64,000 nucleotides of DNA, taken from positions 5,333,441-5,397,440 of the forward strand of contig NZ_CP120233.1 in assembly GCF_030012985.1 (NCBI RefSeq), given 5' to 3'. The notes beneath the pieces are model-generated. The model was not told the origin of the DNA, made no database searches, and saw only the letters and a program-made list of their open reading frames with translations. Numbering within the stretch: position 1 is the first letter of the stretch; each line of letters starts with the position of its first letter. The translations under genes and the position numbers were made by a program. The DNA is from Microbulbifer sp. VAAF005. Its GTDB lineage: Bacteria; Pseudomonadota; Gammaproteobacteria; Pseudomonadales; Cellvibrionaceae. Below are positions 1 through 64,000 of the stretch, piece after piece.

Positions 1-388
1 AATTTTCTCCGGCGGTAAAAATACAATCCATACTGCGTAAAACTTCAGAGACGGCCCTGTCTTGGCTCTCAAAATCCTGAGCATAAACTCTTTGGCTTCG
101 ATACCTGCCTAGCTCTTGATGATCCAGCTGGATATAGAACATCAGCCCCCTTGCTGGAGAGGAATTGCTCAATTTGCAGTAGATTTCATCAATTTCTGGA
201 GCGTAAATTCCGGCTGCCGGCTGTAAAAGTACTGATGCAGGGGAGCCATTAAAGCTCCACTTGGGATCAATAATCAGTTCACAGTAAGTTTCTGGGCGGA
301 TGTAGTATTTGTTGTAAATAAACTTCCACTCAGGATTCTGGGCCGCCTTAGATTTGACGGCCTTTAATATTTCACTTTTAAATGTCAT
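1..388 (-). CDS. hypothetical protein, 3' end beyond window
   Basis: An open frame runs from an ATG at 388 leftwards off the window edge (about 129 codons visible, no stop). The product begins MTFKSEILKAVKSKA and is rich in aromatic residues. It has no signal peptide, no membrane segment and no motif I recognise. The start lies 6 bases after the stop of the truncated frame at 395-538, so the two were probably an operon before the IS30 insertion upstream. Weak resemblance in style to small DUF4304-type immunity proteins, but this is not a firm assignment. Confidence 0.5.
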   Translation of the reverse strand, partial: MTFKSEILKAVKSKAAQNPEWKFIYNKYYIRPETYCELIIDPKWSFNGSPASVLLQPAAGIYAPEIDEIYCKLSNSSPARGLMFYIQLDHQELGRYRSQRVYAQDFESQDRAVSEVLRSMDCIFTAGEN

Positions 389-394
389 GATTGA

Positions 395-538
395 TTATGG
401 AGCTCTAGTTGATCGCAGTATATAGACATTGGTTTCACCAAAAGCATTTTTATAATCTGAATCTTTATCGTAACAAGAGCTGGCATCACCGGCAAGATAT
501 GCACTGTATACCACCTTTTGATTATCGCTCCACCACAT
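395..538 (-). pseudogene. C-terminal remnant of a gene cut by an IS30 insertion
   Basis: One frame reads about 47 codons to a TAA at 395-397: it begins MWWSDNQKVVYSAYLAGD and ends GETNVYILRSTRAP. It looks like ordinary coding sequence and ends just before the ATG at 388. Its 5' side runs directly into IS30 transposase sequence (the GDWKGDTVIGRG segment), so the rest of the gene is missing. I read it as the tail of a host gene that the IS interrupted. Function unknown. The apparent ATG at 538 is probably fortuitous. Confidence 0.4.
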
Positions 539-539
539 C

Positions 540-1077
540 CCCTGCCTATAACGGTATCACCTTTCCAGTCACCTATCGGATTCATCCGATCAACAACCGT
601 TGGCCGTTCATCTATGCCCACCCTGCTTTTTTTATCTTTCCGCGTCGATCATACTTACCGTAGCGATTACGATAGGGCTTTGATGCAATCCTAAGATGCT
701 TGTATAAGTCTCCACCATTTGCCTGATCTAAATAAATGAGTTGATAGATCGTCTCATGATGTAACGATACACCTGTATGTCTCTTTAAATAGCTTGCAGT
801 CTGCTGAGGACTTAATTCTTTTCGAGTTAGGATGACTATTTGTTGCCACTCTCCATCAGTCACTTTCTGTGCCTTATACGCTTGCCGGCGCCTAAGATCC
901 GAGAGCTTATGTGCTTGCCCAGGGTGATATCCTCGCAAGCCTGTATTGCGTCGTAGCTCTTGGCTGATCGTCGAGGGGTGTCTTTCTAACAGTTTTGCTA
1001 TTACTTTTGAGGGTGTCCGGCTTTTTTAAGCTGTAAATCTGGTATCGTTCGTTCTTACTCAGTTAGTAGTAGTTCAT
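540..1077 (-). mobile_element. IS30-family transposase remnant, truncated and frameshifted
   Basis: Reading leftwards from about 1077 the frames give MNYY, an in-frame stop, LSKNERYQIYSLKK, then HPSTISQELRRN (the IS30 N-terminal helix-turn-helix). Next come LSPQQTASYLK, the HHETIYQLIY segment, YDRRGKIK and DERPTVVDRMNPIGDWKGDTVIG. These are the usual IS30 blocks in the usual order. The coding sequence is broken by the stop, by at least two indels in the first 60 bases, and by a shift at the T7 run near 627. It ends right after the first Asp of the DDE triad region, so most of the catalytic domain is absent. It cannot be active. No terminal inverted repeat could be assigned. Confidence 0.75.
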
Positions 1078-1592
1078 CAGTGCCTTTCTCTTGGTCGGGA
1101 GAGGTGCCGACTCTACCAGCTGAGCCCTCCCTTACCAATTGCAGTTATTATCCGAAACCAAGACTAATAAAACTCACCTGTTTGTAATCTTACTTTATGT
1201 ATTGAAATCTTAAAATAGACTTTGTGATCTGCTCCTCTGGTTGAACGTAGATCTCGTTAAATTGGATGAATTATTTACTATTTAGTTCTTCTTCAGCTCC
1301 TGCTGATTTACTGAAAGTCTTTTGAAGTGGCTATAGTTGCTAAATCTTATTCTTTAAATATTGTTAAGCCTGATTAGCGGTTAGTTGTGTTTAAAGTGTT
1401 GTAACATACCGCCCTCTGAGGCATTCCAAGGTTAACAGGAAGGTTTTTAGGTTGGCATAATTTCTGCGCCAATTCTGTCATATATCTTTACAGATCCATC
1501 TTCTACTCAAAATTAACTCTTGAAATATCTGCTAATCTTACTACCAGCGGGCTGGCGGCATTTATAACTATAAGCGGTCAATGGGTTAGGTA
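1078..1592. other. intergenic, no gene seen
   Basis: About 515 bases, AT-rich towards the AGCS gene. A D-arm-like block (CTCTACCAGCTGAGC, 1111-1125) is present, but no T-arm or acceptor stem can be built around it. No other feature is supported. Confidence 0.4.
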
Positions 1593-3059
1593 ATGCAAGA
1601 TTTTCTGGATCATTTCACTACCCTGATCGAGTGGGCAAACCTGCTCGCCTGGGGCGGAGTCGGCGGCATCTGGTGGCTTGGAATCTTGATTTTAGGATTG
1701 CTGCCGGCGGGGCTCTACTTTTCTATTCGCACTCGCTTTATACAATTTCGTCACTTTGGTCATATGGCCAAAGTCATGATTCGTGGCATCCATAAGGAAA
1801 ATGAAAACTCGGTAACTGCCTTTCAGGCATTTGCCACCAGCGCGGCTGCGAGAATCGGCACCGGAAATATTGCTGGTGTGGCTGTGGCCATAACCGCTGG
1901 TGGGCCCGGAGCGGTGTTTTGGATGTGGCTGGTGGCCTTGCTGGGGATGGCCACCAGTTTGGTGGAGAATACTCTCGCGCAAACTTACAAAGAGCGCGGC
2001 GATGTTCCCGGGGCATTTCGCGGCGGTCCTGCCTATTACATTGAAAAGGGGCTGGGACCGCAGTGGAAATGGCTGTCCCTGACTTTTTCAGTTTTTCTTA
2101 TGATTTGTTACGGATTTACCTTTAATGCTGTGCAGTCAAATACGATGGCTGCTGCGCTGTATGGAGCTTGGGGTGTAAGCCCTTTATGGGTGGGTTTTTT
2201 TATTGCGCTCTTTGCCGGGATTATTGTTTTTGGCGGTATTCGTTCAATTGCGCGCTTTGCCGGTATTGTTGTCCCTTTTATGGCAATTGGTTACTTGTTG
2301 GTAGCTTTCTATGTTTTGGTCGCCAATATTTCTGAGTTGCCCGGGGTGCTGTTGGAAATTCTGGCAAATGCTTTTGGGTTTCAGGAAGCTGGGGCGGGGG
2401 CCTTTGGTGCGGCGGTGGCCAATGGAATCAAGCGGGGCCTGTTTTCCAATGAAGCTGGACTTGGCTCCTCGCCCAATGTTGCTGCTGCTGCAGATGTAAA
2501 ACACCCAATGGTGCAGGGATACGTGCAAATGGCATCGGTATTTCTCGATACCATTATTATCTGTACTTCTACGGCAGCAATTATCTTGGTGGCAGATGTC
2601 TTTATGGTCGGTAATTTGGAAGGGGTTGGTTTAGTTCAAGACGCACTGGCGAGCGAGGTGGGTACCTGGGGAAGTAGTTTTATTGCTACTGCACTGATGT
2701 TTTTTGCCTTTACATCAATTATCGGTAACTACTATTACGGGGAAACCAATATTTATTACCTCTACCACACCCGAACATCCATCTTATGCTATCGGCTGTT
2801 GTTTTTAATGTTCGTGCTTTTCGGGGCTTGGGTGGCAGATACGGGAAGTGCGGAAAATTTTGCCTTGCTTTGGCGTATGGCCGATGTCTCGATGGGTTTT
2901 ATGGCATCGGCAAACCTTATAGCTATCTTACTTTTGTCTGGTGTGGCTTTTAAGGTAATGGCAGATTACGAGAGTCAGTTATCTTCCGGGGTGCGTGAGC
3001 CGGTGTTCAATGAGAGTAAATTTAAAATAAAAGGCATTGAGCACGATGTTTGGGGGTGA
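1593..3059 (+). CDS. AGCS-family sodium:alanine/glycine symporter
   Basis: A 488-residue inner-membrane protein with about ten hydrophobic segments. It carries the AGCS signature GPGAVFWMWLVALLGM (residues 104-119), preceded by GTGNIAGVAVAI, the sodium/substrate-binding loop typical of AlsT/DagA carriers. FSNEAGLGSSP, another family-invariant block, is also present. The length matches the family (450-540). It imports small neutral amino acids (alanine, glycine) with sodium. The gene is monocistronic and convergent with sirB2-like. The ATG at 1593 places a short N-terminal amphipathic stretch before the first membrane segment. Confidence 0.9.
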   Translation: MQDFLDHFTTLIEWANLLAWGGVGGIWWLGILILGLLPAGLYFSIRTRFIQFRHFGHMAKVMIRGIHKENENSVTAFQAFATSAAARIGTGNIAGVAVAITAGGPGAVFWMWLVALLGMATSLVENTLAQTYKERGDVPGAFRGGPAYYIEKGLGPQWKWLSLTFSVFLMICYGFTFNAVQSNTMAAALYGAWGVSPLWVGFFIALFAGIIVFGGIRSIARFAGIVVPFMAIGYLLVAFYVLVANISELPGVLLEILANAFGFQEAGAGAFGAAVANGIKRGLFSNEAGLGSSPNVAAAADVKHPMVQGYVQMASVFLDTIIICTSTAAIILVADVFMVGNLEGVGLVQDALASEVGTWGSSFIATALMFFAFTSIIGNYYYGETNIYYLYHTRTSILCYRLLFLMFVLFGAWVADTGSAENFALLWRMADVSMGFMASANLIAILLLSGVAFKVMADYESQLSSGVREPVFNESKFKIKGIEHDVWG

Positions 3060-3094
3060 TACCAATTTGAGTTTGATACCAAGTGCTCAATGCC
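3033..3094. repeat. 12-bp inverted repeat between convergent genes
   Basis: GGCATTGAGCAC (3033-3044, inside the AGCS gene end) is exactly complementary to GTGCTCAATGCC (3083-3094), with a 38-base spacer. It lies between convergent genes, so it may fold in both transcripts and limit read-through. There is no U-run, so it is not a textbook terminator. Confidence 0.5.
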
Positions 3095-3100
3095 ATCCAG

Positions 3101-3475
3101 TTACAAGCTGGGCTTGTGCATCGCCAGATAGAAAATAGCGACTACTTGCAGGAAGGCAAGTACACAGGCAGTGATTCTAATTGGCTTGGAGAAGTTGGGG
3201 CGTAAAGCAAAGACGCCAGCAATAATGTAGCCGAATACCAGGGCTACTTTCGCGGCTAGCCAGGGCGATGTGCCTGGGTTCCAACTGCCGAGAACCACCA
3301 GTCCGGCAGCCGCTGCTAAAAGCAAAGTGTCGTTGAGGTGTGGTACCCAGCGCAGGGGGCCATTTCGCCAGCCTGTGTTGTGGCTGAACTCCAACCCCAC
3401 TCTGATGGTAAACAGCAGGATACTGAGCACTGCGGCGGTCATGTGGACGTGTTTTATAAGGGCATAATCAATCAT
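3101..3475 (-). CDS. SirB2-family membrane protein
   Basis: A 124-residue protein with four hydrophobic segments, starting MIDYALIKHVHMTAAVLS. The motifs KHVHMTAAVLS, the RVGLEFS region and RWVPHLNDTLLL match the SirB2 family. The frame is open for 28 more codons upstream, but that extension is hydrophilic and unlike the family, so I chose the ATG at 3475. SirB2 proteins are uncharacterised inner-membrane proteins, named from a Salmonella regulator locus. Function unknown. Confidence 0.75.
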   Translation of the reverse strand: MIDYALIKHVHMTAAVLSILLFTIRVGLEFSHNTGWRNGPLRWVPHLNDTLLLAAAAGLVVLGSWNPGTSPWLAAKVALVFGYIIAGVFALRPNFSKPIRITACVLAFLQVVAIFYLAMHKPSL

Positions 3476-3728
3476 GGTTATGATCTGGCTGTATGTTGAC
3501 CAAGGTGTCCTATGTGCCTTCCAGGCAGAAGGAAGGTGTGATTCTAGCCGCCAAAGCATAACGACATGCTGCGGTCTGGTGCAATATGAAAAACGTGAAA
3601 CGTTTGAAAATTGCAGCTAATAAAGTTGCAAAGCAGTGCCGCTTCAGAGTCTCCTTAGATCTGGCTGATCAGTCGACTTTGAAGATTTAGGCCCAGTTGT
3701 ACTTATTATCTGGACTCAAATTGTGGGG

Positions 3729-4601
3729 CTAGACTAGATTTCTGATCTGACCATATTTCATCCGTTGTGCGACACCGTGTTCAGCCCGAATCATATTTTC
3801 GTTGATGGCTAGGAGGTCAGTGGGTACGTTACCGAGATCGTCACTGAGCCCCACAGTTGCAATCTCTTCACGCAGCTCCATAGACCCACCTACCCAAATC
3901 CAGCCACTGGTTCTGGTTGATATTAAGTTGTTACGGTTTGGGATAGTTATATTGTTATAAATAATATTTAGTCCCCCATTGGCGATACGCGCCATGGTCA
4001 AAGGTGCTCCCTGCTGACGGAGTACTCTTCCCATGGGGGCTTGGCGCTCGTCGGCGAGGAAAGTGGAGTTGGCACTCCCTGAGAGGTAGCGGCCGCGATT
4101 ACATCGATCAGCGTGGATCAGCTCATGGGCGAGAGTAATGTAACTGGGGCAATTCCCCATCGTGACTGTGCCGTTGTTGGTCAGATTGGCAGTTTGAAGG
4201 ACCGAATTGTTCCACATAACGACCCCGCTAGACCCGCTGCTCATCACTTTGGCCATAAAGCCCCTGTCTGAGCTGACTAGGGGAATGTAGCTCTTAAAGC
4301 CGCTCCAAACCTGATCCTTTAGCCATTGGTCTGGGCGAAATCCTAGGGCGTGATGTTCGGTAATCCTTGTGTCATGGCGGCTTGATATTAGTCGGCGCAG
4401 TAGGGTGGTGCTATTTGCTCTTAATCCGACTGCTGTCAAAATGCCAACGCCCTCGGTAATTCGAAGTACATGACGCCCCCCAGCTCGATATCTTTCCTGT
4501 GTATAGGTCAGAGCTGTACCTACATTACCTACCAGCGTGTTCAGAGCAGTTCTTACCTGTGTGATAAAAACGATGTTATTAGAGTCAATGCAGAGTCCCA
4601 T
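3729..4601 (-). CDS. M91 (NleD-like) zinc metallopeptidase
   Basis: A 290-residue protein with a zincin motif HELIH at residues 159-163 in the context ITLAHELIHADRCNRG. Downstream, a SMELREEIATVGL segment can supply the third (glutamate) zinc ligand. This combination matches the M91 family, whose best-known member, NleD, is a type III effector that cleaves JNK/p38 kinases. No signal peptide or membrane segment is visible, as expected for an effector-type or cytosolic protein. No secretion genes are adjacent. It stands alone between non-coding stretches, suggesting an acquired gene. Fold assignment is fairly safe; target and export route are unknown. Confidence 0.65.
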   Translation of the reverse strand: MGLCIDSNNIVFITQVRTALNTLVGNVGTALTYTQERYRAGGRHVLRITEGVGILTAVGLRANSTTLLRRLISSRHDTRITEHHALGFRPDQWLKDQVWSGFKSYIPLVSSDRGFMAKVMSSGSSGVVMWNNSVLQTANLTNNGTVTMGNCPSYITLAHELIHADRCNRGRYLSGSANSTFLADERQAPMGRVLRQQGAPLTMARIANGGLNIIYNNITIPNRNNLISTRTSGWIWVGGSMELREEIATVGLSDDLGNVPTDLLAINENMIRAEHGVAQRMKYGQIRNLV

Positions 4602-5101
4602 TACTATTCTCCTATCCCGCTCGCATTACGAATTATCTTGACTGAGAAAAATTGTGAATTATTAAAGTTTTTAAGACGAATTTTCATACGCAAGAGGTAT
4701 AACCCAATGGTCCTGATCAAAATAATTTTGATAGTGATATTCTGGGCTTGCCTATAATGTTCGAACTAAAAAGTTCTTCTTGGTCAGGTTGTGTGTTTAG
4801 TGAGCGGAGCGGGAGAATCCCCAGGGAAATTAATATTTTTTTGTAATTTTTTTGAAGTACATCTTGTAACTATCTGAATGATTATCTTAAGGATGCCTCT
4901 GCGACTCTACTCTTAATTGGTACGTTTTGCTATATGTTTTATTTTCCATGATGATTATTTTAATAAATTTAAATAATTGATTGTTGGGCTGTTTGGGGTG
5001 TGCGCTATTTGGCAGCTTGTGAGCTTGTCTGTTTATTGGTGCTGCTTGGGTCTCAGGGGATATAGCTGTGACATATTGAGGAAGGAATTTGGGGGGAAGA
5101 T
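4602..5101. other. AT-rich intergenic region
   Basis: About 500 bases, strongly AT-rich and without a convincing reading frame on either strand. The last bases carry a ribosome binding site (GGGGGGAAG, about 5090) for the small ORF at 5102. Confidence 0.5.
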
Positions 5102-5257
5102 ATGCGGTTAGCCGTTAAATTATCGCTGGTGTTAGTTGTTGCAGTTTTGATATTGGTATATGAAACTGTTCCCTATAAAAAATATAAATGGGTAGCGGTT
5201 GAGTATCTTGTTGATTTTACAAAAAAGGGGAGAAGTGAACTTAACTTTCGTTCGTAA
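5102..5257 (+). CDS. small single-pass membrane protein
   Basis: A 51-codon frame starting MRLAVKLSLVLVVAVLILVY: two basic residues, then an uninterrupted hydrophobic helix, then a short basic tail ending ELNFRS. A strong purine-rich ribosome binding site lies about 5 bases upstream. It may be a membrane anchor or an uncleaved signal. It is the first of three closely spaced rightward frames (next start 6 bases after its stop). Family unknown. Confidence 0.5.
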   Translation: MRLAVKLSLVLVVAVLILVYETVPYKKYKWVAVEYLVDFTKKGRSELNFRS

Positions 5258-5263
5258 CTAAGT

Positions 5264-5482
5264 GTGCCCTACGAACTGGAATTACAGATAGAAAGGGCAC
5301 TTGATTCCAGTGAGCTAAATTGTCGGTTGGGTATTGCATACCTTGATAAAGAAAAGTGTAACGATCATCCTGAAAAATTGGCTATCGATTGGATAGTTTA
5401 TGAAGAGGGGGCCGAGGTTGCAGCGGTGATAAGACTTACGGGTTTTGGGGGGCAACAATGGGAAAGGATTATACTATTGTAG
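5264..5482 (+). CDS. hypothetical protein, acidic, 72 residues
   Basis: GTG start 6 bases after the preceding stop. The product is acidic and soluble (for example ELELQIERALDSSELN) with two cysteines and no recognised domain. Its 3' end overlaps the DP-repeat gene by 25 bases, which suggests translational coupling within one transcript. Function unknown; the start could lie elsewhere because GTG here has no clear ribosome binding site. Confidence 0.4.
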   Translation: MPYELELQIERALDSSELNCRLGIAYLDKEKCNDHPEKLAIDWIVYEEGAEVAAVIRLTGFGGQQWERIILL

Positions 5483-5703
5483 GTTCTGTGATAGACCCAG
5501 ACCCAGACCCAGACCCAGACCCAGACCCAGACCCAGACCCTGTACTTGCTGTTGCGGATTCGGTGCTTAAGGTGGTAATTGATCGGGTCGAATACAAAAG
5601 TGCCGTTGTTTACTCCAGCCTGCTTAATTTAACTTCTTATCTGCTTATTGTTCTTGCTGTTGCGAGTTGCTTTATTGGGCTTATCTTCAAGTGGCTGACT
5701 TGA
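5458..5703 (+). CDS. small protein with (Asp-Pro)8 linker and C-terminal membrane helix
   Basis: An 81-residue product in three parts: a 12-residue head, eight consecutive Asp-Pro pairs (residues 13-28), and a tail ending in a hydrophobic helix (about 58-78: LTSYLLIVLAVASCFIGLIF). The repeat would form a stiff, acid-labile spacer holding the tail away from the head. The ATG overlaps the preceding frame. It forms a trio with 5102 and 5264; no homologue is recognised. The repeat number could vary by slippage without changing the frame. Confidence 0.5.
   Translation: MGKDYTIVGSVIDPDPDPDPDPDPDPDPVLAVADSVLKVVIDRVEYKSAVVYSSLLNLTSYLLIVLAVASCFIGLIFKWLT
5494..5541 (+). repeat. hexanucleotide tandem repeat GACCCA x8
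   Basis: Eight in-frame units of GACCCA (the last is GACCCT) inside the small gene at 5458, encoding (Asp-Pro)8. Because the unit is six bases, gain or loss of copies keeps the reading frame. Confidence 0.95.
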
Positions 5704-5883
5704 AATTGCTAGCTTGAACCACACATAAGTAGATCCAAATGGCGATTTGTAAATGGCTTTGATTTACCAGGCGGAATCTAAATGGTTCCACTGCTAATAG
5801 ACGTCAAACTCTAGTGCTCATGGTACATTTTGTACAGAGTGAAGGTCGTTGTTCATAATCAATCTGAAAAAGGATACGGCGAT

Positions 5884-6879
5884 ATGTTAAAGGCAGAATA
5901 TCAAGAGCGCGGACCAGTGCCGCAGGATGTTATTGAGGCGGTGTCCTTTGATACCCCTGAACTTCAAGAGGGGCAGGTGTTGCTGGAGATGCTGGCAGCT
6001 CCAATTAACCCTTCAGATGTTCTGACCCTGACGGGCGATTATGGGATGTTGCCTCCTCTTCCTGCGGTTGGAGGCAATGAAGGTGTTGCCAAGGTCGTCA
6101 AACATGGACCTAATGTTACCGCGCCAGCCGTTGGTCAGGTCGTTCTGCTACCGGTAGGAAGCGGCACCTGGGCCACACATATGGTGGTCAATGCCCAGGG
6201 GCTGATTCCGCTCCCGAATAATGTGGACCCTCTACAGCTTTCCATGATAACGATTAATCCGCCAACGGCTTACTTGCTGTTGAGCGAATTTGTAGATCTC
6301 AAGGAGGGGGATTGGGTTATTCAGAATGCCGCAAACTCCGGTGTGGGGTCTTATCTGACAACCCTGGCCAAGTTACGGGGCCTGAAAGTGATCAATGTTG
6401 TCCGTCGTGAGTCTTTGATTGAGCCGATGAAGGCCGCAGGCGCTGATGTGGTTCTCGTGGATGGTGAGCACCTGGGTAAGCGAGTGGCTGAGGCTACTGG
6501 TGGTGCTGAGATCAAGCTAGGCATTGATGCTGTTGGTGGAATGGCAACTGCTCGCATGGGCGAGGCTCTGTCAAATGGCGCAACCTTAGTGAATTATGGC
6601 GCACTTAGTGGGGAACCCTGCGTTATCACACCGGGGATGATCATCTTTAAAGATATCACCGTGCGCGGGTTCTGGCTGGCCAAATGGTTTGGCTCGGCAT
6701 CCCCAGAGCGGCAACAGGAAGTTTTTGGCACTATCACAAAGCTAGTAGCGGAAGGTAAGTTATCTGCACCAGTTCATGGCACATACCCTCTGTCTGAAAT
6801 TAAAGAAGCCGTACGAATAGCTGCGGCAGGCGGGCGTGACGGCAAAGTGCTGGTTGTTAGTGAAAGCCTTGCGAGTTGA
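5884..6879 (+). CDS. zinc-independent MDR-family enoyl/quinone reductase (MECR-like)
   Basis: About 331 residues from the ATG at 5884, which has an AAGGA-type site; the frame is open upstream to a TTG but that part is not conserved. The block NPSDVLTLTGDYG followed by LPAVGGNEGVAKV is the hallmark of the 2-enoyl thioester reductase branch of medium-chain dehydrogenases. NAANSGVG (Rossmann loop) binds NADPH. No structural zinc cysteines are present. It likely reduces an activated double bond using NADPH. A strong terminator follows, so the gene is probably transcribed alone. Confidence 0.8.
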   Translation: MLKAEYQERGPVPQDVIEAVSFDTPELQEGQVLLEMLAAPINPSDVLTLTGDYGMLPPLPAVGGNEGVAKVVKHGPNVTAPAVGQVVLLPVGSGTWATHMVVNAQGLIPLPNNVDPLQLSMITINPPTAYLLLSEFVDLKEGDWVIQNAANSGVGSYLTTLAKLRGLKVINVVRRESLIEPMKAAGADVVLVDGEHLGKRVAEATGGAEIKLGIDAVGGMATARMGEALSNGATLVNYGALSGEPCVITPGMIIFKDITVRGFWLAKWFGSASPERQQEVFGTITKLVAEGKLSAPVHGTYPLSEIKEAVRIAAAGGRDGKVLVVSESLAS

Positions 6880-6906
6880 ATTCTAAGTATTAAATAGTAT
6901 CCCACC

Positions 6907-6936
6907 AAAAGTGCCACCTGATGAGGTGGCACTTTT
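6907..6936 (+). terminator. intrinsic terminator after the reductase gene
   Basis: Perfect 13-bp stem AAAAGTGCCACCT / AGGTGGCACTTTT with a GATG loop; the T-run is the end of the stem itself. It lies 27 bases after the stop of the reductase. Confidence 0.85.
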
Positions 6937-7152
6937 GAAGACAGTTCCGTCATTTTTTCGGAGCTTGATTCCTCAAATGCTACCCTTGATGTCAGCTCTG
7001 ACTTTTCATCTAAATTTATCTGCTGCCCATTGCTTTCTGAAAAGCGTTAGTTCGTGGAAATCAACAACGATGAGTTTGTTGTTTATATAAAATTTTCAAC
7101 TTATGTGGACTTTAGTTTCCCTACCTAACTTCATGGAGATTGTTGCCTGCTA

Positions 7153-8108
7153 ATGGAGGAGAGTACCGGCGCATGTCTTGTCTTGTCCCAGGACGTGCCA
7201 AAGCGCTTAGGGGAAGAGTACCGCTCATGCCACCAAAAGTTGGTAGACATTGCGCTAGAGTGCGATGGATTACGTGAGGTCAGTTTGTTGGAGCCTGTCT
7301 CTAAAATTCAAAATGAGTGGGTTCAAATTTTTCAGTTTGAGACGATTGATCAACTGGAGGATTTTGTCAGTAATGGTTTATTTAAAGACCTTATTACTTT
7401 TTTGGAAAAGCAGTTTTCTGTTGAAGTCGTTTCACAAGTTATAGCTGAAGCAGATCAGTTGACAGTGCCGGTGACAATTGTGATTTCCAAGAGTGTTAAG
7501 CCCGAGTACTTTCGCGAATATATGGAGTGGCAGGAAAAAATAAATGAGGCAATTAAAGCATTTCCTGGTTTTCTGGGGGTGGTCTTACCAAACCCATAAA
7601 AGGTGTTCAGGATGATTGGGTAGTGGTGTTTCGGTTTGATTCCAATAAGCATCTTGATAATTGGCTTGACTCTGATGAACATCAGAAGTTGGTGAAATTA
7701 GGGAAGGGTTTTTTTAGGGATGTAAATGTAAAGCGGATAGGGCATGGATTTGAAGATTGGTTTACTCATGCTCGTGGACGAGCCAACAATCCTGGGCCCG
7801 CGCAGTGGAAGATGGCAATGTTGGTTCTACTGATGTTGTACCCCATAGTTATGGCCATTGAAATATGGCTGTTGCCCTTGGTGAAGGACTTGCCGTTTGC
7901 ATCAACCAATTTTGTTGTGAGTATGCTGATTGTTTCTTCACTTTCGTGGGTGGCTATACCCGCTATGACTAAAGTTTTTAGAGTTTGGTTGTCAGACACA
8001 TCAGGGAAGCTAACTCGAGTAAATTTCATGGGAACTTTAGTGGTTATAGTGCTGTATTTTATTTTGATAATGCTTGTTGGTTGGGTAGCTCAATTGCCCA
8101 CAGTCTAA
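7153..8108 (+). CDS. antibiotic-biosynthesis-monooxygenase-like membrane-anchored protein, frameshifted
   Basis: Two frames (7153-7599 and about 7576-8108) join into one conserved protein of about 318 residues. The first holds a ferredoxin-like half and the start of a second ABM-type domain (VTIVISKSVKPEYFREYMEW, then FPGFLG). The second continues with VVVFRFDSNKHL and GFEDWFTHA, then three membrane helices (WKMAMLVLLMLYPIVM onward). This order matches the COG3224 family. The break is at the G5 run 7575-7579; one extra G restores GGGLTKPIKGVQDDWV. Either a sequence error or a recent mutation. ABM domains usually act on haem, quinones or polyketides; the substrate here is unknown. Confidence 0.65.
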
Positions 8109-8204
8109 GGTGTTATTTAAGAAATTCTAGAGAATTTTTTTATCGAGAGTTTGTTGTTATCTGCAGTTTACAGGGCCAATGGCTGACAATCTGGAGCACA
8201 TAAA

Positions 8205-9151
8205 GTGAGCAACTTAAAGAATCGTTCTGAGAGTAAAGACTGGCCAGAGTTACCCTATGCTGAGTCGGTAAATACGATTGCCACCCTGCATATGTGGATG
8301 CAAGTTATTGGCAAGATTCGCCTGGTACAAACCCCTTGGATCAATCACTCCTGGCATGTTCCTCTATATATTTCCGCCAGAGGGCTGGAGACATCTCTTA
8401 TCCCTTATGGAGGACGCTCGTTTTCAATTGGCTTCGATTTCTATCATCACGTGTTGAAGCTATTGACCACTGAGGGGGAGAATGGGTACTACCCTTGGAG
8501 TCCCGCACAGTTTCTGATTTCTACTGGGAAGTGATGGCTGCACTCAAGCAGCTAGGTATACCGGTTGAGATTAACACTATGCCATCCGAAGTGGCGGATG
8601 CGATACCCTTTGAGAGGGATCAGGATAACTACGAGTATGATCCGGATTATGCTAGACAGCTTTGGCAGGCGTTGGTGCAAATTCATCGAGTTTTCACTGA
8701 GTTTCGCAGTCGTTTTATTGGCAAGTGCAGTCCAATTCATTTTTTTTGGGGAAGTTTTGATTTAGCACTTACCCGTTTTTCTGGCAGGGAGGCGCCTCCG
8801 CACCCTGGTGGCATTCCACACTTTCCCGATTGGGTGGCCAGGGAAGCCTACTCCCATGAAGTTAGCAGTGCCGGTTTTTGGCCTGGCGGCGGCGGTGTAG
8901 ATGGCGCTTGCTTCTATTCATATACTTACCCAGAGCCCCAAGGATTTCCCGAAGCAAGGGTGGCACCCGGCTCAGCTTACTATTCCAAAGATTTGGGTGA
9001 GTTCTTATTGCCCTATGAAGCGGTGAGAGCTTCACGTTCCCCTGATGAGGCACTGTTTGATTTTTTGCAGAGTACTTATGAAGCTGCAGCCGATAAGGGA
9101 ATGTGGGATAGGTCTGCCTTGGAGGAAAGTTTCCCCCCACAAGCCCGGTAG
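8205..9151 (+). CDS. DUF5996-family protein, frameshifted
   Basis: The family pattern is clear across two frames: WPELPYAESVNTIATLHMW and PWINHSWHVPLYISARGL in the first (8205-8534); then SRTVSDFYWEVMAALKQLG, FIGKCSPIHFFWGSFDLA and a SHEVSSAGFWPGGG block in the second (to 9151). The shift is near 8492-8496 (ACCCTTGG), where one missing base would give PLESRTVSDF. Full length would be about 315 residues, normal for the family. Function unknown; the conserved His, Trp and Glu residues suggest an enzyme. A terminator overlaps its 3' end. Confidence 0.75.
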
Positions 9152-9167
9152 AATTTGTGGGGGTTTT
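9134..9167 (+). terminator. intrinsic terminator
   Basis: CCCCCACAA (9134-9142) pairs with TTGTGGGGG (9155-9163), followed by TTTT. It overlaps the last codons of the DUF5996 gene and faces the convergent phosphatase gene. Confidence 0.75.
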
Positions 9168-9169
9168 GC

Positions 9170-9676
9170 TTATTCTCTGCTTTTAAGCTGCTCGATAAAT
9201 GCATCAGATGCTTGTTCTATAAGCTGGAGAATATGTTGAAACCCTTCAATATCACCATAATAAGGATCGGGTACTTCAGCTAAATCACTATCTTGCAACA
9301 CTGATAAAAATAACCCTAGTTGGGCCTCTGATGAGTCAGGCTGCAAGGATTGCAGTGCTTCCAGGTTATCTTTGTCCATCGCAAAGATATGATCATATTT
9401 TGTAAAGTCGGTGGTGGCTACCTGGCGAGCGTAGCTATTTTCAAATGAATAGCCATTTTCTTCACCAATAGCCAAAGTTCGGGGATCTGGTCGCTTACCC
9501 GCGTGGTAGCTGATGATACCCGCAGAGTCGACGGAAACAGGAATGCCCGCCTGCTGTGCCTTGGTGCGGAAAACGGCTTCCGCTAAGGGGGAGCGACAAA
9601 TATTACCGAGGCAGACAAATAATATCGAGAGACCTGAATTAGCTGTCAAAATAGCTCCAAGATATTTCGGGTACAT
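9170..9676 (-). CDS. low-molecular-weight protein-tyrosine phosphatase
   Basis: A 168-residue protein with the LMW-PTP P-loop VCLGNICRSP (nucleophile Cys22, Arg28) and the general-acid loop VPDPYYG near the C-terminus. Length fits the family (150-165). It hydrolyses phosphotyrosine on proteins, or small phosphate esters. There is no tyrosine kinase or capsule gene next to it, so the partner is unclear. The first 15 residues precede the conserved strand, and an internal start is possible. Confidence 0.9.
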   Translation of the reverse strand: MYPKYLGAILTANSGLSILFVCLGNICRSPLAEAVFRTKAQQAGIPVSVDSAGIISYHAGKRPDPRTLAIGEENGYSFENSYARQVATTDFTKYDHIFAMDKDNLEALQSLQPDSSEAQLGLFLSVLQDSDLAEVPDPYYGDIEGFQHILQLIEQASDAFIEQLKSRE

Positions 9677-9690
9677 TAAAGAGGCGCATT

Positions 9691-10425
9691 TTAATCAAAA
9701 TATCGAATGTTTACACGCTGGCTATCAGGGGCAATAGAAAGTACAGCTTTAGTCTCAATATAAAACGGCTGGTGTTTACTTGAAAGGTAGTTGGGATTAA
9801 GCTGCTTTTTAATAAAAGAGACCGTATTTTCTGTCGTCCAGTAAACTTGGTCTGGTCCCCACTTTTCAGGCTTTAGCTCGTATAGTAAGTCCAAAGTATT
9901 TTCAGATAGCTTGTAAACTTGTAAGGCATTTTCATTAAAACCGGCATCCAGGTCTTGTTCGGCAACAAAAAGGTAGCCGCCTTGTGGAGACAACAAAGGG
10001 TAGCCGGCAAGAGAATATTCATGGCCGTTTCTCAAGTCGAGCAAAATATAGGAATGTGCTTCCCAGAACTGTTGATGTATCAACAACAGGTAATCAGTTA
10101 TTTGATCAATTGCAGAGTAGGCTGTGTGTTTTGAGGGACTATTAGCGGGAAATGTATCCGTATATGTCAGTGATTTCCCGCTATTCAGGGCTATAGTCAG
10201 GTGCCCTGGTTGCGTCCGCTGGATATGGCTGATTTGATCACTCAAGCTACTTTCGATTGACCGTGCACAGCTCATAGAGTTGTGAATATCACTGCACTCA
10301 AATTTATCTTCAAACACACTGAAATGCAGGCCCAGGCAATAAGTGGGAGCTACTGCTAAAGCTAACAAGGTAAAGAATATCAGTGGACTATTCAGCCCCA
10401 ACTTAAACGAGAACTTCATCCTCAT
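9691..10425 (-). CDS. secreted/anchored hypothetical protein
   Basis: A 244-residue protein with an N-terminal hydrophobic segment (residues 13-32, ending CLGLHFS) that acts as signal or anchor. The remainder is soluble with regularly spaced Tyr/Leu strands. It includes a YPLLSPQGGYLFVAEQDLD region, reminiscent of a beta-propeller blade but too short to form one. No family recognised. It lies between the phosphatase (14 bases) and the methyltransferase (18 bases), all leftward, so the three may be co-transcribed. Confidence 0.6.
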   Translation of the reverse strand: MRMKFSFKLGLNSPLIFFTLLALAVAPTYCLGLHFSVFEDKFECSDIHNSMSCARSIESSLSDQISHIQRTQPGHLTIALNSGKSLTYTDTFPANSPSKHTAYSAIDQITDYLLLIHQQFWEAHSYILLDLRNGHEYSLAGYPLLSPQGGYLFVAEQDLDAGFNENALQVYKLSENTLDLLYELKPEKWGPDQVYWTTENTVSFIKKQLNPNYLSSKHQPFYIETKAVLSIAPDSQRVNIRYFD

Positions 10426-10443
10426 AAGTGCCCTGTAGATACT

Positions 10444-11151
10444 CTAGCCAGTGATTTTATGCCGCGCACTGAATAGTGCTACACACCCGCGAACTTCTAT
10501 TTTGTACTCTTTAAATCGACTGGCAAGGAATGTATCGAGGTCCTCTTCACAATCCTGAGTATTAGAAAATATCCCTTTCTTATTGTAGATAGCCATTAAT
10601 TTCTTGGCAGCTCCACTTTTCGGTACTCCTTCAGACAGGATGGTGGAACCAAATACGGTGCCTGAATCCGATAGCAGGGTTGCGACATTATCCAGCGCAA
10701 CCAGTTTTTCTGGCAGCTTGCCGGGAAGGCAGTGAAATAGGTAATTTAAGGAGATTGAATCAAAAACTTCAGTCTCTAAAGTAATTTTATCCAGGACATT
10801 GCAGCGGAACTGTGTTGGGTTATATCGGGCCACTCTTTGCGCTGAGATATCCAGGCTGTTTTGATTCAGGTCCATCAGGGCGAGGCGGACTTTGTCGGAG
10901 GGGAAATGGCACCTGTCCATAAAGTAGCCCGTTCCGACACCTACATCCAAGTGGTTGGAAGATATATTTCGATTGAAGTGCTCTAGTATTCCAGGAGTTG
11001 GGCACTTCCAAATAAAGCGGTTTGATATGCCCAGAACCCACATATCATAAAGCCAAAGTACGGGTTTGGAATAGACAGCTTGGCCTTGTTCGACCTCTTT
11101 AGTGATTGTCACTTCAATCTCCAATGTATGACTGTTGTGCGGCTTTACCAA
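10444..11151 (-). CDS. class I SAM-dependent methyltransferase
   Basis: A 235-residue protein with motif I HLDVGVGTGYF (residues about 67-77), an acidic LMDLNQNSLD at the end of strand 2, and SLNYLFHCLPG as motif IV/post-II. This is the Rossmann-type methyltransferase fold binding S-adenosylmethionine. It resembles small-molecule or lipid methyltransferases rather than RNA enzymes. Substrate unknown. It is the first gene of a probable leftward unit, 170 bases downstream of the LysR gene and in the same direction. Confidence 0.75.
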   Translation of the reverse strand: MVKPHNSHTLEIEVTITKEVEQGQAVYSKPVLWLYDMWVLGISNRFIWKCPTPGILEHFNRNISSNHLDVGVGTGYFMDRCHFPSDKVRLALMDLNQNSLDISAQRVARYNPTQFRCNVLDKITLETEVFDSISLNYLFHCLPGKLPEKLVALDNVATLLSDSGTVFGSTILSEGVPKSGAAKKLMAIYNKKGIFSNTQDCEEDLDTFLASRFKEYKIEVRGCVALFSARHKITG

Positions 11152-11324
11152 TAAAGGAGAGGGGATGTATCTACAGTGTATTTCGAGAGTATTGTTTTCA
11201 CTCTCTTCAGTCCCAGTAGCAAGCCGCTTATTATTGTTCTATGGTACCACCTAATGTGGTGCTAAACAGCTGAGTGTTTCACAGAGGATCTCTAATCGCT
11301 GCAGAGTTCTTTAGCGGCACATTC

Positions 11325-12236
11325 TCACTTATCAAACAGGCTAAAGTCATACTCCTGCAAGCGCTCTTGTGCAAAGTTCAAAAACACGTCAATTTTCTTT
11401 GAATCTTTTCGCTTTACTTTATAGATAGCGCCTACAGTTTTATCTTTTCGCTCCAAGTCAGGGAGTACCTCTACCAGTCGCCCCTTTTTGATATCCCGTT
11501 GGCAAAAATAGGAGGGAAGCTTGGCAATGCCATTCCCGTTTAATGCGGCTGCTCGGGTATGGAAAGTTTTGTTGGATATTAAATTTCCATTGAATTGATA
11601 GAACTTTCCATCAATTGACCAGCCATCTTCCAGGCCGTCAAGGCGGGTTAGCATGATGTTGTGTTGGCTGAGCTCGGCAATGGATTTGGGGCAGCCGTGT
11701 TCTTCCAAATAGGTCGGCGCGGCAATAAAAATAGGGCGGATACTAAATAGGGGCTGGGCGTAAAACTGGCAATCGGGTAGGGTTTCCCAGACGCGAAAAG
11801 CAATGTCGATATCGTCCTCGATTAAATCCAGGTGATAGGGGCTGAAGATAAGCTCCAAGCTGAAATCGGGGAATGCTTTCTGGAAATCATTGCAGATATG
11901 ACTGAATACTTTTAAGCCGAGGGTTTCCGGAAAAGTGATTTTTAATTTTCCTCGGGTGAGCGTTGCCGCCTCTGCTATCTGGTCTTCCAGCTCGGTGAAT
12001 GAGCTGATTATTTTTTGCCCTTTCTGGTAAGCAATCCTTCCGGCGTCTGTGACAGCGATTGCCCGGGTGGTGCGATTGAGCAATACCTGGCCAAGGGCCT
12101 GTTCAAGTTGGGCGAGAGTCTTGCTTACGGTGGGCGTAGACAGGCCCAAGTGCTTGGCAGCTTTGCTTAAGGAACCGTGATCAACAACACTGCAAAAAAC
12201 GTTGATCAAGTGGTATTTGTCGTACTCTCTGCGCAC
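11325..12236 (-). CDS. LysR-family transcriptional regulator
   Basis: A 303-residue protein with the N-terminal winged helix-turn-helix GSLSKAAKHLGLSTPTVSK (residues about 19-37) and the following TRAIAVTDAG wing. A periplasmic-binding-type effector domain makes up the rest. The length is typical. It is divergent from the GFA-like gene at 12343 (106 bases between starts), so it may regulate that gene and itself from the shared spacer. The inducer cannot be predicted. Confidence 0.9.
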   Translation of the reverse strand: MRREYDKYHLINVFCSVVDHGSLSKAAKHLGLSTPTVSKTLAQLEQALGQVLLNRTTRAIAVTDAGRIAYQKGQKIISSFTELEDQIAEAATLTRGKLKITFPETLGLKVFSHICNDFQKAFPDFSLELIFSPYHLDLIEDDIDIAFRVWETLPDCQFYAQPLFSIRPIFIAAPTYLEEHGCPKSIAELSQHNIMLTRLDGLEDGWSIDGKFYQFNGNLISNKTFHTRAAALNGNGIAKLPSYFCQRDIKKGRLVEVLPDLERKDKTVGAIYKVKRKDSKKIDVFLNFAQERLQEYDFSLFDK

Positions 12237-12342
12237 AGACTGTTTCCTTAAAGCTAAAAGATCTTTTCAATATATCCCCTTTGTTAAATTAAAGTAAATA
12301 GTAAACTGCTTCCCCATACTAATCGACCAGGGAGATAAGGCT

Positions 12343-12642
12343 ATGAATCCATTAACTTGTAATTGTGGAGCGATTCATTTCAACAAGCTTATAGATGCCC
12401 TGTTAGTACCAGCGGGCCAAAGGGGGCACGCTGATACTGAAGTCGCTATCCATATCAGCGATCCTGAAAAGTCACTGCGCAAATACCACTTTAAAGAGGG
12501 GGCTTTACGGGAGAGGGCATTCTGCAAGCACTGCGGTGCAGAAATCTATGCGATCAATCGTAGCGGCGAGCTAGTGCACAACCCATCAGCAGAGGCAGCC
12601 TCTCGGCCGAACTATGCCGGTGTCCTTAATTACGGCTTTTAG
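12343..12642 (+). CDS. short GFA/CENP-V-like zinc-binding protein
   Basis: A 99-residue protein with CNCG at residues 6-9 and FCKHCGAEIY at about 60-69, the two zinc-binding cysteine pairs of the GFA (glutathione-dependent formaldehyde-activating) fold. It is shorter than usual (110-150) and divergent between the pairs, so catalytic function is doubtful. An AGGGAGAT ribosome site lies just upstream. Divergent from LysR and possibly its target. Confidence 0.65.
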   Translation: MNPLTCNCGAIHFNKLIDALLVPAGQRGHADTEVAIHISDPEKSLRKYHFKEGALRERAFCKHCGAEIYAINRSGELVHNPSAEAASRPNYAGVLNYGF

Positions 12643-12709
12643 CTGGCGGCACCTACTGGTTGTGCAGTTTTGTTAGTAGATGCCTGCCGGCTTGCTATCC
12701 AGAGGCTCC

Positions 12710-13153
12710 TTAGGCCTGAGTGGTTAAGTACTTCAGGATATCGACAACCTGTGCGGGGGTCTGTGCCCAGGCCTGGGCGGCACCGTCCACTTCCTTGAGT
12801 GCGTGCACCAAGGATTCATCGTGAAGTGTGATATAGGACTTGCCTAAGGCTGCACAAAAGCCGGCATCAAATGCGGCGTTCCATTGTTTGTATTTCTCGC
12901 CAAATCGAATCACCGCCAAATCACAGTTTTCAATCAGGTGCTTGATTCGGATTGCGTTAACTTTGGCAGATTTGTGATCCCGCCAGAAAGCGTTCTGCTC
13001 CTCACCCAGGCCATCACCAGCGGCATCGCTGGCGTCGTGGTTGGTGACTGCGGAAGAGAAGGAGATATCCAGCCCTTCTTTTTGGCAACCATCGATAATT
13101 TGCGCACGCCAATCGGAGTGGATTTCGCCGGAGAGGTAAACTTTAAGCTTCAT
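12710..13153 (-). CDS. ytoQ: YtoQ-family protein
   Basis: A 147-residue protein that begins MKLKVYLSGEIHSDWR and contains FSSAVTNHDASD, GEEQNAFWRDHKSA and RFGEKYKQWNAAFDAGF, the conserved blocks of the YtoQ family (nucleoside 2-deoxyribosyltransferase-like fold). The Asp/Glu and Arg residues fit a nucleotide-sugar pocket, but the biological reaction is not established. Monocistronic, with no upstream partner. Confidence 0.85.
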   Translation of the reverse strand: MKLKVYLSGEIHSDWRAQIIDGCQKEGLDISFSSAVTNHDASDAAGDGLGEEQNAFWRDHKSAKVNAIRIKHLIENCDLAVIRFGEKYKQWNAAFDAGFCAALGKSYITLHDESLVHALKEVDGAAQAWAQTPAQVVDILKYLTTQA

Positions 13154-13272
13154 TGAGTGGCCCTTTAGAACTGGAGACTAATATGCAATTTAGAGTCACA
13201 TACTAGCACTTGAAAGCTTTGAAATCCGGTAGTTGTTCTAGTTGGGAGGGGACTGAGAGCGATCAAATGGAC

Positions 13273-13298
13273 ACAGGCCCTGTGCGATCAGGGCCTGT
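13273..13298. terminator. bidirectional hairpin terminator
   Basis: Perfect 10-bp stem ACAGGCCCTG / CAGGGCCTGT with a six-base loop. It lies downstream of the NTF2-like gene (leftward), with only a weak T-run on either side. Confidence 0.65.
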
Positions 13299-13309
13299 AA
13301 GGCATTTTA

Positions 13310-13777
13310 TTATAGGACTTGCTGCTCAAACTGGACGTCTTTGGGGAACTTCTCTGCGGGCAGGCGGGTTGAGTGCAATTGGGCTACTAGCCACTTGCCA
13401 TCAATTTTCTTAACAATGGCGCTTTCCAACCACACCGCTTCTTTATTGCCATCCTCGGATTTAAAAATGGACTTGGTCCAGTAGTTGATGGTCAGCAGGT
13501 TCTCACGCTCTTCAAAATTGATGATGCTGAAGTAGTTGATTCTTTCCAGCTTTGAGGGCTTGGGCTTCATTACGGCGATAAGGTCTTCAATATCCCAGAC
13601 TTCACCGTGCTCAAGGAGTATAAAATCGTCGCTGACGCCGTCTCGCATAGCCTGGTGGTCCAGGTTTGAAAGCGCAGCAAACAGCCCGTCTATCGTTTTA
13701 AAACCTTCGGGTTTCTCTACTGCTTGTGCGTTGATTGCGATCAAGGTAAGTAGTATTGCAAAAAATGATCTGATCAC
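13310..13777 (-). CDS. secreted SnoaL/NTF2-like protein
   Basis: A 155-residue protein with a clear signal peptide (MIRSFFAILLTLIAINAQA, cleavage after residue 19). The mature part has the NTF2-like pattern: helices, then GVSDDFILLEHGEVWD, and strands ending with a KIDGKWLVAQLHSTR block. Members of this fold bind small hydrophobic ligands or act as isomerases/dehydratases. Periplasmic; ligand unknown. A terminator follows. Confidence 0.7.
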   Translation of the reverse strand: MIRSFFAILLTLIAINAQAVEKPEGFKTIDGLFAALSNLDHQAMRDGVSDDFILLEHGEVWDIEDLIAVMKPKPSKLERINYFSIINFEERENLLTINYWTKSIFKSEDGNKEAVWLESAIVKKIDGKWLVAQLHSTRLPAEKFPKDVQFEQQVL

Positions 13778-13931
13778 AGGAGTACCTCTGTGGTTATTTT
13801 TTAGGGGTGTGAAAAAGGGGGTATTTTAGCCAAGTCGGGCCCTAGTTGAATTACTTCGACAGCAACTTGGATTGCGCCGCAGTGACTGAAAGTCGCTTCT
13901 TGGGGATTGGGCCTATTCTAGCAGGGATTAC

Positions 13932-14812
13932 TCAACTGAGGCTGTGAGCCGATAGGCCTTTCAATAACTGTTGGGCTTTTTTCCCGATATATCTCCCTTG
14001 CTCCGGGGACCTTTGGGTTTGGTTACTCCATTGTACCCCGTGCCAGAGAATACAAAGGTAACCGTAGATCAGCTGCCATAACTCCAAGCGCTGATTGTCT
14101 TCAGGTGACACAGTGCGATTAAGATAGCACTCCAGTAAACTATTTTGCTCTCGCTGATTCAAGTTGTGTTCCTCTACCAAAACAGCGAGGTCATAGAATT
14201 TATCCCCCATTGCCGCGTACTCCCAGTCGATAGCGTATAGCTTGTCAGAGGGAGCCCAGATCAGGTTGCCAACCGTTAGATCGTTGTGGCACAGGCAAAT
14301 TTCGTCGCCCATCCGATAAGCAGCATCAATTAATTGCGGAAGTTTCTCTTGCAGTGTGTCGAGCAAGTGGAAATAACTGGCTCGCTTGTCGATAAACTGC
14401 CTGTAACTAGAGATTTTCTCACTGATGTTTAATTGGGCATCAATTGCAGGGGAACCGTGTATACGGCGCAGCAGATCGGCAAGTTTTTCCAAACTGTGGG
14501 CGACATTTTTATCCCAGGGAGTGCCTTCGATATAGCGGGTCACCAGATATCGGTAATTTGGATCACAGTAAACCAAAGGGGCACAACTATCGGAATATGT
14601 GGCAGCTTGCAGCGCCTGCTGTTCAGCAGCCCTGTCGAGATTGAGCTGATCGCTGATGCTGGAGTTTATCCGCAGCACCATCAGCTGATCGGCGGACTCA
14701 ACCAGAAAGGCGTTATTGGTCAGCCCCCAGCCAGGGCCCTGACCACCGTAGGCCGGGCCTTGCTCCAATGATGCCAATCGTTGGGGATAATGTTGCTCAA
14801 GTCCTGGTTCAT
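13932..14812 (-). CDS. aminoglycoside/choline-kinase-type phosphotransferase, probable thiamine kinase, frameshifted
   Basis: The catalytic half shows CHNDLTVGNLIW (Brenner motif, catalytic Asp) and AIDWEYAAMGDKFYDLA (metal-binding DxE/D), as in ThiK and choline kinases. The N-terminus from the ATG at 14812 reads MNQDLSNIIPNDWHHW and then LAGG. It joins LTNNAFLVESADQLMVLRIN after one G is restored at the C5 run 14724-14728 (G on the coding strand). This gives a family-normal protein of about 293 residues. It is the last gene of a TPP-riboswitch operon with a thiamine binder and a PnuT-type permease, so thiamine is the likely substrate. Phosphorylation would trap imported thiamine in the cytoplasm. 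Confidence 0.75.
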
Positions 14813-14824
14813 ATCAGTTGGTCA

Positions 14825-15475
14825 CTATGCCGCTGCCATTGTTTGAGGAGCGCTAGCGGTTTGTAGTTTCTCTTTTCGGTAAATGGCCAACCACTGGAAA
14901 TAGCCAATTACAACCAGCACCAGGTACAGCATAAACAATACGGCAGTAAGATAGAGTTCTCTGTCCAGGTAGAGATAGATTGAAGCACCGTCCACGATAA
15001 TCCAGTAAAGCCAGTTCTCCAGTACCTTCCGGGTGACCATATAGGTGGTGACGATTGCCCCCAGAGTCGTGAATGAATCCAGGTAGGGGAGGGCGGCACT
15101 GGTGTTGCGATCCAGCAGGTAGCCGATCAGTAACGTCAGTATCAGGGTAGCGCCAATAACTATTGAGTGGGTTTTTCCGCTCCAGCGATGGATTTTTAAA
15201 TCGTCTTGCCGGTTGCGGTGATTTCGCCATTGCCACCAGCCATAAACTGCCATCAGCAGATAGAAAACCTGTAGTGCAGACTCCATTAACAGGCTGACAT
15301 CCCAAAATAGAAACAGGTAGATCGTCGTACTGACAAACGCGGCATACCAGCAGCTGATTTTCTCCCTCATGGCCAGAAGCAAATAAGCCAGGGCCAGTAT
15401 TACAGCGGCTACTTCCCAGAGGGACATGGCCGCAATCGAAGCGCTGATTGCGGTGATGATATCCTGGTCAAACAT
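14825..15475 (-). CDS. pnuT: PnuC-family transporter, probable thiamine permease PnuT
   Basis: A 216-residue protein from the ATG at 15475, with about seven membrane helices. The PnuC hallmarks are present: an EKISCWYAAFVSTTIYLFLFW region and the VYGWWQWRNH block, followed by the second WxxW-type stretch near NWLYWIIVDGAS. PnuC-type carriers move nicotinamide riboside, riboflavin (PnuX) or thiamine (PnuT) by facilitated diffusion, driven by intracellular phosphorylation. The TPP riboswitch, the TonB receptor upstream and the kinase downstream (12 bases) point to thiamine. Its start overlaps the YkoF-like gene by 8 bases. Confidence 0.8.
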   Translation of the reverse strand: MFDQDIITAISASIAAMSLWEVAAVILALAYLLLAMREKISCWYAAFVSTTIYLFLFWDVSLLMESALQVFYLLMAVYGWWQWRNHRNRQDDLKIHRWSGKTHSIVIGATLILTLLIGYLLDRNTSAALPYLDSFTTLGAIVTTYMVTRKVLENWLYWIIVDGASIYLYLDRELYLTAVLFMLYLVLVVIGYFQWLAIYRKEKLQTASAPQTMAAA

Positions 15476-15731
15476 GCGCTTCTCCCGGGGCCAGGTCGCC
15501 GTCGATAAACTTGCATACAAAAATGGCGCGGCCAAACTGTTCGTAGGATTTTCGCATTTCCAACTTGAGCACATCCATCAACAGATCGTAATCGCCAAAC
15601 ACCTGAGTACTCATTGTATTGGTGATTACCTTGAGTTCTGGGTGGCTGTTTAACTGTGCGATAAACGCTTGAATAGCCGGGATGTACTCGTCCTTTAACG
15701 GATACATACTGATTTCGACAGAGAGCTGCAT
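15468..15731 (-). CDS. YkoF/MTH1187-like thiamine-binding protein
   Basis: An 87-residue single-domain protein: MQLSVEISMYPLKDEYIPAI, then VITNTMSTQVFGDYD and MDVLKLEMRKSY. This is the pattern of the YkoF/MTH1187 ferredoxin-like fold, which binds thiamine or hydroxymethylpyrimidine. It has no signal peptide, so it acts in the cytoplasm. It is translationally coupled to the permease (stop overlaps the next start) and likely hands thiamine on or buffers it. Confidence 0.75.
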   Translation of the reverse strand: MQLSVEISMYPLKDEYIPAIQAFIAQLNSHPELKVITNTMSTQVFGDYDLLMDVLKLEMRKSYEQFGRAIFVCKFIDGDLAPGEAHV

Positions 15732-15791
15732 AATTTCCCGCTTGATAGAGATTCTGGAGCAGCGAAGCGCTGCCCCAAAGTCACTGAGTGA

Positions 15792-17933
15792 TTAGAAGGT
15801 GTAGGTGCCTGTTACCCCGGCAATTCGGGGCTCACCATACTGATAGTAGGGCTCGGCTGCGTAGCCATTGGCCGGGTTATTGCCATACTGGTTACTGAAG
15901 TAAAACCCACGCACATAGTAATCTTCGTCAGTCAGGTTTCTTCCCCACAGGGCAACATCCCAGTTATCTCCCCGGTAGGTCAGGCGAGCATTGACCAGTT
16001 CGTAGGCTGTGGATTTTTCGTCGTGGCTGTTTGAGAAGTAGAACTCGTCTTTACCCTCAAGCTCCAATCGCAAGATCAGGTTTGGAAGCAGATCGATTTC
16101 TGTACCGGTGAAGAACTGGTAGTTGGGGGCGTGAGCGATATCGCGGCCATCCAGATCGACCGCAGCCAGCACCGTTCCTGCGTAGTCATCGCGGGCATCG
16201 ACATGGGAACTGCTTTCGTAGTCTTTAAATTCCGCATTCAGCCAGCCAGCAGAGGCGAAAAAGCGCAGGGCGTCGGTAGCCTGATAGTTCAGTTCCACCT
16301 CAAGACCAGTAGTACTTCCTCCGGCTGCGTTGGCAAGGTAGTCACTAAATGAGTAGTCGGCAGGGTTAAAGATAGAAACCTTAGCCTGAACGTCATCTCG
16401 ATCCTGGTAGAAAGCGGCAACCTGGGCTTGCAAACGATTCTCCAGCCAGCTGCCCTTAATACCTAATTCATAGTTGAGCATATGTTCGGTATCGAACTCG
16501 AACATGTCACTGTTGATCTCAGTGTTGCTTGTTGATTCTGAGATGATTCTGCCGTTTACACCGCCGGCTTTATAGCCCCGGGAAACTGTAGCGTAGAGCA
16601 GGGTGTTGTCGGTGTAATGGTATTGCAGGGAGATATTGCCGCCCCACAGGTTTTCTCCATTATCTGCATCGATGTTATAGGAGTCAGAGTAATCGGCTTC
16701 GCGTCTTTCCAGTCTCAGGCCGGTGATCAAGTTGATCGCTGGGGTGATTTCCGTAGAGAGCTGGCCGTAGATGGCAGAGTTTTCAGTATCAAAAGTGCTG
16801 CGGAAGCTCTGGTTGCGATTCAGGTCCTCGCGCTCCGTGCGGCCATAAAGGCCCACAACCCAGTGACTGCGATCCCAGAATAACTTGGACTCTTCGGTAG
16901 AGAGTGCGCGAAGGTCAATGCTGATATTGTCTTTATCGCGCTGGTAATTATCTGTGGAGCTGTATTCCCAGGGATGAAAGCCGACATAGCTCCAATCCTC
17001 ATCGTAGCCATATTCTGTATCTGAATCGGCGAGGCTGAGGGTGCCTTCTAGGGTAAAGTTGTCGTTACCAGACCATTGAGCAGTCAATGCGCCGGCAAAG
17101 GTTTCCTGGCGATCCCAGCCGGGCTGATCAGATTGGGTTTCGCGAGTGTTATAGAGAGAGAAAGCATCGTAGCCGTTATCAACGTCGATATAGAAGAGGG
17201 TAACGCCCAGCTTTAAATCGTCGGACGGGGAGTAGGCCAGCTTACCGCGCAGTACAGACTCATCAATATTGCTGGTGTCATCGCGGTCGAGATACACATT
17301 CTCGGTATAGCCGTCGGATTTGCGTTTGCTGGCAGCCAGTCGGTAGCCAAGAGCATCGCTCAAAGAACCGCTGGTAGCCGCAGACAGACTCTGTCCATTG
17401 TACTCACTCAGCTCGGCGGACACCTTGGTGGTTGACTCACTGGTGGGCGCTGCACTGGTCATGTTGATCAGGCCGGCCAGGGCATTAGCGCCGTACACTG
17501 TGCCCTGTGGACCCCGCAGGATTTCCACTTGATCGATATCCAGGGTGCTGGCTGCGAGTCCCAGGCCAGTAAAGTCGATACCGTCGATGATCAGGCCAAC
17601 TGAGGGGTTTACTGGGTCGATAAACTGGCTGCGCTCACCAATTCCGCGAATCTGTACAAATCGTCCCCTGGAGGCGCCGGAGGAAAAATTCACATTGGGC
17701 GCCATGTTCAAGAGCTGGTCCAGATTGGCCGCGCCCCGCGCATCGATCGCGCTTTCATCCAGCACGGTAACACTGGAAGGAAGCTCCAAAAGGTTGGTTT
17801 CCCGTAGCTGTGCCGTAACCACCACTTCCTCAAGCCCGGTCTCTGCGGTATTAGCGGTGGCGATACCGGCGAACAGGCTGCTGGCAAGGCTGACAGACCA
17901 GGCAATAGGGTGGGTGGGAAACTGTTTTTTCAT
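15792..17933 (-). CDS. TonB-dependent outer-membrane receptor for thiamine
   Basis: A 713-residue protein with a signal peptide (cleaved near ATA-NTAETG), a TonB box (EEVVVTAQ), and a plug domain with VTVLDESAIDARG, PNVNFSSGASRGRFVQIRG and the VEILRGPQGTVYGANALAG block. A 22-strand barrel follows, ending in an aromatic terminal residue (GVTGTYTF). It imports its ligand across the outer membrane using TonB/ExbBD energy. It is the first gene after the TPP riboswitch, so a thiamine compound is the likely ligand (inference from context). It resembles OMR receptors linked with PnuT in reconstructed thiamine regulons. Confidence 0.9.
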   Translation of the reverse strand: MKKQFPTHPIAWSVSLASSLFAGIATANTAETGLEEVVVTAQLRETNLLELPSSVTVLDESAIDARGAANLDQLLNMAPNVNFSSGASRGRFVQIRGIGERSQFIDPVNPSVGLIIDGIDFTGLGLAASTLDIDQVEILRGPQGTVYGANALAGLINMTSAAPTSESTTKVSAELSEYNGQSLSAATSGSLSDALGYRLAASKRKSDGYTENVYLDRDDTSNIDESVLRGKLAYSPSDDLKLGVTLFYIDVDNGYDAFSLYNTRETQSDQPGWDRQETFAGALTAQWSGNDNFTLEGTLSLADSDTEYGYDEDWSYVGFHPWEYSSTDNYQRDKDNISIDLRALSTEESKLFWDRSHWVVGLYGRTEREDLNRNQSFRSTFDTENSAIYGQLSTEITPAINLITGLRLERREADYSDSYNIDADNGENLWGGNISLQYHYTDNTLLYATVSRGYKAGGVNGRIISESTSNTEINSDMFEFDTEHMLNYELGIKGSWLENRLQAQVAAFYQDRDDVQAKVSIFNPADYSFSDYLANAAGGSTTGLEVELNYQATDALRFFASAGWLNAEFKDYESSSHVDARDDYAGTVLAAVDLDGRDIAHAPNYQFFTGTEIDLLPNLILRLELEGKDEFYFSNSHDEKSTAYELVNARLTYRGDNWDVALWGRNLTDEDYYVRGFYFSNQYGNNPANGYAAEPYYQYGEPRIAGVTGTYTF

Positions 17934-18000
17934 GGTTCTCTCTCGAATAACGGCAGTGAAAGAGACCCGGAGTGCGACGTGGGGAGGTTTTGCTTTGTCT

Positions 18001-18100
18001 ACCTATTCCTACGCCGGTATTAACCGGATCAGGTTCAAGGGTTTGTCGCGACAGACCAATTTGATCCCCGGACATCTCAGGCAAGGCCACCCCTTAGGTT
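18001..18100 (-). promoter_or_regulatory. TPP riboswitch (THI element)
   Basis: On the minus strand the core blocks appear in order: GGGGTGGC near 18093, CTGAGATG near 18075, then CCCTTGAACCTGATC followed by CGGTTAATACCGGCGTAGG, ending at about 18001. These match the THI-box consensus (CTGAGA; ACCTGATCTGGTTAATACCAGCGTAGGGA) almost base for base, including the pyrimidine and pyrophosphate helices. It lies 68 bases upstream of the TonB receptor start, so TPP probably represses the whole thiamine operon. Confidence 0.93.
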
Positions 18101-18165
18101 TTGCGGGCGCGATGATAGCAGAAACTGGGGTATAAAGTGGTAAAAGCAAGGAAGGGAAAGCGCTT

Positions 18166-19002
18166 ATGGATCAGGTATCTTACTTTAGTGGCAAGACGGC
18201 ACTGATTACCGGTGGTGCTTCTGGAATCGGTGCGGCCTTGGCCTGTCGACTGGCAGCACTTGGGGCTCAAGTCATTATCGCGGATATCCAGCGGGACCTG
18301 GCTACGCAGGTTGTCAGCCAAATACAGGAGTCCGGTGGGAGAACATCGTTTGTTCACTTGGATGTTCGTAATTTTGATCAATTTTTTCAGGTCATTAGTG
18401 AAATATCTCCGTTAGATTTCCTTTTTAACAATGCTGGTATAGGAGTGGGTGGATATTTTTCCGATCATAATCTTGAAGATTGGAAAGCGGCGATTGATAT
18501 CAATTTGTTTGGCGTTATTCATGGGCTCCAATGTGGTTTCCAGGCCATGAAGCGCCAGGGCTCTGGCCATATTATCAATACTGCCTCAATGGCGGCTTTA
18601 GTTCCGTCGCCAGCAATGGCCGCCTACTCAGCCTCCAAGAGTGCTGTGGTGGCAATATCAAAGGCTATTCGCCCTGAGGCTGAGTCCTGCGGTGTACGAG
18701 TGAGTGTTTTGTGTCCCGGGGCAGTATCAACGCCGATTTTGCAGGGAGGTGGCGTCAGTGGGCGGATGCCAACCCCCATTCCACTTCAACAGCAGGCAGA
18801 GATGTTCGAGCCTCTGGGGCCAATATCTGCTGATGCTTTTGCAGAAAAGGCTTTGTTTCAAATTGCAAAGAACAAAGAAATCATTGTTGTGCCAGCAAAA
18901 CTTAAGTTGCTGTGGTGGCTGGAAAGATTATTTCCTTCTTTGCTGTGTCGCCTTTCCTTTAAGCAGATGGAGAAAATACTTCAGCCTTTGGGACTAAAAT
19001 AA
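18166..19002 (+). CDS. short-chain dehydrogenase/reductase (classical SDR)
   Basis: A 278-residue protein with TGGASGIG (cofactor loop, residues about 15-22), NNAGIG, and the catalytic Ser and YSASK (Tyr-x-x-x-Lys). DIQR at the end of strand 2 favours NAD(H). The C-terminus carries a hydrophobic LKLLWWLERLFPSLLCRL stretch, as in membrane-associated SDRs. Substrate unknown. Divergent from the thiamine operon; the two share a spacer of about 230 bases that includes the riboswitch. Confidence 0.88.
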   Translation: MDQVSYFSGKTALITGGASGIGAALACRLAALGAQVIIADIQRDLATQVVSQIQESGGRTSFVHLDVRNFDQFFQVISEISPLDFLFNNAGIGVGGYFSDHNLEDWKAAIDINLFGVIHGLQCGFQAMKRQGSGHIINTASMAALVPSPAMAAYSASKSAVVAISKAIRPEAESCGVRVSVLCPGAVSTPILQGGGVSGRMPTPIPLQQQAEMFEPLGPISADAFAEKALFQIAKNKEIIVVPAKLKLLWWLERLFPSLLCRLSFKQMEKILQPLGLK

Positions 19003-19035
19003 TTGTATCTTTGGAAAGGCGGAGTAAATTGGGAA

Positions 19036-19329
19036 ATGATGATTTCCTGTGACCACTGTGGTGAAGTTTGGGAGTTTGCTGATAAGGCCCTGCCGAACAT
19101 TAAAAAAATTACGCGGAATTTTTCTGAGGGGCGTATTAGCGTAAGTTTGATAAAAGCGCTGAGCGGTGAACTTAAATTGCCTATGCTCTACAGCAAAAAA
19201 TTGGCTGTTCATATAACGGTAAGATCTGGGCACTGCTTTTACTGCCAGGAGCCCCTGGGCATAGAAGAAGCGTTTATAAAACACTGTCAGGGCTGTGGTG
19301 CCTTGAATTTGGATCGCAGATTCGCTTAA
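19036..19329 (+). CDS. small zinc-ribbon-like protein
   Basis: About 97 residues from the ATG at 19036. It has two CxxC pairs at each end: ISCDHCGEVWEF at the N-terminus, and CFYCQEP plus CQGCGALNLD at the C-terminus. This suggests one or two structural zinc sites. The frame extends upstream to a TTG at 19003 that abuts the SDR stop; I prefer the ATG because the CxxC pair follows at once. Probably co-transcribed with the SDR. No family name can be given. Confidence 0.6.
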   Translation: MMISCDHCGEVWEFADKALPNIKKITRNFSEGRISVSLIKALSGELKLPMLYSKKLAVHITVRSGHCFYCQEPLGIEEAFIKHCQGCGALNLDRRFA

Positions 19330-19756
19330 TGGGAAGTAGCTTATTTAGAAGCACCCGGCGTGCCGAATTATCAGCATGCCGAGTTGGGGGAGGGGCAACT
19401 TTATGCCGCTAATAGCAGAATCTAATATCCGGGTTTGGGAAAAGTATATCTTTTAAGGGGCTGGTGGTTGTATTGTACGACAACAATATGAAGCTCTGTT
19501 CAAATTATTCACAGATTAAGTATTATTTCTTTGCTAATAGAGCTGGCGGCTTACGCTTCCTATTTGGTACCCCCTCAGAACTTGATTCGATTTTCTGTTT
19601 TTTTGGCTCTGAATGATAAATTGCTATTTTTCAGGGGCACAAGTTAAGTACTATCTAGTCTAGGCATTATGCCAGTACAGTCTCTGTCTCCAGCTACGCC
19701 AAAACCATTCACTTTTTTGTGTTAATAATCAGGGTAAGTAAAAAGGAATTTATTTT
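19330..19756. other. intergenic, no gene seen
   Basis: About 427 AT-rich bases with no convincing frame on either strand. Its right end supplies the promoter region for the HAD-like gene at 19757. Confidence 0.5.
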
Positions 19757-20707
19757 ATGAGCAAGTTTAATTCTCTACTGTATTCGATTGTTTTAATTGT
19801 GGCTTCTCATTGTGTGTCTGCCGGTGCTATTAAGAAAGAGGTGAACAGCTTTGAGGACGTCCAGAATATAATTGAAGAGTCAGCCACCCCAATAAATACG
19901 TTACTGGTTATGGATAATGATGACACCTTGAGTATGATGCCTTGCGCTGAAAAGTCTCAATGTCAATATCTTGGTGGCGCAGCTTGGTACTCATGGCAAG
20001 AAACTTTATTGGAAACCGATCCTAATTCAGGTTTCCTTGTGGCAAAAACAAAAGAGGAGTTGATTAATATATCCGGTTTGCTCTTCTCTGTGAGCAATAT
20101 GGTTTATACAGATGACAATATTGTGCCGGTACTTGACAGTTTGAGGCAAAGTGGGGTGCGATTGATGGTTGAAACTGCAAGGGGCGATGCAGATGTTTCA
20201 GCTACCGAGAGACAGTTCAAACGCTTGCCAACCCCGAATACGTCCTACCAAAATTTATTAGAGCTTATTCGGTCAAATACTCTCAACTTCAGTCCAAATA
20301 ATCAATTTAGCCTTGCAAGTCCGTTTAAGCCCTGTGATTTAAGTGAGGCAAGGCCAGTAAGCTATCGGCAAGGTATTATGTACTTAGCCGGGCAAGATAA
20401 AGGTTTTATGCTTGACTGCTTGCTGCGATCCTACAATTCTTCGGCTAATAGTAGTGAGCACTACCTAATTTCCAACATTATCTTCATTGATGACAGTTTT
20501 GAGAATGTCGAAAGTGTTTACCAGGCATTCAAGGACAATAAGAAATATGAGGTAATAGCCCTGCACTACACCCGTCTAAGTAAGCACAAGCAGGATTTTA
20601 TGGACGGGCCTCAGAAAAAAGCATTACAAGAAACTGCGAAAAAGAGATGGGAAACCATCATGGCGAGTCTTAATAGTGCGCTATTAATGCCGGCTGTTGA
20701 AAACTAG
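19757..20707 (+). CDS. secreted DUF2608 (HAD-superfamily-like) protein
   Basis: A 316-residue protein with a signal peptide (cleaved near SAG-AIKK). HAD-like motif I is VMDNDDTLSMMPC at about residues 51-63 (D-x-D-D-T, a variant of DxDxT), with a C-terminal SNIIFIDDSFENVESVY as motif IV. This matches DUF2608, known from Legionella and relatives. The catalytic Asp pair is retained, so a periplasmic phosphohydrolase is plausible. It stands alone; the partner substrate is unknown. Confidence 0.7.
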   Translation: MSKFNSLLYSIVLIVASHCVSAGAIKKEVNSFEDVQNIIEESATPINTLLVMDNDDTLSMMPCAEKSQCQYLGGAAWYSWQETLLETDPNSGFLVAKTKEELINISGLLFSVSNMVYTDDNIVPVLDSLRQSGVRLMVETARGDADVSATERQFKRLPTPNTSYQNLLELIRSNTLNFSPNNQFSLASPFKPCDLSEARPVSYRQGIMYLAGQDKGFMLDCLLRSYNSSANSSEHYLISNIIFIDDSFENVESVYQAFKDNKKYEVIALHYTRLSKHKQDFMDGPQKKALQETAKKRWETIMASLNSALLMPAVEN

Positions 20708-21133
20708 TTTAACTTCCTTGTAACTAAGCTCAACGGCTCCATTTCTAAACTGTCATCCAAGTAAAAAGGGAAGTGTATACGTCTACCTCTAATGTTTAAT
20801 CGATTTTGGAGGTGCAGAGCACTCAGAAGAGATGGTAGTCGTTGTATGACGATTAATCGGTTATAACTCAGTTGAAGAGGGAGGAGCATTAACCGGCTGT
20901 AATTTCGCAAGCCATGCGCCTAGTGTCTTTTTAGCAGAGTGCAGGCTTGCCGCACCATTGCTGCTGAATCGCTTTTTTAAGTTTTGATAAAAATAGAGCA
21001 CGTTATTTGCGGATGGACGTTTCTGTAAAAGCTTTGAATTTTTCCAGTGAACAATAACGTATATCTCCACCAGAAAGGTATCCAGCAAGCTATGACCTTA
21101 GCTGGATACCCTTGTGATTGGTTAGGTCATGGT
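20708..21133. other. intergenic, only weak frames
   Basis: About 425 bases between convergent genes. A 75-codon leftward frame (20861-21088) is basic and lysine-rich (for example NNVLYFYQNLKKRF), but has no ribosome site, no conserved motif and no partner. I do not call a gene here. Confidence 0.4.
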
Positions 21134-23857
21134 TTACAGCGACTGTAAGAACTTGAGTAGCGAGTTTCGCTCTGAAGCCGATAGATCAATATAGTTCTGT
21201 TGGCTCTCAGCAGCTTCTCCCCCGTGCCAGAGAATGGCTTCTTCAATAGACCGGGCGCGACCATCATGTAACAAATTACTATGACCATTCACTGCGCTAT
21301 TAACACCCAATCCCCATAAGGGAGGCGTTCTCCACTCGCGGTTGTACTCCGCGCTAATCGTCAAGTTGTCTGCTAAACCTTCGCCCATATCATGCAGGAG
21401 TAAGTCTGTATAGGGGCGAATGACCTTGCCTCTCAACTCCTCAAGAGGGTGAGCGTGATTGGTGTTCATCTCTGGCCGGTGACAGGATGAGCAGTTGATC
21501 GATTCAAATAGAGCTTCACCCTGAGCCACGATGGATTCATTGATTAAATCGGGATTTCTGGGTGGTGCGCCCAGTGCCTGAAGATAAGTAGTTAGGTCGT
21601 CCAGGTGAGAATCAGTGAGCTCTTCGTCGTGATTACTGTGCTTTTTACATTCCAGCTGTTCGATACCACAGTTTGCATTGGGTTCCAGTGCTGTGTTCAC
21701 GCCAATATCATTGTTCAACGCATCTGCTGAGAAGCTGCGCAAGCTCGGTTGGGTAGCCTTCCAGCCAAAGCGTCCTACCTGGGGAAGAGGTGTTGAGCCC
21801 GTATCGACCAGTGATACTCGCCCAGAGATACCATCGCTATTGGAATCGTTAGGGTCGTGCCACTCAAGGATTTCTGTTTCGTCAACCGCCTCAAGTAAGC
21901 CCAAGCCAGTGATGTTTTGTGGCATACGTGGCGAAAAGTAATCAGCGGATGTGTTTTCACCTTCATTGGTTGTTACTACATAAGTGGGGGACTGTAGGGT
22001 GTAGCTATCCCCATTGGCATAGCTACCTTGAATGGGGCTATAGGTGACTTGAATAGATCCTTCTGGGGCTATGTCACTATTGAGTGAATGGGTTTGGAGG
22101 ACAGGGCCAAAGTAGTGGTTTGGCAGGGGTTGTCCTGCTTGGGTTATTGCACCGGACGACAGCTTAAAGACCATCGAATTGGGAACACTAGCCTCTGAGG
22201 GGGCCGGGCCCCGGCCGTTATTGATATGGCACGCCAGACATGACTGCTCAATGGTTAAGCCTGCTGATAGGTTTGCCATTTGGTTGAAGTCTGGGTTCCC
22301 GAGTTCCTCGTGCTCTCCGGTATTAAACCGGGTGTGGAATATCCTGCGACCATCTAGAAACTCGTTGTGCGTCTCCCACTGGATGTTGAGGGCTTCTCTG
22401 AAGTAGGCTGTCCAGTCGGCGATTCCGCTATCCACGATGTAAGTATCATAGACATCAATACCATCCAGTATTGGGTAGGTGACTTCAACGGCATCAGCGT
22501 CGGAAGCCGTTGCCCATTTACCATCGCTGCCAGCGTAGTAGGTAAGAGTATTATCGTCAGTATTTACTGAAATGACTTCTGAAGCGGGTACCGGGTCAGT
22601 AGCCCTGATGTATGCTGCGGTTGCTTCACCGGCACTTTCAACAGCGGTCTCAGTTTCCAGGTCTGCAACCATATGAATACCGGGTTGGCCCAGGAGAATG
22701 CGGTAGGTGTCTGTGTAGTAAACTGTCTGCCCACTGACATTCTCATCGCCCTCCTCAATGCCAATGAATTGCTGAAACTCCACCTCCATCCATTCGCCGA
22801 CTTCCAGCTGCCCGTCATCACCATCGTGAGCATCGTAGGTGATACGACATACCCAGACTTGGCCTCTCCCATCTTCATCAGCTTCCCGGTAAGGGGTTTC
22901 ATCAAATCTGGCGTTGCTATTAAAGTCAGCGCGGTGTTCATTTGAATAAGAGGAGCGGCATTCGGGTGGCCGATAAAGCGCGTATTCGGCAGAGTAAAAG
23001 ATCTCAATCAGGTTCTCACCGGCGGGCGTATGGTCGTGAATCTCTATGCCAAAGGTTCTGTGTTCAAAGTAGAAGGTCGGGAACTCGTAAAAACTATCCT
23101 CGGATTCATGTCGCAGACGTGCTCGGCCACTTGCCAGTGTTACAATGGTGCCATCTTCCTGAATATACCAGTGTTGAGACTCTTCTTCTGGCTGCTCAGT
23201 ATCAAATAGAGGGGTATATTCTATGGACGCGGTTTGATTAATTTCCTCTGCCGCACGATCAAAAACCATCAGTTCCCACAAACTATATTGCGAACTCCCC
23301 TCACTGAGTTCAGTTCCGTTTAGCTGAACATAGCGATACTCTCCACCAATTAGGTGAGAGTCAATTCGTTGGCCATATTCTCCTGAATCAGCTGTTGCCA
23401 GGGTGGTCCATGTTGTGCCGTCGCTTGAGCCCAGTACCTCGTAAGATTTTGCGTTGTGGTCGCCCCAGTCTAGGACCACTTTGCTGAGCAAGTGTGTAGA
23501 TTTAAGGTCAAGGGTGAGGCTTGATGTGCTGGCAGTATCACCACTTTCCCAAAGTGTCCTTCTTAAGTCATCAATGGCAAGGACCCCGTTGCCAGAACTG
23601 GAAGAAATAGTTCCACTACCTGCAATATTTTGTCCAACCTCTTCATCGGACTCAGCGGGCTCACCGCTTGAAGTTGGTGTTTCATCACTGGAGCTGTTGC
23701 CCTGAGAGTTGGGGGTAGCTTCTGTGGGGTCTTCATCAGAGCTATTATCCCCGCCTCCACCACCACATCCGGACAATACCATTATGAATAAGGCGAAAAA
23801 TGCTGTTAAACAGATTTTTGCCAGTGGATTGATTGTTTTCTTGAAATACGGATCCAT
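21134..23857 (-). CDS. large di-haem oxidoreductase (DUF1111/DHOR-type) lipoprotein with discoidin-like domain
   Basis: A 907-residue lipoprotein: hydrophobic signal and lipobox LSGC (residues about 28-31), then a Gly/Ser/Thr/Glu linker. A discoidin (F5/8 type C)-like beta-sandwich follows at about 90-205 (SSDGTTWTTLA, YRYVQLNG). The C-terminal half holds two haem sites, CLACH (about residue 541) and CSSCH (about 789). It also has LRGKVIRPYTDLLLHDMG and HDGRARSIEEAILWHGG, signatures of the thiol-oxidoreductase/di-haem peroxidase family. It is likely an outer-membrane or periplasmic electron-transfer enzyme, perhaps bound to a polymer through the discoidin part. Confidence 0.8.
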   Translation of the reverse strand: MDPYFKKTINPLAKICLTAFFALFIMVLSGCGGGGGDNSSDEDPTEATPNSQGNSSSDETPTSSGEPAESDEEVGQNIAGSGTISSSSGNGVLAIDDLRRTLWESGDTASTSSLTLDLKSTHLLSKVVLDWGDHNAKSYEVLGSSDGTTWTTLATADSGEYGQRIDSHLIGGEYRYVQLNGTELSEGSSQYSLWELMVFDRAAEEINQTASIEYTPLFDTEQPEEESQHWYIQEDGTIVTLASGRARLRHESEDSFYEFPTFYFEHRTFGIEIHDHTPAGENLIEIFYSAEYALYRPPECRSSYSNEHRADFNSNARFDETPYREADEDGRGQVWVCRITYDAHDGDDGQLEVGEWMEVEFQQFIGIEEGDENVSGQTVYYTDTYRILLGQPGIHMVADLETETAVESAGEATAAYIRATDPVPASEVISVNTDDNTLTYYAGSDGKWATASDADAVEVTYPILDGIDVYDTYIVDSGIADWTAYFREALNIQWETHNEFLDGRRIFHTRFNTGEHEELGNPDFNQMANLSAGLTIEQSCLACHINNGRGPAPSEASVPNSMVFKLSSGAITQAGQPLPNHYFGPVLQTHSLNSDIAPEGSIQVTYSPIQGSYANGDSYTLQSPTYVVTTNEGENTSADYFSPRMPQNITGLGLLEAVDETEILEWHDPNDSNSDGISGRVSLVDTGSTPLPQVGRFGWKATQPSLRSFSADALNNDIGVNTALEPNANCGIEQLECKKHSNHDEELTDSHLDDLTTYLQALGAPPRNPDLINESIVAQGEALFESINCSSCHRPEMNTNHAHPLEELRGKVIRPYTDLLLHDMGEGLADNLTISAEYNREWRTPPLWGLGVNSAVNGHSNLLHDGRARSIEEAILWHGGEAAESQQNYIDLSASERNSLLKFLQSL

Positions 23858-24168
23858 ATATTTCTCTTTTTATCAACAGCTATTTATAGTAATAGTGATG
23901 AAATGAACTTTATCTGTAATTTAAACGGAGAATTTTCAAAATTCCTGTTGAGGGTGCTTGGTTCGGGGTAAAAATAATTTAACTATTATTTTTGGTGTGT
24001 GTCCTTTTGTTTGTATGTGCTGCTGTCTTTTGGTGATGATTACTCTTGGTAAATATTGGATATGAATTTTCTAGCTTGATTTGTAGGACGGCATAATAGT
24101 TATATTTTTTATTTGCATCGTTATGCTGCGCCCACAGGGGATGAATTTAAGTTAAAAAGGACAGCGAT

Positions 24169-24243
24169 ATGAGCTTGTTCTCAGCTTTCTGTTTTACTTC
24201 GCACGAAGTATGTGATAAGGCGGACCTTGTGTCTGTGATTTAG
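24169..24243 (+). CDS. possible 24-residue peptide
   Basis: ATG at 24169 follows AAAAAGGACAGCG, a well-placed ribosome binding site; the frame ends at TAG 24241-24243. The peptide begins MSLFSAFCFTSHEV. ACTTCGCACGAAGT, a short perfect palindrome, lies inside it. With no conservation data this is a weak call. Confidence 0.2.
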   Translation: MSLFSAFCFTSHEVCDKADLVSVI

Positions 24244-24799
24244 ATCGGTGCATTTAATAGGTCTGACTTATAGATTGATATCGTGTGTCAGTTGTGATGC
24301 TGAGTGCGTTAAAAAGTTAATCTTTAGTCTTGTGTAAGATTTGACACGGCTAAAAATAGTTATTTAAAGATTGGTATTTAGTTTTCTACCCACAGTTACC
24401 TTTATTCTCATGGGTGTTTTTTATTAATTAACAAGCTCACCAACACTAGGTGTCACGCTCTAAGTCTTGATAATTAATTTTTTATACGCGAAGGTGTTAT
24501 GTATATTGAAAGGTGAGCCGTACTTTTTTATGAATGGTTATCGAACATTGATCATCGCTACGTCGAGCCTGATTCTTATAAAAAGCCCAAGCTTACTGGA
24601 GTGGCTGGTTTTATCTATTGATTAATACAGCAATGACTTGAGCAGGGTGTGTAGATTATTTGATGGTGCTCATCGTTCGGAAAGTAAGCCGAAATCTCTT
24701 CGGCTCAGATAATATCGAGAAATGAGTATAGTTTTAAAAATCTACTTGTATTGCTGAGCTTTGAATCTTTATCGCGATTTTATAAATGGACTTAGGAAG

Positions 24800-24839
24800 G
24801 CCTCCAGCGTTCAATAAGATCAGAATACTGGAGGCTTTT
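24800..24839. terminator. terminator-like hairpin after trmA
   Basis: GCCTCCAG (24800-24807) pairs with CTGGAGGC (24828-24835), with a 20-base loop and TTTT on the plus strand. It lies just beyond the trmA stop on the leftward side. The large loop lowers confidence. Confidence 0.5.
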
Positions 24840-24852
24840 AGCTATTGAGACA

Positions 24853-25941
24853 CTACTTCCTCACTAGTAATAACCCGGTTTCCGTATGATCTGTATAAGG
24901 GAACTGATCGAACAGAGCAAATCGCTCAATGTGATGGGTTTTGTTCAGCGACTCCAGGTTTTCCAATTGGGTTTCCGGGTTGCAGGAGATATACAGGATT
25001 CTCGGGAAGCGGGCGACCATCGCACAGGTGTCTTCATCCAAGCCCGCTCGGGGAGGATCAACCAGGACGGTGGAGAAATCGTAGCTATCCAGATCTATAT
25101 CCTTAAGGCGGCGAAAGGGGCGTACCTTATCAATGGCCTGGGTAAACTCTTCACTGGACAGGCGTACGATATCCAGATTGGTGATCTGGTTGTTGGCGAT
25201 ATTCTCCTGGGCGGAATTTACCGATACCTTGGAGATTTCAGTGGCCAGGACCTTGCGGAATTTCTCGCTGAGCGGGATGGTGAAATTGCCATTGCCGCAG
25301 TAGAGCTCCAGCAGATCGCTATCACTATCTCCGCAGGCACTTCTCGCCCACTGGATCATGGATCGACAGATCTCTCCATTGGGTTGGGTAAAGCTGCCTT
25401 CTACCTGTTTGTACTGGTAAGTTTTCCCATCGATATCCAGTTTTTCGGTAACGAAGTCGCGCTCCAAAACCACTTTTTGCTTGCGCGAGCGCCCCAAAAT
25501 CGGGAATCCCAGCTGTGTTTGGAGTGCTTTGGCTTCCTCCTCCCAGGCTTCGTCCAGTTTCTTGTGGTAGATCAGCGTAATCAGCGCATCACCATTCAGC
25601 GTGGTAAGAAACTCGGCGGAGAACAGGCGTTTGCGCAGGACTTCGCTATTATTGACAGCAGCCAGCACCTTCGGCATCAACTGGTTCATCAGCTCAGAGC
25701 CGACGGTAAACTCATCGATGATAAAGGGCTTCTTGTACTCACCCTGGCGGTACATGGCGTAATTGGCTACACCTCCCTCATGCCACACCTTGAATTCTGC
25801 GCGCAGGCGGTAGTGAATGGGTGGGGAGGGGAAGAGTTCCGGCTCCAGGTCAGTGAACTTGCTATAAGCTTCTTGCAGGCGCTCGGCCTTGTTGTGAAGC
25901 TGTTGTGGGTAGTCGTCAGTATTAACGCGGTACAGTGCCAT
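24853..25941 (-). CDS. trmA: tRNA (uracil-5-)-methyltransferase TrmA
   Basis: About 362 residues from the ATG at 25941 (MALYRVNTDDYPQQL); a 20-codon upstream extension is not conserved. The SAM site is DLLELYCGNGNFTIPL, and the catalytic loop is FSTVLVDPPRAGLDEDT, followed by YISCNPETQLENL with the nucleophilic cysteine. The protein makes the universal m5U54 in the tRNA T-loop. No iron-sulphur cysteine cluster is visible at the N-terminus, as expected for TrmA rather than RlmD. Divergent from yjbQ with a 53-base spacer. Confidence 0.93.
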   Translation of the reverse strand: MALYRVNTDDYPQQLHNKAERLQEAYSKFTDLEPELFPSPPIHYRLRAEFKVWHEGGVANYAMYRQGEYKKPFIIDEFTVGSELMNQLMPKVLAAVNNSEVLRKRLFSAEFLTTLNGDALITLIYHKKLDEAWEEEAKALQTQLGFPILGRSRKQKVVLERDFVTEKLDIDGKTYQYKQVEGSFTQPNGEICRSMIQWARSACGDSDSDLLELYCGNGNFTIPLSEKFRKVLATEISKVSVNSAQENIANNQITNLDIVRLSSEEFTQAIDKVRPFRRLKDIDLDSYDFSTVLVDPPRAGLDEDTCAMVARFPRILYISCNPETQLENLESLNKTHHIERFALFDQFPYTDHTETGLLLVRK

Positions 25942-25994
25942 ATTACAATGCGGTGTCAGTACAAAAAGCGGGCGCGAATTATATAGGAAACCGT

Positions 25995-26399
25995 ATGGCA
26001 ATAGGTGAGATAAAAATTCCGGTTCATGGGCAGGGGCTTCACGAGTTTACCGGCAGTGTAGTTGATTGGGTCAGTGAGCAGGCCTTCGATGAGGGTCTGT
26101 GTACACTTTTCATACAGCACACCTCTGCAAGTTTACTGATTCAGGAGAATGCCGACCCCAGTGCGCGCCGTGACCTTGAGAACTGGCTCAATCGACTGGT
26201 GCCGGAAAATGACTCGCTTTATACCCATACCCTTGAAGGGCCAGATGATATGCCGGCCCATATCAAATGCAGCCTTACCGCGACCAGCTTGTCCATTCCA
26301 GTGCAAAAGGGGCGTCTGATGCTGGGTACCTGGCAGGGGATCTACCTTTGGGAGCACCGCCATCACCACGGGGCTCGGCACGTAATCCTGCATATCTGA
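25995..26399 (+). CDS. yjbQ: YjbQ-family protein (secondary thiamine-phosphate synthase-type)
   Basis: A 134-residue protein with LCTLFIQHTSASLLIQENADP, HTLEGPDDMPAHIK and QGIYLWEHRHHHGARHVILHI, the invariant UPF0047/YjbQ blocks, including the His cluster that forms the active site. Some members complement a thiE defect, but the physiological role is unsettled. I place the start at the ATG 25995 because the upstream extension is antisense to trmA and not conserved. Confidence 0.85.
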   Translation: MAIGEIKIPVHGQGLHEFTGSVVDWVSEQAFDEGLCTLFIQHTSASLLIQENADPSARRDLENWLNRLVPENDSLYTHTLEGPDDMPAHIKCSLTATSLSIPVQKGRLMLGTWQGIYLWEHRHHHGARHVILHI

Positions 26400-26426
26400 T
26401 TCAATGCCGCGTGTTGGTGGCGATAG

Positions 26427-27451
26427 CTAGACGGCTACGCCAACTGCTTGGCAGTACTGGTCGATCAATGACTGGGTTGCGCGGGCCCTCTCTATAGCCT
26501 GGATACGATCAACTTGATTATCTGGGGTTGTTAAGTGGCAGAAGTCTTCGATCATCTGTACCGCCTGCGATCGTTCTATTGGCACTTGCTGGTGCTCGAA
26601 CTCGTCTGGGGATGCCTCCCCCGGCGAATCACAAATTCTGGCGTATATTCAGGGTTGTAAAAGACTGCGCTGTCTCTCCAGTCGAGCACAAAGTTATCCA
26701 GTTGGATCAGGCCGTTTTCACCCAGGATGTCCAGGTCCATTTGCCAAACGCCTGAGTCATAGCCGAAGTCAAAAGTTGACGTCTGCCCGCTGGCAAATTC
26801 AATCAGGCCCGCACCGCTTATAATGGTCCCTGTTTGTGAGTCCCGCTTTATCGCTCCTGAAATTGTCTTTATTGCTCCTATAGGGCGCATAAATTCGACG
26901 ATTGCACGCATGTTGTACCAGCCGATATCTCCTATTGCGCCAGTGGGTTCTTTGTGCGAATCGAAGCGAATATTGTTGCGGTCCATCATCGAGACAAAAA
27001 AGGCGCTGTGAATTCTGTTCACCGGGCCCAGATGCTGTTTTTGTTGCTGAATAATTTTGGCCGTGCGGGGATGGTGGGTGAAATGTGTGGCATCCATAAA
27101 TGCCAACCTTTCAGACTGAGCACGTGCGGCAATTTTGTCGACCGAAGCAGTATTGAGAAAAGGTTTCTCGCAGAGAAGATGCTTATGATTGGCCAGTGCC
27201 GCGAGGCAGATTTCCTCGCGGCTGGTGGTGGGGCTAGCCACGTAAATGGCATCCGAATCTTGCGCTTCTAGCAGAGATTTCCAATCCTCGTAGGTATTGG
27301 GAATTTGATGCTCACGGGCAAACTCCTTGGCTTGCGAATACCGTCTGCTGGCAACGGATGAGAGGCAGGCACTGTTAGCACGACTGATTGCTTTGCAGGT
27401 AAAGTCGGCAATCGCGCCACTGCCGACTATTCCAAAGCGCAGCTTTGACAT
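26427..27451 (-). CDS. Gfo/Idh/MocA-family oxidoreductase, frameshifted
   Basis: N-terminal Rossmann fold FGIVGSGAIADFTCKAI, then the AIYVASPTTSR and LLCEKPFLNT blocks (the EKP motif with the catalytic Lys). The central part has GAIGDIGWYNMRAIVEF. The first frame ends at 26576, but after the C5 run 26618-26622 the next frame continues EASPDEFEHQQVPIERSQA. It then runs through DFCHLTTPDNQVDRI to a TAG at 26427-26429. This is the normal C-terminus of the family (total about 341 residues). One missing G on the coding strand explains the break. It is an NAD(P)-dependent sugar or polyol dehydrogenase. Confidence 0.82.
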
Positions 27452-27601
27452 TGGATGACTCCTGGTGAGATTTAAAATTGAGAGCGATAGATTGCGCTTC
27501 TACCAGAGTCTAGAGCAGGTGATTGATGGGGGCGGTCAGCCGGATATTTAGAGGGGAAACTGACCAGGCTGTATCAAAGTGCGCCTGGCCGGTGGAGAAA
27601 T

Positions 27602-27937
27602 TTATAGGCAATTGGTTGGTTTGGGTAAGCCGGCAATTTTGCTGGCCACTTTTGCCGGGCTTGGGGGGAAAAGCTGCATCAAATAGATACTGCGTCCTTT
27701 TTCTGCGCCAAGATGCTGGCCAATATACTTCACCAGGGGACGCATCGCGGGAGATAGTTCAAACTCGCGGTAGAACTCTTGTAACAGTTCGATAATCTGC
27801 CAGTGTTCTTCGGTTAACTCGATACCTTCGCCATTAGCTAACTGAATGGCTGTGTCCTTGCTCCAATCATCGAGGTTGCGCAGGTAGCCCTCTTTATCCA
27901 AGGGGATTTCCTGTCCATTAACTACCAGGTTGCTCAT
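27602..27937 (-). CDS. tusE: sulfurtransferase TusE
   Basis: A 111-residue DsrC/TusE-family protein: DKEGYLRNLDDWSKDTA, LTEEHWQIIELLQEFY, SPAMRPLVKYI and the C-terminal AGLPKPTNCL with the penultimate conserved cysteine. It accepts sulphur from the TusBCD complex and passes it to MnmA for 2-thiouridine at the tRNA wobble position. It is last of the leftward tusD-C-B-E operon, 6 bases after tusB. Confidence 0.93.
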   Translation of the reverse strand: MSNLVVNGQEIPLDKEGYLRNLDDWSKDTAIQLANGEGIELTEEHWQIIELLQEFYREFELSPAMRPLVKYIGQHLGAEKGRSIYLMQLFPPSPAKVASKIAGLPKPTNCL

Positions 27938-27943
27938 TTTTTC

Positions 27944-28237
27944 TTACCGAAACCAGCTGACTATGGGGTGATGCTCGGTACAGAGCTGTACCCAGCGAGC
28001 ATCATCGATTATTTCTACCTTATCCATGGTTGCCGCAAGTTGTTGCTGGCCTCGTGCAGCGGCATCAGCTTCGAGGCAATAAACTTGGCCATTTGGCACG
28101 GTTTCGAGGGCCTCGTGGCGCAGTGCAAGGGTGCCGTCCTCAATTAGAAGCAGGGCGTCATCTTGGGCAAATGCATCCAGGCATTCCCTAAGGGCACTGC
28201 TGGTAAAGGGGGATTTGCTGACAATATGCAAAGTCAT
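27944..28237 (-). CDS. tusB: TusB (DsrH-like) sulphur-relay subunit
   Basis: A 97-residue protein beginning MTLHIVSKSPFTSSALRECL, the usual DsrH/TusB start, with DDALLLIEDGTLAL in the middle. It forms the TusBCD heterohexamer that relays persulphide sulphur. Between tusC (1-base gap) and tusE. Confidence 0.9.
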   Translation of the reverse strand: MTLHIVSKSPFTSSALRECLDAFAQDDALLLIEDGTLALRHEALETVPNGQVYCLEADAAARGQQQLAATMDKVEIIDDARWVQLCTEHHPIVSWFR

Positions 28238-28238
28238 A

Positions 28239-28601
28239 TCAGAAGCTCAATACGATGGGGTAGGCGGCGATCAGTGAGCCGGTATCATTTACGGTTTTAG
28301 TTTCTGCGCCGGCAACCTGAATTTGTTCCAGGCGGATATTGCGTTCGGCGAGGCTTTTTTCACAAACAAAAAACTGTTCAACCCCAAACATAGGCAGAGC
28401 CTGCAAATTGCGTCGCAGGCTTTTCTGGCCGATATCCGCAGGTGATTGCTGGTCCAGCAATTGGAATACCCCATCGCCGAGAAATAGCAGGTCCATGTCC
28501 TGTTCCATCGCCGCCGCTGCCAGTACGGCTTCGATACCTTCCCGCGCCAGGGCATTGCCGTAGGGGGCGGTGCGGCATAGGGCCAATGATTTAGTGCTCA
28601 T
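28239..28601 (-). CDS. tusC: TusC (DsrF-like) sulphur-relay subunit
   Basis: A 120-residue DsrE/F-family protein: ALCRTAPYGNALAREGIEAV, MDLLFLGDGVFQLL and FFVCEKSLAERNI, including the conserved cysteine of the family. Part of the TusBCD complex. Two bases separate it from tusD upstream. Confidence 0.9.
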   Translation of the reverse strand: MSTKSLALCRTAPYGNALAREGIEAVLAAAAMEQDMDLLFLGDGVFQLLDQQSPADIGQKSLRRNLQALPMFGVEQFFVCEKSLAERNIRLEQIQVAGAETKTVNDTGSLIAAYPIVLSF

Positions 28602-28603
28602 GC

Positions 28604-28994
28604 TCAGCCTCCAAAGGTAATCAGGCGATCGGAGTTGGCGACAGCGTCGGTGAGTTGGCCGAGTCCAGCCAGCTCAAAACCCTCTGCCAAGTTGGCGGCG
28701 GGTCTTTCCAGGCGCTCGGCCTCTCTCTGATTCAGCACACCGCGTCGTTGCGCAGCGGCAATACAAACTACCAAGTCCAATTGGTGCTGGCGGCCCAGTG
28801 CCTGCCACTCGGCAGTCAAATCGGTTTCGTCCTGGGGGAGCCGTTACGGCATTGCCGTTTTGCACGCCGTCGCAGTAGAAAAATACTCGATAAATTTCGT
28901 GGCCTTGCTCCAGGAGGGCTTTGGCAAATCGGAGTGCACTGGATGCAGATTGGCTGCTGTGAGGAGCGGAGTAAACCGTAAGGGAAAACTTCAT
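28604..28994 (-). CDS. tusD: TusD (DsrE-like) sulphur-relay subunit, frameshifted
   Basis: The N-terminal frame gives MKFSLTVYSAPHSSQSASSA, then HEIYRVFFYCDGVQNGNAVTAP. Removing one C at the run 28834-28838 (G on the plus strand) joins it to QDETDLTAEWQALGRQHQLD, then LVVCIAAAQRRGVL (catalytic cysteine context) and RLITFGG at the end. That is a normal TusD of about 130 residues. TusB, C and E are intact, and loss of TusD would abolish thiolation, so a consensus error is more likely than a mutation. Confidence 0.85.
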
Positions 28995-29011
28995 AGGGGC
29001 TCAAATAGTAA

Positions 29012-29034
29012 AATGCCCCGCAGTGCGGGGCATT
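29012..29034 (-). terminator. intrinsic terminator after the yccA-like gene
   Basis: Perfect 10-bp stem AATGCCCCGC / GCGGGGCATT, followed on the minus strand by TTTACTATTT. It separates the yccA-like gene from tusD and may also attenuate read-through into the tus operon. Confidence 0.85.
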
Positions 29035-29059
29035 GTGACTTGCTCAATAAAGTTGTTGC

Positions 29060-29740
29060 TTAGTCGTCGGAGGCGAATCCGAAGATGTGCAACAAGCTGG
29101 TGAACAGGTTCAGAATGTTCAGGTACAGGGAAACCGTAGCCATCAGGTAGTTGGTTTCGCCACCGTTAACGATGCGGCTGGTGTCATACAGGATAAAGCC
29201 GGACATCAGCAGGGCAATAACGCCGCTCAGGGCAACGTTAAACAGTGGCATGTGGATGCCAAACAGGCCTGCAATAACGAGGCCCAGGGCACAAACCACG
29301 ACCGCGATGATTCCTACAAATAAGAAGCCGCGCATAAAGTTGAAGTCTTTACGGGTGGTCAGTACATAGGCAGACAGGGCAAAGAAGATGACTGCAGTTG
29401 TTCCCAGAGCCTGCATAACAATCTGGCCGCCACCGGGGATGCTTAAGTAGTGGCCAAGCATTGGGCCAAGAGAGGCACCCAGCAGGCCGGTAAATGCGAA
29501 TACAACACCTACACCGGCGGAGGAGTTTGCTGTGCGAGGCAATACGAAAAAGATTAAGGCCAGGGCTGCCAGGGAGCAGATCAGGCTCATGCCACGGCCC
29601 ATGCCAATAGCCATGGAAATGCCAGCGGTAATGGCGCTGAAGAGAACGGTCATTGCCAGTAAGGCATAGGTATTGCGCAACACCTTCGCCGATTCCGAGC
29701 GATCCAGTGCGCGGGTTTGAGTATAAGCTTGCGGTTGCAT
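29060..29740 (-). CDS. Bax inhibitor-1/YccA-family membrane protein
   Basis: A 226-residue protein with seven hydrophobic helices. It starts MQPQAYTQTRALDRSESAKVLRNTYALLA and ends NLFTSLLHIFGFASDD. The C-terminal DTSRIVNGGETNYLMATVSLYLNILNLF segment is the BI-1 signature. YccA interacts with and modulates the FtsH protease in E. coli. It sits directly upstream of tusDCBE, the order found in related gammaproteobacteria, but its own terminator makes it a separate unit. Confidence 0.9.
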   Translation of the reverse strand: MQPQAYTQTRALDRSESAKVLRNTYALLAMTVLFSAITAGISMAIGMGRGMSLICSLAALALIFFVLPRTANSSAGVGVVFAFTGLLGASLGPMLGHYLSIPGGGQIVMQALGTTAVIFFALSAYVLTTRKDFNFMRGFLFVGIIAVVVCALGLVIAGLFGIHMPLFNVALSGVIALLMSGFILYDTSRIVNGGETNYLMATVSLYLNILNLFTSLLHIFGFASDD

Positions 29741-29979
29741 TTAGCGACTCCTGCTATTAATTGATAAAAGAATCATATCGCTCGCAGTGGGGGGCATCAA
29801 GTCGGGGAAACCCTTTTAATGCCCGTCTGCCAGTCTCTATGAATTCGCAAAAACCCTATATTTTTAAAGGATTTATTCAAATATTCTCCGCTTATTGTGG
29901 GGGCTGCGGGGCATTTTTCAAGTGTTATTGCTTGGGGTGGAAGGTGTTAAGAATGAGGGGCGCGATAAGCCGAGATCGA

Positions 29980-32409
29980 TTACTTTCTCCCCTTGATGGG
30001 TAAGTCAATATCCACGATCAATGGCAGGTGATCTGAGGCTTGGCGGGTCAGTGAAGTCTTGGGCACCCGTACCCGTTTCACATTGAGTCCTGCACTGAGG
30101 AATATGTGATCAATGCGGACCTTTAGAAAGGTTCCTTTGGGGGTGTGGCGAGGCGCCTGTTCCTGGGCATCCCTGAGATAGCCCCCGAGGCGCTTGCACT
30201 CGGCAGAGTTGGGTAGCGCGTTGAAGTCCCCCAGCAGCACTCGCTCTCCGGTGCAGCGGGGATTGCTAAGCCATTCGGGGCCGAGAAGGGCATCTACCTG
30301 ACGCAGCCGCTCTGCACGGGATAGCCCCAGGTGGGTGTTGATAATCTGGATAGGTTTGCCATTGGCCTCGATTTCCACCCAAACAGCTCCGCGAGGTTCG
30401 TCTGCAGCAGGGTTAAAAAGCCCCCCTTTGCCGGAGGGAGGGCCGGGCAAAATCCCTTTCTTGATGAGTCGGGCGGGGAGATGGGTGAGGATCGCATCGC
30501 CGTAGCGCTCCTCTTTCATATTTATGGTTGGCTGGAAGTGCAGGTCCATTGCCAGTAGACGAGCAAGTCTCTCAGCCTGGTCGAGGCCTCCGGTGCGTTT
30601 GCGCATGACATCCAGTTCTTGTAATGCCACCACATCCGGGCGATAGCGGGCAATTACCCGGGCAATTCGCTGTGGGGAGAGCTTGCCATCTAGCCCTCGG
30701 CAACTGTGTACGTTGTAGGTCATGATGCGCAAAACAGTTTTTGGCATCCTGTGGTTATCTACCTTCATGGGGCGGGCGCCACGGAGATAGGCGCGGGCTG
30801 TGGAGCGCAGATCCTGCGGGCGCCAATAACCCCGGCTGGGGTCAGGGGGCTGGATATCCTCTGGCATCAGGGCGAAGGCATGGGTTTCATTGGGGCCAGA
30901 GCCACCATGGCTGCCATTCTCCATGGCGAAAGTCATGGGTTGCTGCATGCCGGCACACCAGCCGTACATCATAAAGTCGCCAGAGTCTGGATGCCGACAC
31001 AGGCTGGCCATATCCTCAGCGGCTTCAACCGGGTAGGGGTGCTCGTCCCCCATCAGCTTGCGTCCGTCTTCAGGAAGCTTGATGGGGCCATCTTTCCACC
31101 ATCCACGCACTGGTGAGGAAGCGGGGGAGGATGGGTCTTCCAGATAGAGCACTAGGGGCACTTTGGCTTGTTCTACCATCCTTTTGGCGGCATCTGCCCG
31201 GCTGGTGCCGTTCAAGTCTATGTTGTACAGCATGGCGATTGGGCCCAGGGCCGCTACGGCAGTGGGTGCTCTATCGCCCTCTTGTTTGGACTCCTCCTCG
31301 ATACTGCTTTTGTCCATCCACTCACTGCCGAACAGGCGGGCCCGCTCGAATCGGACCTTTTTGGGGATGGTGGTAGATTTGATCTGTGGCGCTGAAGGTA
31401 AACTGGATAGAGCTTCCGAGAGGGCATCGCCAAGGCTGCGCCCATTGACTTCTTCATAGGCTACGGTTTGTTCCTGACCGTGGTCTGAAAAAATCCACAC
31501 ATCGTAGTGCCGCCGTTCAGAACCGTGAGCAGCCTTCCAGATTTTGGCTATCGCGCTGTCTATCCCTTTTAATACCCAGTGGGCAAAGGCTGACTTTGGC
31601 CCGCGCCGGTGGGATTGTTCATCGTAACCAAGTAGGTTGATGTAAATAATCGGTAGGCCACGGGTGATATCGACTTTCACCCCCATGGTACACAGTTCCC
31701 TGGTAAGAATGGTGATGGCGACCCTTGTTGGGATAAACATCAATTCCTTTAGCAGGTTTTGGCCGGCAATAATCCCGCGTATGCAATCTACCAGGGATAA
31801 AACCAATTCAACCAAAATCAGAGCTGTGGTACGAACCAGGCTCCAAATATTGGTGAGAATCAAGATGGTGATTGCTATAGGGCCGGCCTCGCGTAGAGCC
31901 GGACCCCAACCCTGATCTGCAGGACAGAAGTGTGCTTCACCGGTTTTTGTACCGGCCTTGAATAAACTTAGGTAACAACTGCCTCCTCTTAAAAGTGGAT
32001 CCCGGTGTTGAGCCTTAATTCTCTTTTCTACCAGGGCGGCAACCTCCGGGTCATACATGCGCCCCAGCTTTTGTGTCTCATGGACCAGAAAACCAAAGGC
32101 GGGTACGGCTTGGCGCACTCCGTAAAAAAGCTCGGCCTGTACCGCCGGAGTTGTCGAGGGTACTCCTGGGTACATATGCTCCAGGCGATAGTGCTCTTTC
32201 CTTATTAACCGTTTGAGGAATGGCATCCGTCCCCGGGCTAGTGCTTTGAGAAGTTCGGGGTAGGCCAGCCCGTCAATTTGAATCAAAATGAGCCCTGGAG
32301 CATGAGGGCTGTTTGGGTTAGTGGATAACCCAAGCAGGCGAGTGATCCACTCACTTCGACTTAGTCGGCGGCGCCAGCGTCTGATGGATAGTCCGATACG
32401 GCTTAACAT
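29980..32409 (-). CDS. phosphodiesterase/phosphatase domain fused to an EEP-family hydrolase
   Basis: An 809-residue two-domain protein. Residues about 38-530 resemble the alkaline phosphatase/type I nucleotide pyrophosphatase fold: LILIQIDGLAYPELLKAL (metal Asp, potential nucleophile in VPSTTPAVQ), INLLGYDEQSH and VWIFSDHGQEQT. A hydrophobic patch at about 186-220 may be a membrane insertion. Residues about 567-809 are an endonuclease/exonuclease/phosphatase domain: RIMTYNVHSC, VVALQELD, NTHLGLSRAERLRQ, LLGDFNALPN and SDHLPLIVDI. The fusion suggests sequential cleavage of a phosphodiester-linked lipid or polymer. It is last in the 36.7-30 kb operon. Confidence 0.75.
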   Translation of the reverse strand: MLSRIGLSIRRWRRRLSRSEWITRLLGLSTNPNSPHAPGLILIQIDGLAYPELLKALARGRMPFLKRLIRKEHYRLEHMYPGVPSTTPAVQAELFYGVRQAVPAFGFLVHETQKLGRMYDPEVAALVEKRIKAQHRDPLLRGGSCYLSLFKAGTKTGEAHFCPADQGWGPALREAGPIAITILILTNIWSLVRTTALILVELVLSLVDCIRGIIAGQNLLKELMFIPTRVAITILTRELCTMGVKVDITRGLPIIYINLLGYDEQSHRRGPKSAFAHWVLKGIDSAIAKIWKAAHGSERRHYDVWIFSDHGQEQTVAYEEVNGRSLGDALSEALSSLPSAPQIKSTTIPKKVRFERARLFGSEWMDKSSIEEESKQEGDRAPTAVAALGPIAMLYNIDLNGTSRADAAKRMVEQAKVPLVLYLEDPSSPASSPVRGWWKDGPIKLPEDGRKLMGDEHPYPVEAAEDMASLCRHPDSGDFMMYGWCAGMQQPMTFAMENGSHGGSGPNETHAFALMPEDIQPPDPSRGYWRPQDLRSTARAYLRGARPMKVDNHRMPKTVLRIMTYNVHSCRGLDGKLSPQRIARVIARYRPDVVALQELDVMRKRTGGLDQAERLARLLAMDLHFQPTINMKEERYGDAILTHLPARLIKKGILPGPPSGKGGLFNPAADEPRGAVWVEIEANGKPIQIINTHLGLSRAERLRQVDALLGPEWLSNPRCTGERVLLGDFNALPNSAECKRLGGYLRDAQEQAPRHTPKGTFLKVRIDHIFLSAGLNVKRVRVPKTSLTRQASDHLPLIVDIDLPIKGRK

Positions 32410-32419
32410 GGTTTCTGGA

Positions 32420-33694
32420 CTAACGCTTGGGTGGTTGATTCAGGGCTGCGCCGGCAGCTTCGGTGAAGCCTTCAAAAATTTCCCATTGTATGGTGATTAA
32501 TTTTCCCGTGCGTACACATCGCGCGTAAATGGAATTATCAAGCGGCCAGTTGTAATGCACTAGTGGTTGATAAAGATCCAGCGCACGTTGCGCACAACTC
32601 TTCATGGAGAAATCCTGGGCAGTTAATCTGGCTTCTTTAATTAGTTGCTGACGGCGATCGTGAGGCTGGTTGTGAAACCAGCGTATTGCTGCAACAAAAT
32701 CATTGAGTGTTTCTTTGGTTACAAGGCAGCCGTTAATGCCTTGTTTCAACATATCTCGTGATCCATTGGCTTCGAGAGCAATCACTGGCACCCCAGATGC
32801 CATTGCTTCAGATAAAACTAATCCTTGAGTTTCAGTGGTGGAAGTAAACAGGAAAGTATCCATTGCACTGTAAACATCACGGCGTGCATTGCCAATTACT
32901 TTTCCCGGCATATGCACCCGCTGTATTAACTTTTTATTGATAAAAAACTGTTGAAGCTGATCTTCCAGTGGCCCACTTCCAGCGAGCAGGAAATGGGCGG
33001 AAGGATATTCTTGTAAAAATTTGGCGACAGCCTGACAAAGGAAAATAAGGTTTTTTTCTTTCCCAAAACGTCCCAAGTGCCCCAGCAGAAATGCCGATGC
33101 AGGTATTTTCAACTTTTTCCTTAGTTGATCTCCCTTGCCATGGGCGTACTGTTCCGGATCTACTCCGGTAGGGACTTCCGCAATTGGAGTTTGTACCCCT
33201 CGCTCCCGGAGTAGCCTCACAATACTCATGCTTGGGGCCAGGACGAGGTTCGCTTTATTGGCATATCGGGTTGCGACCTCCATAACGAAACGTTTTAGTG
33301 CTTGCGAATCTCCCATTAAGTTGTGGGTGTAGTGTTCATACAGCGTGTGATGGGTAAAAACGAGGGGAAGTTCCCGCTCCCGCGAAATTCGTAGCGCACT
33401 TAGTCCTAAAAGGAAAGGATGGTGAGCATGAAGGATATCCGGGCGGAATTTATCTAGTGCGTCATTCAAAACGCCTGAAAATGGCAAAGCCATGGAAAAG
33501 TCGGTGCCGTTAAAATTCTGGATTGAGTGAATTCTCAGAATATGCTCTTCATCATCGGATTTTTGAGAGAACTCGGGTGCTATTACGAGTACCTTGTGCC
33601 CGAGTTTTCGGTACTCCTTGCTAAAGGCTGCGACGGAGTGTGCAACACCGCCTACGTGGGGCAGGTAGGTGTTAGTGAGCATAACGATATTCAC
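32420..33694 (-). CDS. GT4-family glycosyltransferase
   Basis: A 424-residue GT-B protein. The acceptor domain holds NTYLPHVGGVAHSV and HAHHPFLLGLSALRISRE. The donor domain has GHLGRFGKEKNLIFLCQAV and the EX7E-type block EAMASGVPVIALEANGSRDML. It resembles enzymes that glycosylate membrane lipids such as diacylglycerol or phosphatidylinositol. Its start overlaps the glycosidase stop by 4 bases (translational coupling), and the fused phosphodiesterase follows after 10 bases. Confidence 0.85.
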   Translation of the reverse strand: MNIVMLTNTYLPHVGGVAHSVAAFSKEYRKLGHKVLVIAPEFSQKSDDEEHILRIHSIQNFNGTDFSMALPFSGVLNDALDKFRPDILHAHHPFLLGLSALRISRERELPLVFTHHTLYEHYTHNLMGDSQALKRFVMEVATRYANKANLVLAPSMSIVRLLRERGVQTPIAEVPTGVDPEQYAHGKGDQLRKKLKIPASAFLLGHLGRFGKEKNLIFLCQAVAKFLQEYPSAHFLLAGSGPLEDQLQQFFINKKLIQRVHMPGKVIGNARRDVYSAMDTFLFTSTTETQGLVLSEAMASGVPVIALEANGSRDMLKQGINGCLVTKETLNDFVAAIRWFHNQPHDRRQQLIKEARLTAQDFSMKSCAQRALDLYQPLVHYNWPLDNSIYARCVRTGKLITIQWEIFEGFTEAAGAALNQPPKR

Positions 33695-35934
33695 TGAGGG
33701 CTCAACTCCGCACTCTGGGCATCGTCTGTAATCAGCACAGACCGGAAGCCGATAGCTTTAATGGCGATTGCTGGGGGTTTTCCATGCCAATCGGCAGCCC
33801 AAGAAACCTTGGGCGTAGAGCCTGGTTGGATTTCCAGGGTGACTGGTCCAAAGCGAGTGGGTGCGGGCCCAAAGCGGATGGGGTGATCGGAGTCGGTGCC
33901 TTGGAGCCATTCCGGGGGTAATCCGGAGATCAGTACCAGGGCATCTTGCTCTTCCCGTACAAAGCAATTGCGCTGCATCGCCACCCACTCAGCTGCCGCC
34001 CAGGCATGTTGTCCATCTCCCATACATCCTCCGAGGGAGTGGGGGTGGATAGCCTCTGGCCATTGTCCCGTTGGTGATGCCAGCTCTGCCACACTGCGCA
34101 TAAGGTCAATACAGCGAGGATCCCCAGCGCGAAGCAATACCTGGGCAATATGGAGGGTGAGGTAAGCGTTAATGCCTGAGTGGATCATGTCCTGGAAAAA
34201 GCCGCCACTGACAAAACACTTCTTCATCAGGTATTCCGCCAGGTCTATCAGTCTAGGGTCTTCGGGGGGATAAAGTTGTAGAGGATAACCGGCGGCGATT
34301 GACCCGATGGCTCCGGCATCCAGGCGCCGGTTTGGTGAAGCGGGCATAGCGGGACGTCCCAGGCGGTCTTGAGCGCCTTGAAGGCTGTGGTCAATGGTGC
34401 GCTGGAAGTCGCTGGCAGCATTATTAAAGCGATGGGCATTGTCATCCATCCCCTCGCGCGTACAGATGGCCGCTGCACTTTGTAAACCGGCGACGCCCCA
34501 GAAATCATCCCAGTAGTAGCAGTCGTTGGGTCCAAGGTGTTCTGCACTGAAACCTGCCGGCAGAAGCCCTCCACAGAGACTGTCATCTTTCGGTAGGCGC
34601 TTACCGATAATCCACTTGGCACCTTTTACAACAGGGTCACACCATGCCTGCTTGAGGGGGCTGCCGGTTAATTCACCGTAAAGGTTAAAAATCCACAGGG
34701 CTTCGCCATTTGAATCCCACTCCCCGTCCTGAGAGTGAAAAAATCCATCCCGCTTTTGCCGATGGGGAAACTGCTCCAGGGCTCTCTCTGCGCGGTTGAT
34801 AAAGCCAGCAAAAAGTAGCGACTGGATCATAAACGCGGCATCTCGAAACCAAAACCGCTTGTAGGTGTATGGCCCTGGGTAAACATCTTTGGGTGAGTGG
34901 AGGATGAGGGTACGTATTGCCGAGTCGTAGAGAAATTGAAACTTTTCGTCGGGCACGGTTAGGGCGCAGTGACCTTCCAGGACGTGTTCCCAGCAGAGGG
35001 GAGAGCGTTGTTTGCTCTCTTCTGTAACCAAGGGGATGGCAACTTCAATCTTACGGGATTTTCGGTCTTCAATACGAAACATGGCAGCTGCGGAGGCCAT
35101 GCCAATATCGCAAAGCCCTTCGCGGCTACTCTCCTTATCTCTGAGATGTAGATAGATATCACCGCGCTTGTAGTTAGATGCCAAATGTTTGTCTACCTGC
35201 TGACTGAACTCGACTGCAGCCTTATCTTCAATAAGCCAACTGCGCCCACTGTCGCTCAGGCGAACCTTATGTACAAAGCTGACCCCTTCGGGGTTGCAGG
35301 GGCGTAGAACGACCATGAGCCAGCCTCCTCCTGGGCACTGCGCGTTGAGTTCTAGCACGCAGCGGGGGTGGCCCTGGAGTAGGCTCGCTGAAGCTCTGTT
35401 GTGTAACTTAAGACCGCGACGGTGGGATTCTGTGACTATTGCAATATCATCTCCCAGTTCCTGGTGCTGGTTGCAGAATCCGAGGGTAGAGGGCATCAAC
35501 TCTTCACCGCTGTCACTGATAATCCAGGCATCGATAGACCAGCCATCGTAGTGGGGTGTTAGCAGGCCTCGCGGATCTATAATCGGTAACTCTTCGCAGT
35601 CCGGTATGCCAACTGCAGTCCAGTTTCGGTGGCTTAGGTTGCAGTGACTAATGGAAAAGGCGCGTGGAATAAACGACTTGTCATGGGGGTCGAATTGGCG
35701 CTGGATCCAGTAGGGCCAAACCCAGTCCAGGTTGTGTTGTATCACCTTGCTGTTAATTAACGCACGAGCGTGAAATACCGCTCCTGCTCGCAGCAGCTCG
35801 ATGGGTTCACTCACCTCCGAGGGTTCAGCAAAGCGCTGTAAATGCGCCATTAACGTGAGTGGGTCAAGGAAACCGTGAGCGGTGGCAAAGCGGCGTACGA
35901 AGAAGCGCCAAGGGAGCCATTTCATCCAAGGCAT
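33691..35934 (-). CDS. six-hairpin glycosidase-like protein (GH15/amylo-alpha-1,6-glucosidase type)
   Basis: A 747-residue protein, N-terminal beta-sandwich (to about 330) and C-terminal alpha/alpha toroid. The toroid shows YTYKRFWFRDAAFMIQSLLFAG (catalytic-domain entry), QDGEWDSNGEALWIFNLY (acid residue) and CYYWDDFWGVAGLQSA. A further block, GSIAAGYPLQLYP, precedes the HSLGGCMGDGQHAWAAAEW region near the C-terminus. These fit GH15/GH63-like inverting glucosidases. No signal peptide is present, so it acts in the cytoplasm. It shares one base with the DedA-like gene stop and overlaps the glycosyltransferase by 4. Confidence 0.72.
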   Translation of the reverse strand: MPWMKWLPWRFFVRRFATAHGFLDPLTLMAHLQRFAEPSEVSEPIELLRAGAVFHARALINSKVIQHNLDWVWPYWIQRQFDPHDKSFIPRAFSISHCNLSHRNWTAVGIPDCEELPIIDPRGLLTPHYDGWSIDAWIISDSGEELMPSTLGFCNQHQELGDDIAIVTESHRRGLKLHNRASASLLQGHPRCVLELNAQCPGGGWLMVVLRPCNPEGVSFVHKVRLSDSGRSWLIEDKAAVEFSQQVDKHLASNYKRGDIYLHLRDKESSREGLCDIGMASAAAMFRIEDRKSRKIEVAIPLVTEESKQRSPLCWEHVLEGHCALTVPDEKFQFLYDSAIRTLILHSPKDVYPGPYTYKRFWFRDAAFMIQSLLFAGFINRAERALEQFPHRQKRDGFFHSQDGEWDSNGEALWIFNLYGELTGSPLKQAWCDPVVKGAKWIIGKRLPKDDSLCGGLLPAGFSAEHLGPNDCYYWDDFWGVAGLQSAAAICTREGMDDNAHRFNNAASDFQRTIDHSLQGAQDRLGRPAMPASPNRRLDAGAIGSIAAGYPLQLYPPEDPRLIDLAEYLMKKCFVSGGFFQDMIHSGINAYLTLHIAQVLLRAGDPRCIDLMRSVAELASPTGQWPEAIHPHSLGGCMGDGQHAWAAAEWVAMQRNCFVREEQDALVLISGLPPEWLQGTDSDHPIRFGPAPTRFGPVTLEIQPGSTPKVSWAADWHGKPPAIAIKAIGFRSVLITDDAQSAELSPQ

Positions 35935-36653
35935 CAGAGGTCCTCTTCTTTAATAATTCTTTTCAATGCACGGCGAGCCATGCGGGTGAGCCCGATTAGT
36001 GCGATGACGGCGAGGGCAAAACCGGCAATGTAAAACCCCCACTGGACGGGCGTGCGTTCCTCAACCTTACCCAGGGAGGTAAGGTCTGCGGCAATAGAGC
36101 CGATGTAAACGTTGTGTAATGTGAGTGGGATAACTCCAAGCGCATTGCCGATCACAAAGTCACGCAGTCGAACCGGAGTTAGTCCAAAGAAGTAGTTCGA
36201 CAACTTAAAAGGGAATAGGGGGACCAGTCGGGTCAGCATAATCATTTGCCAACCCTCGCGACGAATCACCTCGCCGACCGTTGCGGGTTTGATATGGGAC
36301 ATAATCCACCGGGAGGCTCTTTCGCCGAGGAGATAGCGGGCGATTAGAAATGCCAGGGTTGCCCCGAGTACGGTGCCGGCGATGACCAGTAGGGTTCCTT
36401 TTATAACGCCAAATACAAACCCCGCTCCCATCGTAAAAATGACGCCAGGTAATAAAAAGACGATTGCTGCGGCCACAATTAAGATAAATAGCAAGCTTGT
36501 CTGCCAGCCCTGCTCGTTGAGCCATTGCATTAGCTCAATAATTTGGTCATCAAGGTCAAAATAAACCAATAAACTCAATACCCCGGCTACGGCGATAGTG
36601 CAAACCGCGAGAATCAATAAAGGAAGAAGCTTCGCCACCATAGGGTTATCCAC
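35934..36653 (-). CDS. TVP38/TMEM64 (DedA-like, VTT-domain) membrane protein
   Basis: A 239-residue protein with about six hydrophobic segments. The VTT domain core reads GVIFTMGAGFVFGVIKGTLL, followed by LAFLIARYLLGERASRW and RLVPLFPFKLSNYFFGLT. DedA-type proteins scramble or flip lipid-linked carriers across the inner membrane. It heads the leftward operon with the glycosidase, GT4 and phosphodiesterase genes. Confidence 0.85.
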   Translation of the reverse strand: MDNPMVAKLLPLLILAVCTIAVAGVLSLLVYFDLDDQIIELMQWLNEQGWQTSLLFILIVAAAIVFLLPGVIFTMGAGFVFGVIKGTLLVIAGTVLGATLAFLIARYLLGERASRWIMSHIKPATVGEVIRREGWQMIMLTRLVPLFPFKLSNYFFGLTPVRLRDFVIGNALGVIPLTLHNVYIGSIAADLTSLGKVEERTPVQWGFYIAGFALAVIALIGLTRMARRALKRIIKEEDL

Positions 36654-37007
36654 GGAACCAAAGAAACACGGTTTTGATTGCCGCCATTAATTAGCCTAGC
36701 TAAAGGATGGCGACAGGCGATACTTCTTTATGGCGTCCTGACAGTTTTTATTGGGCAAATTGATGGGTGAGACGAAATATCCCGAAGGGCATTGGTGGTT
36801 TCGATAATGACTCTTTAGTTTTGAGTGGATGGAATATTAATTTGTTGATTTATTAAAAATTTAAATATCAATTAAGAGGATAAGCAGGAATCCGCCAGTC
36901 TGGGTTCAGTGGCCAGGACAGTGGCTGTCAACAGATATACTTACTCGATCCTAAATTTATTTGCGCAGTGAGCAGATCAAAATTGTTGCTGGAAATAGAG
37001 GTGACCG
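36654..37007. other. divergent promoter region
   Basis: About 354 AT-rich bases between the leftward glycan operon and the rightward efflux operon. It must hold promoters for both; no operator repeat is obvious. Confidence 0.5.
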
Positions 37008-38330
37008 TTGTTCGAGTGCGCGCTCGCAATATTGCTAACTGGCGGTGGAGCCTGGAGCTATGCCAGCGAACCGGTTTTGACTCTGGAGGATGCTGTTGAT
37101 TTGGCGGTGACTGCCAATTTACGGGTTCAAGCGGCTGCACTTGAAGTCAATGAGGTTTGGGATGACGTTGAGGCATTAAAAACAAGGCGCTATCCCCGGT
37201 TGGAAATGAAAGCGGGCATCATTGATAACCTTACACGCCAGAGGTATACCTTTGATCGTGGCGTCTGGGTGCAAAACTCCCCAATTGGGCCTATTCCTCC
37301 AGAAGATATCGAGATCACATCAGAGGAAGGTGTGACCAAGTCCTTTTCCGTCAGTGCGACCCAACCTATCACACAGTTGTATACCATAGAGCTCGAGATT
37401 TGTGAGGGGTATGTTGTGACCGAAATGGCGGAGGAGAAAGTTCGCCTGGTGCAACAGGATGTGGGCTACCTCACCAAGATCCAGTACTTTGAAATTGGCA
37501 GAATACTTGGGGATCTACAGGCTGTAGATGAAGCCATTATCTTCCTTACTTCCCTGAGTGAGCTTGTAGGGAATTATGTCGCGCAACAAGTTGCCCTTGA
37601 ATATGAACTCTTGGATGTACGTGCACGCCTTGCGCAGCGCAAATTGGAGCGCCAGCGTCTTACCGATGAAATGGCTACAGCGAAAGAGCGTCTCAATGCA
37701 TTGATGGATCGGGATGTTGAAACTCCTTTCAATATTCAGAGTCTTCCAAACCCTCATCATTTAGTCTTCGATATAGAAACTTCTTTGGGGCTAGCCTTTG
37801 AGCAGCGTCCAGATCTCGCTGAGTCAGAGCTGTCAATTGAGCGCGCTGAATATAGCTACGATGTTAAAAAGTCTGAATATATCCCCGATGTAGATTTGAC
37901 TGTTGAATACCTAAAACTCTATGACGTTAGGTTGATACCTGATGCCGAAGCATTTGTTGCTCTGGAAATGCGCTGGGAGTTTTTTGATTGGGGGCGAAAA
38001 CGAGATGAGCTATCCAGTCGTGCCAGTAAAATCATTGAAGCTGAAAAAAAGTCGGAAGAGGTTCGCAATCGAATAGAAATAGAAGTGCGTGAGAGCCTGC
38101 GACGATTACGTACCTCCCAAGAATCTGTGGGAGTTGCAAGGGAATTACAGGCAGCTTACCAAGAGAAAGTGCGTGTAATGACAAATCGTTACCGCGAACA
38201 AGCCGCAGTTCTAAGTGATGTACTGGAGGCGGAAAAACAGCTTTTTCGCGCGAATAGTGATTACAACCGCGCTGTACTTTCTGTGTGGGGATCTTTGGCT
38301 GAATATGAAAGGTCCGTGGGGGAGGTGTGA
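37008..38330 (+). CDS. TolC-family outer-membrane efflux protein
   Basis: A 440-residue protein with a short signal peptide (ALAILLTGGGAWSYA, cleavage before SEP) from a TTG start at 37008 behind an AGAGG-type site. It then has LTLEDAVDLAVTANLRVQAAA and a second half beginning SLGLAFEQRPDLAESELSIERA. These are the two structural repeats of TolC barrels with long coiled-coil helices. It forms the exit duct for the adaptor and RND pump encoded next (4 bases from the adaptor). A weak start is a reservation. Confidence 0.85.
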   Translation: MFECALAILLTGGGAWSYASEPVLTLEDAVDLAVTANLRVQAAALEVNEVWDDVEALKTRRYPRLEMKAGIIDNLTRQRYTFDRGVWVQNSPIGPIPPEDIEITSEEGVTKSFSVSATQPITQLYTIELEICEGYVVTEMAEEKVRLVQQDVGYLTKIQYFEIGRILGDLQAVDEAIIFLTSLSELVGNYVAQQVALEYELLDVRARLAQRKLERQRLTDEMATAKERLNALMDRDVETPFNIQSLPNPHHLVFDIETSLGLAFEQRPDLAESELSIERAEYSYDVKKSEYIPDVDLTVEYLKLYDVRLIPDAEAFVALEMRWEFFDWGRKRDELSSRASKIIEAEKKSEEVRNRIEIEVRESLRRLRTSQESVGVARELQAAYQEKVRVMTNRYREQAAVLSDVLEAEKQLFRANSDYNRAVLSVWGSLAEYERSVGEV

Positions 38331-38333
38331 TAA

Positions 38334-39443
38334 ATGCGCTTTATCAGCCTTTGTCTTTTTACAATGCTAGTGGTTGTTACAGGTTGTCACCGCCATCCAC
38401 CAGAGAAAAAGCCCACACCAGTAGAAGTTTTTGTTGCCCGCACGCAAGACGCTGCAGCGGGTTATCCCTATTCTGCAGTTGTCAATCCTTATACACAAGT
38501 TGATGTGGCGTTTCGAGCTGAAGGCTATGTACGTGTGATTCCATCCCGAAAGGCGCTCGGACAGACTCGTTTGCTGCAGGGAGGAGATTATGTAAAACGT
38601 CACGAGGTACTGGCTAAGATTGATGACGAGCAATATCGGGATCGCGTGGTGGAAGCAGCTGCAAACGTGAGTAAAGCTGAAGCGGAACGGCGTAAAGCTG
38701 ATCTTAACTACAAAAGGGCAACTGCACTTTTTGCCACGGCTAGTATCACCGCTCCTGATTATGATACAGCCAGGGAAGAGTATGAAATTGCACAGGCTAC
38801 AGTCGTTGGCAGTAAGGCTCATTTAGACCGGGCAGAGGAAGAGTTGCGGGATACAGTGCTGCGATCCCCACTTACCGGAATTATCCTGCAGCGGAACATT
38901 GAAGTGGGCACATTAGTTCACACACAGTCGGTTGGTTACATTGTGGCTGATATCACTCGAGTGAAGGTTGTATTTTCTGTACCGGACTTGGTGTTGAGTT
39001 ATGCCCCTCTAGGTAGTGTGGTGTCACTGCGTACGGAGTCATTACCAGATCTTACTTTCAAAGGGATGATCACTGAAGTTTCCCCTATGGCTGACCCTCG
39101 AACTCGGGTATTTGCAATTACGGTCACTGTTGATAATCCCAAGGCTCAGTTACGGGTAGGTATGATTATGTCTCTGGCATTGGACAAAATACCGATACCT
39201 CAAGATAGGGTCGTTATACCGCTTTCTTGTTTAGTTGCTCATCCGGGAAAAGCAAAAGGGTTTGCTGTATTTGTATTGGAGAGAGATGGAGAAGTTTTGC
39301 GAGCAAAGCTAAGAAAGGTACTCCCGGGACAGGTAACAGGCAACGATATTGTCATTATCCAGGGGGTTACGGAGGGCGAGGAAGTGGTTTCTACTGGTGC
39401 TGCTCAGCTCAGCAATGGGGAAGCCATAATAGTCGTGCCTTGA
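38334..39443 (+). CDS. RND periplasmic adaptor (HlyD/MFP), lipoprotein
   Basis: A 369-residue lipoprotein: signal MRFISLCLFTMLVVVTGC with the lipid-attachment cysteine at 18. The lipoyl/barrel halves flank a coiled-coil hairpin (KAEAERRKADLNYKRA, then REEYEIAQATVVGSKAHL). The block DTVLRSPLTGIILQRNIEVG starts the second lipoyl half. It bridges the inner-membrane pump and TolC. Confidence 0.9.
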   Translation: MRFISLCLFTMLVVVTGCHRHPPEKKPTPVEVFVARTQDAAAGYPYSAVVNPYTQVDVAFRAEGYVRVIPSRKALGQTRLLQGGDYVKRHEVLAKIDDEQYRDRVVEAAANVSKAEAERRKADLNYKRATALFATASITAPDYDTAREEYEIAQATVVGSKAHLDRAEEELRDTVLRSPLTGIILQRNIEVGTLVHTQSVGYIVADITRVKVVFSVPDLVLSYAPLGSVVSLRTESLPDLTFKGMITEVSPMADPRTRVFAITVTVDNPKAQLRVGMIMSLALDKIPIPQDRVVIPLSCLVAHPGKAKGFAVFVLERDGEVLRAKLRKVLPGQVTGNDIVIIQGVTEGEEVVSTGAAQLSNGEAIIVVP

Positions 39444-39453
39444 GGACTAGGGG

Positions 39454-42400
39454 ATGGCAGATCAGAAAGAAAAAAGACATGCAGAAATTGTTGAGGCGGA
39501 AAGTCACCACCGTTTCAATACTGCCCGTTTTTTTGTAGATAATCCGAGTATTTCGGCAGCATTGCTGGTGACTTTCCTGATATGGGGGGTGGTTGCCTAT
39601 CTATTCATGCCAAAAAGTAAAGATCCAGACATTCCTGTGCGTATTGCAATAGCGACGACTCATTGGCCAGGACAATCAGCTGTTAGGGTTGAGGAGTTAG
39701 TAACCCGGAAGGTGGAAGAAGCGATAGCGCAAAGTGAATATCTCCATGAGCCAGATTCGAGAACTTTTGGGATTAAATCCCTGACATTAAATGGCGTTTC
39801 TATGGTGCAAGCACAGTTGGCACCGAAAACTGATGCTACTAAAGCTTTTAATGACCTTAACCTGAAGTTGATTGATGCCCAGCAGCAACTACCTTCTGGA
39901 GCCAGTAAAATTTCTCTGAATTCTGAGTTTGGTGATACAGCTGCAGTATTGCTTAGTGTGGCCAGTCCTCGAGCTGGACCAACTGAGATTACCTTGCGTG
40001 CGGAAGATATTAGGGAGGGAATATCTGAGATTCGCGGACAGGAATCAAATAGCGACAAGCGCGTAAGTATTGTTGTCGCCCTCCCTTTGTCCTTGGCTAA
40101 TACATACTCTGCCACAGGATTATGGATATTTGCGAGTTGGCTTGAAGCGCAAGGTTATGGAACAGATTTTGAAGTTTTAAACGGGGCCGGCTATTTAGGG
40201 GTAGATTTCCTATCAGATAAAAGTAACGGCGAGTTGCTGGCGGCAACAAAACGCTATTTGTCTGATAAATTAAGTGCCCAGCGTTTTTTTCCGGATGCAT
40301 GGGACCCTTTCGTAGTTCGCAATCTCGTCAATACCCGTGACCATTTAATGAAGGTTGCGGGAGCTAAATATAGTTATCGTCAGCTCGATGATTTTTCAGA
40401 CCTTATCGCATCTAATATCAGAGCTATTCCAGAAGTAAAAAGGGTGGTAAGAACAGGTGTACTCACTCAAGAAGTGAAACTGTTTTATTCCCAAGAGAGG
40501 TTGGCTTCCTATGGCCTGCGGCCTGATATGATCGCTCCGGTTCTAAATGCTCGTAATACAACTATCCCCGGAGGTTCGATTATTGCGGATGACCTGGGTA
40601 TAGCCATTATGCCCAGTGGTGAATTCACCAATCATGAGGAAATAGCTGACGTTCCTGTGACACTGAGCGATACGGGGACGCCAGTGTACTTGCGGGGGAT
40701 AGTTGATGTAATTATGGGGTACCAAAGTCCCCCCACTTTTAAATTACTATGTAAATAGGGATGAGAATAGTGAGTGGCAGCGTAGCCGCAGCATTAACCT
40801 CTCAGTGCAGATGCTGGATGGTAGACAAATCGGAGAGCTCGGACGCAATGTCAGTGAAGTCCTAGAAAAAGTCAAAGTGGACCTGCCAAAAGACCTGATT
40901 ATAGATCGAGTTTCTGATCAGCCACGGCAGGTACGAGAGAGTGTAAGTCTCTTTCTGGAAGCTTTGATTGAAGCAATTATTTTGGTCGTAATAATTGCAT
41001 TTATCGGATTTTCCGATTGGCGATCTGCTGTGCTTTTAATGATATCCATACCCGTAACATTGACAATGACCTTCGGGTTTATGCAGTTGTTGGGAATCGA
41101 TATCCAGCAAGTGTCTATTGCGGCGCTGATTATCGCACTGGGGCTGTTGGTAGACGATCCTGTTGTAGCAAGCGATGCGATCAAACGGCAAATGGCATCT
41201 GGAAAACCCTCTATTATTGCAGCTTGGTTGGGGCCAACTTTGCTAGCCAAGGCCATTTTTTTTGCAACTCTAACCAATATTGTTGCATATCTTCCATTCC
41301 TATTGCTGACGGGTAATCAGGGTGATTTTCTGCATAGCCTTCCTATTGTTATGGTATGCGCTTTGGTTGCATCCCGCATAGTATCTATGACATTTATTCC
41401 TTTTCTAGGTAACACGTTGTTACGCCCTCCTCAACAAGTGGAGCAAAGTTTGGAAGTTAGGCGAAAAGAGGGGCTTACAGGGCGTTATTATCGCGCGGCA
41501 GATTGGGCGATCAGTAATAGAAAGATTGTACTGTTTATTGCCCTGGGATTGCTTGTGCTAGGTGTTGTTATAAAAAGCCAGTTGAGGAATGCATTTTTTC
41601 CTGCAGATGTTCAGTATCTCTTTTATGTTGATGTTTGGTTGCAAAATGATGCGAGTATTGATGCAACAGACAATGTTGCAAAAGTAGCGGAAGAGATAAT
41701 TAGGGAGACTATTGAGGAGTATGAAAAGAAACATATAAAAGATAGTGATAAACCCATTTTGGAGGGAATTAGTAGTACTTTGGGTGGTGGAGCACCGCGT
41801 TTTTGGTACACCGCCAACCCTCAGCAAAAGCAGCCGAATTATGGGCAGATAATAGTTCGATTAAGCAATAAATATTTGACTCCTATTTTGATTCCACTCA
41901 TTCAAAGCGCCCTTTCTGAACGTATTCCAGGGGCGGGGTTGGACGTTCGGCAGCTGCAGACAAGCACAGTTGAGCACCCTGTTGAGATAAGGGTTTCGGG
42001 ACGCGTAGCCGTTGGGTCTCTTGAGGAAGAGAAGGATATTTCACTCCTGAGAGAATACGCTGCAAAAGTTAAAGAAATTGTTGAAAAGTCTCCCTACGCT
42101 CGTGTAGTTCGTGCAGATTGGGCAGGAAAAAGCTTAGTGCTAAATATGAATGTGTTGGAAGACAGGGCTGAGATGTCAGGAGTAACCAATGCTGATATCG
42201 CGATAGCATCATCTTCCGGCTTTAATGGTTCTACTGTGGATACTTTACGGCAGGGAGATAAAGAAATTCCCATCGTAGCGCAACTGCGCCTGGCGGAGCG
42301 CGGACAATTGGAAGATGTCAATAATTTGTATGTATTTGCATCTGATAGCGATATTCATATTCCCTTGCGACAAGTGGCAACTACTTCAATTTTGTTCTCG

Positions 42401-43132
42401 ACAGAACGAATCTATCGGTTGGAGAAATTTCGTACGATTACTGTCTATGCATTTCCATACGCAGGATTTATTTCATCAGATATAGTGGCGGGTATTCAGG
42501 AAGAGTTGGATGAATTCTCTGAATCCCTGCCTGCCGGATATCAACTGCAAATATCTGGAGATGCAGCCAGTACTCGACATGGGTTCTTACAGTTGCTGAT
42601 GATTATGGCTGTCTCCTCTAGTGCAATATTTCTCGCTCTGGTATTCCAGTTCAGCAGTCTGATAAAACCGCTAGTAGTATTTGCTACTGTCCCTTTGGGT
42701 ATGGTAGGAGCACTTGCTGCATTATTTATTTCCGGGCAACCATTTGGCTTCATGGCATTTCTGGGGATCGTGAGCCTTATTGGGGTTATTGTAAGTCACA
42801 TTATCGTGTTGTTTGACTTTATAGAAGTGCGCCATGCCGCTGGAGATTCATTTCGTCAGGCTCTACTGGACGCGGGAATCCTGAGGTTGCGCCCCATCCT
42901 TATCACTATTGCTGCGACAACTTTTGCTTTAATTCCCTTAGCTATTCATGGTGGCCCTCTATGGCGGCCATTATGTTTTGCGCAAATTGGAGGACTTATC
43001 CTGGCTACTTTTGGGACCTTATTTTTGGTGCCGGTTATATATACAACTATGGTAGAGGATTTAAAGTGGATAAAGTGGGTTGAACAAGCGCCAAAAAAAG
43101 GCAGTGATCCCAGTGATTTGGTAACTACCTGA
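39454..43132 (+). CDS. RND efflux pump inner-membrane subunit, frameshifted, with extra porter insert
   Basis: Two frames form one transporter of about 1225 residues. The first (to 40758) has the N-terminal helix and porter PN1. After a shift at the C6 run 40729-40734 (one C fewer), the frame continues PPLLNYYVNRDENSEW and then the TM cluster LGLLVDDPVVASDAIKRQM (helix 4 Asp pair). The C-terminal half repeats with a TM8-12 cluster. Relative to typical RND pumps (about 1030), an insert of about 130 residues at 175-304 separates VLLSVASPRAG from KYSYRQLDDFSDLIAS. Likely substrate: hydrophobic drugs or lipids, unproven. Confidence 0.85.
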
Positions 43133-43376
43133 GGCGAGTTAACTACCCTGGTCTTGTTCTACTGACGGGGTATTTTCTCTGAGGATGGGTAGGGCTTCGT
43201 AACTTGGTGGCTCTTGTAGGCGAAAATATTACAGGTAAGAAAGTTACATTTCTAGCGAATTGACTTTTATTAATTATCAAGACTTCGTTTTGAGAATTGT
43301 CACTTAATACAGCGCAGTGGGATAGCTAAAAGGCTATGTTTTGATCCCGTAATCGCGAAAAATAGCAGGGATCTAA

Positions 43377-43655
43377 ATGCGTCTACTAATGAAAGTCTTG
43401 ATACCGGTTAAGGCCGGCAATAAGTCTATTACTGACAATAGCATGTCTGTCGCCATGAACGACTTTATTGCCACAGCAAATCCAGAAGCCTCTTACTTCT
43501 TCCTGGAGCATGGTAAGCGCGCAGCGCTTTTTATCTTTGAGGAAAATTGCCAAGATCAGTTAATGACCTACAATGAAAAATTTTTTGCAGCCTTTGATGC
43601 TGAAATTTGGATAACCCCAACCTTAAATCTTAAAGAGTTACAGCTGAACTTATAG
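43377..43655 (+). CDS. DUF3303-like small protein
   Basis: A 92-residue protein beginning MRLLMKVLIPVKAGNKSI, with EASYFFLEHGKRAALFIFEE and a C-terminal AFDAEIWITPTLNLKEL. The pattern matches small ferredoxin-fold proteins of the DUF3303 type. AGGGATCTAA upstream is a usable ribosome site. Function unknown. Confidence 0.55.
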   Translation: MRLLMKVLIPVKAGNKSITDNSMSVAMNDFIATANPEASYFFLEHGKRAALFIFEENCQDQLMTYNEKFFAAFDAEIWITPTLNLKELQLNL

Positions 43656-43875
43656 GCAGATATTCATGTTCTATTTCTTTCAGTTTGATAGCGGCTTGTT
43701 ATATTAATGAGGTTTCTTCTATGTAGCTCTACGATAGAATTAATTGATGATTTTACCTGAGGATAGTTAAAAACCTATGTTCTGGGTGTGCCCAAGTGGG
43801 TAAGTGATACCAGTCCCCAAAATGAAAAATTATTTTGCTATGCCAAGACGTGGGATGATGAGAGTTTAACGTTCG

Positions 43876-44766
43876 ATGAGAACCTTGTTTGAGAACGTAT
43901 TTGAGGTTGTTGCTCCCGTATTTATCTGTGTTCTTATTGGGTACCTGTTCGCAGCGAGTAAGCAAGAGCTAAACTCTAGAATGGTATCTAAATTAATGGC
44001 CCATATTGGTTATCCTGCGTTGATATTGGATCATATGTTGGGGCAGACGATAGTTCTGGATAAATTTCTGTGGGTGTTGCTGGCGGCCTTTCTAATGTAT
44101 TCTCTTATGTCGGTGCTAGCCCTCCTGTTTTTATCATTGTTTCGGCAGAATATACGTACTTACTTTTCTTGTTTAAGTATGAATAATGTGGGCAATATTG
44201 GCCTGGCAGTATGTGCACTGGCATTCGGGCACTCGGGAGTTCTTTACGGGATTGCATTTGTTGTAGTGGGAATGATCTTCTTTTTTGTTGTTGCTCCTGG
44301 AGTAACCTCTGGTAGCTGGTCTGTTAAGGAAATTGTACTTAGTCCGGCAATTTATAGTGTGGTTTTTTCTATAGTTGCACTGATTTTTAATATAAGCTTG
44401 CCACAGGCCGTTATGTCCTCCCTTAATATACTGGGGGGTATGGCGATCCCACTAATGTTGGTGACACTAGGGCATAGCTTAGCCCAGATTAAACTGAGCG
44501 ACACTAGGGTTGGAATTATCTTTGCTATTGGCCATGTGATTCTCGGGGGAACTACTGCGCTTGTTTTGACAAACATTTTTAATTTTGTCGGTGCTATGCG
44601 AGGAGTGCTTATTTTGCAATGCCTGATGCCCTGCGCGGTTAGTACTTACCTTTGGATATCCATTTATCGCCCCCAGGATTCGGCCAAGATATCCGGTATT
44701 ATCTTCCTCTCAACTCTTATGAGTATTTTCATTCTGCCTATTGTGCTAACTTATTGGGTGCAATAA
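43876..44766 (+). CDS. AEC-family (auxin-efflux-carrier-like) transporter
   Basis: A 296-residue protein with about ten hydrophobic helices. The AEC fold is shown by FICVLIGYLFAASKQELNSR, then PALILDHMLGQ in the first half. The second half has GGMAIPLMLVTLGHSLAQIKL and VLILQCLMPCAVSTYLW. These carriers export or exchange organic acids such as malonate or malate. Solitary gene; substrate unknown. Confidence 0.82.
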   Translation: MRTLFENVFEVVAPVFICVLIGYLFAASKQELNSRMVSKLMAHIGYPALILDHMLGQTIVLDKFLWVLLAAFLMYSLMSVLALLFLSLFRQNIRTYFSCLSMNNVGNIGLAVCALAFGHSGVLYGIAFVVVGMIFFFVVAPGVTSGSWSVKEIVLSPAIYSVVFSIVALIFNISLPQAVMSSLNILGGMAIPLMLVTLGHSLAQIKLSDTRVGIIFAIGHVILGGTTALVLTNIFNFVGAMRGVLILQCLMPCAVSTYLWISIYRPQDSAKISGIIFLSTLMSIFILPIVLTYWVQ

Positions 44767-44885
44767 GTGTATTCAGATTTGGGATTTGTAGTCTAATTCA
44801 CTAGACTTCGTAAGCTCTTTTATTTGGTTGTATGATATGGAATCAGCCGTCATAAATAGATGGTTTAGGGAGGTTTCATCACTCA

Positions 44886-45425
44886 ATGCCAAAGCAATTC
44901 TCGGTCAACCTCCCGTTTTGGGTGTTGTTAATTATAGTATTTTTCCTGCCGGTGATTCCGTCTTTTGTTTTTGCAAATTACCCTTCCGACATTTTTTCCA
45001 TTAGCACGGGTGACCGTCAGTATACAGATGGTGAACTTTTGGATGCTGTATTTTTTCCAGTAACCTATTTGGATAGCGCTGGAGACAAGCAGGGGCGTAC
45101 TGATAGGAAAGTCCAGACTCCACCAATTCGCCACTTTGAAGGGGCTACCGCTAAGAACTTCAAGGAGAAGATGGCGCATAAAAAATATCACCAGATTTGT
45201 GACCGCAAGTCACCTCAGGGATTGCAGCCTTGTGAGGAAGCGAATTGGAAGTTCAAGCAAGCGAAAGCCTGCCTGCAGGCCAGGGAGGCCTGGGAGGCTC
45301 AATGGGGCAGGCCTGATACTTATGCCCCTCATGAGAGGGCCTTGAGTAATGTCAGGGCCAGGCTTAGGAATGCTAGCGCTGACAGAGAGCGATTTTGTGG
45401 TATGGATCAAAGGCAGGATAATTAA
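44886..45425 (+). CDS. secreted hypothetical protein
   Basis: A 179-residue protein with an N-terminal hydrophobic signal (PFWVLLIIVFFLPVIPSFVFA, likely cleaved before NYPSD) and a basic, charged C-terminal half with four cysteines (CDRKSPQGLQPCEEANWKF and others). It could be a disulphide-bonded periplasmic protein. No family recognised. Confidence 0.55.
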   Translation: MPKQFSVNLPFWVLLIIVFFLPVIPSFVFANYPSDIFSISTGDRQYTDGELLDAVFFPVTYLDSAGDKQGRTDRKVQTPPIRHFEGATAKNFKEKMAHKKYHQICDRKSPQGLQPCEEANWKFKQAKACLQAREAWEAQWGRPDTYAPHERALSNVRARLRNASADRERFCGMDQRQDN

Positions 45426-45524
45426 TACCAGCGTTATTCTGGTGACTGTTCAGTTTTGCATTTTGGTTGATAAGATCCTTATGACTAGAAAGGTGTGTCG
45501 AAATGGCAGTCGGTGTAAACTAAC

Positions 45525-46523
45525 GTGAATTCTTCAGCAAAAAATAGGCTTTCTTTGAAAGGACGTATATTGCTAACCGGTGCCAGCGGTTTTGTTGGGG
45601 CTGCTCTCTTGTCACAGCTTCGTAAAGAAGACTATACGGTCCTGCCAGTGTATCGCCGCAAGGTTGAGGGTGGTTTTGAGATCGGTGATCTGTCAAGCAA
45701 TACAGATTGGGGTGATGCGCTGGTTGATATAGATACGGTCATTCACACTGCTGCGCGTGTCCATGTGATGGAAGAGACTTCGGCTGATCCCTTAGCCGAA
45801 TTTCGGCGAGTGAATGTTGAGGGCACTATCAAGTTGGCACAGCAGGCGGCTTCAGCTGGTGTCAGACGCTTTATTTACCTTAGCTCCATTAAAGTTAATG
45901 GCGAGTCCACCGACAATCGTGCCCCATTTAGTGCGGATGAGCAGTGCGATCCCACCGACCCCTATGGGCTTTCAAAGAAGGAAGCTGAAGATGGGCTGCT
46001 CGAGTTGGCTGGCACTACTGGAATGGAAGTAGTTGTTATTCGCCCTCCTTTAGTCTACGGCCCCGGTGTAAAGGCGAATTTCCAATCGATGATGAGTTGG
46101 CTCATAAAGGGCGTTCCTTTGCCGTTGGGTGCAATCAACAATCGCCGTAGTTTAGTGTCTATCGGTAATCTAATAGACTTGATATGTGTATGTATTTGCC
46201 ACCCAAATGCGGCAAATCAGGTGTTTCTTGTATCTGATGATATGGATATATCTGTCACAGATTTGTTGCGTGGCTTATCTCATGCTCTGGGGTGTAATAC
46301 CCCGCTAATACCAGTTCCCCAGCTCGCGCTTACCAGTGCGCTAAAGCTGATAGGAAAGGGGGCTGTCGCTGAGCGTCTGTGCGGCTCCCTGCAGTTAGAT
46401 ATTGCTAAAACCAAAGAGCAGCTGGACTGGACTCCCCCAGTGGCCCTGGGGGAAGGGTTGGCCAACACGGCTCAGGCATATTGCCAGGCTAGGGCTCCAG
46501 AACCTGCTCAGAAGAGCACTTAG
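45525..46523 (+). CDS. extended-SDR nucleotide-sugar epimerase/reductase
   Basis: A 332-residue protein with a GTG start. It has the Rossmann motif LLTGASGFVGAALL, then VIHTAARVHVM, the SSIKVNG segment and the catalytic YGLSKKEAED (Tyr-x-x-x-Lys), and IRPPLVYGPGVKANF. This is the UDP-glucose 4-epimerase-like branch found in O-antigen clusters (WbpV/Qnr type). It may make a UDP-sugar precursor, but no O-antigen genes are adjacent. Confidence 0.8.
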   Translation: MNSSAKNRLSLKGRILLTGASGFVGAALLSQLRKEDYTVLPVYRRKVEGGFEIGDLSSNTDWGDALVDIDTVIHTAARVHVMEETSADPLAEFRRVNVEGTIKLAQQAASAGVRRFIYLSSIKVNGESTDNRAPFSADEQCDPTDPYGLSKKEAEDGLLELAGTTGMEVVVIRPPLVYGPGVKANFQSMMSWLIKGVPLPLGAINNRRSLVSIGNLIDLICVCICHPNAANQVFLVSDDMDISVTDLLRGLSHALGCNTPLIPVPQLALTSALKLIGKGAVAERLCGSLQLDIAKTKEQLDWTPPVALGEGLANTAQAYCQARAPEPAQKST

Positions 46524-46553
46524 TTAGTAGTTTATCCCTACAGAGAGGGGGCT

Positions 46554-47105
46554 CTACCCCTCATAGTTTACAACCGCTGCGTAAAATCCAAGTAGATAGT
46601 TGGCTGGAACCTCAATAGTAGAGCTGTGTCCAGACTTTGCTCTCAATTTGAGTTTGAGCTTGTCCCGATTGCGCACTGAAGCCAGTATTTGCTCTTCGGT
46701 GAGTGCGATATCCAGAGCTTCTTCGAGCATACACTCATTGCCGCTGACACACTGAAGGACACTCTTGTTAATAGGAGCGGTTTCTACTGGCTGTCCACCA
46801 CTTAATTCTGCAGATTCATAGTGACGCCACGCTCTGCGGTAAGTGATAAAGACCTGAAGGTGGTACTTGGTTGGCTCGTTGTCGGTAGGATCGAAGGCAC
46901 GGAGATTATAATAGTAGAGGTTTAAGTCGGAGCCATCAGTAGTTGCTTGCAATTTTGGCCCCGAAAATTGGGTGCCGGAATTTTCTTTATCCGCTTGGAT
47001 AGAGACTGCCTCCCGGACTTCCCCTGCTGTTCTTTGTGAAAGGTGAGTGACGGAGCTGCAGCCAGCTAACAAAATTACTGCCAGAGTAAGTGTGATTTTG
47101 GTCAT
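46554..47105 (-). CDS. small hypothetical lipoprotein
   Basis: A 183-residue protein with signal and lipobox MTKITLTLAVILLAGCSS (acylated Cys16). The mature part is beta-rich, with NLYYYNLRAFDPTDNEPTK, IALTEEQILASVRN and an ANYLLGFYAAV end. It is outer-membrane or periplasmic. No family name known. Confidence 0.65.
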   Translation of the reverse strand: MTKITLTLAVILLAGCSSVTHLSQRTAGEVREAVSIQADKENSGTQFSGPKLQATTDGSDLNLYYYNLRAFDPTDNEPTKYHLQVFITYRRAWRHYESAELSGGQPVETAPINKSVLQCVSGNECMLEEALDIALTEEQILASVRNRDKLKLKLRAKSGHSSTIEVPANYLLGFYAAVVNYEG

Positions 47106-47125
47106 GGGCCTTCCCTGTTTTCTTT

Positions 47126-47506
47126 ACACTTCTTTTAGAGGGGGAGTATCGCATAGTTGGGGGGTGGCTGGAACTTTACCTCCATGCCGGCAATGAGCGT
47201 GGGGCCTTTGGTTTTCCTCAACCGGGCACAGTGGTTGAAATAGATTTCGCCTATGGCCGGGCGGATAAACCATTTATTCGCACGGTGTTATCGCATGGGG
47301 TAGGGCTCCCAGCGCTCGACCGTGAAGATTTAATTTGGCAGCAATGCGACTCTGTGCTGCAAAAGGTTGACGCCAGCGCAGAATGGAGTCGGGAAACGTA
47401 CGGTGATATATGCGAGAAATCACTACGCAGAATTACAGAGGCTGCTGAAGTTAAAGCGAGCTGCGATAGCGAACACCGACAAGTGCGGGAACATTCCGTA
47501 GAATAG
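47126..47506 (+). pseudogene. phage baseplate (gpV/gp45-like) fragment
   Basis: The open frame has no proper start; from about 47126 it reads LLLEGEYRIVGGWLELYLHA, then GAFGFPQPGTVVEIDFAYGR, ADKPFIRTVLSHGVGLPAL and IWQQCDSVLQKVDASAEW. These resemble the OB-fold and linker of gpV/gp45 baseplate spikes. A hub fragment that overlaps the promoter side of the lipoprotein gene. Truncated at both ends. Confidence 0.4.
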
Positions 47507-48130
47507 GTGGTGAACAAAATTATCGGCGGTACCGGCAAGAAGCAGGGAGCCGCTATCGTTAAGGGCTTTAAGCGGCTATTCGGTGAGGACTCACCGGAAT
47601 TTGGAGCCCTGCGGCAGTCTGCCTTTATGAATATTTTCGGTCCAGCCTTTAAGGTGGCAGAAGATGGCAGTTTGCAATTATCCAAGGGTAATTATATTAA
47701 CCGGCTATCCGACCAGCTAAAGAATAATGAGAGTAATCTGCGGGCATAGTTCAATGAGTCTGAGGTGGGCCGCTGGAATAAATTTGCCGGCGAGCTTCGA
47801 AAACTTCAGGAGGATGTGCGCAAGAAAAACTTCTCAGGTTCCGCGTACCACCTGGCCGGGCCGATGAGCGCACTGGTAGATAAGGTTGGCATTATTGCTC
47901 AATGGCTACCTTTTATGCGCGAGGGGGCAGAGAGTGTGAGCAAGAGTCGTCGTTGGCGAGACCTGAAAAAGAACGGCCTGGCTGAGGGTGATTTCACTGT
48001 ATCCAATGATACCGCCACCTTGCTTGGTGTTTTACTGGGTGGTGCTCCGGTGCTCTCTGGAGTATCACCGGCACTGCTGTTAAGTGAGGATGATGAGCCT
48101 CGCAATCAGGGAGTCTTAGCTTTTAAATAA
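47507..48130 (+). pseudogene. phage-like structural gene with in-frame stop
   Basis: Two parts in the same frame, split by TAG at 47747-47749: GFKRLFGEDSPEFGALRQSA, then RLSDQLKNNESNLRA, stop, FNESEVGRWNKFAGELRKL and a C-terminal TLLGVLLGGAPVLSGVSPAL. The blocks resemble C-terminal portions of podovirus-type internal virion or DNA-transfer proteins, but the family is not certain. The GTG at 47507 directly follows the previous stop. Read as part of an old phage remnant with the gpV-like fragment. Confidence 0.35.
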
Positions 48131-48593
48131 CTTCCCCCTCCCCCAGTGCCAGTTAACCCACCTAAAGGTGCTCAACAGTCCCGTGCAGGTGTATGCGGAT
48201 GATGATAATCCGGCTTGATAGGTCGGGGGCGGCCATCCTCGGCACAGCCGTTTACCGGCAGCCAACTTGGGCGGAGTAGTAGCAAAAATGATAAGTGGGC
48301 TGTATTGGGGAGCCAGGGGTTTCTAAAAGCTTAGAAGATGGGCGTTGGAAAACACCCTGAAGGCAGTATGTACTCTATAGTATTTGTCAGAGCTTTTTAA
48401 GTTATTGAAAAATATGGTTTTTCTTGGGTGGTATGGCTGTGATCAGTGACGATTGAATGCCGGGAAACTTGTATTATGTGGACTATATGCCACTTTATTT
48501 AGGGTAAAACCTAAAATTAGATTTTTACGTTGACTTACTCTAGGCAAGGCCTAAACTAAAGTATAAAATTTTACGTTTAGAACTATCCATATT
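48131..48593. other. intergenic region with the fic promoter at its right end
   Basis: About 460 bases; no gene. The final 100 bases are AT-rich and carry the palindromic promoter described at 48498-48557. Confidence 0.5.
48498..48557 (+). promoter_or_regulatory. fic promoter with two inverted-repeat operators
   Basis: TTTAGG-N6-CCTAAA (48498-48515) is a perfect 6-6-6 palindrome. TCTAGG-N5-CCTAAA (48539-48555) is a near copy lying between a -35 TTGACT (48530-48535) and a -10 TAAACT (48552-48557, 16-bp spacer). A repressor bound here would block the promoter; the winged-helix domain of the Fic protein itself is a candidate. Confidence 0.6.
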
Positions 48594-49946
48594 ATGCCCA
48601 GAATAAGACAGCCTCAATCCTTTGAGGAGCTATTCACTAAGTTTTCTGCCACAGATCTACTCCCCATGTTTAATAAGTATGGGGCAACTGATGCCGATGG
48701 TAATTACCTGCATTGGGACAAATTTAAATGGAGGGTAAATAAAGGTGATTCTGAGGAGCTGGCTTGGTTAACGACGAAGCTCGCAAGAAAGGGAATTTCT
48801 AAGGTGTTGCCAAACCTCGAAGCAGTTAATGGCAAAAATTTTAGTTATTGTATTCCAGATTCTCTCTTTGCCAAGTTGCATCATATAGACATGGAGACAG
48901 GAGCGGGTCGGTCTCTAGAAGATGATGTTTTTTTCAAGGGTCTTGAAAGAGATAAGTATTTAGTTAAAAGCTTGATGATGGAGGAGGCAATTACTTCTTC
49001 TCAGTTAGAGGGAGCCTCAACGACCCGTAAAGTCGCGAAAGAAATGCTTAAAAGCAATAGAAAGCCGGCGGACAAATCTGAACAGATGATTTTCAACAAT
49101 TATTTGCTTATGAAAAGAGCCGTTGAAAAAAAGGATGAAGAGTTAAGTGTTGACTTAATTTTAGAGCTGCATGAAATTGCAACTTTTAATGCGATAGAGA
49201 ATCAGGCTGTTCCTGGGGAAATAAGAAAGGATAACGATATAGAAATTAAGAATCTCTATGGTGAGGTGGCATTTAGACCGCCTTGCTATAAAACTATTAG
49301 GGATAGAATGGATGCCTTATGTGCTTTTGCAAATTTGGATACTGAATCTGGCAATAGTGATAAATTTATTCACCCTGTAGTAAAGGCAGCAATTTTGCAT
49401 TTTATGATTGGGTTTATTCACCCATTTGGCGATGGAAATGGAAGAACTGCTCGCGCATTATTTTATTGGTATATGTTGAGGGCTGGTTATTGGCTTTTTG
49501 AGTACGTATCTATAAGTAAGCTTATTCAAGAGAAGAGGAGTCAGTATGATACCGCTTTTATATATACTGAAACTGATGATTTTGATCTCACATATTTTAT
49601 TTATAATCAAGTCGACGTAATTGATAATGCTGTGATTGCTTTGCGAAACCATATAGAGAGCAAAAAGCAAGATTTTTATCATTTTATGGAATGGATAGAT
49701 AGAAGCGAGTTGGCAAAAGGGTTGAAGCGTGGTGAACTAGAAATAGTTAAGGATGCCTTACAGAATCCAGGTAAGAGATTTACCGCTCAGAAAGTCGCAA
49801 TAGATATTGGTGTTAATGAAAATACAGCGAGATCATATTTGAATACGCTAGTTGAAAAGAATCTTTTGGAGTCTACAAAAAAGAAAAATATAAAAACAAT
49901 ATTTTATATTGCCCCAGATGACGTAAGGGAAGTTTTGCATTTGTAG
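48594..49946 (+). CDS. Fic-domain AMPylator with inhibitory helix and C-terminal wHTH
   Basis: A 450-residue protein. The inhibitory motif SSQLEG (about residues 135-141, S/T-x-x-x-E-G type) lies before the Fic core and would block ATP until released (class II). The Fic motif HPFGDGNGRTARAL is at about 276-289, with catalytic His and Arg intact. The tail (about 370-450) carries a winged helix: GKRFTAQKVAIDIGVNENTA, RSYLNTLVEKNLLEST. It transfers AMP or another group to a target protein, self-limiting by the inhibitory helix. A palindromic promoter precedes it. No antitoxin gene flanks it. No clear ribosome binding site is seen. Confidence 0.88.
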   Translation: MPRIRQPQSFEELFTKFSATDLLPMFNKYGATDADGNYLHWDKFKWRVNKGDSEELAWLTTKLARKGISKVLPNLEAVNGKNFSYCIPDSLFAKLHHIDMETGAGRSLEDDVFFKGLERDKYLVKSLMMEEAITSSQLEGASTTRKVAKEMLKSNRKPADKSEQMIFNNYLLMKRAVEKKDEELSVDLILELHEIATFNAIENQAVPGEIRKDNDIEIKNLYGEVAFRPPCYKTIRDRMDALCAFANLDTESGNSDKFIHPVVKAAILHFMIGFIHPFGDGNGRTARALFYWYMLRAGYWLFEYVSISKLIQEKRSQYDTAFIYTETDDFDLTYFIYNQVDVIDNAVIALRNHIESKKQDFYHFMEWIDRSELAKGLKRGELEIVKDALQNPGKRFTAQKVAIDIGVNENTARSYLNTLVEKNLLESTKKKNIKTIFYIAPDDVREVLHL

Positions 49947-50011
49947 ATGTTCTGGTTGGCGAATCAATAACTCATAGATTGAGGTAGATTACTTTATTGT
50001 TTAAGATTTAT

Positions 50012-50527
50012 ATGCGCTTATTTTCTTTACTTGCCCTCGCTGCGATACTAGGTGGCTGCTACGAACCCGAGCCCAGGGTCTATGATCGTCAACATTGGCT
50101 TTCCCGCTGGTCCGATGCCGATGATGATTGCCAGAATGTTCGCCATGAGCTACTTATCTGGCTCCGGTGACCTTTACCAGCGACAAGAGGTGCACGGTAG
50201 ATACTGACCTCTGGTTGGACCCATACACCGGCCAATTTTTGAACCTGGCCTCTGACCTGGATGTTGAACACATCGTGCCGCTTTCATGGGCACGGTGGTG
50301 CCAACTGGACTGTAGAGCTAAAGCGTCAGTTTGCGGAAGACCCTGAAAATCTGTGGCTGGTCGATGATGGCCGCAACCAAAGTAAGGGCGACAAGGGCCC
50401 TGATGAATGGATGCCACCCTATGAGCCCGTCCAGGCAATCTATGTGCAGCGCTTTATGGCGATAGTGGAGAAGTACGGGCTGATTCTATCCGAAGATGAA
50501 CTTCGACAAATAACTGTGTTGTTTTAG
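50012..50527 (+). pseudogene. decayed HNH (DUF1524-type) nuclease lipoprotein
   Basis: The start gives a lipoprotein signal (MRLFSLLALAAILGGC). The frames then yield VYDRQHWLSRWSDADDDCQN, VTFTSDKRCTVDTDLWLDPY and DLDVEHIVPLSWA (HNH first His). After a second break comes GGANWTVELKRQFAEDPENL followed by WLVDDGRNQSKGDKGPDEW. Two frame changes (near 50158 and 50290; the second looks like loss of a short repeated unit) break it. It overlaps the next gene by 4 bases, tail to tail. Once a periplasmic or secreted nuclease. Confidence 0.7.
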
Positions 50528-51003
50528 GGGGGCTGGGTAGAAGAGCTGGGTGTATGAGAAGTGCTATTGCTTGAGCGTCTCTGTTCCCATTTAGCTTCTA
50601 GTTTTCTTTTCTTGGCCATTCGTTGTTCACGAGCTATTCGTTGTTCAAGCTCTATTAGCTCCTTGTTTTCAGGAGTTAATAGCCGCCTCTCTTGTTCAGG
50701 AGTGGTAATCTCGATGAACTCGCCTTTACCGGCCAAGGTATATAGTTTTAATTTCCCGATGAGTTCATTTCTTAATCTCATCCTTGATTCAATCCGGTCA
50801 AGAAACGCCCTTCCTATAGAAACTTGGCTCCCCTTAGTGTCTCGTTCGATATGAGTGTAGCCACGGTCAGCCACAACAAACTCAGAGCTTTGGTCAATAA
50901 TCATGCCATTATCTTTTAGGGCGTTTTGAAGCTGGATCAAAGCTGCTGTGCAGTTATTGCATGGGTTGCGGAGTGATATCAGGAAAAATTCTTTCAGCGT
51001 CAT
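50524..51003 (-). CDS. hypothetical basic/coiled-coil protein
   Basis: About 159 residues from the ATG at 51003 (MTLKEFFLISLRNPCNNC); the frame also opens at a TTG 51033. It has a CNNC pair, a region FVVADRGYTHIERDTKGSQV, and a charged helical C-terminus (RIAREQRMAKKRKLEAKWEQ) with a Ser/Thr tail. No family recognised. Downstream of 51064-51297 on the same strand; possibly one operon. Confidence 0.5.
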   Translation of the reverse strand: MTLKEFFLISLRNPCNNCTAALIQLQNALKDNGMIIDQSSEFVVADRGYTHIERDTKGSQVSIGRAFLDRIESRMRLRNELIGKLKLYTLAGKGEFIEITTPEQERRLLTPENKELIELEQRIAREQRMAKKRKLEAKWEQRRSSNSTSHTPSSSTQPP

Positions 51004-51063
51004 ATTAATTTCTGCATTGCCCCTTTTGGTCAACTTAGGCTGAATTTTTTTATCGAAAAATTT

Positions 51064-51297
51064 TCAAAAATTCTTTATTAGATCAATCTCTGAGTGAGGA
51101 CCACGGGTTATGAAAGGGGTCTTTGTTGTGCCCTCTTGAAAAATATAATTTTCATGTGCTTCCCAGAATCCTCTACAGTTAGGGTTGCTGGTATTGGCTT
51201 TTTGAGTAACCTCAAAAGATATCTTAAGTTGTGCGGTTTGCTGACAGCCGTCTAGACGATCAACACGAGCCCATTTCTTGAATTCTTCAAAAGACAT
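51064..51297 (-). CDS. hypothetical 77-residue protein
   Basis: A short frame with a good ribosome site (AGGGAGCAAGGAA then ATG). It reads MSFEEFKKWARVDRLDGCQQ, then NPNCRGFWEAHENYIFQEG. Two cysteines, no membrane segment. It and the gene at 50524 form a pair of unknown role in the accessory island. Confidence 0.5.
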   Translation of the reverse strand: MSFEEFKKWARVDRLDGCQQTAQLKISFEVTQKANTSNPNCRGFWEAHENYIFQEGTTKTPFITRGPHSEIDLIKNF

Positions 51298-51626
51298 TTC
51301 CTTGCTCCCTGCCGAAAATTTTATTCAAAATTGAGGCTATGTTTAGATTTTTAATTCGTCAATTGGCATTTAGGCTATTTAATATTCTGCAGAGCTAATT
51401 TTTTAAAAAAATATTTTAACAGTGAATCCTGAAGGTGAGATCCGGGTATTAAATAGGCAACCTTTATTATGTCTGATGTAAAGTAAGTGTTGGTGAGCCC
51501 TAAGGAGTGCTTCTTTAGTGCTAAGCTCGGCCAGTCAACCCGGTTGTCACCCTAGTATCTACCACTTCTGTATATCCTGACTTCCTTCACGCGCCAATGT
51601 GGGCGCCGTCTTCTTTTTGATATCGA
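51298..51626. other. intergenic, AT-rich
   Basis: About 330 bases without a gene. A short GC stem (GCGCC / GGCGC, about 51594-51608) followed by TTCTTTTT (51611-51618) may end rightward transcripts just before the LexA box. Confidence 0.4.
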
Positions 51627-51646
51627 TACTGTATATGCATGCAGTA
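51627..51646 (+). promoter_or_regulatory. LexA (SOS) box
   Basis: TACTGTATATGCATGCAGTA at 51627-51646 matches the gammaproteobacterial LexA consensus TACTGTATATATATACAGTA closely and is symmetrical (TACTG ... CAGTA). It lies 45 bases before the small gene at 51692, as expected for an SOS-controlled promoter. Confidence 0.75.
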
Positions 51647-51691
51647 TTTTGATAGATTGCCTCTGTGTCGATGGAAAGAAGGAGTTAAACC

Positions 51692-51889
51692 ATGACATTC
51701 ATAGAGGTTGAAGCCGAGATCCGTGCTTGCTTGAACACTATTGAGGTGACCGCAGACACTGCCGACCCAAAGCTTAGGGATATGTTAGAGCTCCAGGTGA
51801 ACAATCTGGATGCGGCAACCAATGCCCTTGTAGATGAACTGAACACCCTCAATGAGAAACAGGCCCGACTGAAAGAGCTGCTGAAGTAA
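51692..51889 (+). CDS. small helical protein under SOS control
   Basis: A 65-residue acidic, leucine-rich helical protein (MTFIEVEAEIRACLNTIEVT ... NTLNEKQARLKELLK) with a strong ribosome site (AAGAAGGAG). The heptad-like pattern in the last 25 residues (LEL, LDAATNALVDEL) suggests a coiled coil. The LexA box upstream suggests DNA-damage induction. Not DinI- or SulA-like; no family recognised. Its neighbour on the right is the prophage att site. Confidence 0.6.
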   Translation: MTFIEVEAEIRACLNTIEVTADTADPKLRDMLELQVNNLDAATNALVDELNTLNEKQARLKELLK

Positions 51890-51900
51890 CACTGCTGCGA

Positions 51901-51960
51901 GTCCCCCGTGACACAGTAAGGGCGTAACCGTTACGGACAAGCAAAAAATAAGTGGGGGAC
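51901..51960. other. nested hairpin region
   Basis: GTCCCCC (51901-51907) pairs with GGGGGAC (51954-51960), and inside it CGTAAC-C-GTTACG (51923-51935) is a perfect palindrome. It could fold into a stem with an internal hairpin in RNA or single-stranded DNA. It lies just after the SOS-linked gene; no known RNA family is recognised. Confidence 0.35.
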
Positions 51961-51979
51961 CAAGTGGAGCAGAAACAAA

Positions 51980-52003
51980 AAAGCCCTGAAAAATCAGGGC
52001 TTT
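51980..52003 (-). terminator. terminator of the ancestral tRNA-Ser transcript
   Basis: On the minus strand AAAGCCCTGA-loop-TCAGGGCTTT is followed by TTTT. It stands 12 bases after the CCA of the tRNA-Ser fragment, so it was the native terminator of the tRNA gene before the prophage separated them. Confidence 0.8.
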
Positions 52004-52015
52004 CTGTATGAATAA

Positions 52016-52073
52016 TGGCGGTGGGGCAGGGATTCGAACCCTGGGACCTGTTACAGTCAACGGTTTTCAAGAC
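52016..52073 (-). other. att site: 3' fragment of tRNA-Ser(UGA)
   Basis: On the minus strand GTCTTGAAAACCG (anticodon loop CUUGAAAA, anticodon UGA) is followed by the long variable arm and AGGGTTCGAATCCCTGCCCC, ending ACCGCCA at 52016. The 5' half of the tRNA is absent. This is the classic att duplicate left by tRNA 3'-end integration; the intact tRNA-Ser should lie beyond 64000 on the same strand. Confidence 0.82.
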
Positions 52074-52187
52074 ACCTGTTTAACTCTCCATTAGTTCTCA
52101 ACATGCAGCTAAATGGTGTTATCTTACGTGAGGTTGCTCTTTATTGCCCTATATCCTTCAGCTGCGTTGAGACTTTGTTGAGACATT

Positions 52188-52463
52188 TCAGGTGTCGATT
52201 TTCAGTATTTTGGAGCACAGGCCGCATAGGCCATACTCATTCAAATCTAGAGGCTCATATAACTTCTCAAGCTCCTCCTTGATAATGCTTCTCTCAGTAT
52301 CTTCAGAAAACCCTTGGGCAAGAATACTGGGCTTAAGGCCAGTGACTTGACACTGTTTGCATGAAACAATGAACCGCTTCCCACGTCCAAGCCATGTTTC
52401 AAGGGAGTATGATTTTCCACGTTTTAAATGTTTGCTATGAGACATATTGTGAATGGCTCTCAT
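52188..52463 (-). CDS. hypothetical cysteine-containing small protein
   Basis: Up to 91 residues (an internal ATG at 52445 is possible). Two CxxC pairs: CKQC near the middle and CGLC near the C-terminus, compatible with one zinc site. It is the first prophage gene after the att site, on the strand of the integrase. Function unknown. Confidence 0.45.
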   Translation of the reverse strand: MRAIHNMSHSKHLKRGKSYSLETWLGRGKRFIVSCKQCQVTGLKPSILAQGFSEDTERSIIKEELEKLYEPLDLNEYGLCGLCSKILKIDT

Positions 52464-52611
52464 GCTTGTAGGGTTCAGTGGAAAACCAATGTAGTAGCAA
52501 CATTATGTCACCTTTAGATAAATATTCTGAGTGTGAAGCAGTTTCGACAACCAAAGTCAACTAGCTGGGAGGGGGCGGGAAAATACTGTAAATTGATTGG
52601 AATAGTCATCA

Positions 52612-53644
52612 TTAGCTTGCTATGCAGTAAGTCGAGTTTCTGATGAATTTAATGAATTCACCTAGTTCACTATCTCTAACGACAGGATCATATTCTAGCG
52701 AGGAGGTGCGAATTATAGAGGCTATTTTACGTGCTAGTTTCACTTTTGAAGGGGGAGCTTTTTCTACAAAATCTTCGAGCTTTTGATAACGGTCGGTCTC
52801 ATTTTGTAGGCAATCATAGAATTGTTCAAGTGTGATAGTTGGGTCCTTGAATGATTGTAGTTCTAACAGGGCTTCGTAAATTAACTCAATCGGATATGCT
52901 TGTTCTAGATTGTAATTAAATGCAAACGTATGACTTTCAGGAAATTCAATATCACTATTATTAATATAGTCCTTGAAGCCATTTTGATTGCCTAGCTTTC
53001 CGTCCAGATCAGACTGGGCAAATACTTTATAACCTAGTTTTTGATAATGCTTAATTAAAGGTAGTAGCTTTTTCTTTTTTTGTTACCTTCTCCATCATAG
53101 TCCACTACATCAAAATTTCTATCTGGGTACAGTTCAGTGAGGAAGTTAAGCTCTGAAGCCCCTTCAGTCAGTATTACGATGCCGCGAGATTCTAGTTCAT
53201 TAATATTTTTAGAATGTTCTAAGAATTGATCAGCGAAGCGTTTAATGTTGGCGACGCTGCCTATCACCCCTTTTGTAATATGTGCCCCATATATAGATTC
53301 AATAAAGCGAGGAATCTGGAAGTAACCAATATACAATTCAGCTTCAAAGGCGAATTGTGTTAAAGCAAAAAGAGAGTTAAGAATCTCAGTTTTTTTCGCT
53401 GGGTCTTTGTTTGAGTAAGTTTCATTTAGTTCTAAAAAATATTCTGGATAAAATTTTGTACCACCATGCATTTTTCATCTTTATCTTGATTTGCATAGGC
53501 ACATATTTTATTTCGCCCGCATTTATCGCAGCTAATACATGCTATCCATTCATAAATAGCTACGTCTTTCAGTTGAATTAAATCTTTGTATGCAGGTACA
53601 CGCTTATCTGTGTTAGGGTCTATTGAAGGGAAGTCAATAAACAT
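52612..53644 (-). CDS. TOPRIM-domain cargo protein, two frame breaks
   Basis: Three frames join into about 345 residues. N-terminus: MFIDFPSIDPNTDKRVPAYK with a CISCDKCGRNKIC zinc-like cluster. After the T5 run 53471-53475 comes MHGGTKFYPEYFLELNETY, then RGIVILTEGASELNFLTELY. After the T7 run 53075-53081 comes KLLPLIKHYQKLGYKVFAQ-SDLDG. The EGxSE glutamate and SDLDG aspartates form a TOPRIM catalytic site, as in OLD-type or AriB-like nucleases. It lies between att and integrase, where phage defence genes are often carried. It may act as an anti-phage nuclease; no ATPase partner is visible. Confidence 0.6.
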
Positions 53645-53749
53645 ATGGCCTTTCTCTTGTTTCTATATATTGTTGGTAGTATGAAATTTTTTCGCGGACT
53701 TAGTTAGAAAGATATTTCTTTATCTCTAATTGTCTTTTTTATTCATATA

Positions 53750-54787
53750 CTAGGCCCGTTCATCACACTGTGCTCTTTCAAGAGTATTGAGTGCACTCTT
53801 CTCTACCGCATCCTCTAAATGCTCCGGCGACAAATGCGCATAGCGCATAGTCATCTCGATAGTGGAGTGGTCCAGAATCTTGTTTAGCTTGAGTAGATCG
53901 CCGCCATTGATCATGTAATGGCTTGCGAAGGTGTGGCGGAGGATGTGGGTTAGCTGGCCTTTGGGGAGTTTTAGCTTTGCTCTGGCCAGGGCTTCCTGGA
54001 AGGCGCGAAAGTTGGTGCCTACAAAGAGCCGGCCAGAAATGGGGCGCCCGCTCAGTATTTCTGATTCCAAATCGCGGCTGATAGGGATGCTGCGGTTCTT
54101 GCCGTTCTTGGTATCCACAAACTCAATCTTGCCATGGTGTACCCTTTCGGCTTCTAGGGTTTCAGCTTCAGACCAGCGGGCACCAGTAGCCAAACAGATA
54201 CGGGTGATAGTTCTGACATTTGGGTTGCGGGCCTGGAGCAAGGCAGTATCCAGGGCCTTGAGCTGTTCGACGCTTAAAAAAGTGAGTGGTGGTTCGGCCA
54301 CCCGAAGTTTGGGAACCCCTTTTAGTGGGTTGGGGTGTGTCCACTTTTTAATCGATATCAGGCGGTTGAACACCGCATTCAGATAGGTGTGCTCATGGTT
54401 AATGGTTCTGGAGCATGGCTGTCTCCCTTGCTCGTTGGGAGATTCCAGTCGCCGCTTGCGGTACAAAATCCAGTCTTCAGCGGTGAAATTGATAGCTTTT
54501 GGATCACCCAGCCACCTTGCTGTATTTTCCAGGTAATTTAGGCGCCCGGTGTGGTCCTTAAGTGTGTGGCCATGCAGTTCATACCATTCGTGAACCAACT
54601 GTGAAATGGTACGATTGTCTTTTTTTGGCGGAGACCACTCACCGCGATCTGCTGCGGCTTTTTGAGCGGTAAGCCACCTTTGGGCTTCACCTTTGGTATT
54701 GAAGGTTCGCTGTACCCTCTTACCACCGCGTCCTTCAGGTTGGCAATCCGCTTGCCATCGGCCATTAGCCTTCTTTTGTATCGCCAT
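53750..54787 (-). CDS. int: tyrosine recombinase, prophage integrase
   Basis: About 345 residues from the ATG at 54787, which overlaps the repressor gene stop by 23 bases. The core-binding domain (about 65-155) precedes the catalytic domain with LATGARWSEAETLE (Arg), LTHILRHTFASHYM (His-x-x-Arg) and LDHSTIEMTMRYAHLSPEH (His and nucleophilic Tyr). It catalyses integration and excision at the tRNA-Ser att site. Cotranscription with the repressor is likely. Confidence 0.92.
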   Translation of the reverse strand: MAIQKKANGRWQADCQPEGRGGKRVQRTFNTKGEAQRWLTAQKAAADRGEWSPPKKDNRTISQLVHEWYELHGHTLKDHTGRLNYLENTARWLGDPKAINFTAEDWILYRKRRLESPNEQGRQPCSRTINHEHTYLNAVFNRLISIKKWTHPNPLKGVPKLRVAEPPLTFLSVEQLKALDTALLQARNPNVRTITRICLATGARWSEAETLEAERVHHGKIEFVDTKNGKNRSIPISRDLESEILSGRPISGRLFVGTNFRAFQEALARAKLKLPKGQLTHILRHTFASHYMINGGDLLKLNKILDHSTIEMTMRYAHLSPEHLEDAVEKSALNTLERAQCDERA

Positions 54788-55127
54788 CCCTGAACGAATC
54801 CTCAGAAAAATATCCTTCTGGAACCAATCCCGCATCAATGCGGGCTGCGATAAATTTACACAATTTATTTTCGCTATTGCGTAGCCCATTCAGGTTCACA
54901 GGGCCTTCGTAGACAAACCATGGCAATAATTCTGGAAAGGCTAGGCCCATTGCCTCATAGCACTCTTCCGTGACTCGGTTTTTCTTGTATTCCATATTTT
55001 TTAAGTGAATCAGGTCGACCTTTAATAGTTCTGCAAACTCTTTCTGGGTTAACCCGGTCAATTCCCTGATCGCTCGTAATCGATCACCGGTCCTAAGTTT
55101 TGAAATCTTTTTCACTTGCTGACGCAT
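54765..55127 (-). CDS. Xre-family lysogeny repressor
   Basis: A 120-residue protein with an N-terminal helix-turn-helix: RLRAIRELTGLTQKEFAELLK, then the recognition region VDLIHLKNMEYKKNRV. The C-terminal part is helical (AARIDAGLVPEGYFSEDSF). It sits at the left of a divergent promoter with half-site repeats, opposite the AlpA/Cox-like gene. This is the arrangement of a P2-type C repressor or its equivalent, coupled to int. Confidence 0.8.
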   Translation of the reverse strand: MRQQVKKISKLRTGDRLRAIRELTGLTQKEFAELLKVDLIHLKNMEYKKNRVTEECYEAMGLAFPELLPWFVYEGPVNLNGLRNSENKLCKFIAARIDAGLVPEGYFSEDSFRDGDTKEG

Positions 55128-55351
55128 GCCTCTCTATTCTCCTTTGTTGGACAAATAGTGCACCAAAAGGAGTTCTATCTACAAGAAAAGGTGTGATACA
55201 AGCCCTTTCAACAAAGAAAAACCCGCCAAAAGTGTAATAAAAGAACCTTAATGGGTAACAAAAGAATAAAAAAGGGTTGACATGACACTTCTCTATAGGT
55301 GTAAATATTACCTCATTGGTTCTCATATTACCCCAAAGGAGAGTAGAGGGA
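55128..55351. promoter_or_regulatory. lysogeny switch region between repressor and excisionase-like gene
   Basis: It contains -35 TTGACA (55277-55282) for rightward transcription. Related half-sites lie at 55189-55198 (AGGTGTGATA), 55230-55239 (AAGTGTAATA) and 55297-55307 (AGGTGTAAATA). AAGTGTCA on the opposite strand (55282-55289) pairs with the last as an inverted repeat across the promoter. These are likely repressor or Cox operators. Confidence 0.55.
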
Positions 55352-55564
55352 ATGACTGAGCACGCAGTACCTTCAATCAAAACCCCGGTTTGCACCCAAG
55401 AGCAGTATGCAGTTGATGCCGGTCACACACTAAAAACGGTGCGCGCACAAGTAGATAGAGGCTATTTGCCAACTATCAAAATTGGACGCTATCGAATGAT
55501 CAATCTGATGCAGCTATCGCGCATGTGCCTTGAAGCTGAACCAGCCCAACCAAAGAAGAAGTAG
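55352..55564 (+). CDS. AlpA/Cox-like excisionase-regulator
   Basis: A 70-residue basic protein from the ATG at 55352, preceded by GAGAGTAGAGGG. It has TQEQYAVDAGHTLKTVRAQV and YLPTIKIGRYRMINLMQL, a MerR/excisionase-type winged helix as in Cox or AlpA. Located at the start of the rightward early operon, so it probably represses lysogenic transcription and assists excision. Confidence 0.65.
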   Translation: MTEHAVPSIKTPVCTQEQYAVDAGHTLKTVRAQVDRGYLPTIKIGRYRMINLMQLSRMCLEAEPAQPKKK

Positions 55565-55573
55565 GTTTGGCTT

Positions 55574-58249
55574 ATGGACTACAGCCAAATAAATAGCGAA
55601 GTGCTGCAAGCGCTGAAAAACGACCACAGTCTAAAGCTGAAGCAATCTGGGGTTGGTGATAAAGAGGTGCTGCGCGGCATTTGCCCAAGCTGTGAAAAGA
55701 AAACAGTTTGGATCAAAGTTGATAAACCTATCGCTTTGCGTTGTGACCGTGAGGATAAATGCGGATATGAAGAAAGGGTAAGGGATCGCTACCCGGACCT
55801 TTTCGAAAACTTCTCCAAGCGCTTTCCATCAAGCGACGAAGACCCCAAAGCTACGGCGCGAGCCTACTTATCTATTCAGCGCGGGTTTCCCGCTGCTGAT
55901 ATTGAAGACTGGTTTGAGCAGGGGTTTTACAAATTGCCGGATGGCTCCTGGGCGGAGACAGTACGCTTCCTTCTATTTGGAGGTGAGAAGGATTACTGGG
56001 AACGTATTGTTGATAAACAACATGTAAAAAAGGCGGGTAAAAAAGCCCGCTTTAAAACCGGTACTAGCTATGCCGGAAAGCACTGGGCACCACCTGGGCA
56101 AAAAATCAAACCCATGGAAAAAGTCTTCATTGTTGAAGGTATTTTCCACTGTATTGCGATGTACCTAAAAGGCTACAAAGCGGTTTGCGCGTTCTCCTGT
56201 TCCAATTTACCGAGAGAACTCATTAAGGAAAATAAAGGCCAGGGCATTATCTGGCACTTGGCATACGATGACGAACCCGGTGCGCGTAAGCATGTTGCTA
56301 AATACTACAAAGATCTCAAGGACCAGAAAGAAACTGTAGAAGTCGCGCAGACCGGCAGCTGTAAAGATTGGGATGATCTTTATAGAGATGGTTTGCTTAA
56401 TGATGAAACCATTGAGAACTGTGTTTGGCGTGGTCGCGTTTTTGTGGCTGAAACGCCAAAGCGTAAAGCTTATGCGCAGTATGGGTGGAAGCCATTTGGC
56501 AAAACCATCATTGAGCATAACGATAGATTACATTCTGTAAAATTCTCCCTGGAAGACTTTAACAAAGCTAGTGAGGGAGAACCCTACAAGTGGGGCTTCT
56601 CCTGGGATGCTTTTAACCAGGCTGCCAAAGTAGAGCAAATTTCAAACTGCGTTCCTAAATTCCAGTACACGGAAATCGACCGCCTAACGAATGAGCGCCG
56701 CTACTTTTTTGCTATCAAGAAATCGGGCACCAAGCGCAGCTACCTTGGTGCATTTACTCCCAACGCACTATCCGACCCCCGCGCCTTTGGCCTTGCTCTG
56801 CTTTCGCATACAGACGGCGGCAGCTTTGAGGGCGGGGCAGGTGATTTAAAAATTCTCAAGTCTCGCTGGCTAGACGGCGAAGTTAACCGGGTAACTACCT
56901 TGCCGCACATGGGATTTGATGAAAATACCCGCACTTATATCTTTCCTGGTTTCGGCTATCAAAATGGCAAATTAATTACAGCCAATGAACACGGCTTTTT
57001 ACAGCAAGGTGATACCGCCATTAAAACCACCCTGGAGGGAATGCCGGTTCATCAGAGTGATAAATTTGACGGAAGCTGGTGGCCGGATTTTGTAAAGGTA
57101 TTTCACTTAAACGGTATCGCCGCTTTGGCTTACTTCACCGCCAGCCTGTTTGCCCGCCAGATCAAGGAAAAACACCAGGCGTTTCACTTTCTAGAAATTA
57201 CCGGTGATCCCGATGCCGGTAAATCCACTCTAATCCGCTTTATCTGGAAATTACTTGGCCGAGATAATTACGAAGGTATAGACCTGCTAAGTACCTCAAC
57301 GTCCAGCTACGGCCGAAACTTGGGCAAGGTTAGTAACCTTCCGGTTGTGGTCATTGAAAGTGACAGAGAAACCAGCGGCGATACAGGGGGCCGTGCTTCA
57401 AAATCTTTTAATTGGGATATTTTCAAAAAGGTTTATGACTTAGATGGTGTTATTGACTCAAAGGGGGTGAAGACCAACGACAATAAAACTCATGATCGGA
57501 TCTTTCGCGGCAGTTTGGTGATTAGCCAGAACGCCACGGTCCAGGCATCAGCGGCCACGCTTTCACGTATTGTTCATCTTCACTGCACCACTGCCCACAA
57601 GCGCGCAGAAAATCGCCCCCTGGCAGATCGACTCAAACGCGAGCCGGTAGAGAACATGGCGGGGTATCTTCACCAAGTGCTTACCCATGAGACAGAGTGG
57701 CTATCTCACTTCTTTAATGCCTTTGAAAGCCACCGGGCAACCTTAACCACTGATGACGGTATTAGCCAAGGCCGGATTATCGATTGTCATGCCCAGCTAA
57801 TGGCAGCGGTAGAAGCCCTGCAAGTCATCTTGCCGGATTTTGACACATCCCTAATTAACAAGGTGCAAGAACACTTAGTGGAGCGCGCACAGGACAGGCA
57901 GCGCCGTTTAAACAAGGACCATCCGATCATTGAGCAGTTCTGGGATACCTACCACTTTATTAACGATCAGGTGGTTTATGTCGAGGACGAGCAAGGGAAG
58001 CGGCACGTAAACACTGATCGCCTGAACCACAGCATCGATCCCGCCTTAATCGCAATCAACCTCAACGAGTACATGGAACTCTGCCGCAAACGCGGCCAGG
58101 AGCTGGTGCCTGTCGCGGAACTAAAGCAGCTGTTCTCTACCAGCCAGCGCTATCCGCTGGATGGCTACAAGCGGGTCCGGTCGAAGCGAGAAGAGAAAAC
58201 TAGGCCCTGGTGCTGGGTATTCAAAAGAACCGGCGGAAGTGGTCGCTGA
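55574..58249 (+). CDS. P4-alpha-like primase-helicase
   Basis: An 891-residue protein in three parts. A zinc-ribbon with Cys37, Cys40, Cys57 and Cys63 (ICPSC ... LRCDREDKCGY) precedes a TOPRIM core with VFIVEGIFHCIAMYLKG at about 190 and AYDDEPG at about 240. A helicase domain with Walker A GDPDAGKST (about 544-552) and the VVVIESDRE strand follows. It combines primase and helicase, as phage P4 alpha does, and P4 alpha also binds its origin repeats. It probably initiates prophage replication from the iteron field immediately downstream. No second replication gene is seen. Confidence 0.85.
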   Translation: MDYSQINSEVLQALKNDHSLKLKQSGVGDKEVLRGICPSCEKKTVWIKVDKPIALRCDREDKCGYEERVRDRYPDLFENFSKRFPSSDEDPKATARAYLSIQRGFPAADIEDWFEQGFYKLPDGSWAETVRFLLFGGEKDYWERIVDKQHVKKAGKKARFKTGTSYAGKHWAPPGQKIKPMEKVFIVEGIFHCIAMYLKGYKAVCAFSCSNLPRELIKENKGQGIIWHLAYDDEPGARKHVAKYYKDLKDQKETVEVAQTGSCKDWDDLYRDGLLNDETIENCVWRGRVFVAETPKRKAYAQYGWKPFGKTIIEHNDRLHSVKFSLEDFNKASEGEPYKWGFSWDAFNQAAKVEQISNCVPKFQYTEIDRLTNERRYFFAIKKSGTKRSYLGAFTPNALSDPRAFGLALLSHTDGGSFEGGAGDLKILKSRWLDGEVNRVTTLPHMGFDENTRTYIFPGFGYQNGKLITANEHGFLQQGDTAIKTTLEGMPVHQSDKFDGSWWPDFVKVFHLNGIAALAYFTASLFARQIKEKHQAFHFLEITGDPDAGKSTLIRFIWKLLGRDNYEGIDLLSTSTSSYGRNLGKVSNLPVVVIESDRETSGDTGGRASKSFNWDIFKKVYDLDGVIDSKGVKTNDNKTHDRIFRGSLVISQNATVQASAATLSRIVHLHCTTAHKRAENRPLADRLKREPVENMAGYLHQVLTHETEWLSHFFNAFESHRATLTTDDGISQGRIIDCHAQLMAAVEALQVILPDFDTSLINKVQEHLVERAQDRQRRLNKDHPIIEQFWDTYHFINDQVVYVEDEQGKRHVNTDRLNHSIDPALIAINLNEYMELCRKRGQELVPVAELKQLFSTSQRYPLDGYKRVRSKREEKTRPWCWVFKRTGGSGR

Positions 58250-58320
58250 TTCTCCAGTTTGTATTTTTTTTGAGCCTGTTCGGCGGGGTGAGAAATAGGG
58301 GGAGAGGGTTGAGAAAAGGC

Positions 58321-58634
58321 GGGACAGAGCGGGACAGGGGAATTTAAGAGAAAAAAGTTTATATAAATCAATAAGTTAATGGAGTAATGACAGTGGGACA
58401 ATTTCGGGACATTGATGGGACAACACGGGACATGGCGTTTGGGACAAGTTACCAATCTGTCCCAAATTTTGGTAACAGCCCAAATGCCGGCAAAGCCAGT
58501 AGCCACGGGGCCCACAGCGAATCGGGGTGTGGCGTGTCCCATCTTGTCCCAAAAAAATGGGACAGGGTAGATGCTCTACAGACCGCATAAAACCTCACTT
58601 CCAGAATGAAATAAACGCATTGTCCCGTTGTCCC
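58321..58634. repeat. GGGACA/TGTCCC iteron field, probable replication origin
   Basis: Thirteen copies of GGGACA or its complement in 314 bases. Plus-strand copies start at 58321, 58331, 58395, 58406, 58417, 58427, 58441 and 58559. Complement copies start at 58458, 58535, 58545, 58621 and 58629. The five from 58395 to 58441 are spaced 11, 11, 10 and 14 bases, so they face one side of the helix. GGGACA and TGTCCC at 58441 and 58458 form an inverted repeat. An AT-rich stretch lies at 58343-58380. The position right after the primase-helicase suggests origin repeats bound by that protein. Confidence 0.75.
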
Positions 58635-58681
58635 GGCTTTTTTCACCCCCTCCGCGCATTTATCAGTAAAGGGGGCGCCTG

Positions 58682-58968
58682 ATGAGCAACCGACACCAAG
58701 ACGCAGTGCCAGGCATTAGCGCCAGCTCGACAGCTGCAACGAAGGGGGCTGGGTTCCCCCTCTGATTGCCGGAGCCACCGACTCCAGCAGCGAGGATCAC
58801 CGCCGCAACTGCTTGGCCTGGTACCTGTTTCGCACAAAGACCCGTTCAGAAATCTTGGCGTGGCTGGATCAACAAAATTCACGATTTAAGGCTGATATGC
58901 GCGCTCGCCTCAACACCCTGCGGGGAGAAGTGCGGCAGATGCGCGAGCAAGTACAGGAGGAGGGATAA
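58682..58968 (+). CDS. DUF7696-like small phage protein, frameshifted
   Basis: The ATG at 58682 gives MSNRHQDAVPGISASSTAAT then stops. A neighbouring frame continues PPLIAGATDSSSEDHRRNCL, then AWYLFRTKTRSEILAWL and RLNTLRGEVRQMREQV to a TAA at 58966. One missing G (run 58744-58748 or 58751-58753) joins them into about 95 residues. The C-terminal helical segment resembles small phage proteins of the DUF7696 type. It starts the early small-gene series. Confidence 0.5.
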
Positions 58969-58971
58969 GTC

Positions 58972-59391
58972 ATGGAACGCCAGCGCAGCCTGCGGTTAAT
59001 CCAGGGGGAAATCACTGAAGCCCATGTGTTCAACGCCTACCAGCGAAACAGCTCAGTAAATACCGCCGTTACCTGGGAAGAGGTACTGCACAGCCCCGCG
59101 CTGTTTCACTGCCTGGCATTGGAAGCGAAATACACCTACCGGGGACAAGCACCTCGGGAATTTACAAAAAGCAAAAAACAGGAAAACGCAATGCGACACA
59201 CAACCGTACTTGATGCCGCGCAAGTGGCGCAGATAAAACTGGCTTTGATGCTTTGCCGAGAGCGTATCAATTGTCCCAATACCACCACGGTCAAACAGGG
59301 CGAAGCCAGTCAGGAATTACAAAGCGCCCTGGATATATTCAGAGCACACGACCAACGCAATGGAGAAATAAAGGGAGTTACCCATGTTTGA
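58972..59391 (+). CDS. hypothetical phage early protein
   Basis: A 139-residue protein with a good ribosome site (GGAGGAGGG). It contains NTAVTWEEVLHSPALFHCLA, then HTTVLDAAQVAQIKLALMLC and a helical C-terminus. No known domain. It overlaps the next start by 8 bases, so translation is coupled. Confidence 0.6.
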   Translation: MERQRSLRLIQGEITEAHVFNAYQRNSSVNTAVTWEEVLHSPALFHCLALEAKYTYRGQAPREFTKSKKQENAMRHTTVLDAAQVAQIKLALMLCRERINCPNTTTVKQGEASQELQSALDIFRAHDQRNGEIKGVTHV

Positions 59392-59647
59392 AATTAATAT
59401 CGCCATGTCAGAGGACACCGCCCAAATTATCTATGCACTGAAACAGCGCAGGGATTTGCTGATCCGTTTGATCAAACACTCTGAAGAAATTGGAGCGACC
59501 CACCGCATAGACCCCTATGTCGAAGAACTCAGTGAAATAGAAGTGAAGCTGATTTCATTCAGGGTCGAACTCCTATCAATGGGTAAGTATGTCGAAGAGA
59601 GTTCTGCATCCTATCAGCTGGCCAGTAAAACACTGGTTTTACACTAA
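59384..59647 (+). CDS. hypothetical helical phage protein
   Basis: An 87-residue protein that begins MFEINIAMSEDTAQIIYALK. It is predicted to be mainly helical, with an acidic middle (DPYVEELSEIEVKLISF). It overlaps the preceding gene by 8 bases. Function unknown. Confidence 0.55.
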   Translation: MFEINIAMSEDTAQIIYALKQRRDLLIRLIKHSEEIGATHRIDPYVEELSEIEVKLISFRVELLSMGKYVEESSASYQLASKTLVLH

Positions 59648-59659
59648 AGGAAATAGACC

Positions 59660-59863
59660 ATGACAACGCAACTATTTGCAGCGATCCGAGAGAACTCTAA
59701 ATATTTCTCACAAAATCCGCCGCCACATCAAATGCCATTTCCGGTACGGGTAATTAATACCTCGGACGCTTATCGAGTAATGGGGAATAGTGACAGATAT
59801 CGTCTTGATGATGTTTATCTTTTCGTAAAAGCCGGTCATCAATACCGTCAAATCAACAGTTAG
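59660..59863 (+). CDS. small phage protein
   Basis: A 67-residue protein: MTTQLFAAIRENSKYFSQNP, then VRVINTSDAYRVMGNSDRYR and a basic end. It has an AAAGGAAA-type ribosome site. Twelve bases after the preceding gene; function unknown. Confidence 0.55.
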   Translation: MTTQLFAAIRENSKYFSQNPPPHQMPFPVRVINTSDAYRVMGNSDRYRLDDVYLFVKAGHQYRQINS

Positions 59864-59892
59864 TGATTACCAATCCTTATCGGAGACACATA

Positions 59893-60153
59893 ATGTTAAT
59901 TGCAGAAATTAGCCATGAAACATATTTGATAAAAGATTCTAAAGATGCTGAAGCATTGTTGAGAGTTTTTGAACGAGCCAAGAAAATTTCTCCTACCTTT
60001 GTAGATGGAGAATGTTATTACTCAGAAAGTCAGGGTCGAATAAGGGTAGAAATTTCAATTTCAAATAAAGAAATATTATCCCAAGATGGCATAGAAAAGC
60101 TTCGTGAAGAAAAAAATCAGAAGGGAGAGCAATCAGCAGAGGAGTCCCCATGA
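59893..60153 (+). CDS. hypothetical phage protein
   Basis: An 86-residue acidic protein from the ATG at 59893 (GGAGACACATA before it): MLIAEISHETYLIKDSKDAE, then EGYR-like strands near ECYYSESQGRIRVEISI. Its last codons overlap the next start (ATGA-type). Function unknown. Confidence 0.55.
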   Translation: MLIAEISHETYLIKDSKDAEALLRVFERAKKISPTFVDGECYYSESQGRIRVEISISNKEILSQDGIEKLREEKNQKGEQSAEESP

Positions 60154-61133
60154 ATTTCTGGAAATATACAACCGGGCTTGCCGCGCTGATCTTTTGCGGC
60201 ACTTCCGTTGTGTTCACGGTGGGGCTGTGGATTTCCATCCCTTCTGCGGAAGGACAGCCGCTAGTGTGGGGGCTGACTGCGGGTGGCATAGTGGCGGGAC
60301 TAACCGCCACCGCCCTGGAGCTTTGTAAATTCTCATTTGCCCCCCTAGGACTATGGCTGAGAAGTAAGGGCCGCCCTATCGGTAATGTACTCCTAACATT
60401 ATGGCCATTCTTAGTGTTAATCAGTATTGCTGCCACCGTTGGTTTTTTAGAAAGCCATACGGCTGAACAGAAACAGCTAAACACAAGAAATAGCCTGGAG
60501 TATCAAACGATGCAACAGCAGCTTTCCAGCCTTGAACAGCAGATTAACAATCTAAACGGAATCATTGCTACTGATGCTGCCAATAATTACCGCAAAAGAG
60601 CGATTAAAACGGCGGAACAGCTGGAAAATCTGGAGCAAAGAAGAAGTGAGGCTATAGCCCAGCTGAAAGCTATTCAGGGAAGCGGTTCTGACAGCGCCCA
60701 AGCGGCATTCTCAGGCTTGGCACTACTAACCCATACGGACCCACAAAAGCTACAGTACAGCGCCTTCTTGGCGCTGGCTGTAATCACCGATCTTGTCGGG
60801 CTTGTCGCGCTACTGGCTTTTAACAGCGCTTTAACGGTGGTTAGTGATGATGCCGATAAGCCAGAGACATCAACAGAAGATCAACAATCAGACCCAAATG
60901 ATTGTGAAATATCAACAGAGTCAGCAACGGCCTGTGACAATGGCTTAAACGAGATGCAAAAATCATTGGCGGAACGTATTGCCGCCGGGGAGTTTGGTCC
61001 AAAGCCAGTACTGCGCAATATCAACCGTGAGGTGAAGGGCGGAAATAATGTGGTACAGCCGGTCTTTGAATATCTGGAAAAGCAAGGTGTATTAGAGCGT
61101 GCAGGGCGTGGCTTTGCACTGATTACAAATTAA
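60150..61133 (+). CDS. membrane/coiled-coil protein with C-terminal winged helix
   Basis: A 327-residue protein with membrane helices at about 8-30, 38-58, 79-100 and 204-228. A coiled-coil segment lies at about 105-175 (YQTMQQQLSSLEQQINNLNG) between helices three and four. A polar acidic linker (about 232-265) leads to a winged helix at about 270-325 (ERIAAGEFGPKPVLRNINRE, VVQPVFEYLEKQGVLERAGR). The layout suggests a membrane-tethered DNA-binding protein, in broad terms like FtsK-gamma or a replication tether. It overlaps the previous gene by 4 bases. No known family. Confidence 0.6.
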   Translation: MNFWKYTTGLAALIFCGTSVVFTVGLWISIPSAEGQPLVWGLTAGGIVAGLTATALELCKFSFAPLGLWLRSKGRPIGNVLLTLWPFLVLISIAATVGFLESHTAEQKQLNTRNSLEYQTMQQQLSSLEQQINNLNGIIATDAANNYRKRAIKTAEQLENLEQRRSEAIAQLKAIQGSGSDSAQAAFSGLALLTHTDPQKLQYSAFLALAVITDLVGLVALLAFNSALTVVSDDADKPETSTEDQQSDPNDCEISTESATACDNGLNEMQKSLAERIAAGEFGPKPVLRNINREVKGGNNVVQPVFEYLEKQGVLERAGRGFALITN

Positions 61134-61151
61134 GGGGAGAGTAGAAAGATC

Positions 61152-61691
61152 ATGGATAACGCTATTACTTTGGAAATGCTGACAAAAAGATTGGGTACTA
61201 TCTTACGAGAGCTGGACGAATCAGAACAGCAAAATCAAATCTCTATCATGTTTTGGGGTGTTCCTTTGCCTTTAACCAAGGATAACTTTGAAATTGAAGA
61301 TGGCGGCACTTTCAGTTTCCATATAGACCATAAAAATATTCCTACAGATAAGAATTCAAAAGATATAGAGGGAGTTAAAGAATTTAATCGATTGCTAAAG
61401 GAAGTCCACAAGGAAAAATTTGATCAAGAACTAGAAAATATGGGGTTGAAACATCAGAATGAAATGATGGAAATAAAGGTTCATCTTTTGGAGTGGCTGC
61501 TAAATAGGGCAGTACAAGAGGGCGGCTCTCCAGAAACGTCAAAACTGATTGCCCACTGTGAACGAGAGCTTACGGAATGGCGGTATGGATTTGAAGGTGA
61601 AAGGTTTAAAGGTATGAATGGCGGCCCCTATGTTCGCTGGGATCATATTAAAAGTATTCTTGCTGCGGCCCCCAACACTTTAAACCGTTAA
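61152..61691 (+). CDS. hypothetical phage protein
   Basis: A 179-residue soluble protein with an AGGGGAGAGT site upstream. Blocks include MFWGVPLPLTKDNFEIEDGG, KEVHKEKFDQELENMGLKHQ (helical) and GEPYV-type end GGPYVRWDHIKSIL. It ends the rightward early operon, before a terminator shared with the convergent repressor gene. Confidence 0.55.
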   Translation: MDNAITLEMLTKRLGTILRELDESEQQNQISIMFWGVPLPLTKDNFEIEDGGTFSFHIDHKNIPTDKNSKDIEGVKEFNRLLKEVHKEKFDQELENMGLKHQNEMMEIKVHLLEWLLNRAVQEGGSPETSKLIAHCERELTEWRYGFEGERFKGMNGGPYVRWDHIKSILAAAPNTLNR

Positions 61692-61706
61692 TAAAATTGC
61701 CAATGA

Positions 61707-61732
61707 TAAGGGCTAACATGTTTTAGCCCTTA
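61707..61732. terminator. bidirectional terminator between convergent genes
   Basis: TAAGGGCTAA (61707-61716) pairs with TTAGCCCTTA (61723-61732), loop of six. It overlaps the stop codon of the leftward Xre gene. Confidence 0.75.
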
Positions 61733-62127
61733 CTTCTATCAATATCAGCCACCATTTTTAAGTGCTTCAAAACCAAGTCCCGATATTCTGGACTGAGCTT
61801 GGAAAAGGTCTCCACATAACTTTCACACTCCTTCCGCCTCTTCCGTTCCTCGCGCTGCTTCGGTTTTTCTATCTGAAATACCGAATCTATAGCTACTCCC
61901 AGTTCCTTACACCAAACCGGTAGCAGCTCCACCGGGATTGTCTGCTGGCCCGTTTCCATTTTCGACAAAGTATATGCAGGGATTTTTATTCGCTTTGCCA
62001 TATCAAGAGCGGTGATTTCAGCATCGAGACGGTATATCCGCAATTGGTTTGCAATGGAGATCTTCCGGCGTTGTAGGTCGGATTGCTTGCTTTTGGTCAA
62101 CTTCTGTACACCATATTTAAACCGCAA
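61723..62127 (-). CDS. Xre-family repressor (second prophage switch)
   Basis: A 134-residue protein with a basic N-terminus and an HTH at about 25-75: QLRIYRLDAEITALDMAKRI, IPAYTLSKMETGQQTIP. A helical basic C-terminus (KPKQREERKRRKECESYVET) may oligomerise. Two perfect TTGCGRTATTCGCAA palindromes lie just upstream and are its likely operators. It would control itself and the rightward gene at 62329, independent of the integrase-linked repressor. Confidence 0.8.
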   Translation of the reverse strand: MRFKYGVQKLTKSKQSDLQRRKISIANQLRIYRLDAEITALDMAKRIKIPAYTLSKMETGQQTIPVELLPVWCKELGVAIDSVFQIEKPKQREERKRRKECESYVETFSKLSPEYRDLVLKHLKMVADIDRSKG

Positions 62128-62160
62128 ATTGGTTACAGAGTGTGCAAATTATAGGGAAAA

Positions 62161-62207
62161 TTGCGATATTCGCAATTTGTTTCCATATAGTGTTGCGGTA
62201 TTCGCAA
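62161..62207. promoter_or_regulatory. paired operators of the second Xre repressor
   Basis: TTGCGATATTCGCAA (62161-62175) and TTGCGGTATTCGCAA (62193-62207) are near-identical palindromes whose centres are 32 bases apart, three helix turns. The first extends to AAATTGCGA-TAT-TCGCAATTT. Such spacing fits cooperative binding by two repressor dimers. Confidence 0.75.
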
Positions 62208-62328
62208 CAAATAAATTTGAGTTTGCTCGCTAATAATTTTGGTGGTACAAAGTTCTCGAAAATTACTTAAACAAGGAATTTTCTTTCGGGTAAATTTGGA
62301 AGTGTTTAGTTTTTAGAAGGAGTTTAAA

Positions 62329-62586
62329 TTGAAGACTGATATGGCCAAAGACAACGTGGTACAGCTGCCGACTTCTGTGTTGATGCGCTTAGAGAGGGGG
62401 CGTTTAAACTTTGTTGATCAGATTTCTGATATTCGTTTAGCACTTGAGGTATTTGGAGGGGAGGCATCACCCGGGGCTCGTGTGGCAATACTAAATTTAG
62501 TTGATAAAGAGTTAACACGGATACTGGAGCAGCTTGACCGCGATATAAAATGCTTGCCGGGTCCTATGGACCCGGAACCTAACTAG
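62329..62586 (+). CDS. small hypothetical prophage protein
   Basis: An 85-residue protein with a TTG start at 62329 behind a strong AGAAGGAG site (an in-frame ATG lies four codons later). It reads VVQLPTSVLMRLERGRLNFV, then VAILNLVDKELTRILEQLDR, with a helical centre. It is divergent from the Xre gene, so it may be its target (late or lytic control). Convergent with ogr-like by 4 bases. Confidence 0.55.
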   Translation: MKTDMAKDNVVQLPTSVLMRLERGRLNFVDQISDIRLALEVFGGEASPGARVAILNLVDKELTRILEQLDRDIKCLPGPMDPEPN

Positions 62587-62873
62587 CAGTTATCAGCTAA
62601 CCGAAATATATTTTCGCGCTCTGCTGTAGGCATGGTTTTTAATATATCAACCAGCAGGGCGCGCCTATCATGGACTGAAGGTGATATTGAATGTTTAAAG
62701 CTAAGGTCCATTACGAAAGTATGGCCGCAATGTTCGATGTTCTTACAAGCGCAATAAAGTTGTGAGAGTTTAGGGTCCACTTCATTCCGACTTGTAATTA
62801 CCGATTTGCTACCACATTTTATGCAATTAATTTGCATGTCTTCCCCGCAGTCATCGATAAAATCTGTATCCAT
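62583..62873 (-). CDS. Ogr/Delta-like late transcription activator
   Basis: A 96-residue protein with a zinc-binding core: CIKCGSKSVITSRNEVDPKL and YCACKNIEHCGHTFVMDLSF, four cysteines of the Ogr/Delta type. P2 Ogr contacts RNA polymerase alpha to activate late promoters. It lies upstream of the portal gene in the same direction (64-base gap), which fits control of the late operon. Confidence 0.82.
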   Translation of the reverse strand: MDTDFIDDCGEDMQINCIKCGSKSVITSRNEVDPKLSQLYCACKNIEHCGHTFVMDLSFKHSISPSVHDRRALLVDILKTMPTAERENIFRLADNC

Positions 62874-62937
62874 TTTACTATCTTGATGCTATATGTACAT
62901 TAAAAGGTGTATATATAGCACCTTTTAAATTTTGAAT

Positions 62938-63984
62938 TTACACAAAGTTTGGGCTATCAAACCCAATCCGCTTGCTCTTCGGTAGCCACTCATTCAACTG
63001 CAAAAAAACGTCTTGCATAGGCACAACCTCATTTTCAAAATAGACGCGGGTGATCTTCTCTATATCCCCAAACCCCCCGCTATTTTCCGGCATGACTCCA
63101 GCCAGCGCGGGCTGAATTCGCCACATACTTAGAATATCGTTCCGCGTTAGGTTCTTGATTCGCTCGAACTCATCTTTGGTGGCAATGTCACCTACAGGAA
63201 TAATTTGAACGCTCTTCTCTTTGCCGTTGGGAATATTCAGGAACATTGAACGGAAGTTGCCCACCCCTTTACTACTTTTTATTTGCTCCTTGATAGCCGC
63301 CTCATCCTCTGGGCTAAGGTGTGCGTCTGCGGTATAGAAGATGTAGCCCATGTGGGCGCCGTTGTTGTAATAGCGACGCCTGAAGAGCGTGCTGTCTTCA
63401 TTTAGCAAAACTGATTGAACGCCGCCTAGATATTGTGGCCTACCGTAGATTTGCTGTGCGGGGTCATACTCCTTCAGCTGTACAACCTCCCCAGGCTCAT
63501 AGACAACCGGGTCAGCGCCATTTGGCTGCAACATGCAAAAGCGGTCAGACTCTTTCATTCTTCGCATATTCACGCCCGGCAAGTGCTCTAAGCGTAGAAG
63601 ATGGTCAAAGGTGTTGTACTTCTTCTTGAAATAGCAGTGCCCTAACACCTCATAGTCAAACCCAGCTTTAGCGAGACATTCCGTGCGAACCCCGCCACCT
63701 GGTTTGAACCATTTGCGCAACTGGTTGCGCTTGAAGTAGGGGATAGTCCCGTGGTGGGCATTGGCTCCTAGAAGATTGATCAACCCGGTTTGGCTTACTG
63801 GGGGCACATAGTAGTCACCACCAGGTTGTAGGAATGTGCCGAGATAATCCCCAAGATTGCCATTCAAGACCGGCTCAGGATCACCAAAGCTAAACATTGT
63901 GGGGCCGCTATCTGCGGGGGTTGCCTTCATGTTCTCAGAACTGGCTTTTGCCTTTGCTTTAAAGCGGTTTCTCTTGCGTCCCAT
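62938..63984 (-). CDS. P2-type phage portal protein
   Basis: A 348-residue protein that begins MGRKRNRFKAKAKASSENMK. It contains FSFGDPEPVLNGNLGDYLG, PPVSQTGLINLLGANAHHGT, YLGGVQSVLLNEDSTLFRRR and a C-terminal VVPMQDVFLQLNEWLPKSKR. These are the blocks of P2 gpQ portal proteins, and the length fits (about 344). It forms the dodecameric DNA entry ring. It faces leftward; terminase and capsid genes are expected beyond 64000. Confidence 0.92.
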   Translation of the reverse strand: MGRKRNRFKAKAKASSENMKATPADSGPTMFSFGDPEPVLNGNLGDYLGTFLQPGGDYYVPPVSQTGLINLLGANAHHGTIPYFKRNQLRKWFKPGGGVRTECLAKAGFDYEVLGHCYFKKKYNTFDHLLRLEHLPGVNMRRMKESDRFCMLQPNGADPVVYEPGEVVQLKEYDPAQQIYGRPQYLGGVQSVLLNEDSTLFRRRYYNNGAHMGYIFYTADAHLSPEDEAAIKEQIKSSKGVGNFRSMFLNIPNGKEKSVQIIPVGDIATKDEFERIKNLTRNDILSMWRIQPALAGVMPENSGGFGDIEKITRVYFENEVVPMQDVFLQLNEWLPKSKRIGFDSPNFV

Positions 63985-64000
63985 TAATTACTCTCTCTAG

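What the first reader, a model, noticed from the sequence alone, without database searches (positions are those of the whole stretch)
58321..58634. GGGACA iteron field right after a primase-helicase gene
Thirteen copies of GGGACA/TGTCCC occur in 314 bases (chance expectation is well below one), five of them phased at about one helix turn. They lie directly downstream of a P4-alpha-like protein that fuses primase, helicase and probably origin binding. Phage P4 alpha binds its own repeats (GGTGAACA-type), but this hexamer is different. The observation suggests a self-contained replicon module in a P2-type prophage with a new iteron sequence.
Basis: partly seen in the sequence, partly recalled or inferred. 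Interest (0 to 1): 0.8.

Follow-up and report, generated by a model that had tools for sequence, protein, structure and literature searches.

The report
Phage origin with matched initiator code
The clustered GGGACA repeats look like the replication start site of a P2-type prophage; in relatives the repeat sequence and one amino acid of the neighbouring replication protein change together, which suggests that this protein reads the repeats directly.

Summary
In detail: 13 of the window's 26 GGGACA/TGTCCC copies lie in 58321-58634 (about 0.13 expected). The field starts 71 bp after the stop codon of an 891-aa primase-helicase in a P2-type prophage. Many related loci carry a similar field at the same place with another repeat: GGAACA, GTGACA, GGGCACA, CCGGAACA, CCTAACC, TGTAAACA, CTGGAATG and others. 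Spacing follows the helix (10.8 bp).

Main new result: residue 869, in the wing of the protein's C-terminal winged-helix-like domain, tracks repeat position 7. In 49 loci Arg/Lys goes with C (40 of 40) and never with another base (0 of 9). In loci assigned blind from DNA, 26 of 27 C-type and 0 of 13 non-C-type have Arg/Lys. The column ranks first of 879 and of 865. On a tree built without this domain, 8 of 9 independent pairs change together.

The parts
55574..58249 (+). primase-helicase initiator gene, 891 aa
   Evidence: phrog_1139 'DNA primase', E 1.4e-219, residues 5-885; AlphaFold model mean pLDDT 91
55823..56521 (+). DnaG/Toprim-type primase part (residues about 84-316)
56501..57916 (+). 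AAA+ helicase part (residues about 310-781)
57923..58225 (+). C-terminal winged-helix-like domain (residues 784-884), proposed iteron-binding domain
58178..58180 (+). codon of Arg869 in the wing; residue that tracks iteron position p7
58321..58634 (.). iteron field, 13 GGGACA: plus at 58321, 58331, 58395, 58406, 58417, 58427, 58441, 58559; minus at 58458, 58535, 58545, 58621, 58629
58337..58394 (+). 58-bp A+T-rich spacer (74% A+T) between the first iteron pair and the phased array, possible unwinding element
58366..58378 (+). IHF-like site AATCAATAAGTTA (exact match to the recalled consensus WATCAANNNNTTR)
   Evidence: exact site in 20 of 49 iteron loci (1.2 expected; loci partly close relatives), 0 of 37 loci without iterons (0.6 expected); absent in 22 of 22 loci of the Pseudomonas-phage clade
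55316..55564 (+). Cox-like excisionase/repressor directly upstream of the primase
   Evidence: phrog_1864 E 3.1e-16 (unknown function); phrog_575 Cox-like E 2.5e-6
53750..54889 (-). tyrosine integrase
   Evidence: phrog_1 E 1e-70; Pfam Int_N and Phage_integrase
62938..63984 (-). P2-type portal protein
   Evidence: phrog_68 portal, E 3e-121

Best explanation
The field is the replication origin (possibly origin plus copy-control site) of a P2-type prophage. Its initiator is the 891-aa protein next to it: a DnaG-type primase fused to a SaPI-Rep/Cch-like self-loading AAA+ helicase and a C-terminal winged helix. The winged helix binds each iteron (family pattern roughly NNGNAACA; here TGGGACA), and its wing residue 869 reads position 7: Arg/Lys for C (the G on the other strand), other residues for T, G or A. 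Many bound copies on one face of the helix, flanking an A+T-rich spacer (with an IHF-like site in a good part of the non-Pseudomonas relatives), load helicase rings and start theta-type replication. Initiator C-terminus and iterons diverge together and may move as one cassette. SHOWN: position, copy number, phasing, A+T spacer, conserved field with changing sequence, co-variation with residue 869. INFERRED: binding, bending, melting, helicase loading, origin activity, cassette exchange.
For: Fields at the same place: the top hexamer beats all 200 shuffles in 22 of 36 loci, some of them close relatives of each other. Residue 869 against p7: 49 of 49 fit Arg/Lys = C; on 43 non-redundant loci rank 1 of 879 columns, 0.87 against 0.28 for the next. 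Test with loci assigned from DNA alone: 26 of 27 C-type and 0 of 13 non-C-type have Arg/Lys (a 28th C-type, L018, also fits but had been printed before); rank 1 of 865 columns in the 38 full-length test rows alone. Tree of 86 rows built without the C-terminal 125 residues: 64/1/0/21; 9 changes in each trait; of 9 independent pairs 8 go together, 0 opposite, 1 no difference, sign test p 0.0078. L141/L142: wings (868-878) differ only by Asn/Lys869, iterons differ at p7 (T/C) and at the looser p8. The same genome's second prophage has GGAACA at 10 of the 13 homologous sites, and A at p5 in 12 of 13. Fold match to SaPIbov1 Rep and Cch. SaPI Rep is reported to recognise, by its C-terminal domain, iterons directly downstream of its gene (PMC7581432, passages).
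Confidence: 0.8

Rival explanations
1. The repeats are operators for a transcription regulator of nearby genes (or for autorepression by the primase), not an origin.
For: They lie between two genes of the early region, just upstream of the next reading frames; operators can also be phased repeats.
Against: About ten copies (4 to 16 exact) over about 300 bp around an A+T-rich spacer is more than an operator needs; the partner found to co-vary is the primase's own C-terminal domain. The HTH proteins nearby were not tested for co-variation. Autorepression by the same protein is not excluded and could coexist.
Confidence: 0.1
2. A true P4 alpha/ori-crr module captured by a P2-type phage.
For: Fused primase-helicase-DNA-binding protein; P4's crr with type-1 repeats (GGTGAACA) lies directly after alpha (record NC_001609: crr 4291-4590, alpha 4636-6969 minus; repeats read); GGTGAACA fits the family pattern NNGNAACA.
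Against: Only the Toprim part aligns to P4 alpha; D5_N and Pox_D5, both clear in P4 alpha, do not appear among the families shown (25 of 34) for 40 members, DUF5906 only weakly in 9 of 40; the best helicase fold matches are Cch and SaPIbov1 Rep. P4 has a second repeat cluster 4.5 kb away; the window has no second GGGACA cluster.
Confidence: 0.08
3. A partition, copy-control or incompatibility site bound by the initiator, with the real origin elsewhere (as P4 separates crr from ori).
For: P4 crr has this very position and is annotated as cis-required apart from the origin.
Against: No other cluster of the repeat exists in the window; the field holds an A+T-rich spacer typical of an unwinding element. 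The rest of the prophage, beyond the window's end, was not scanned for repeats.
Confidence: 0.15
4. A chance or coding-sequence artefact (simple repeats, codon bias, a small reading frame).
For: Small reading frames overlap the field on both strands.
Against: Shuffle tests; homologous positions kept in relatives while nearly every copy switches sequence in the same way.
Confidence: 0.01

Closest known systems
SaPI Rep/ori and SCCmec Cch/Cch2 (self-loading helicase with iterons directly downstream)
   Different: Here a DnaG/Toprim primase is fused in front; the host element is a P2-type phage rather than a satellite or SCC; no DUF927 match appears for the window protein; repeats and initiator diversify together.
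Phage P4 alpha with ori and crr
   Same: Primase, helicase and DNA binding in one protein; repeat field right after the gene; repeat GGTGAACA fits the family pattern.
   Different: Sequence relation seen only in the Toprim part; D5-type helicase domains in P4; ori and crr are split in P4.
Begomovirus Rep and its GGNGTCC iterons (iteron-related domain)
   Same: One variable iteron base matched to one variable initiator residue, with replication incompatibility between strains (PMC2974675, passages).
   Different: Unrelated rolling-circle Rep with the determinants in its N-terminal part; here the wing of a helicase-primase in phages.
Pseudomonas phages phi3, BIBS67, PaBSM-2607-JFK (Peduoviridae by record or by relation)
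   Same: Homologous primase (41-42% identity) with 16 GGAACA (mostly CCGGAACA) copies (L034, L035) or 11 TGGAAGG copies (L036) right after it.
   Different: Different iteron; the record stretches fetched annotate no origin there.

Membership tests
SaPI Rep/ori-type self-loading initiator | helicase core of the SaPIbov1 Rep / SCCmec Cch fold | tested here: met
SaPI Rep/ori-type self-loading initiator | iterons directly downstream of the initiator gene | tested here: met
SaPI Rep/ori-type self-loading initiator | C-terminal domain recognises the iterons | tested here: inconclusive
   strong co-variation of residue 869 with p7, no binding assay
SaPI Rep/ori-type self-loading initiator | DUF927 domain by Pfam profile | tested here: inconclusive
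   not among the 3 families of the window protein at E 0.1, nor among the 25 of 34 families shown for 40 members
SaPI Rep/ori-type self-loading initiator | autonomous replication driven by Rep and ori | not testable with these tools
   needs an experiment
P4 alpha / crr | Toprim-type primase in the N-terminal half | tested here: met
   hhalign probability 97, 202 columns; DnaG fold
P4 alpha / crr | D5_N / DUF5906 / Pox_D5 helicase and C-terminal domains | tested here: inconclusive
P4 alpha / crr | type-1 repeat GGTGAACA | tested here: not met
   the window repeat is GGGACA; P4 repeats read
P4 alpha / crr | repeat field directly after the gene | tested here: met
P2 gene A (rolling-circle initiator) | P2 A-type nickase in the early region | tested here: inconclusive
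   none named among the early-region proteins searched; not every reading frame was searched

The most novel reading that the evidence does not exclude
P2-type phages carry a system of replication specificity groups: initiator wing and iterons form matched, exchangeable cassettes that switch repeatedly by a simple recognition code (residue 869 with iteron p7, and further residues for other positions). They are driven apart by selection against cross-talk with co-resident prophages or against origin-directed parasites or defences, so that a phage's iteron can be predicted in part from its protein.
Probability: 0.4. Interest if true: 0.78.

Novelty: new variant of a known kind. Interest (0 to 1): 0.62.

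Why it matters
Iteron-binding initiators are known, but how their sequence specificity evolves is hard to test because initiator and origin must change together. Here one family offers many natural origin variants at one fixed place, a single residue that predicts one base class, and natural relatives with nearly the same wing. That makes the evolution of origin specificity, and of phage-phage and prophage-prophage incompatibility, directly testable. It also gives a simple way to locate candidate origins in P2-type phages whose records, where I looked closely, annotate none at this place.

Full report
OBSERVATION. The window holds 26 GGGACA/TGTCCC, the number expected from shuffles (26.5), but 13 of them lie at 58321-58634, where about 0.13 would be expected pro rata. 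In the 600 bp after the primase stop codon the most frequent hexamer is GGGACA with 13 copies; the largest hexamer count in 200 dinucleotide shuffles is 6. The order along the plus strand is 7 plus, 3 minus, 1 plus, 2 minus.

SETTING. The window ends at the last base of the single 5,397,440-bp contig. The nearest named relatives of the gene are in Microbulbifer, so the host is probably a Microbulbifer (inference). Gene order: integrase (minus), repressor-like HTH (minus), Cox-like protein, primase-helicase, iteron field, small genes, a regulator of phrog_603 (minus; Ogr-like by position, recalled) and the portal (minus). The other end of the contig encodes terminase, scaffold, major head protein, head-tail adaptor, tail sheath, tape measure, baseplate and tail-fibre-like proteins, which fits one P2-type prophage across the ends of a circular chromosome (inference; the ends were not joined).

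THE FIELD IS CONSERVED, ITS SEQUENCE IS NOT. In 22 of the 36 loci first examined the top hexamer in the 600 bp after the primase gene beats all 200 shuffles; some of the 22 are close relatives of each other (L034 and L035, for instance). Of the 14 others, 11 are phage records only about 30-33% identical; the remaining three are L018, and L025 and L032, which just miss (3 and 2 of 200 shuffles reach them). The repeat differs: GGGACA (window and one relative), GGAACA, GTGACA, GGGCACA, GGGAACA, TGTAAACA, TGTAAAA, GAGCAAC, CGGCAACA, GGTAACC, CCTAACC, ATTAACG, CCGGAACA (Pseudomonas phages), TGGAAGG and more. Many resemble a loose pattern NNGNAACA; P4's type-1 repeat GGTGAACA (read from the P4 record) fits it too. 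In P4 the cis-required region crr also lies directly after alpha. Among 111 later non-redundant C-terminal domains 45 have a cluster downstream and 66 have none; median identity of the proteins to the window is 40% and 33% where coverage sufficed (41 and 60). Seven of those 60 no-cluster proteins are at 38% or more, so the field is not universal even among closer relatives.

CONCERTED SWITCH IN ONE GENOME. The same genome carries a second prophage whose primase is 90-95% identical (in two overlapping frames). Its field has GGAACA. At the 13 aligned window sites it has exact GGAACA at 10, and A instead of G at p5 in 12. Overall divergence is alike in iteron columns (17 of 78) and outside (79 of 350), so what is unusual is that the same change occurs at nearly every copy. 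Between the window and the GGAACA locus L008 the DNA is 86-99% identical per 150-bp block up to nucleotide 1800 of the gene (7 of 12 blocks at 95% or more), 71-94% from 1800 to 3300 (C-terminal third plus field), and 95% in the two blocks beyond. Against L007, which shares GGGACA, the gene is 87-95% identical except for one block of 98% at 1800-1950. This hints at exchange of C-terminus plus field as a cassette, but the pattern is not sharp.

THE CODE. I set an 8-base register by the AA core (p5-p6; so p6 = A is by construction) before the link with residue 869 was noticed, although C-terminal sequences of a number of the loci had already been printed. In 49 loci residue 869 (in the wing; Arg in the window) is Arg or Lys in 40 of 40 loci with C at p7, His in 3 of 3 with G, Ser/Asp/Tyr in 5 of 5 with T and Val in 1 of 1 with A. 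On 43 non-redundant loci its column scores 0.87, the next 0.28, rank 1 of 879. I wrote the rule down, fetched new loci, listed DNA motifs only, wrote the assignment to the notebook and only then read the residues. Of 45 clusters 4 were set aside beforehand as not array-like or ambiguous (L043, L225, L227, L248). Of the remaining 41, L018 (C-type, Arg) had been printed earlier and is not counted as blind. Of the 40 left, C-type loci have Arg/Lys in 26 of 27 (exception L297, Tyr) and non-C loci in 0 of 13. The five T-type residues are Asp, Asn, Asn, Asn and Trp; the eight G-type are His (5, close relatives of known ones), Tyr, Tyr, and Trp in L226, whose register is ambiguous. So the Arg/Lys = C rule held, the rule for Tyr did not, and a second rule (Arg877 = G at p5) failed 0 of 3. 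In the 38 full-length test rows alone the column again ranks first, of 865. On a tree of 86 rows (first and test set together) built after cutting off 125 C-terminal residues, each trait changes 9 times and 8 of 9 independent pairs change together, none oppositely (sign test p 0.0078; quick method, simple model, several long branches flagged). L141 and L142 have wings (868-878) that differ only by Asn/Lys869, with a few differences nearby (858, 863), and iterons AAGCGAAT and AAGCGAACC that differ at p7 and at the looser p8. The simple chemical reading, Arg/Lys to the G opposite p7, is inference.

ARCHITECTURE. Spacings between same-strand copies in 24 dissimilar loci show a 10.8-bp period (mean cosine 0.61 over 471 spacings; 300 jittered controls at most 0.14), so bound protein would sit on one face of the helix. 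In the window the first pair is followed by a 58-bp spacer of 74% A+T and then the phased array. The spacer holds AATCAATAAGTTA, an exact match to the recalled IHF consensus. An exact site occurs in 20 of 49 iteron loci (1.2 expected; these loci are partly close relatives) and 0 of 37 others (0.6 expected), but in none of the 22 Pseudomonas-clade loci of that set, so IHF is not a general part.

HOW IT MOST LIKELY WORKS. [quoted passage not shown] Shown here: anatomy and co-variation. Inferred: binding, melting, loading, origin activity. Autorepression or copy control through the same sites could coexist.

WHAT IS KNOWN. Iteron-binding self-loading helicases (SaPI Rep, Cch2), the P4 alpha/crr pair and the matching of iteron base to Rep residue in begomoviruses (PMC2974675, passages) are precedents. 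A phage nuclease that mimics an initiator and may select for iteron change (PMC8263062, passages) suggests one driver. In nine searches of the held library I saw in the listings no account of this family's iterons or of a wing code; the library is partial. Verdict: a real feature, a new variant of a known kind, with an unusually clear and testable specificity signal.

Noticed in passing
L002/L003 (G000:C1:3330388-3333059): The second prophage's primase in the same genome lies in two overlapping reading frames (residues 1-618 and 605-891), so it looks broken, although its iteron field is kept.
   Followed up: partly
L018 and L030 (G058:C10:46335-49389): A full-length primase is followed by a separate 164-aa open frame that repeats only the C-terminal domain (41% identity), and eight GGACACA copies follow that frame; it could be a stand-alone regulator or competitor of the initiator.
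   Followed up: partly
L025 and L089, first 330 bp after the primase: CCGAAC copies are few (4 exact) with many one-mismatch copies, some of them CCTAAC, the repeat of close relatives: possibly an origin in the middle of a switch.
   Followed up: no
L097 and L297, first 440 bp after the primase: Two repeat types (TGGAATG and TGAACTA) alternate in one field; L297 is the single exception to the residue-869 rule.
   Followed up: partly
58682-58765: The small reading frame right after the field closes after 27 codons in the window, whereas the corresponding frames of the second prophage (L003) and of L007 stay open over the 70 codons read.
   Followed up: partly
L037-L047, L102-L134: In the roughly 30-33%-identity loci (Citexvirus Dobby, Smp131 and others) no iteron field was found after the primase in those scanned; where these phages start replication is open.
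   Followed up: partly
L035:386-2071 (phage phi3): An annotated reverse transcriptase sits beside the integrase of Pseudomonas phage phi3.
   Followed up: no
48594-49946: A 450-aa open reading frame upstream of the prophage resembles a Fic-family protein by eye (HPFGDGNGR; family recalled); no family search was run.
   Followed up: no
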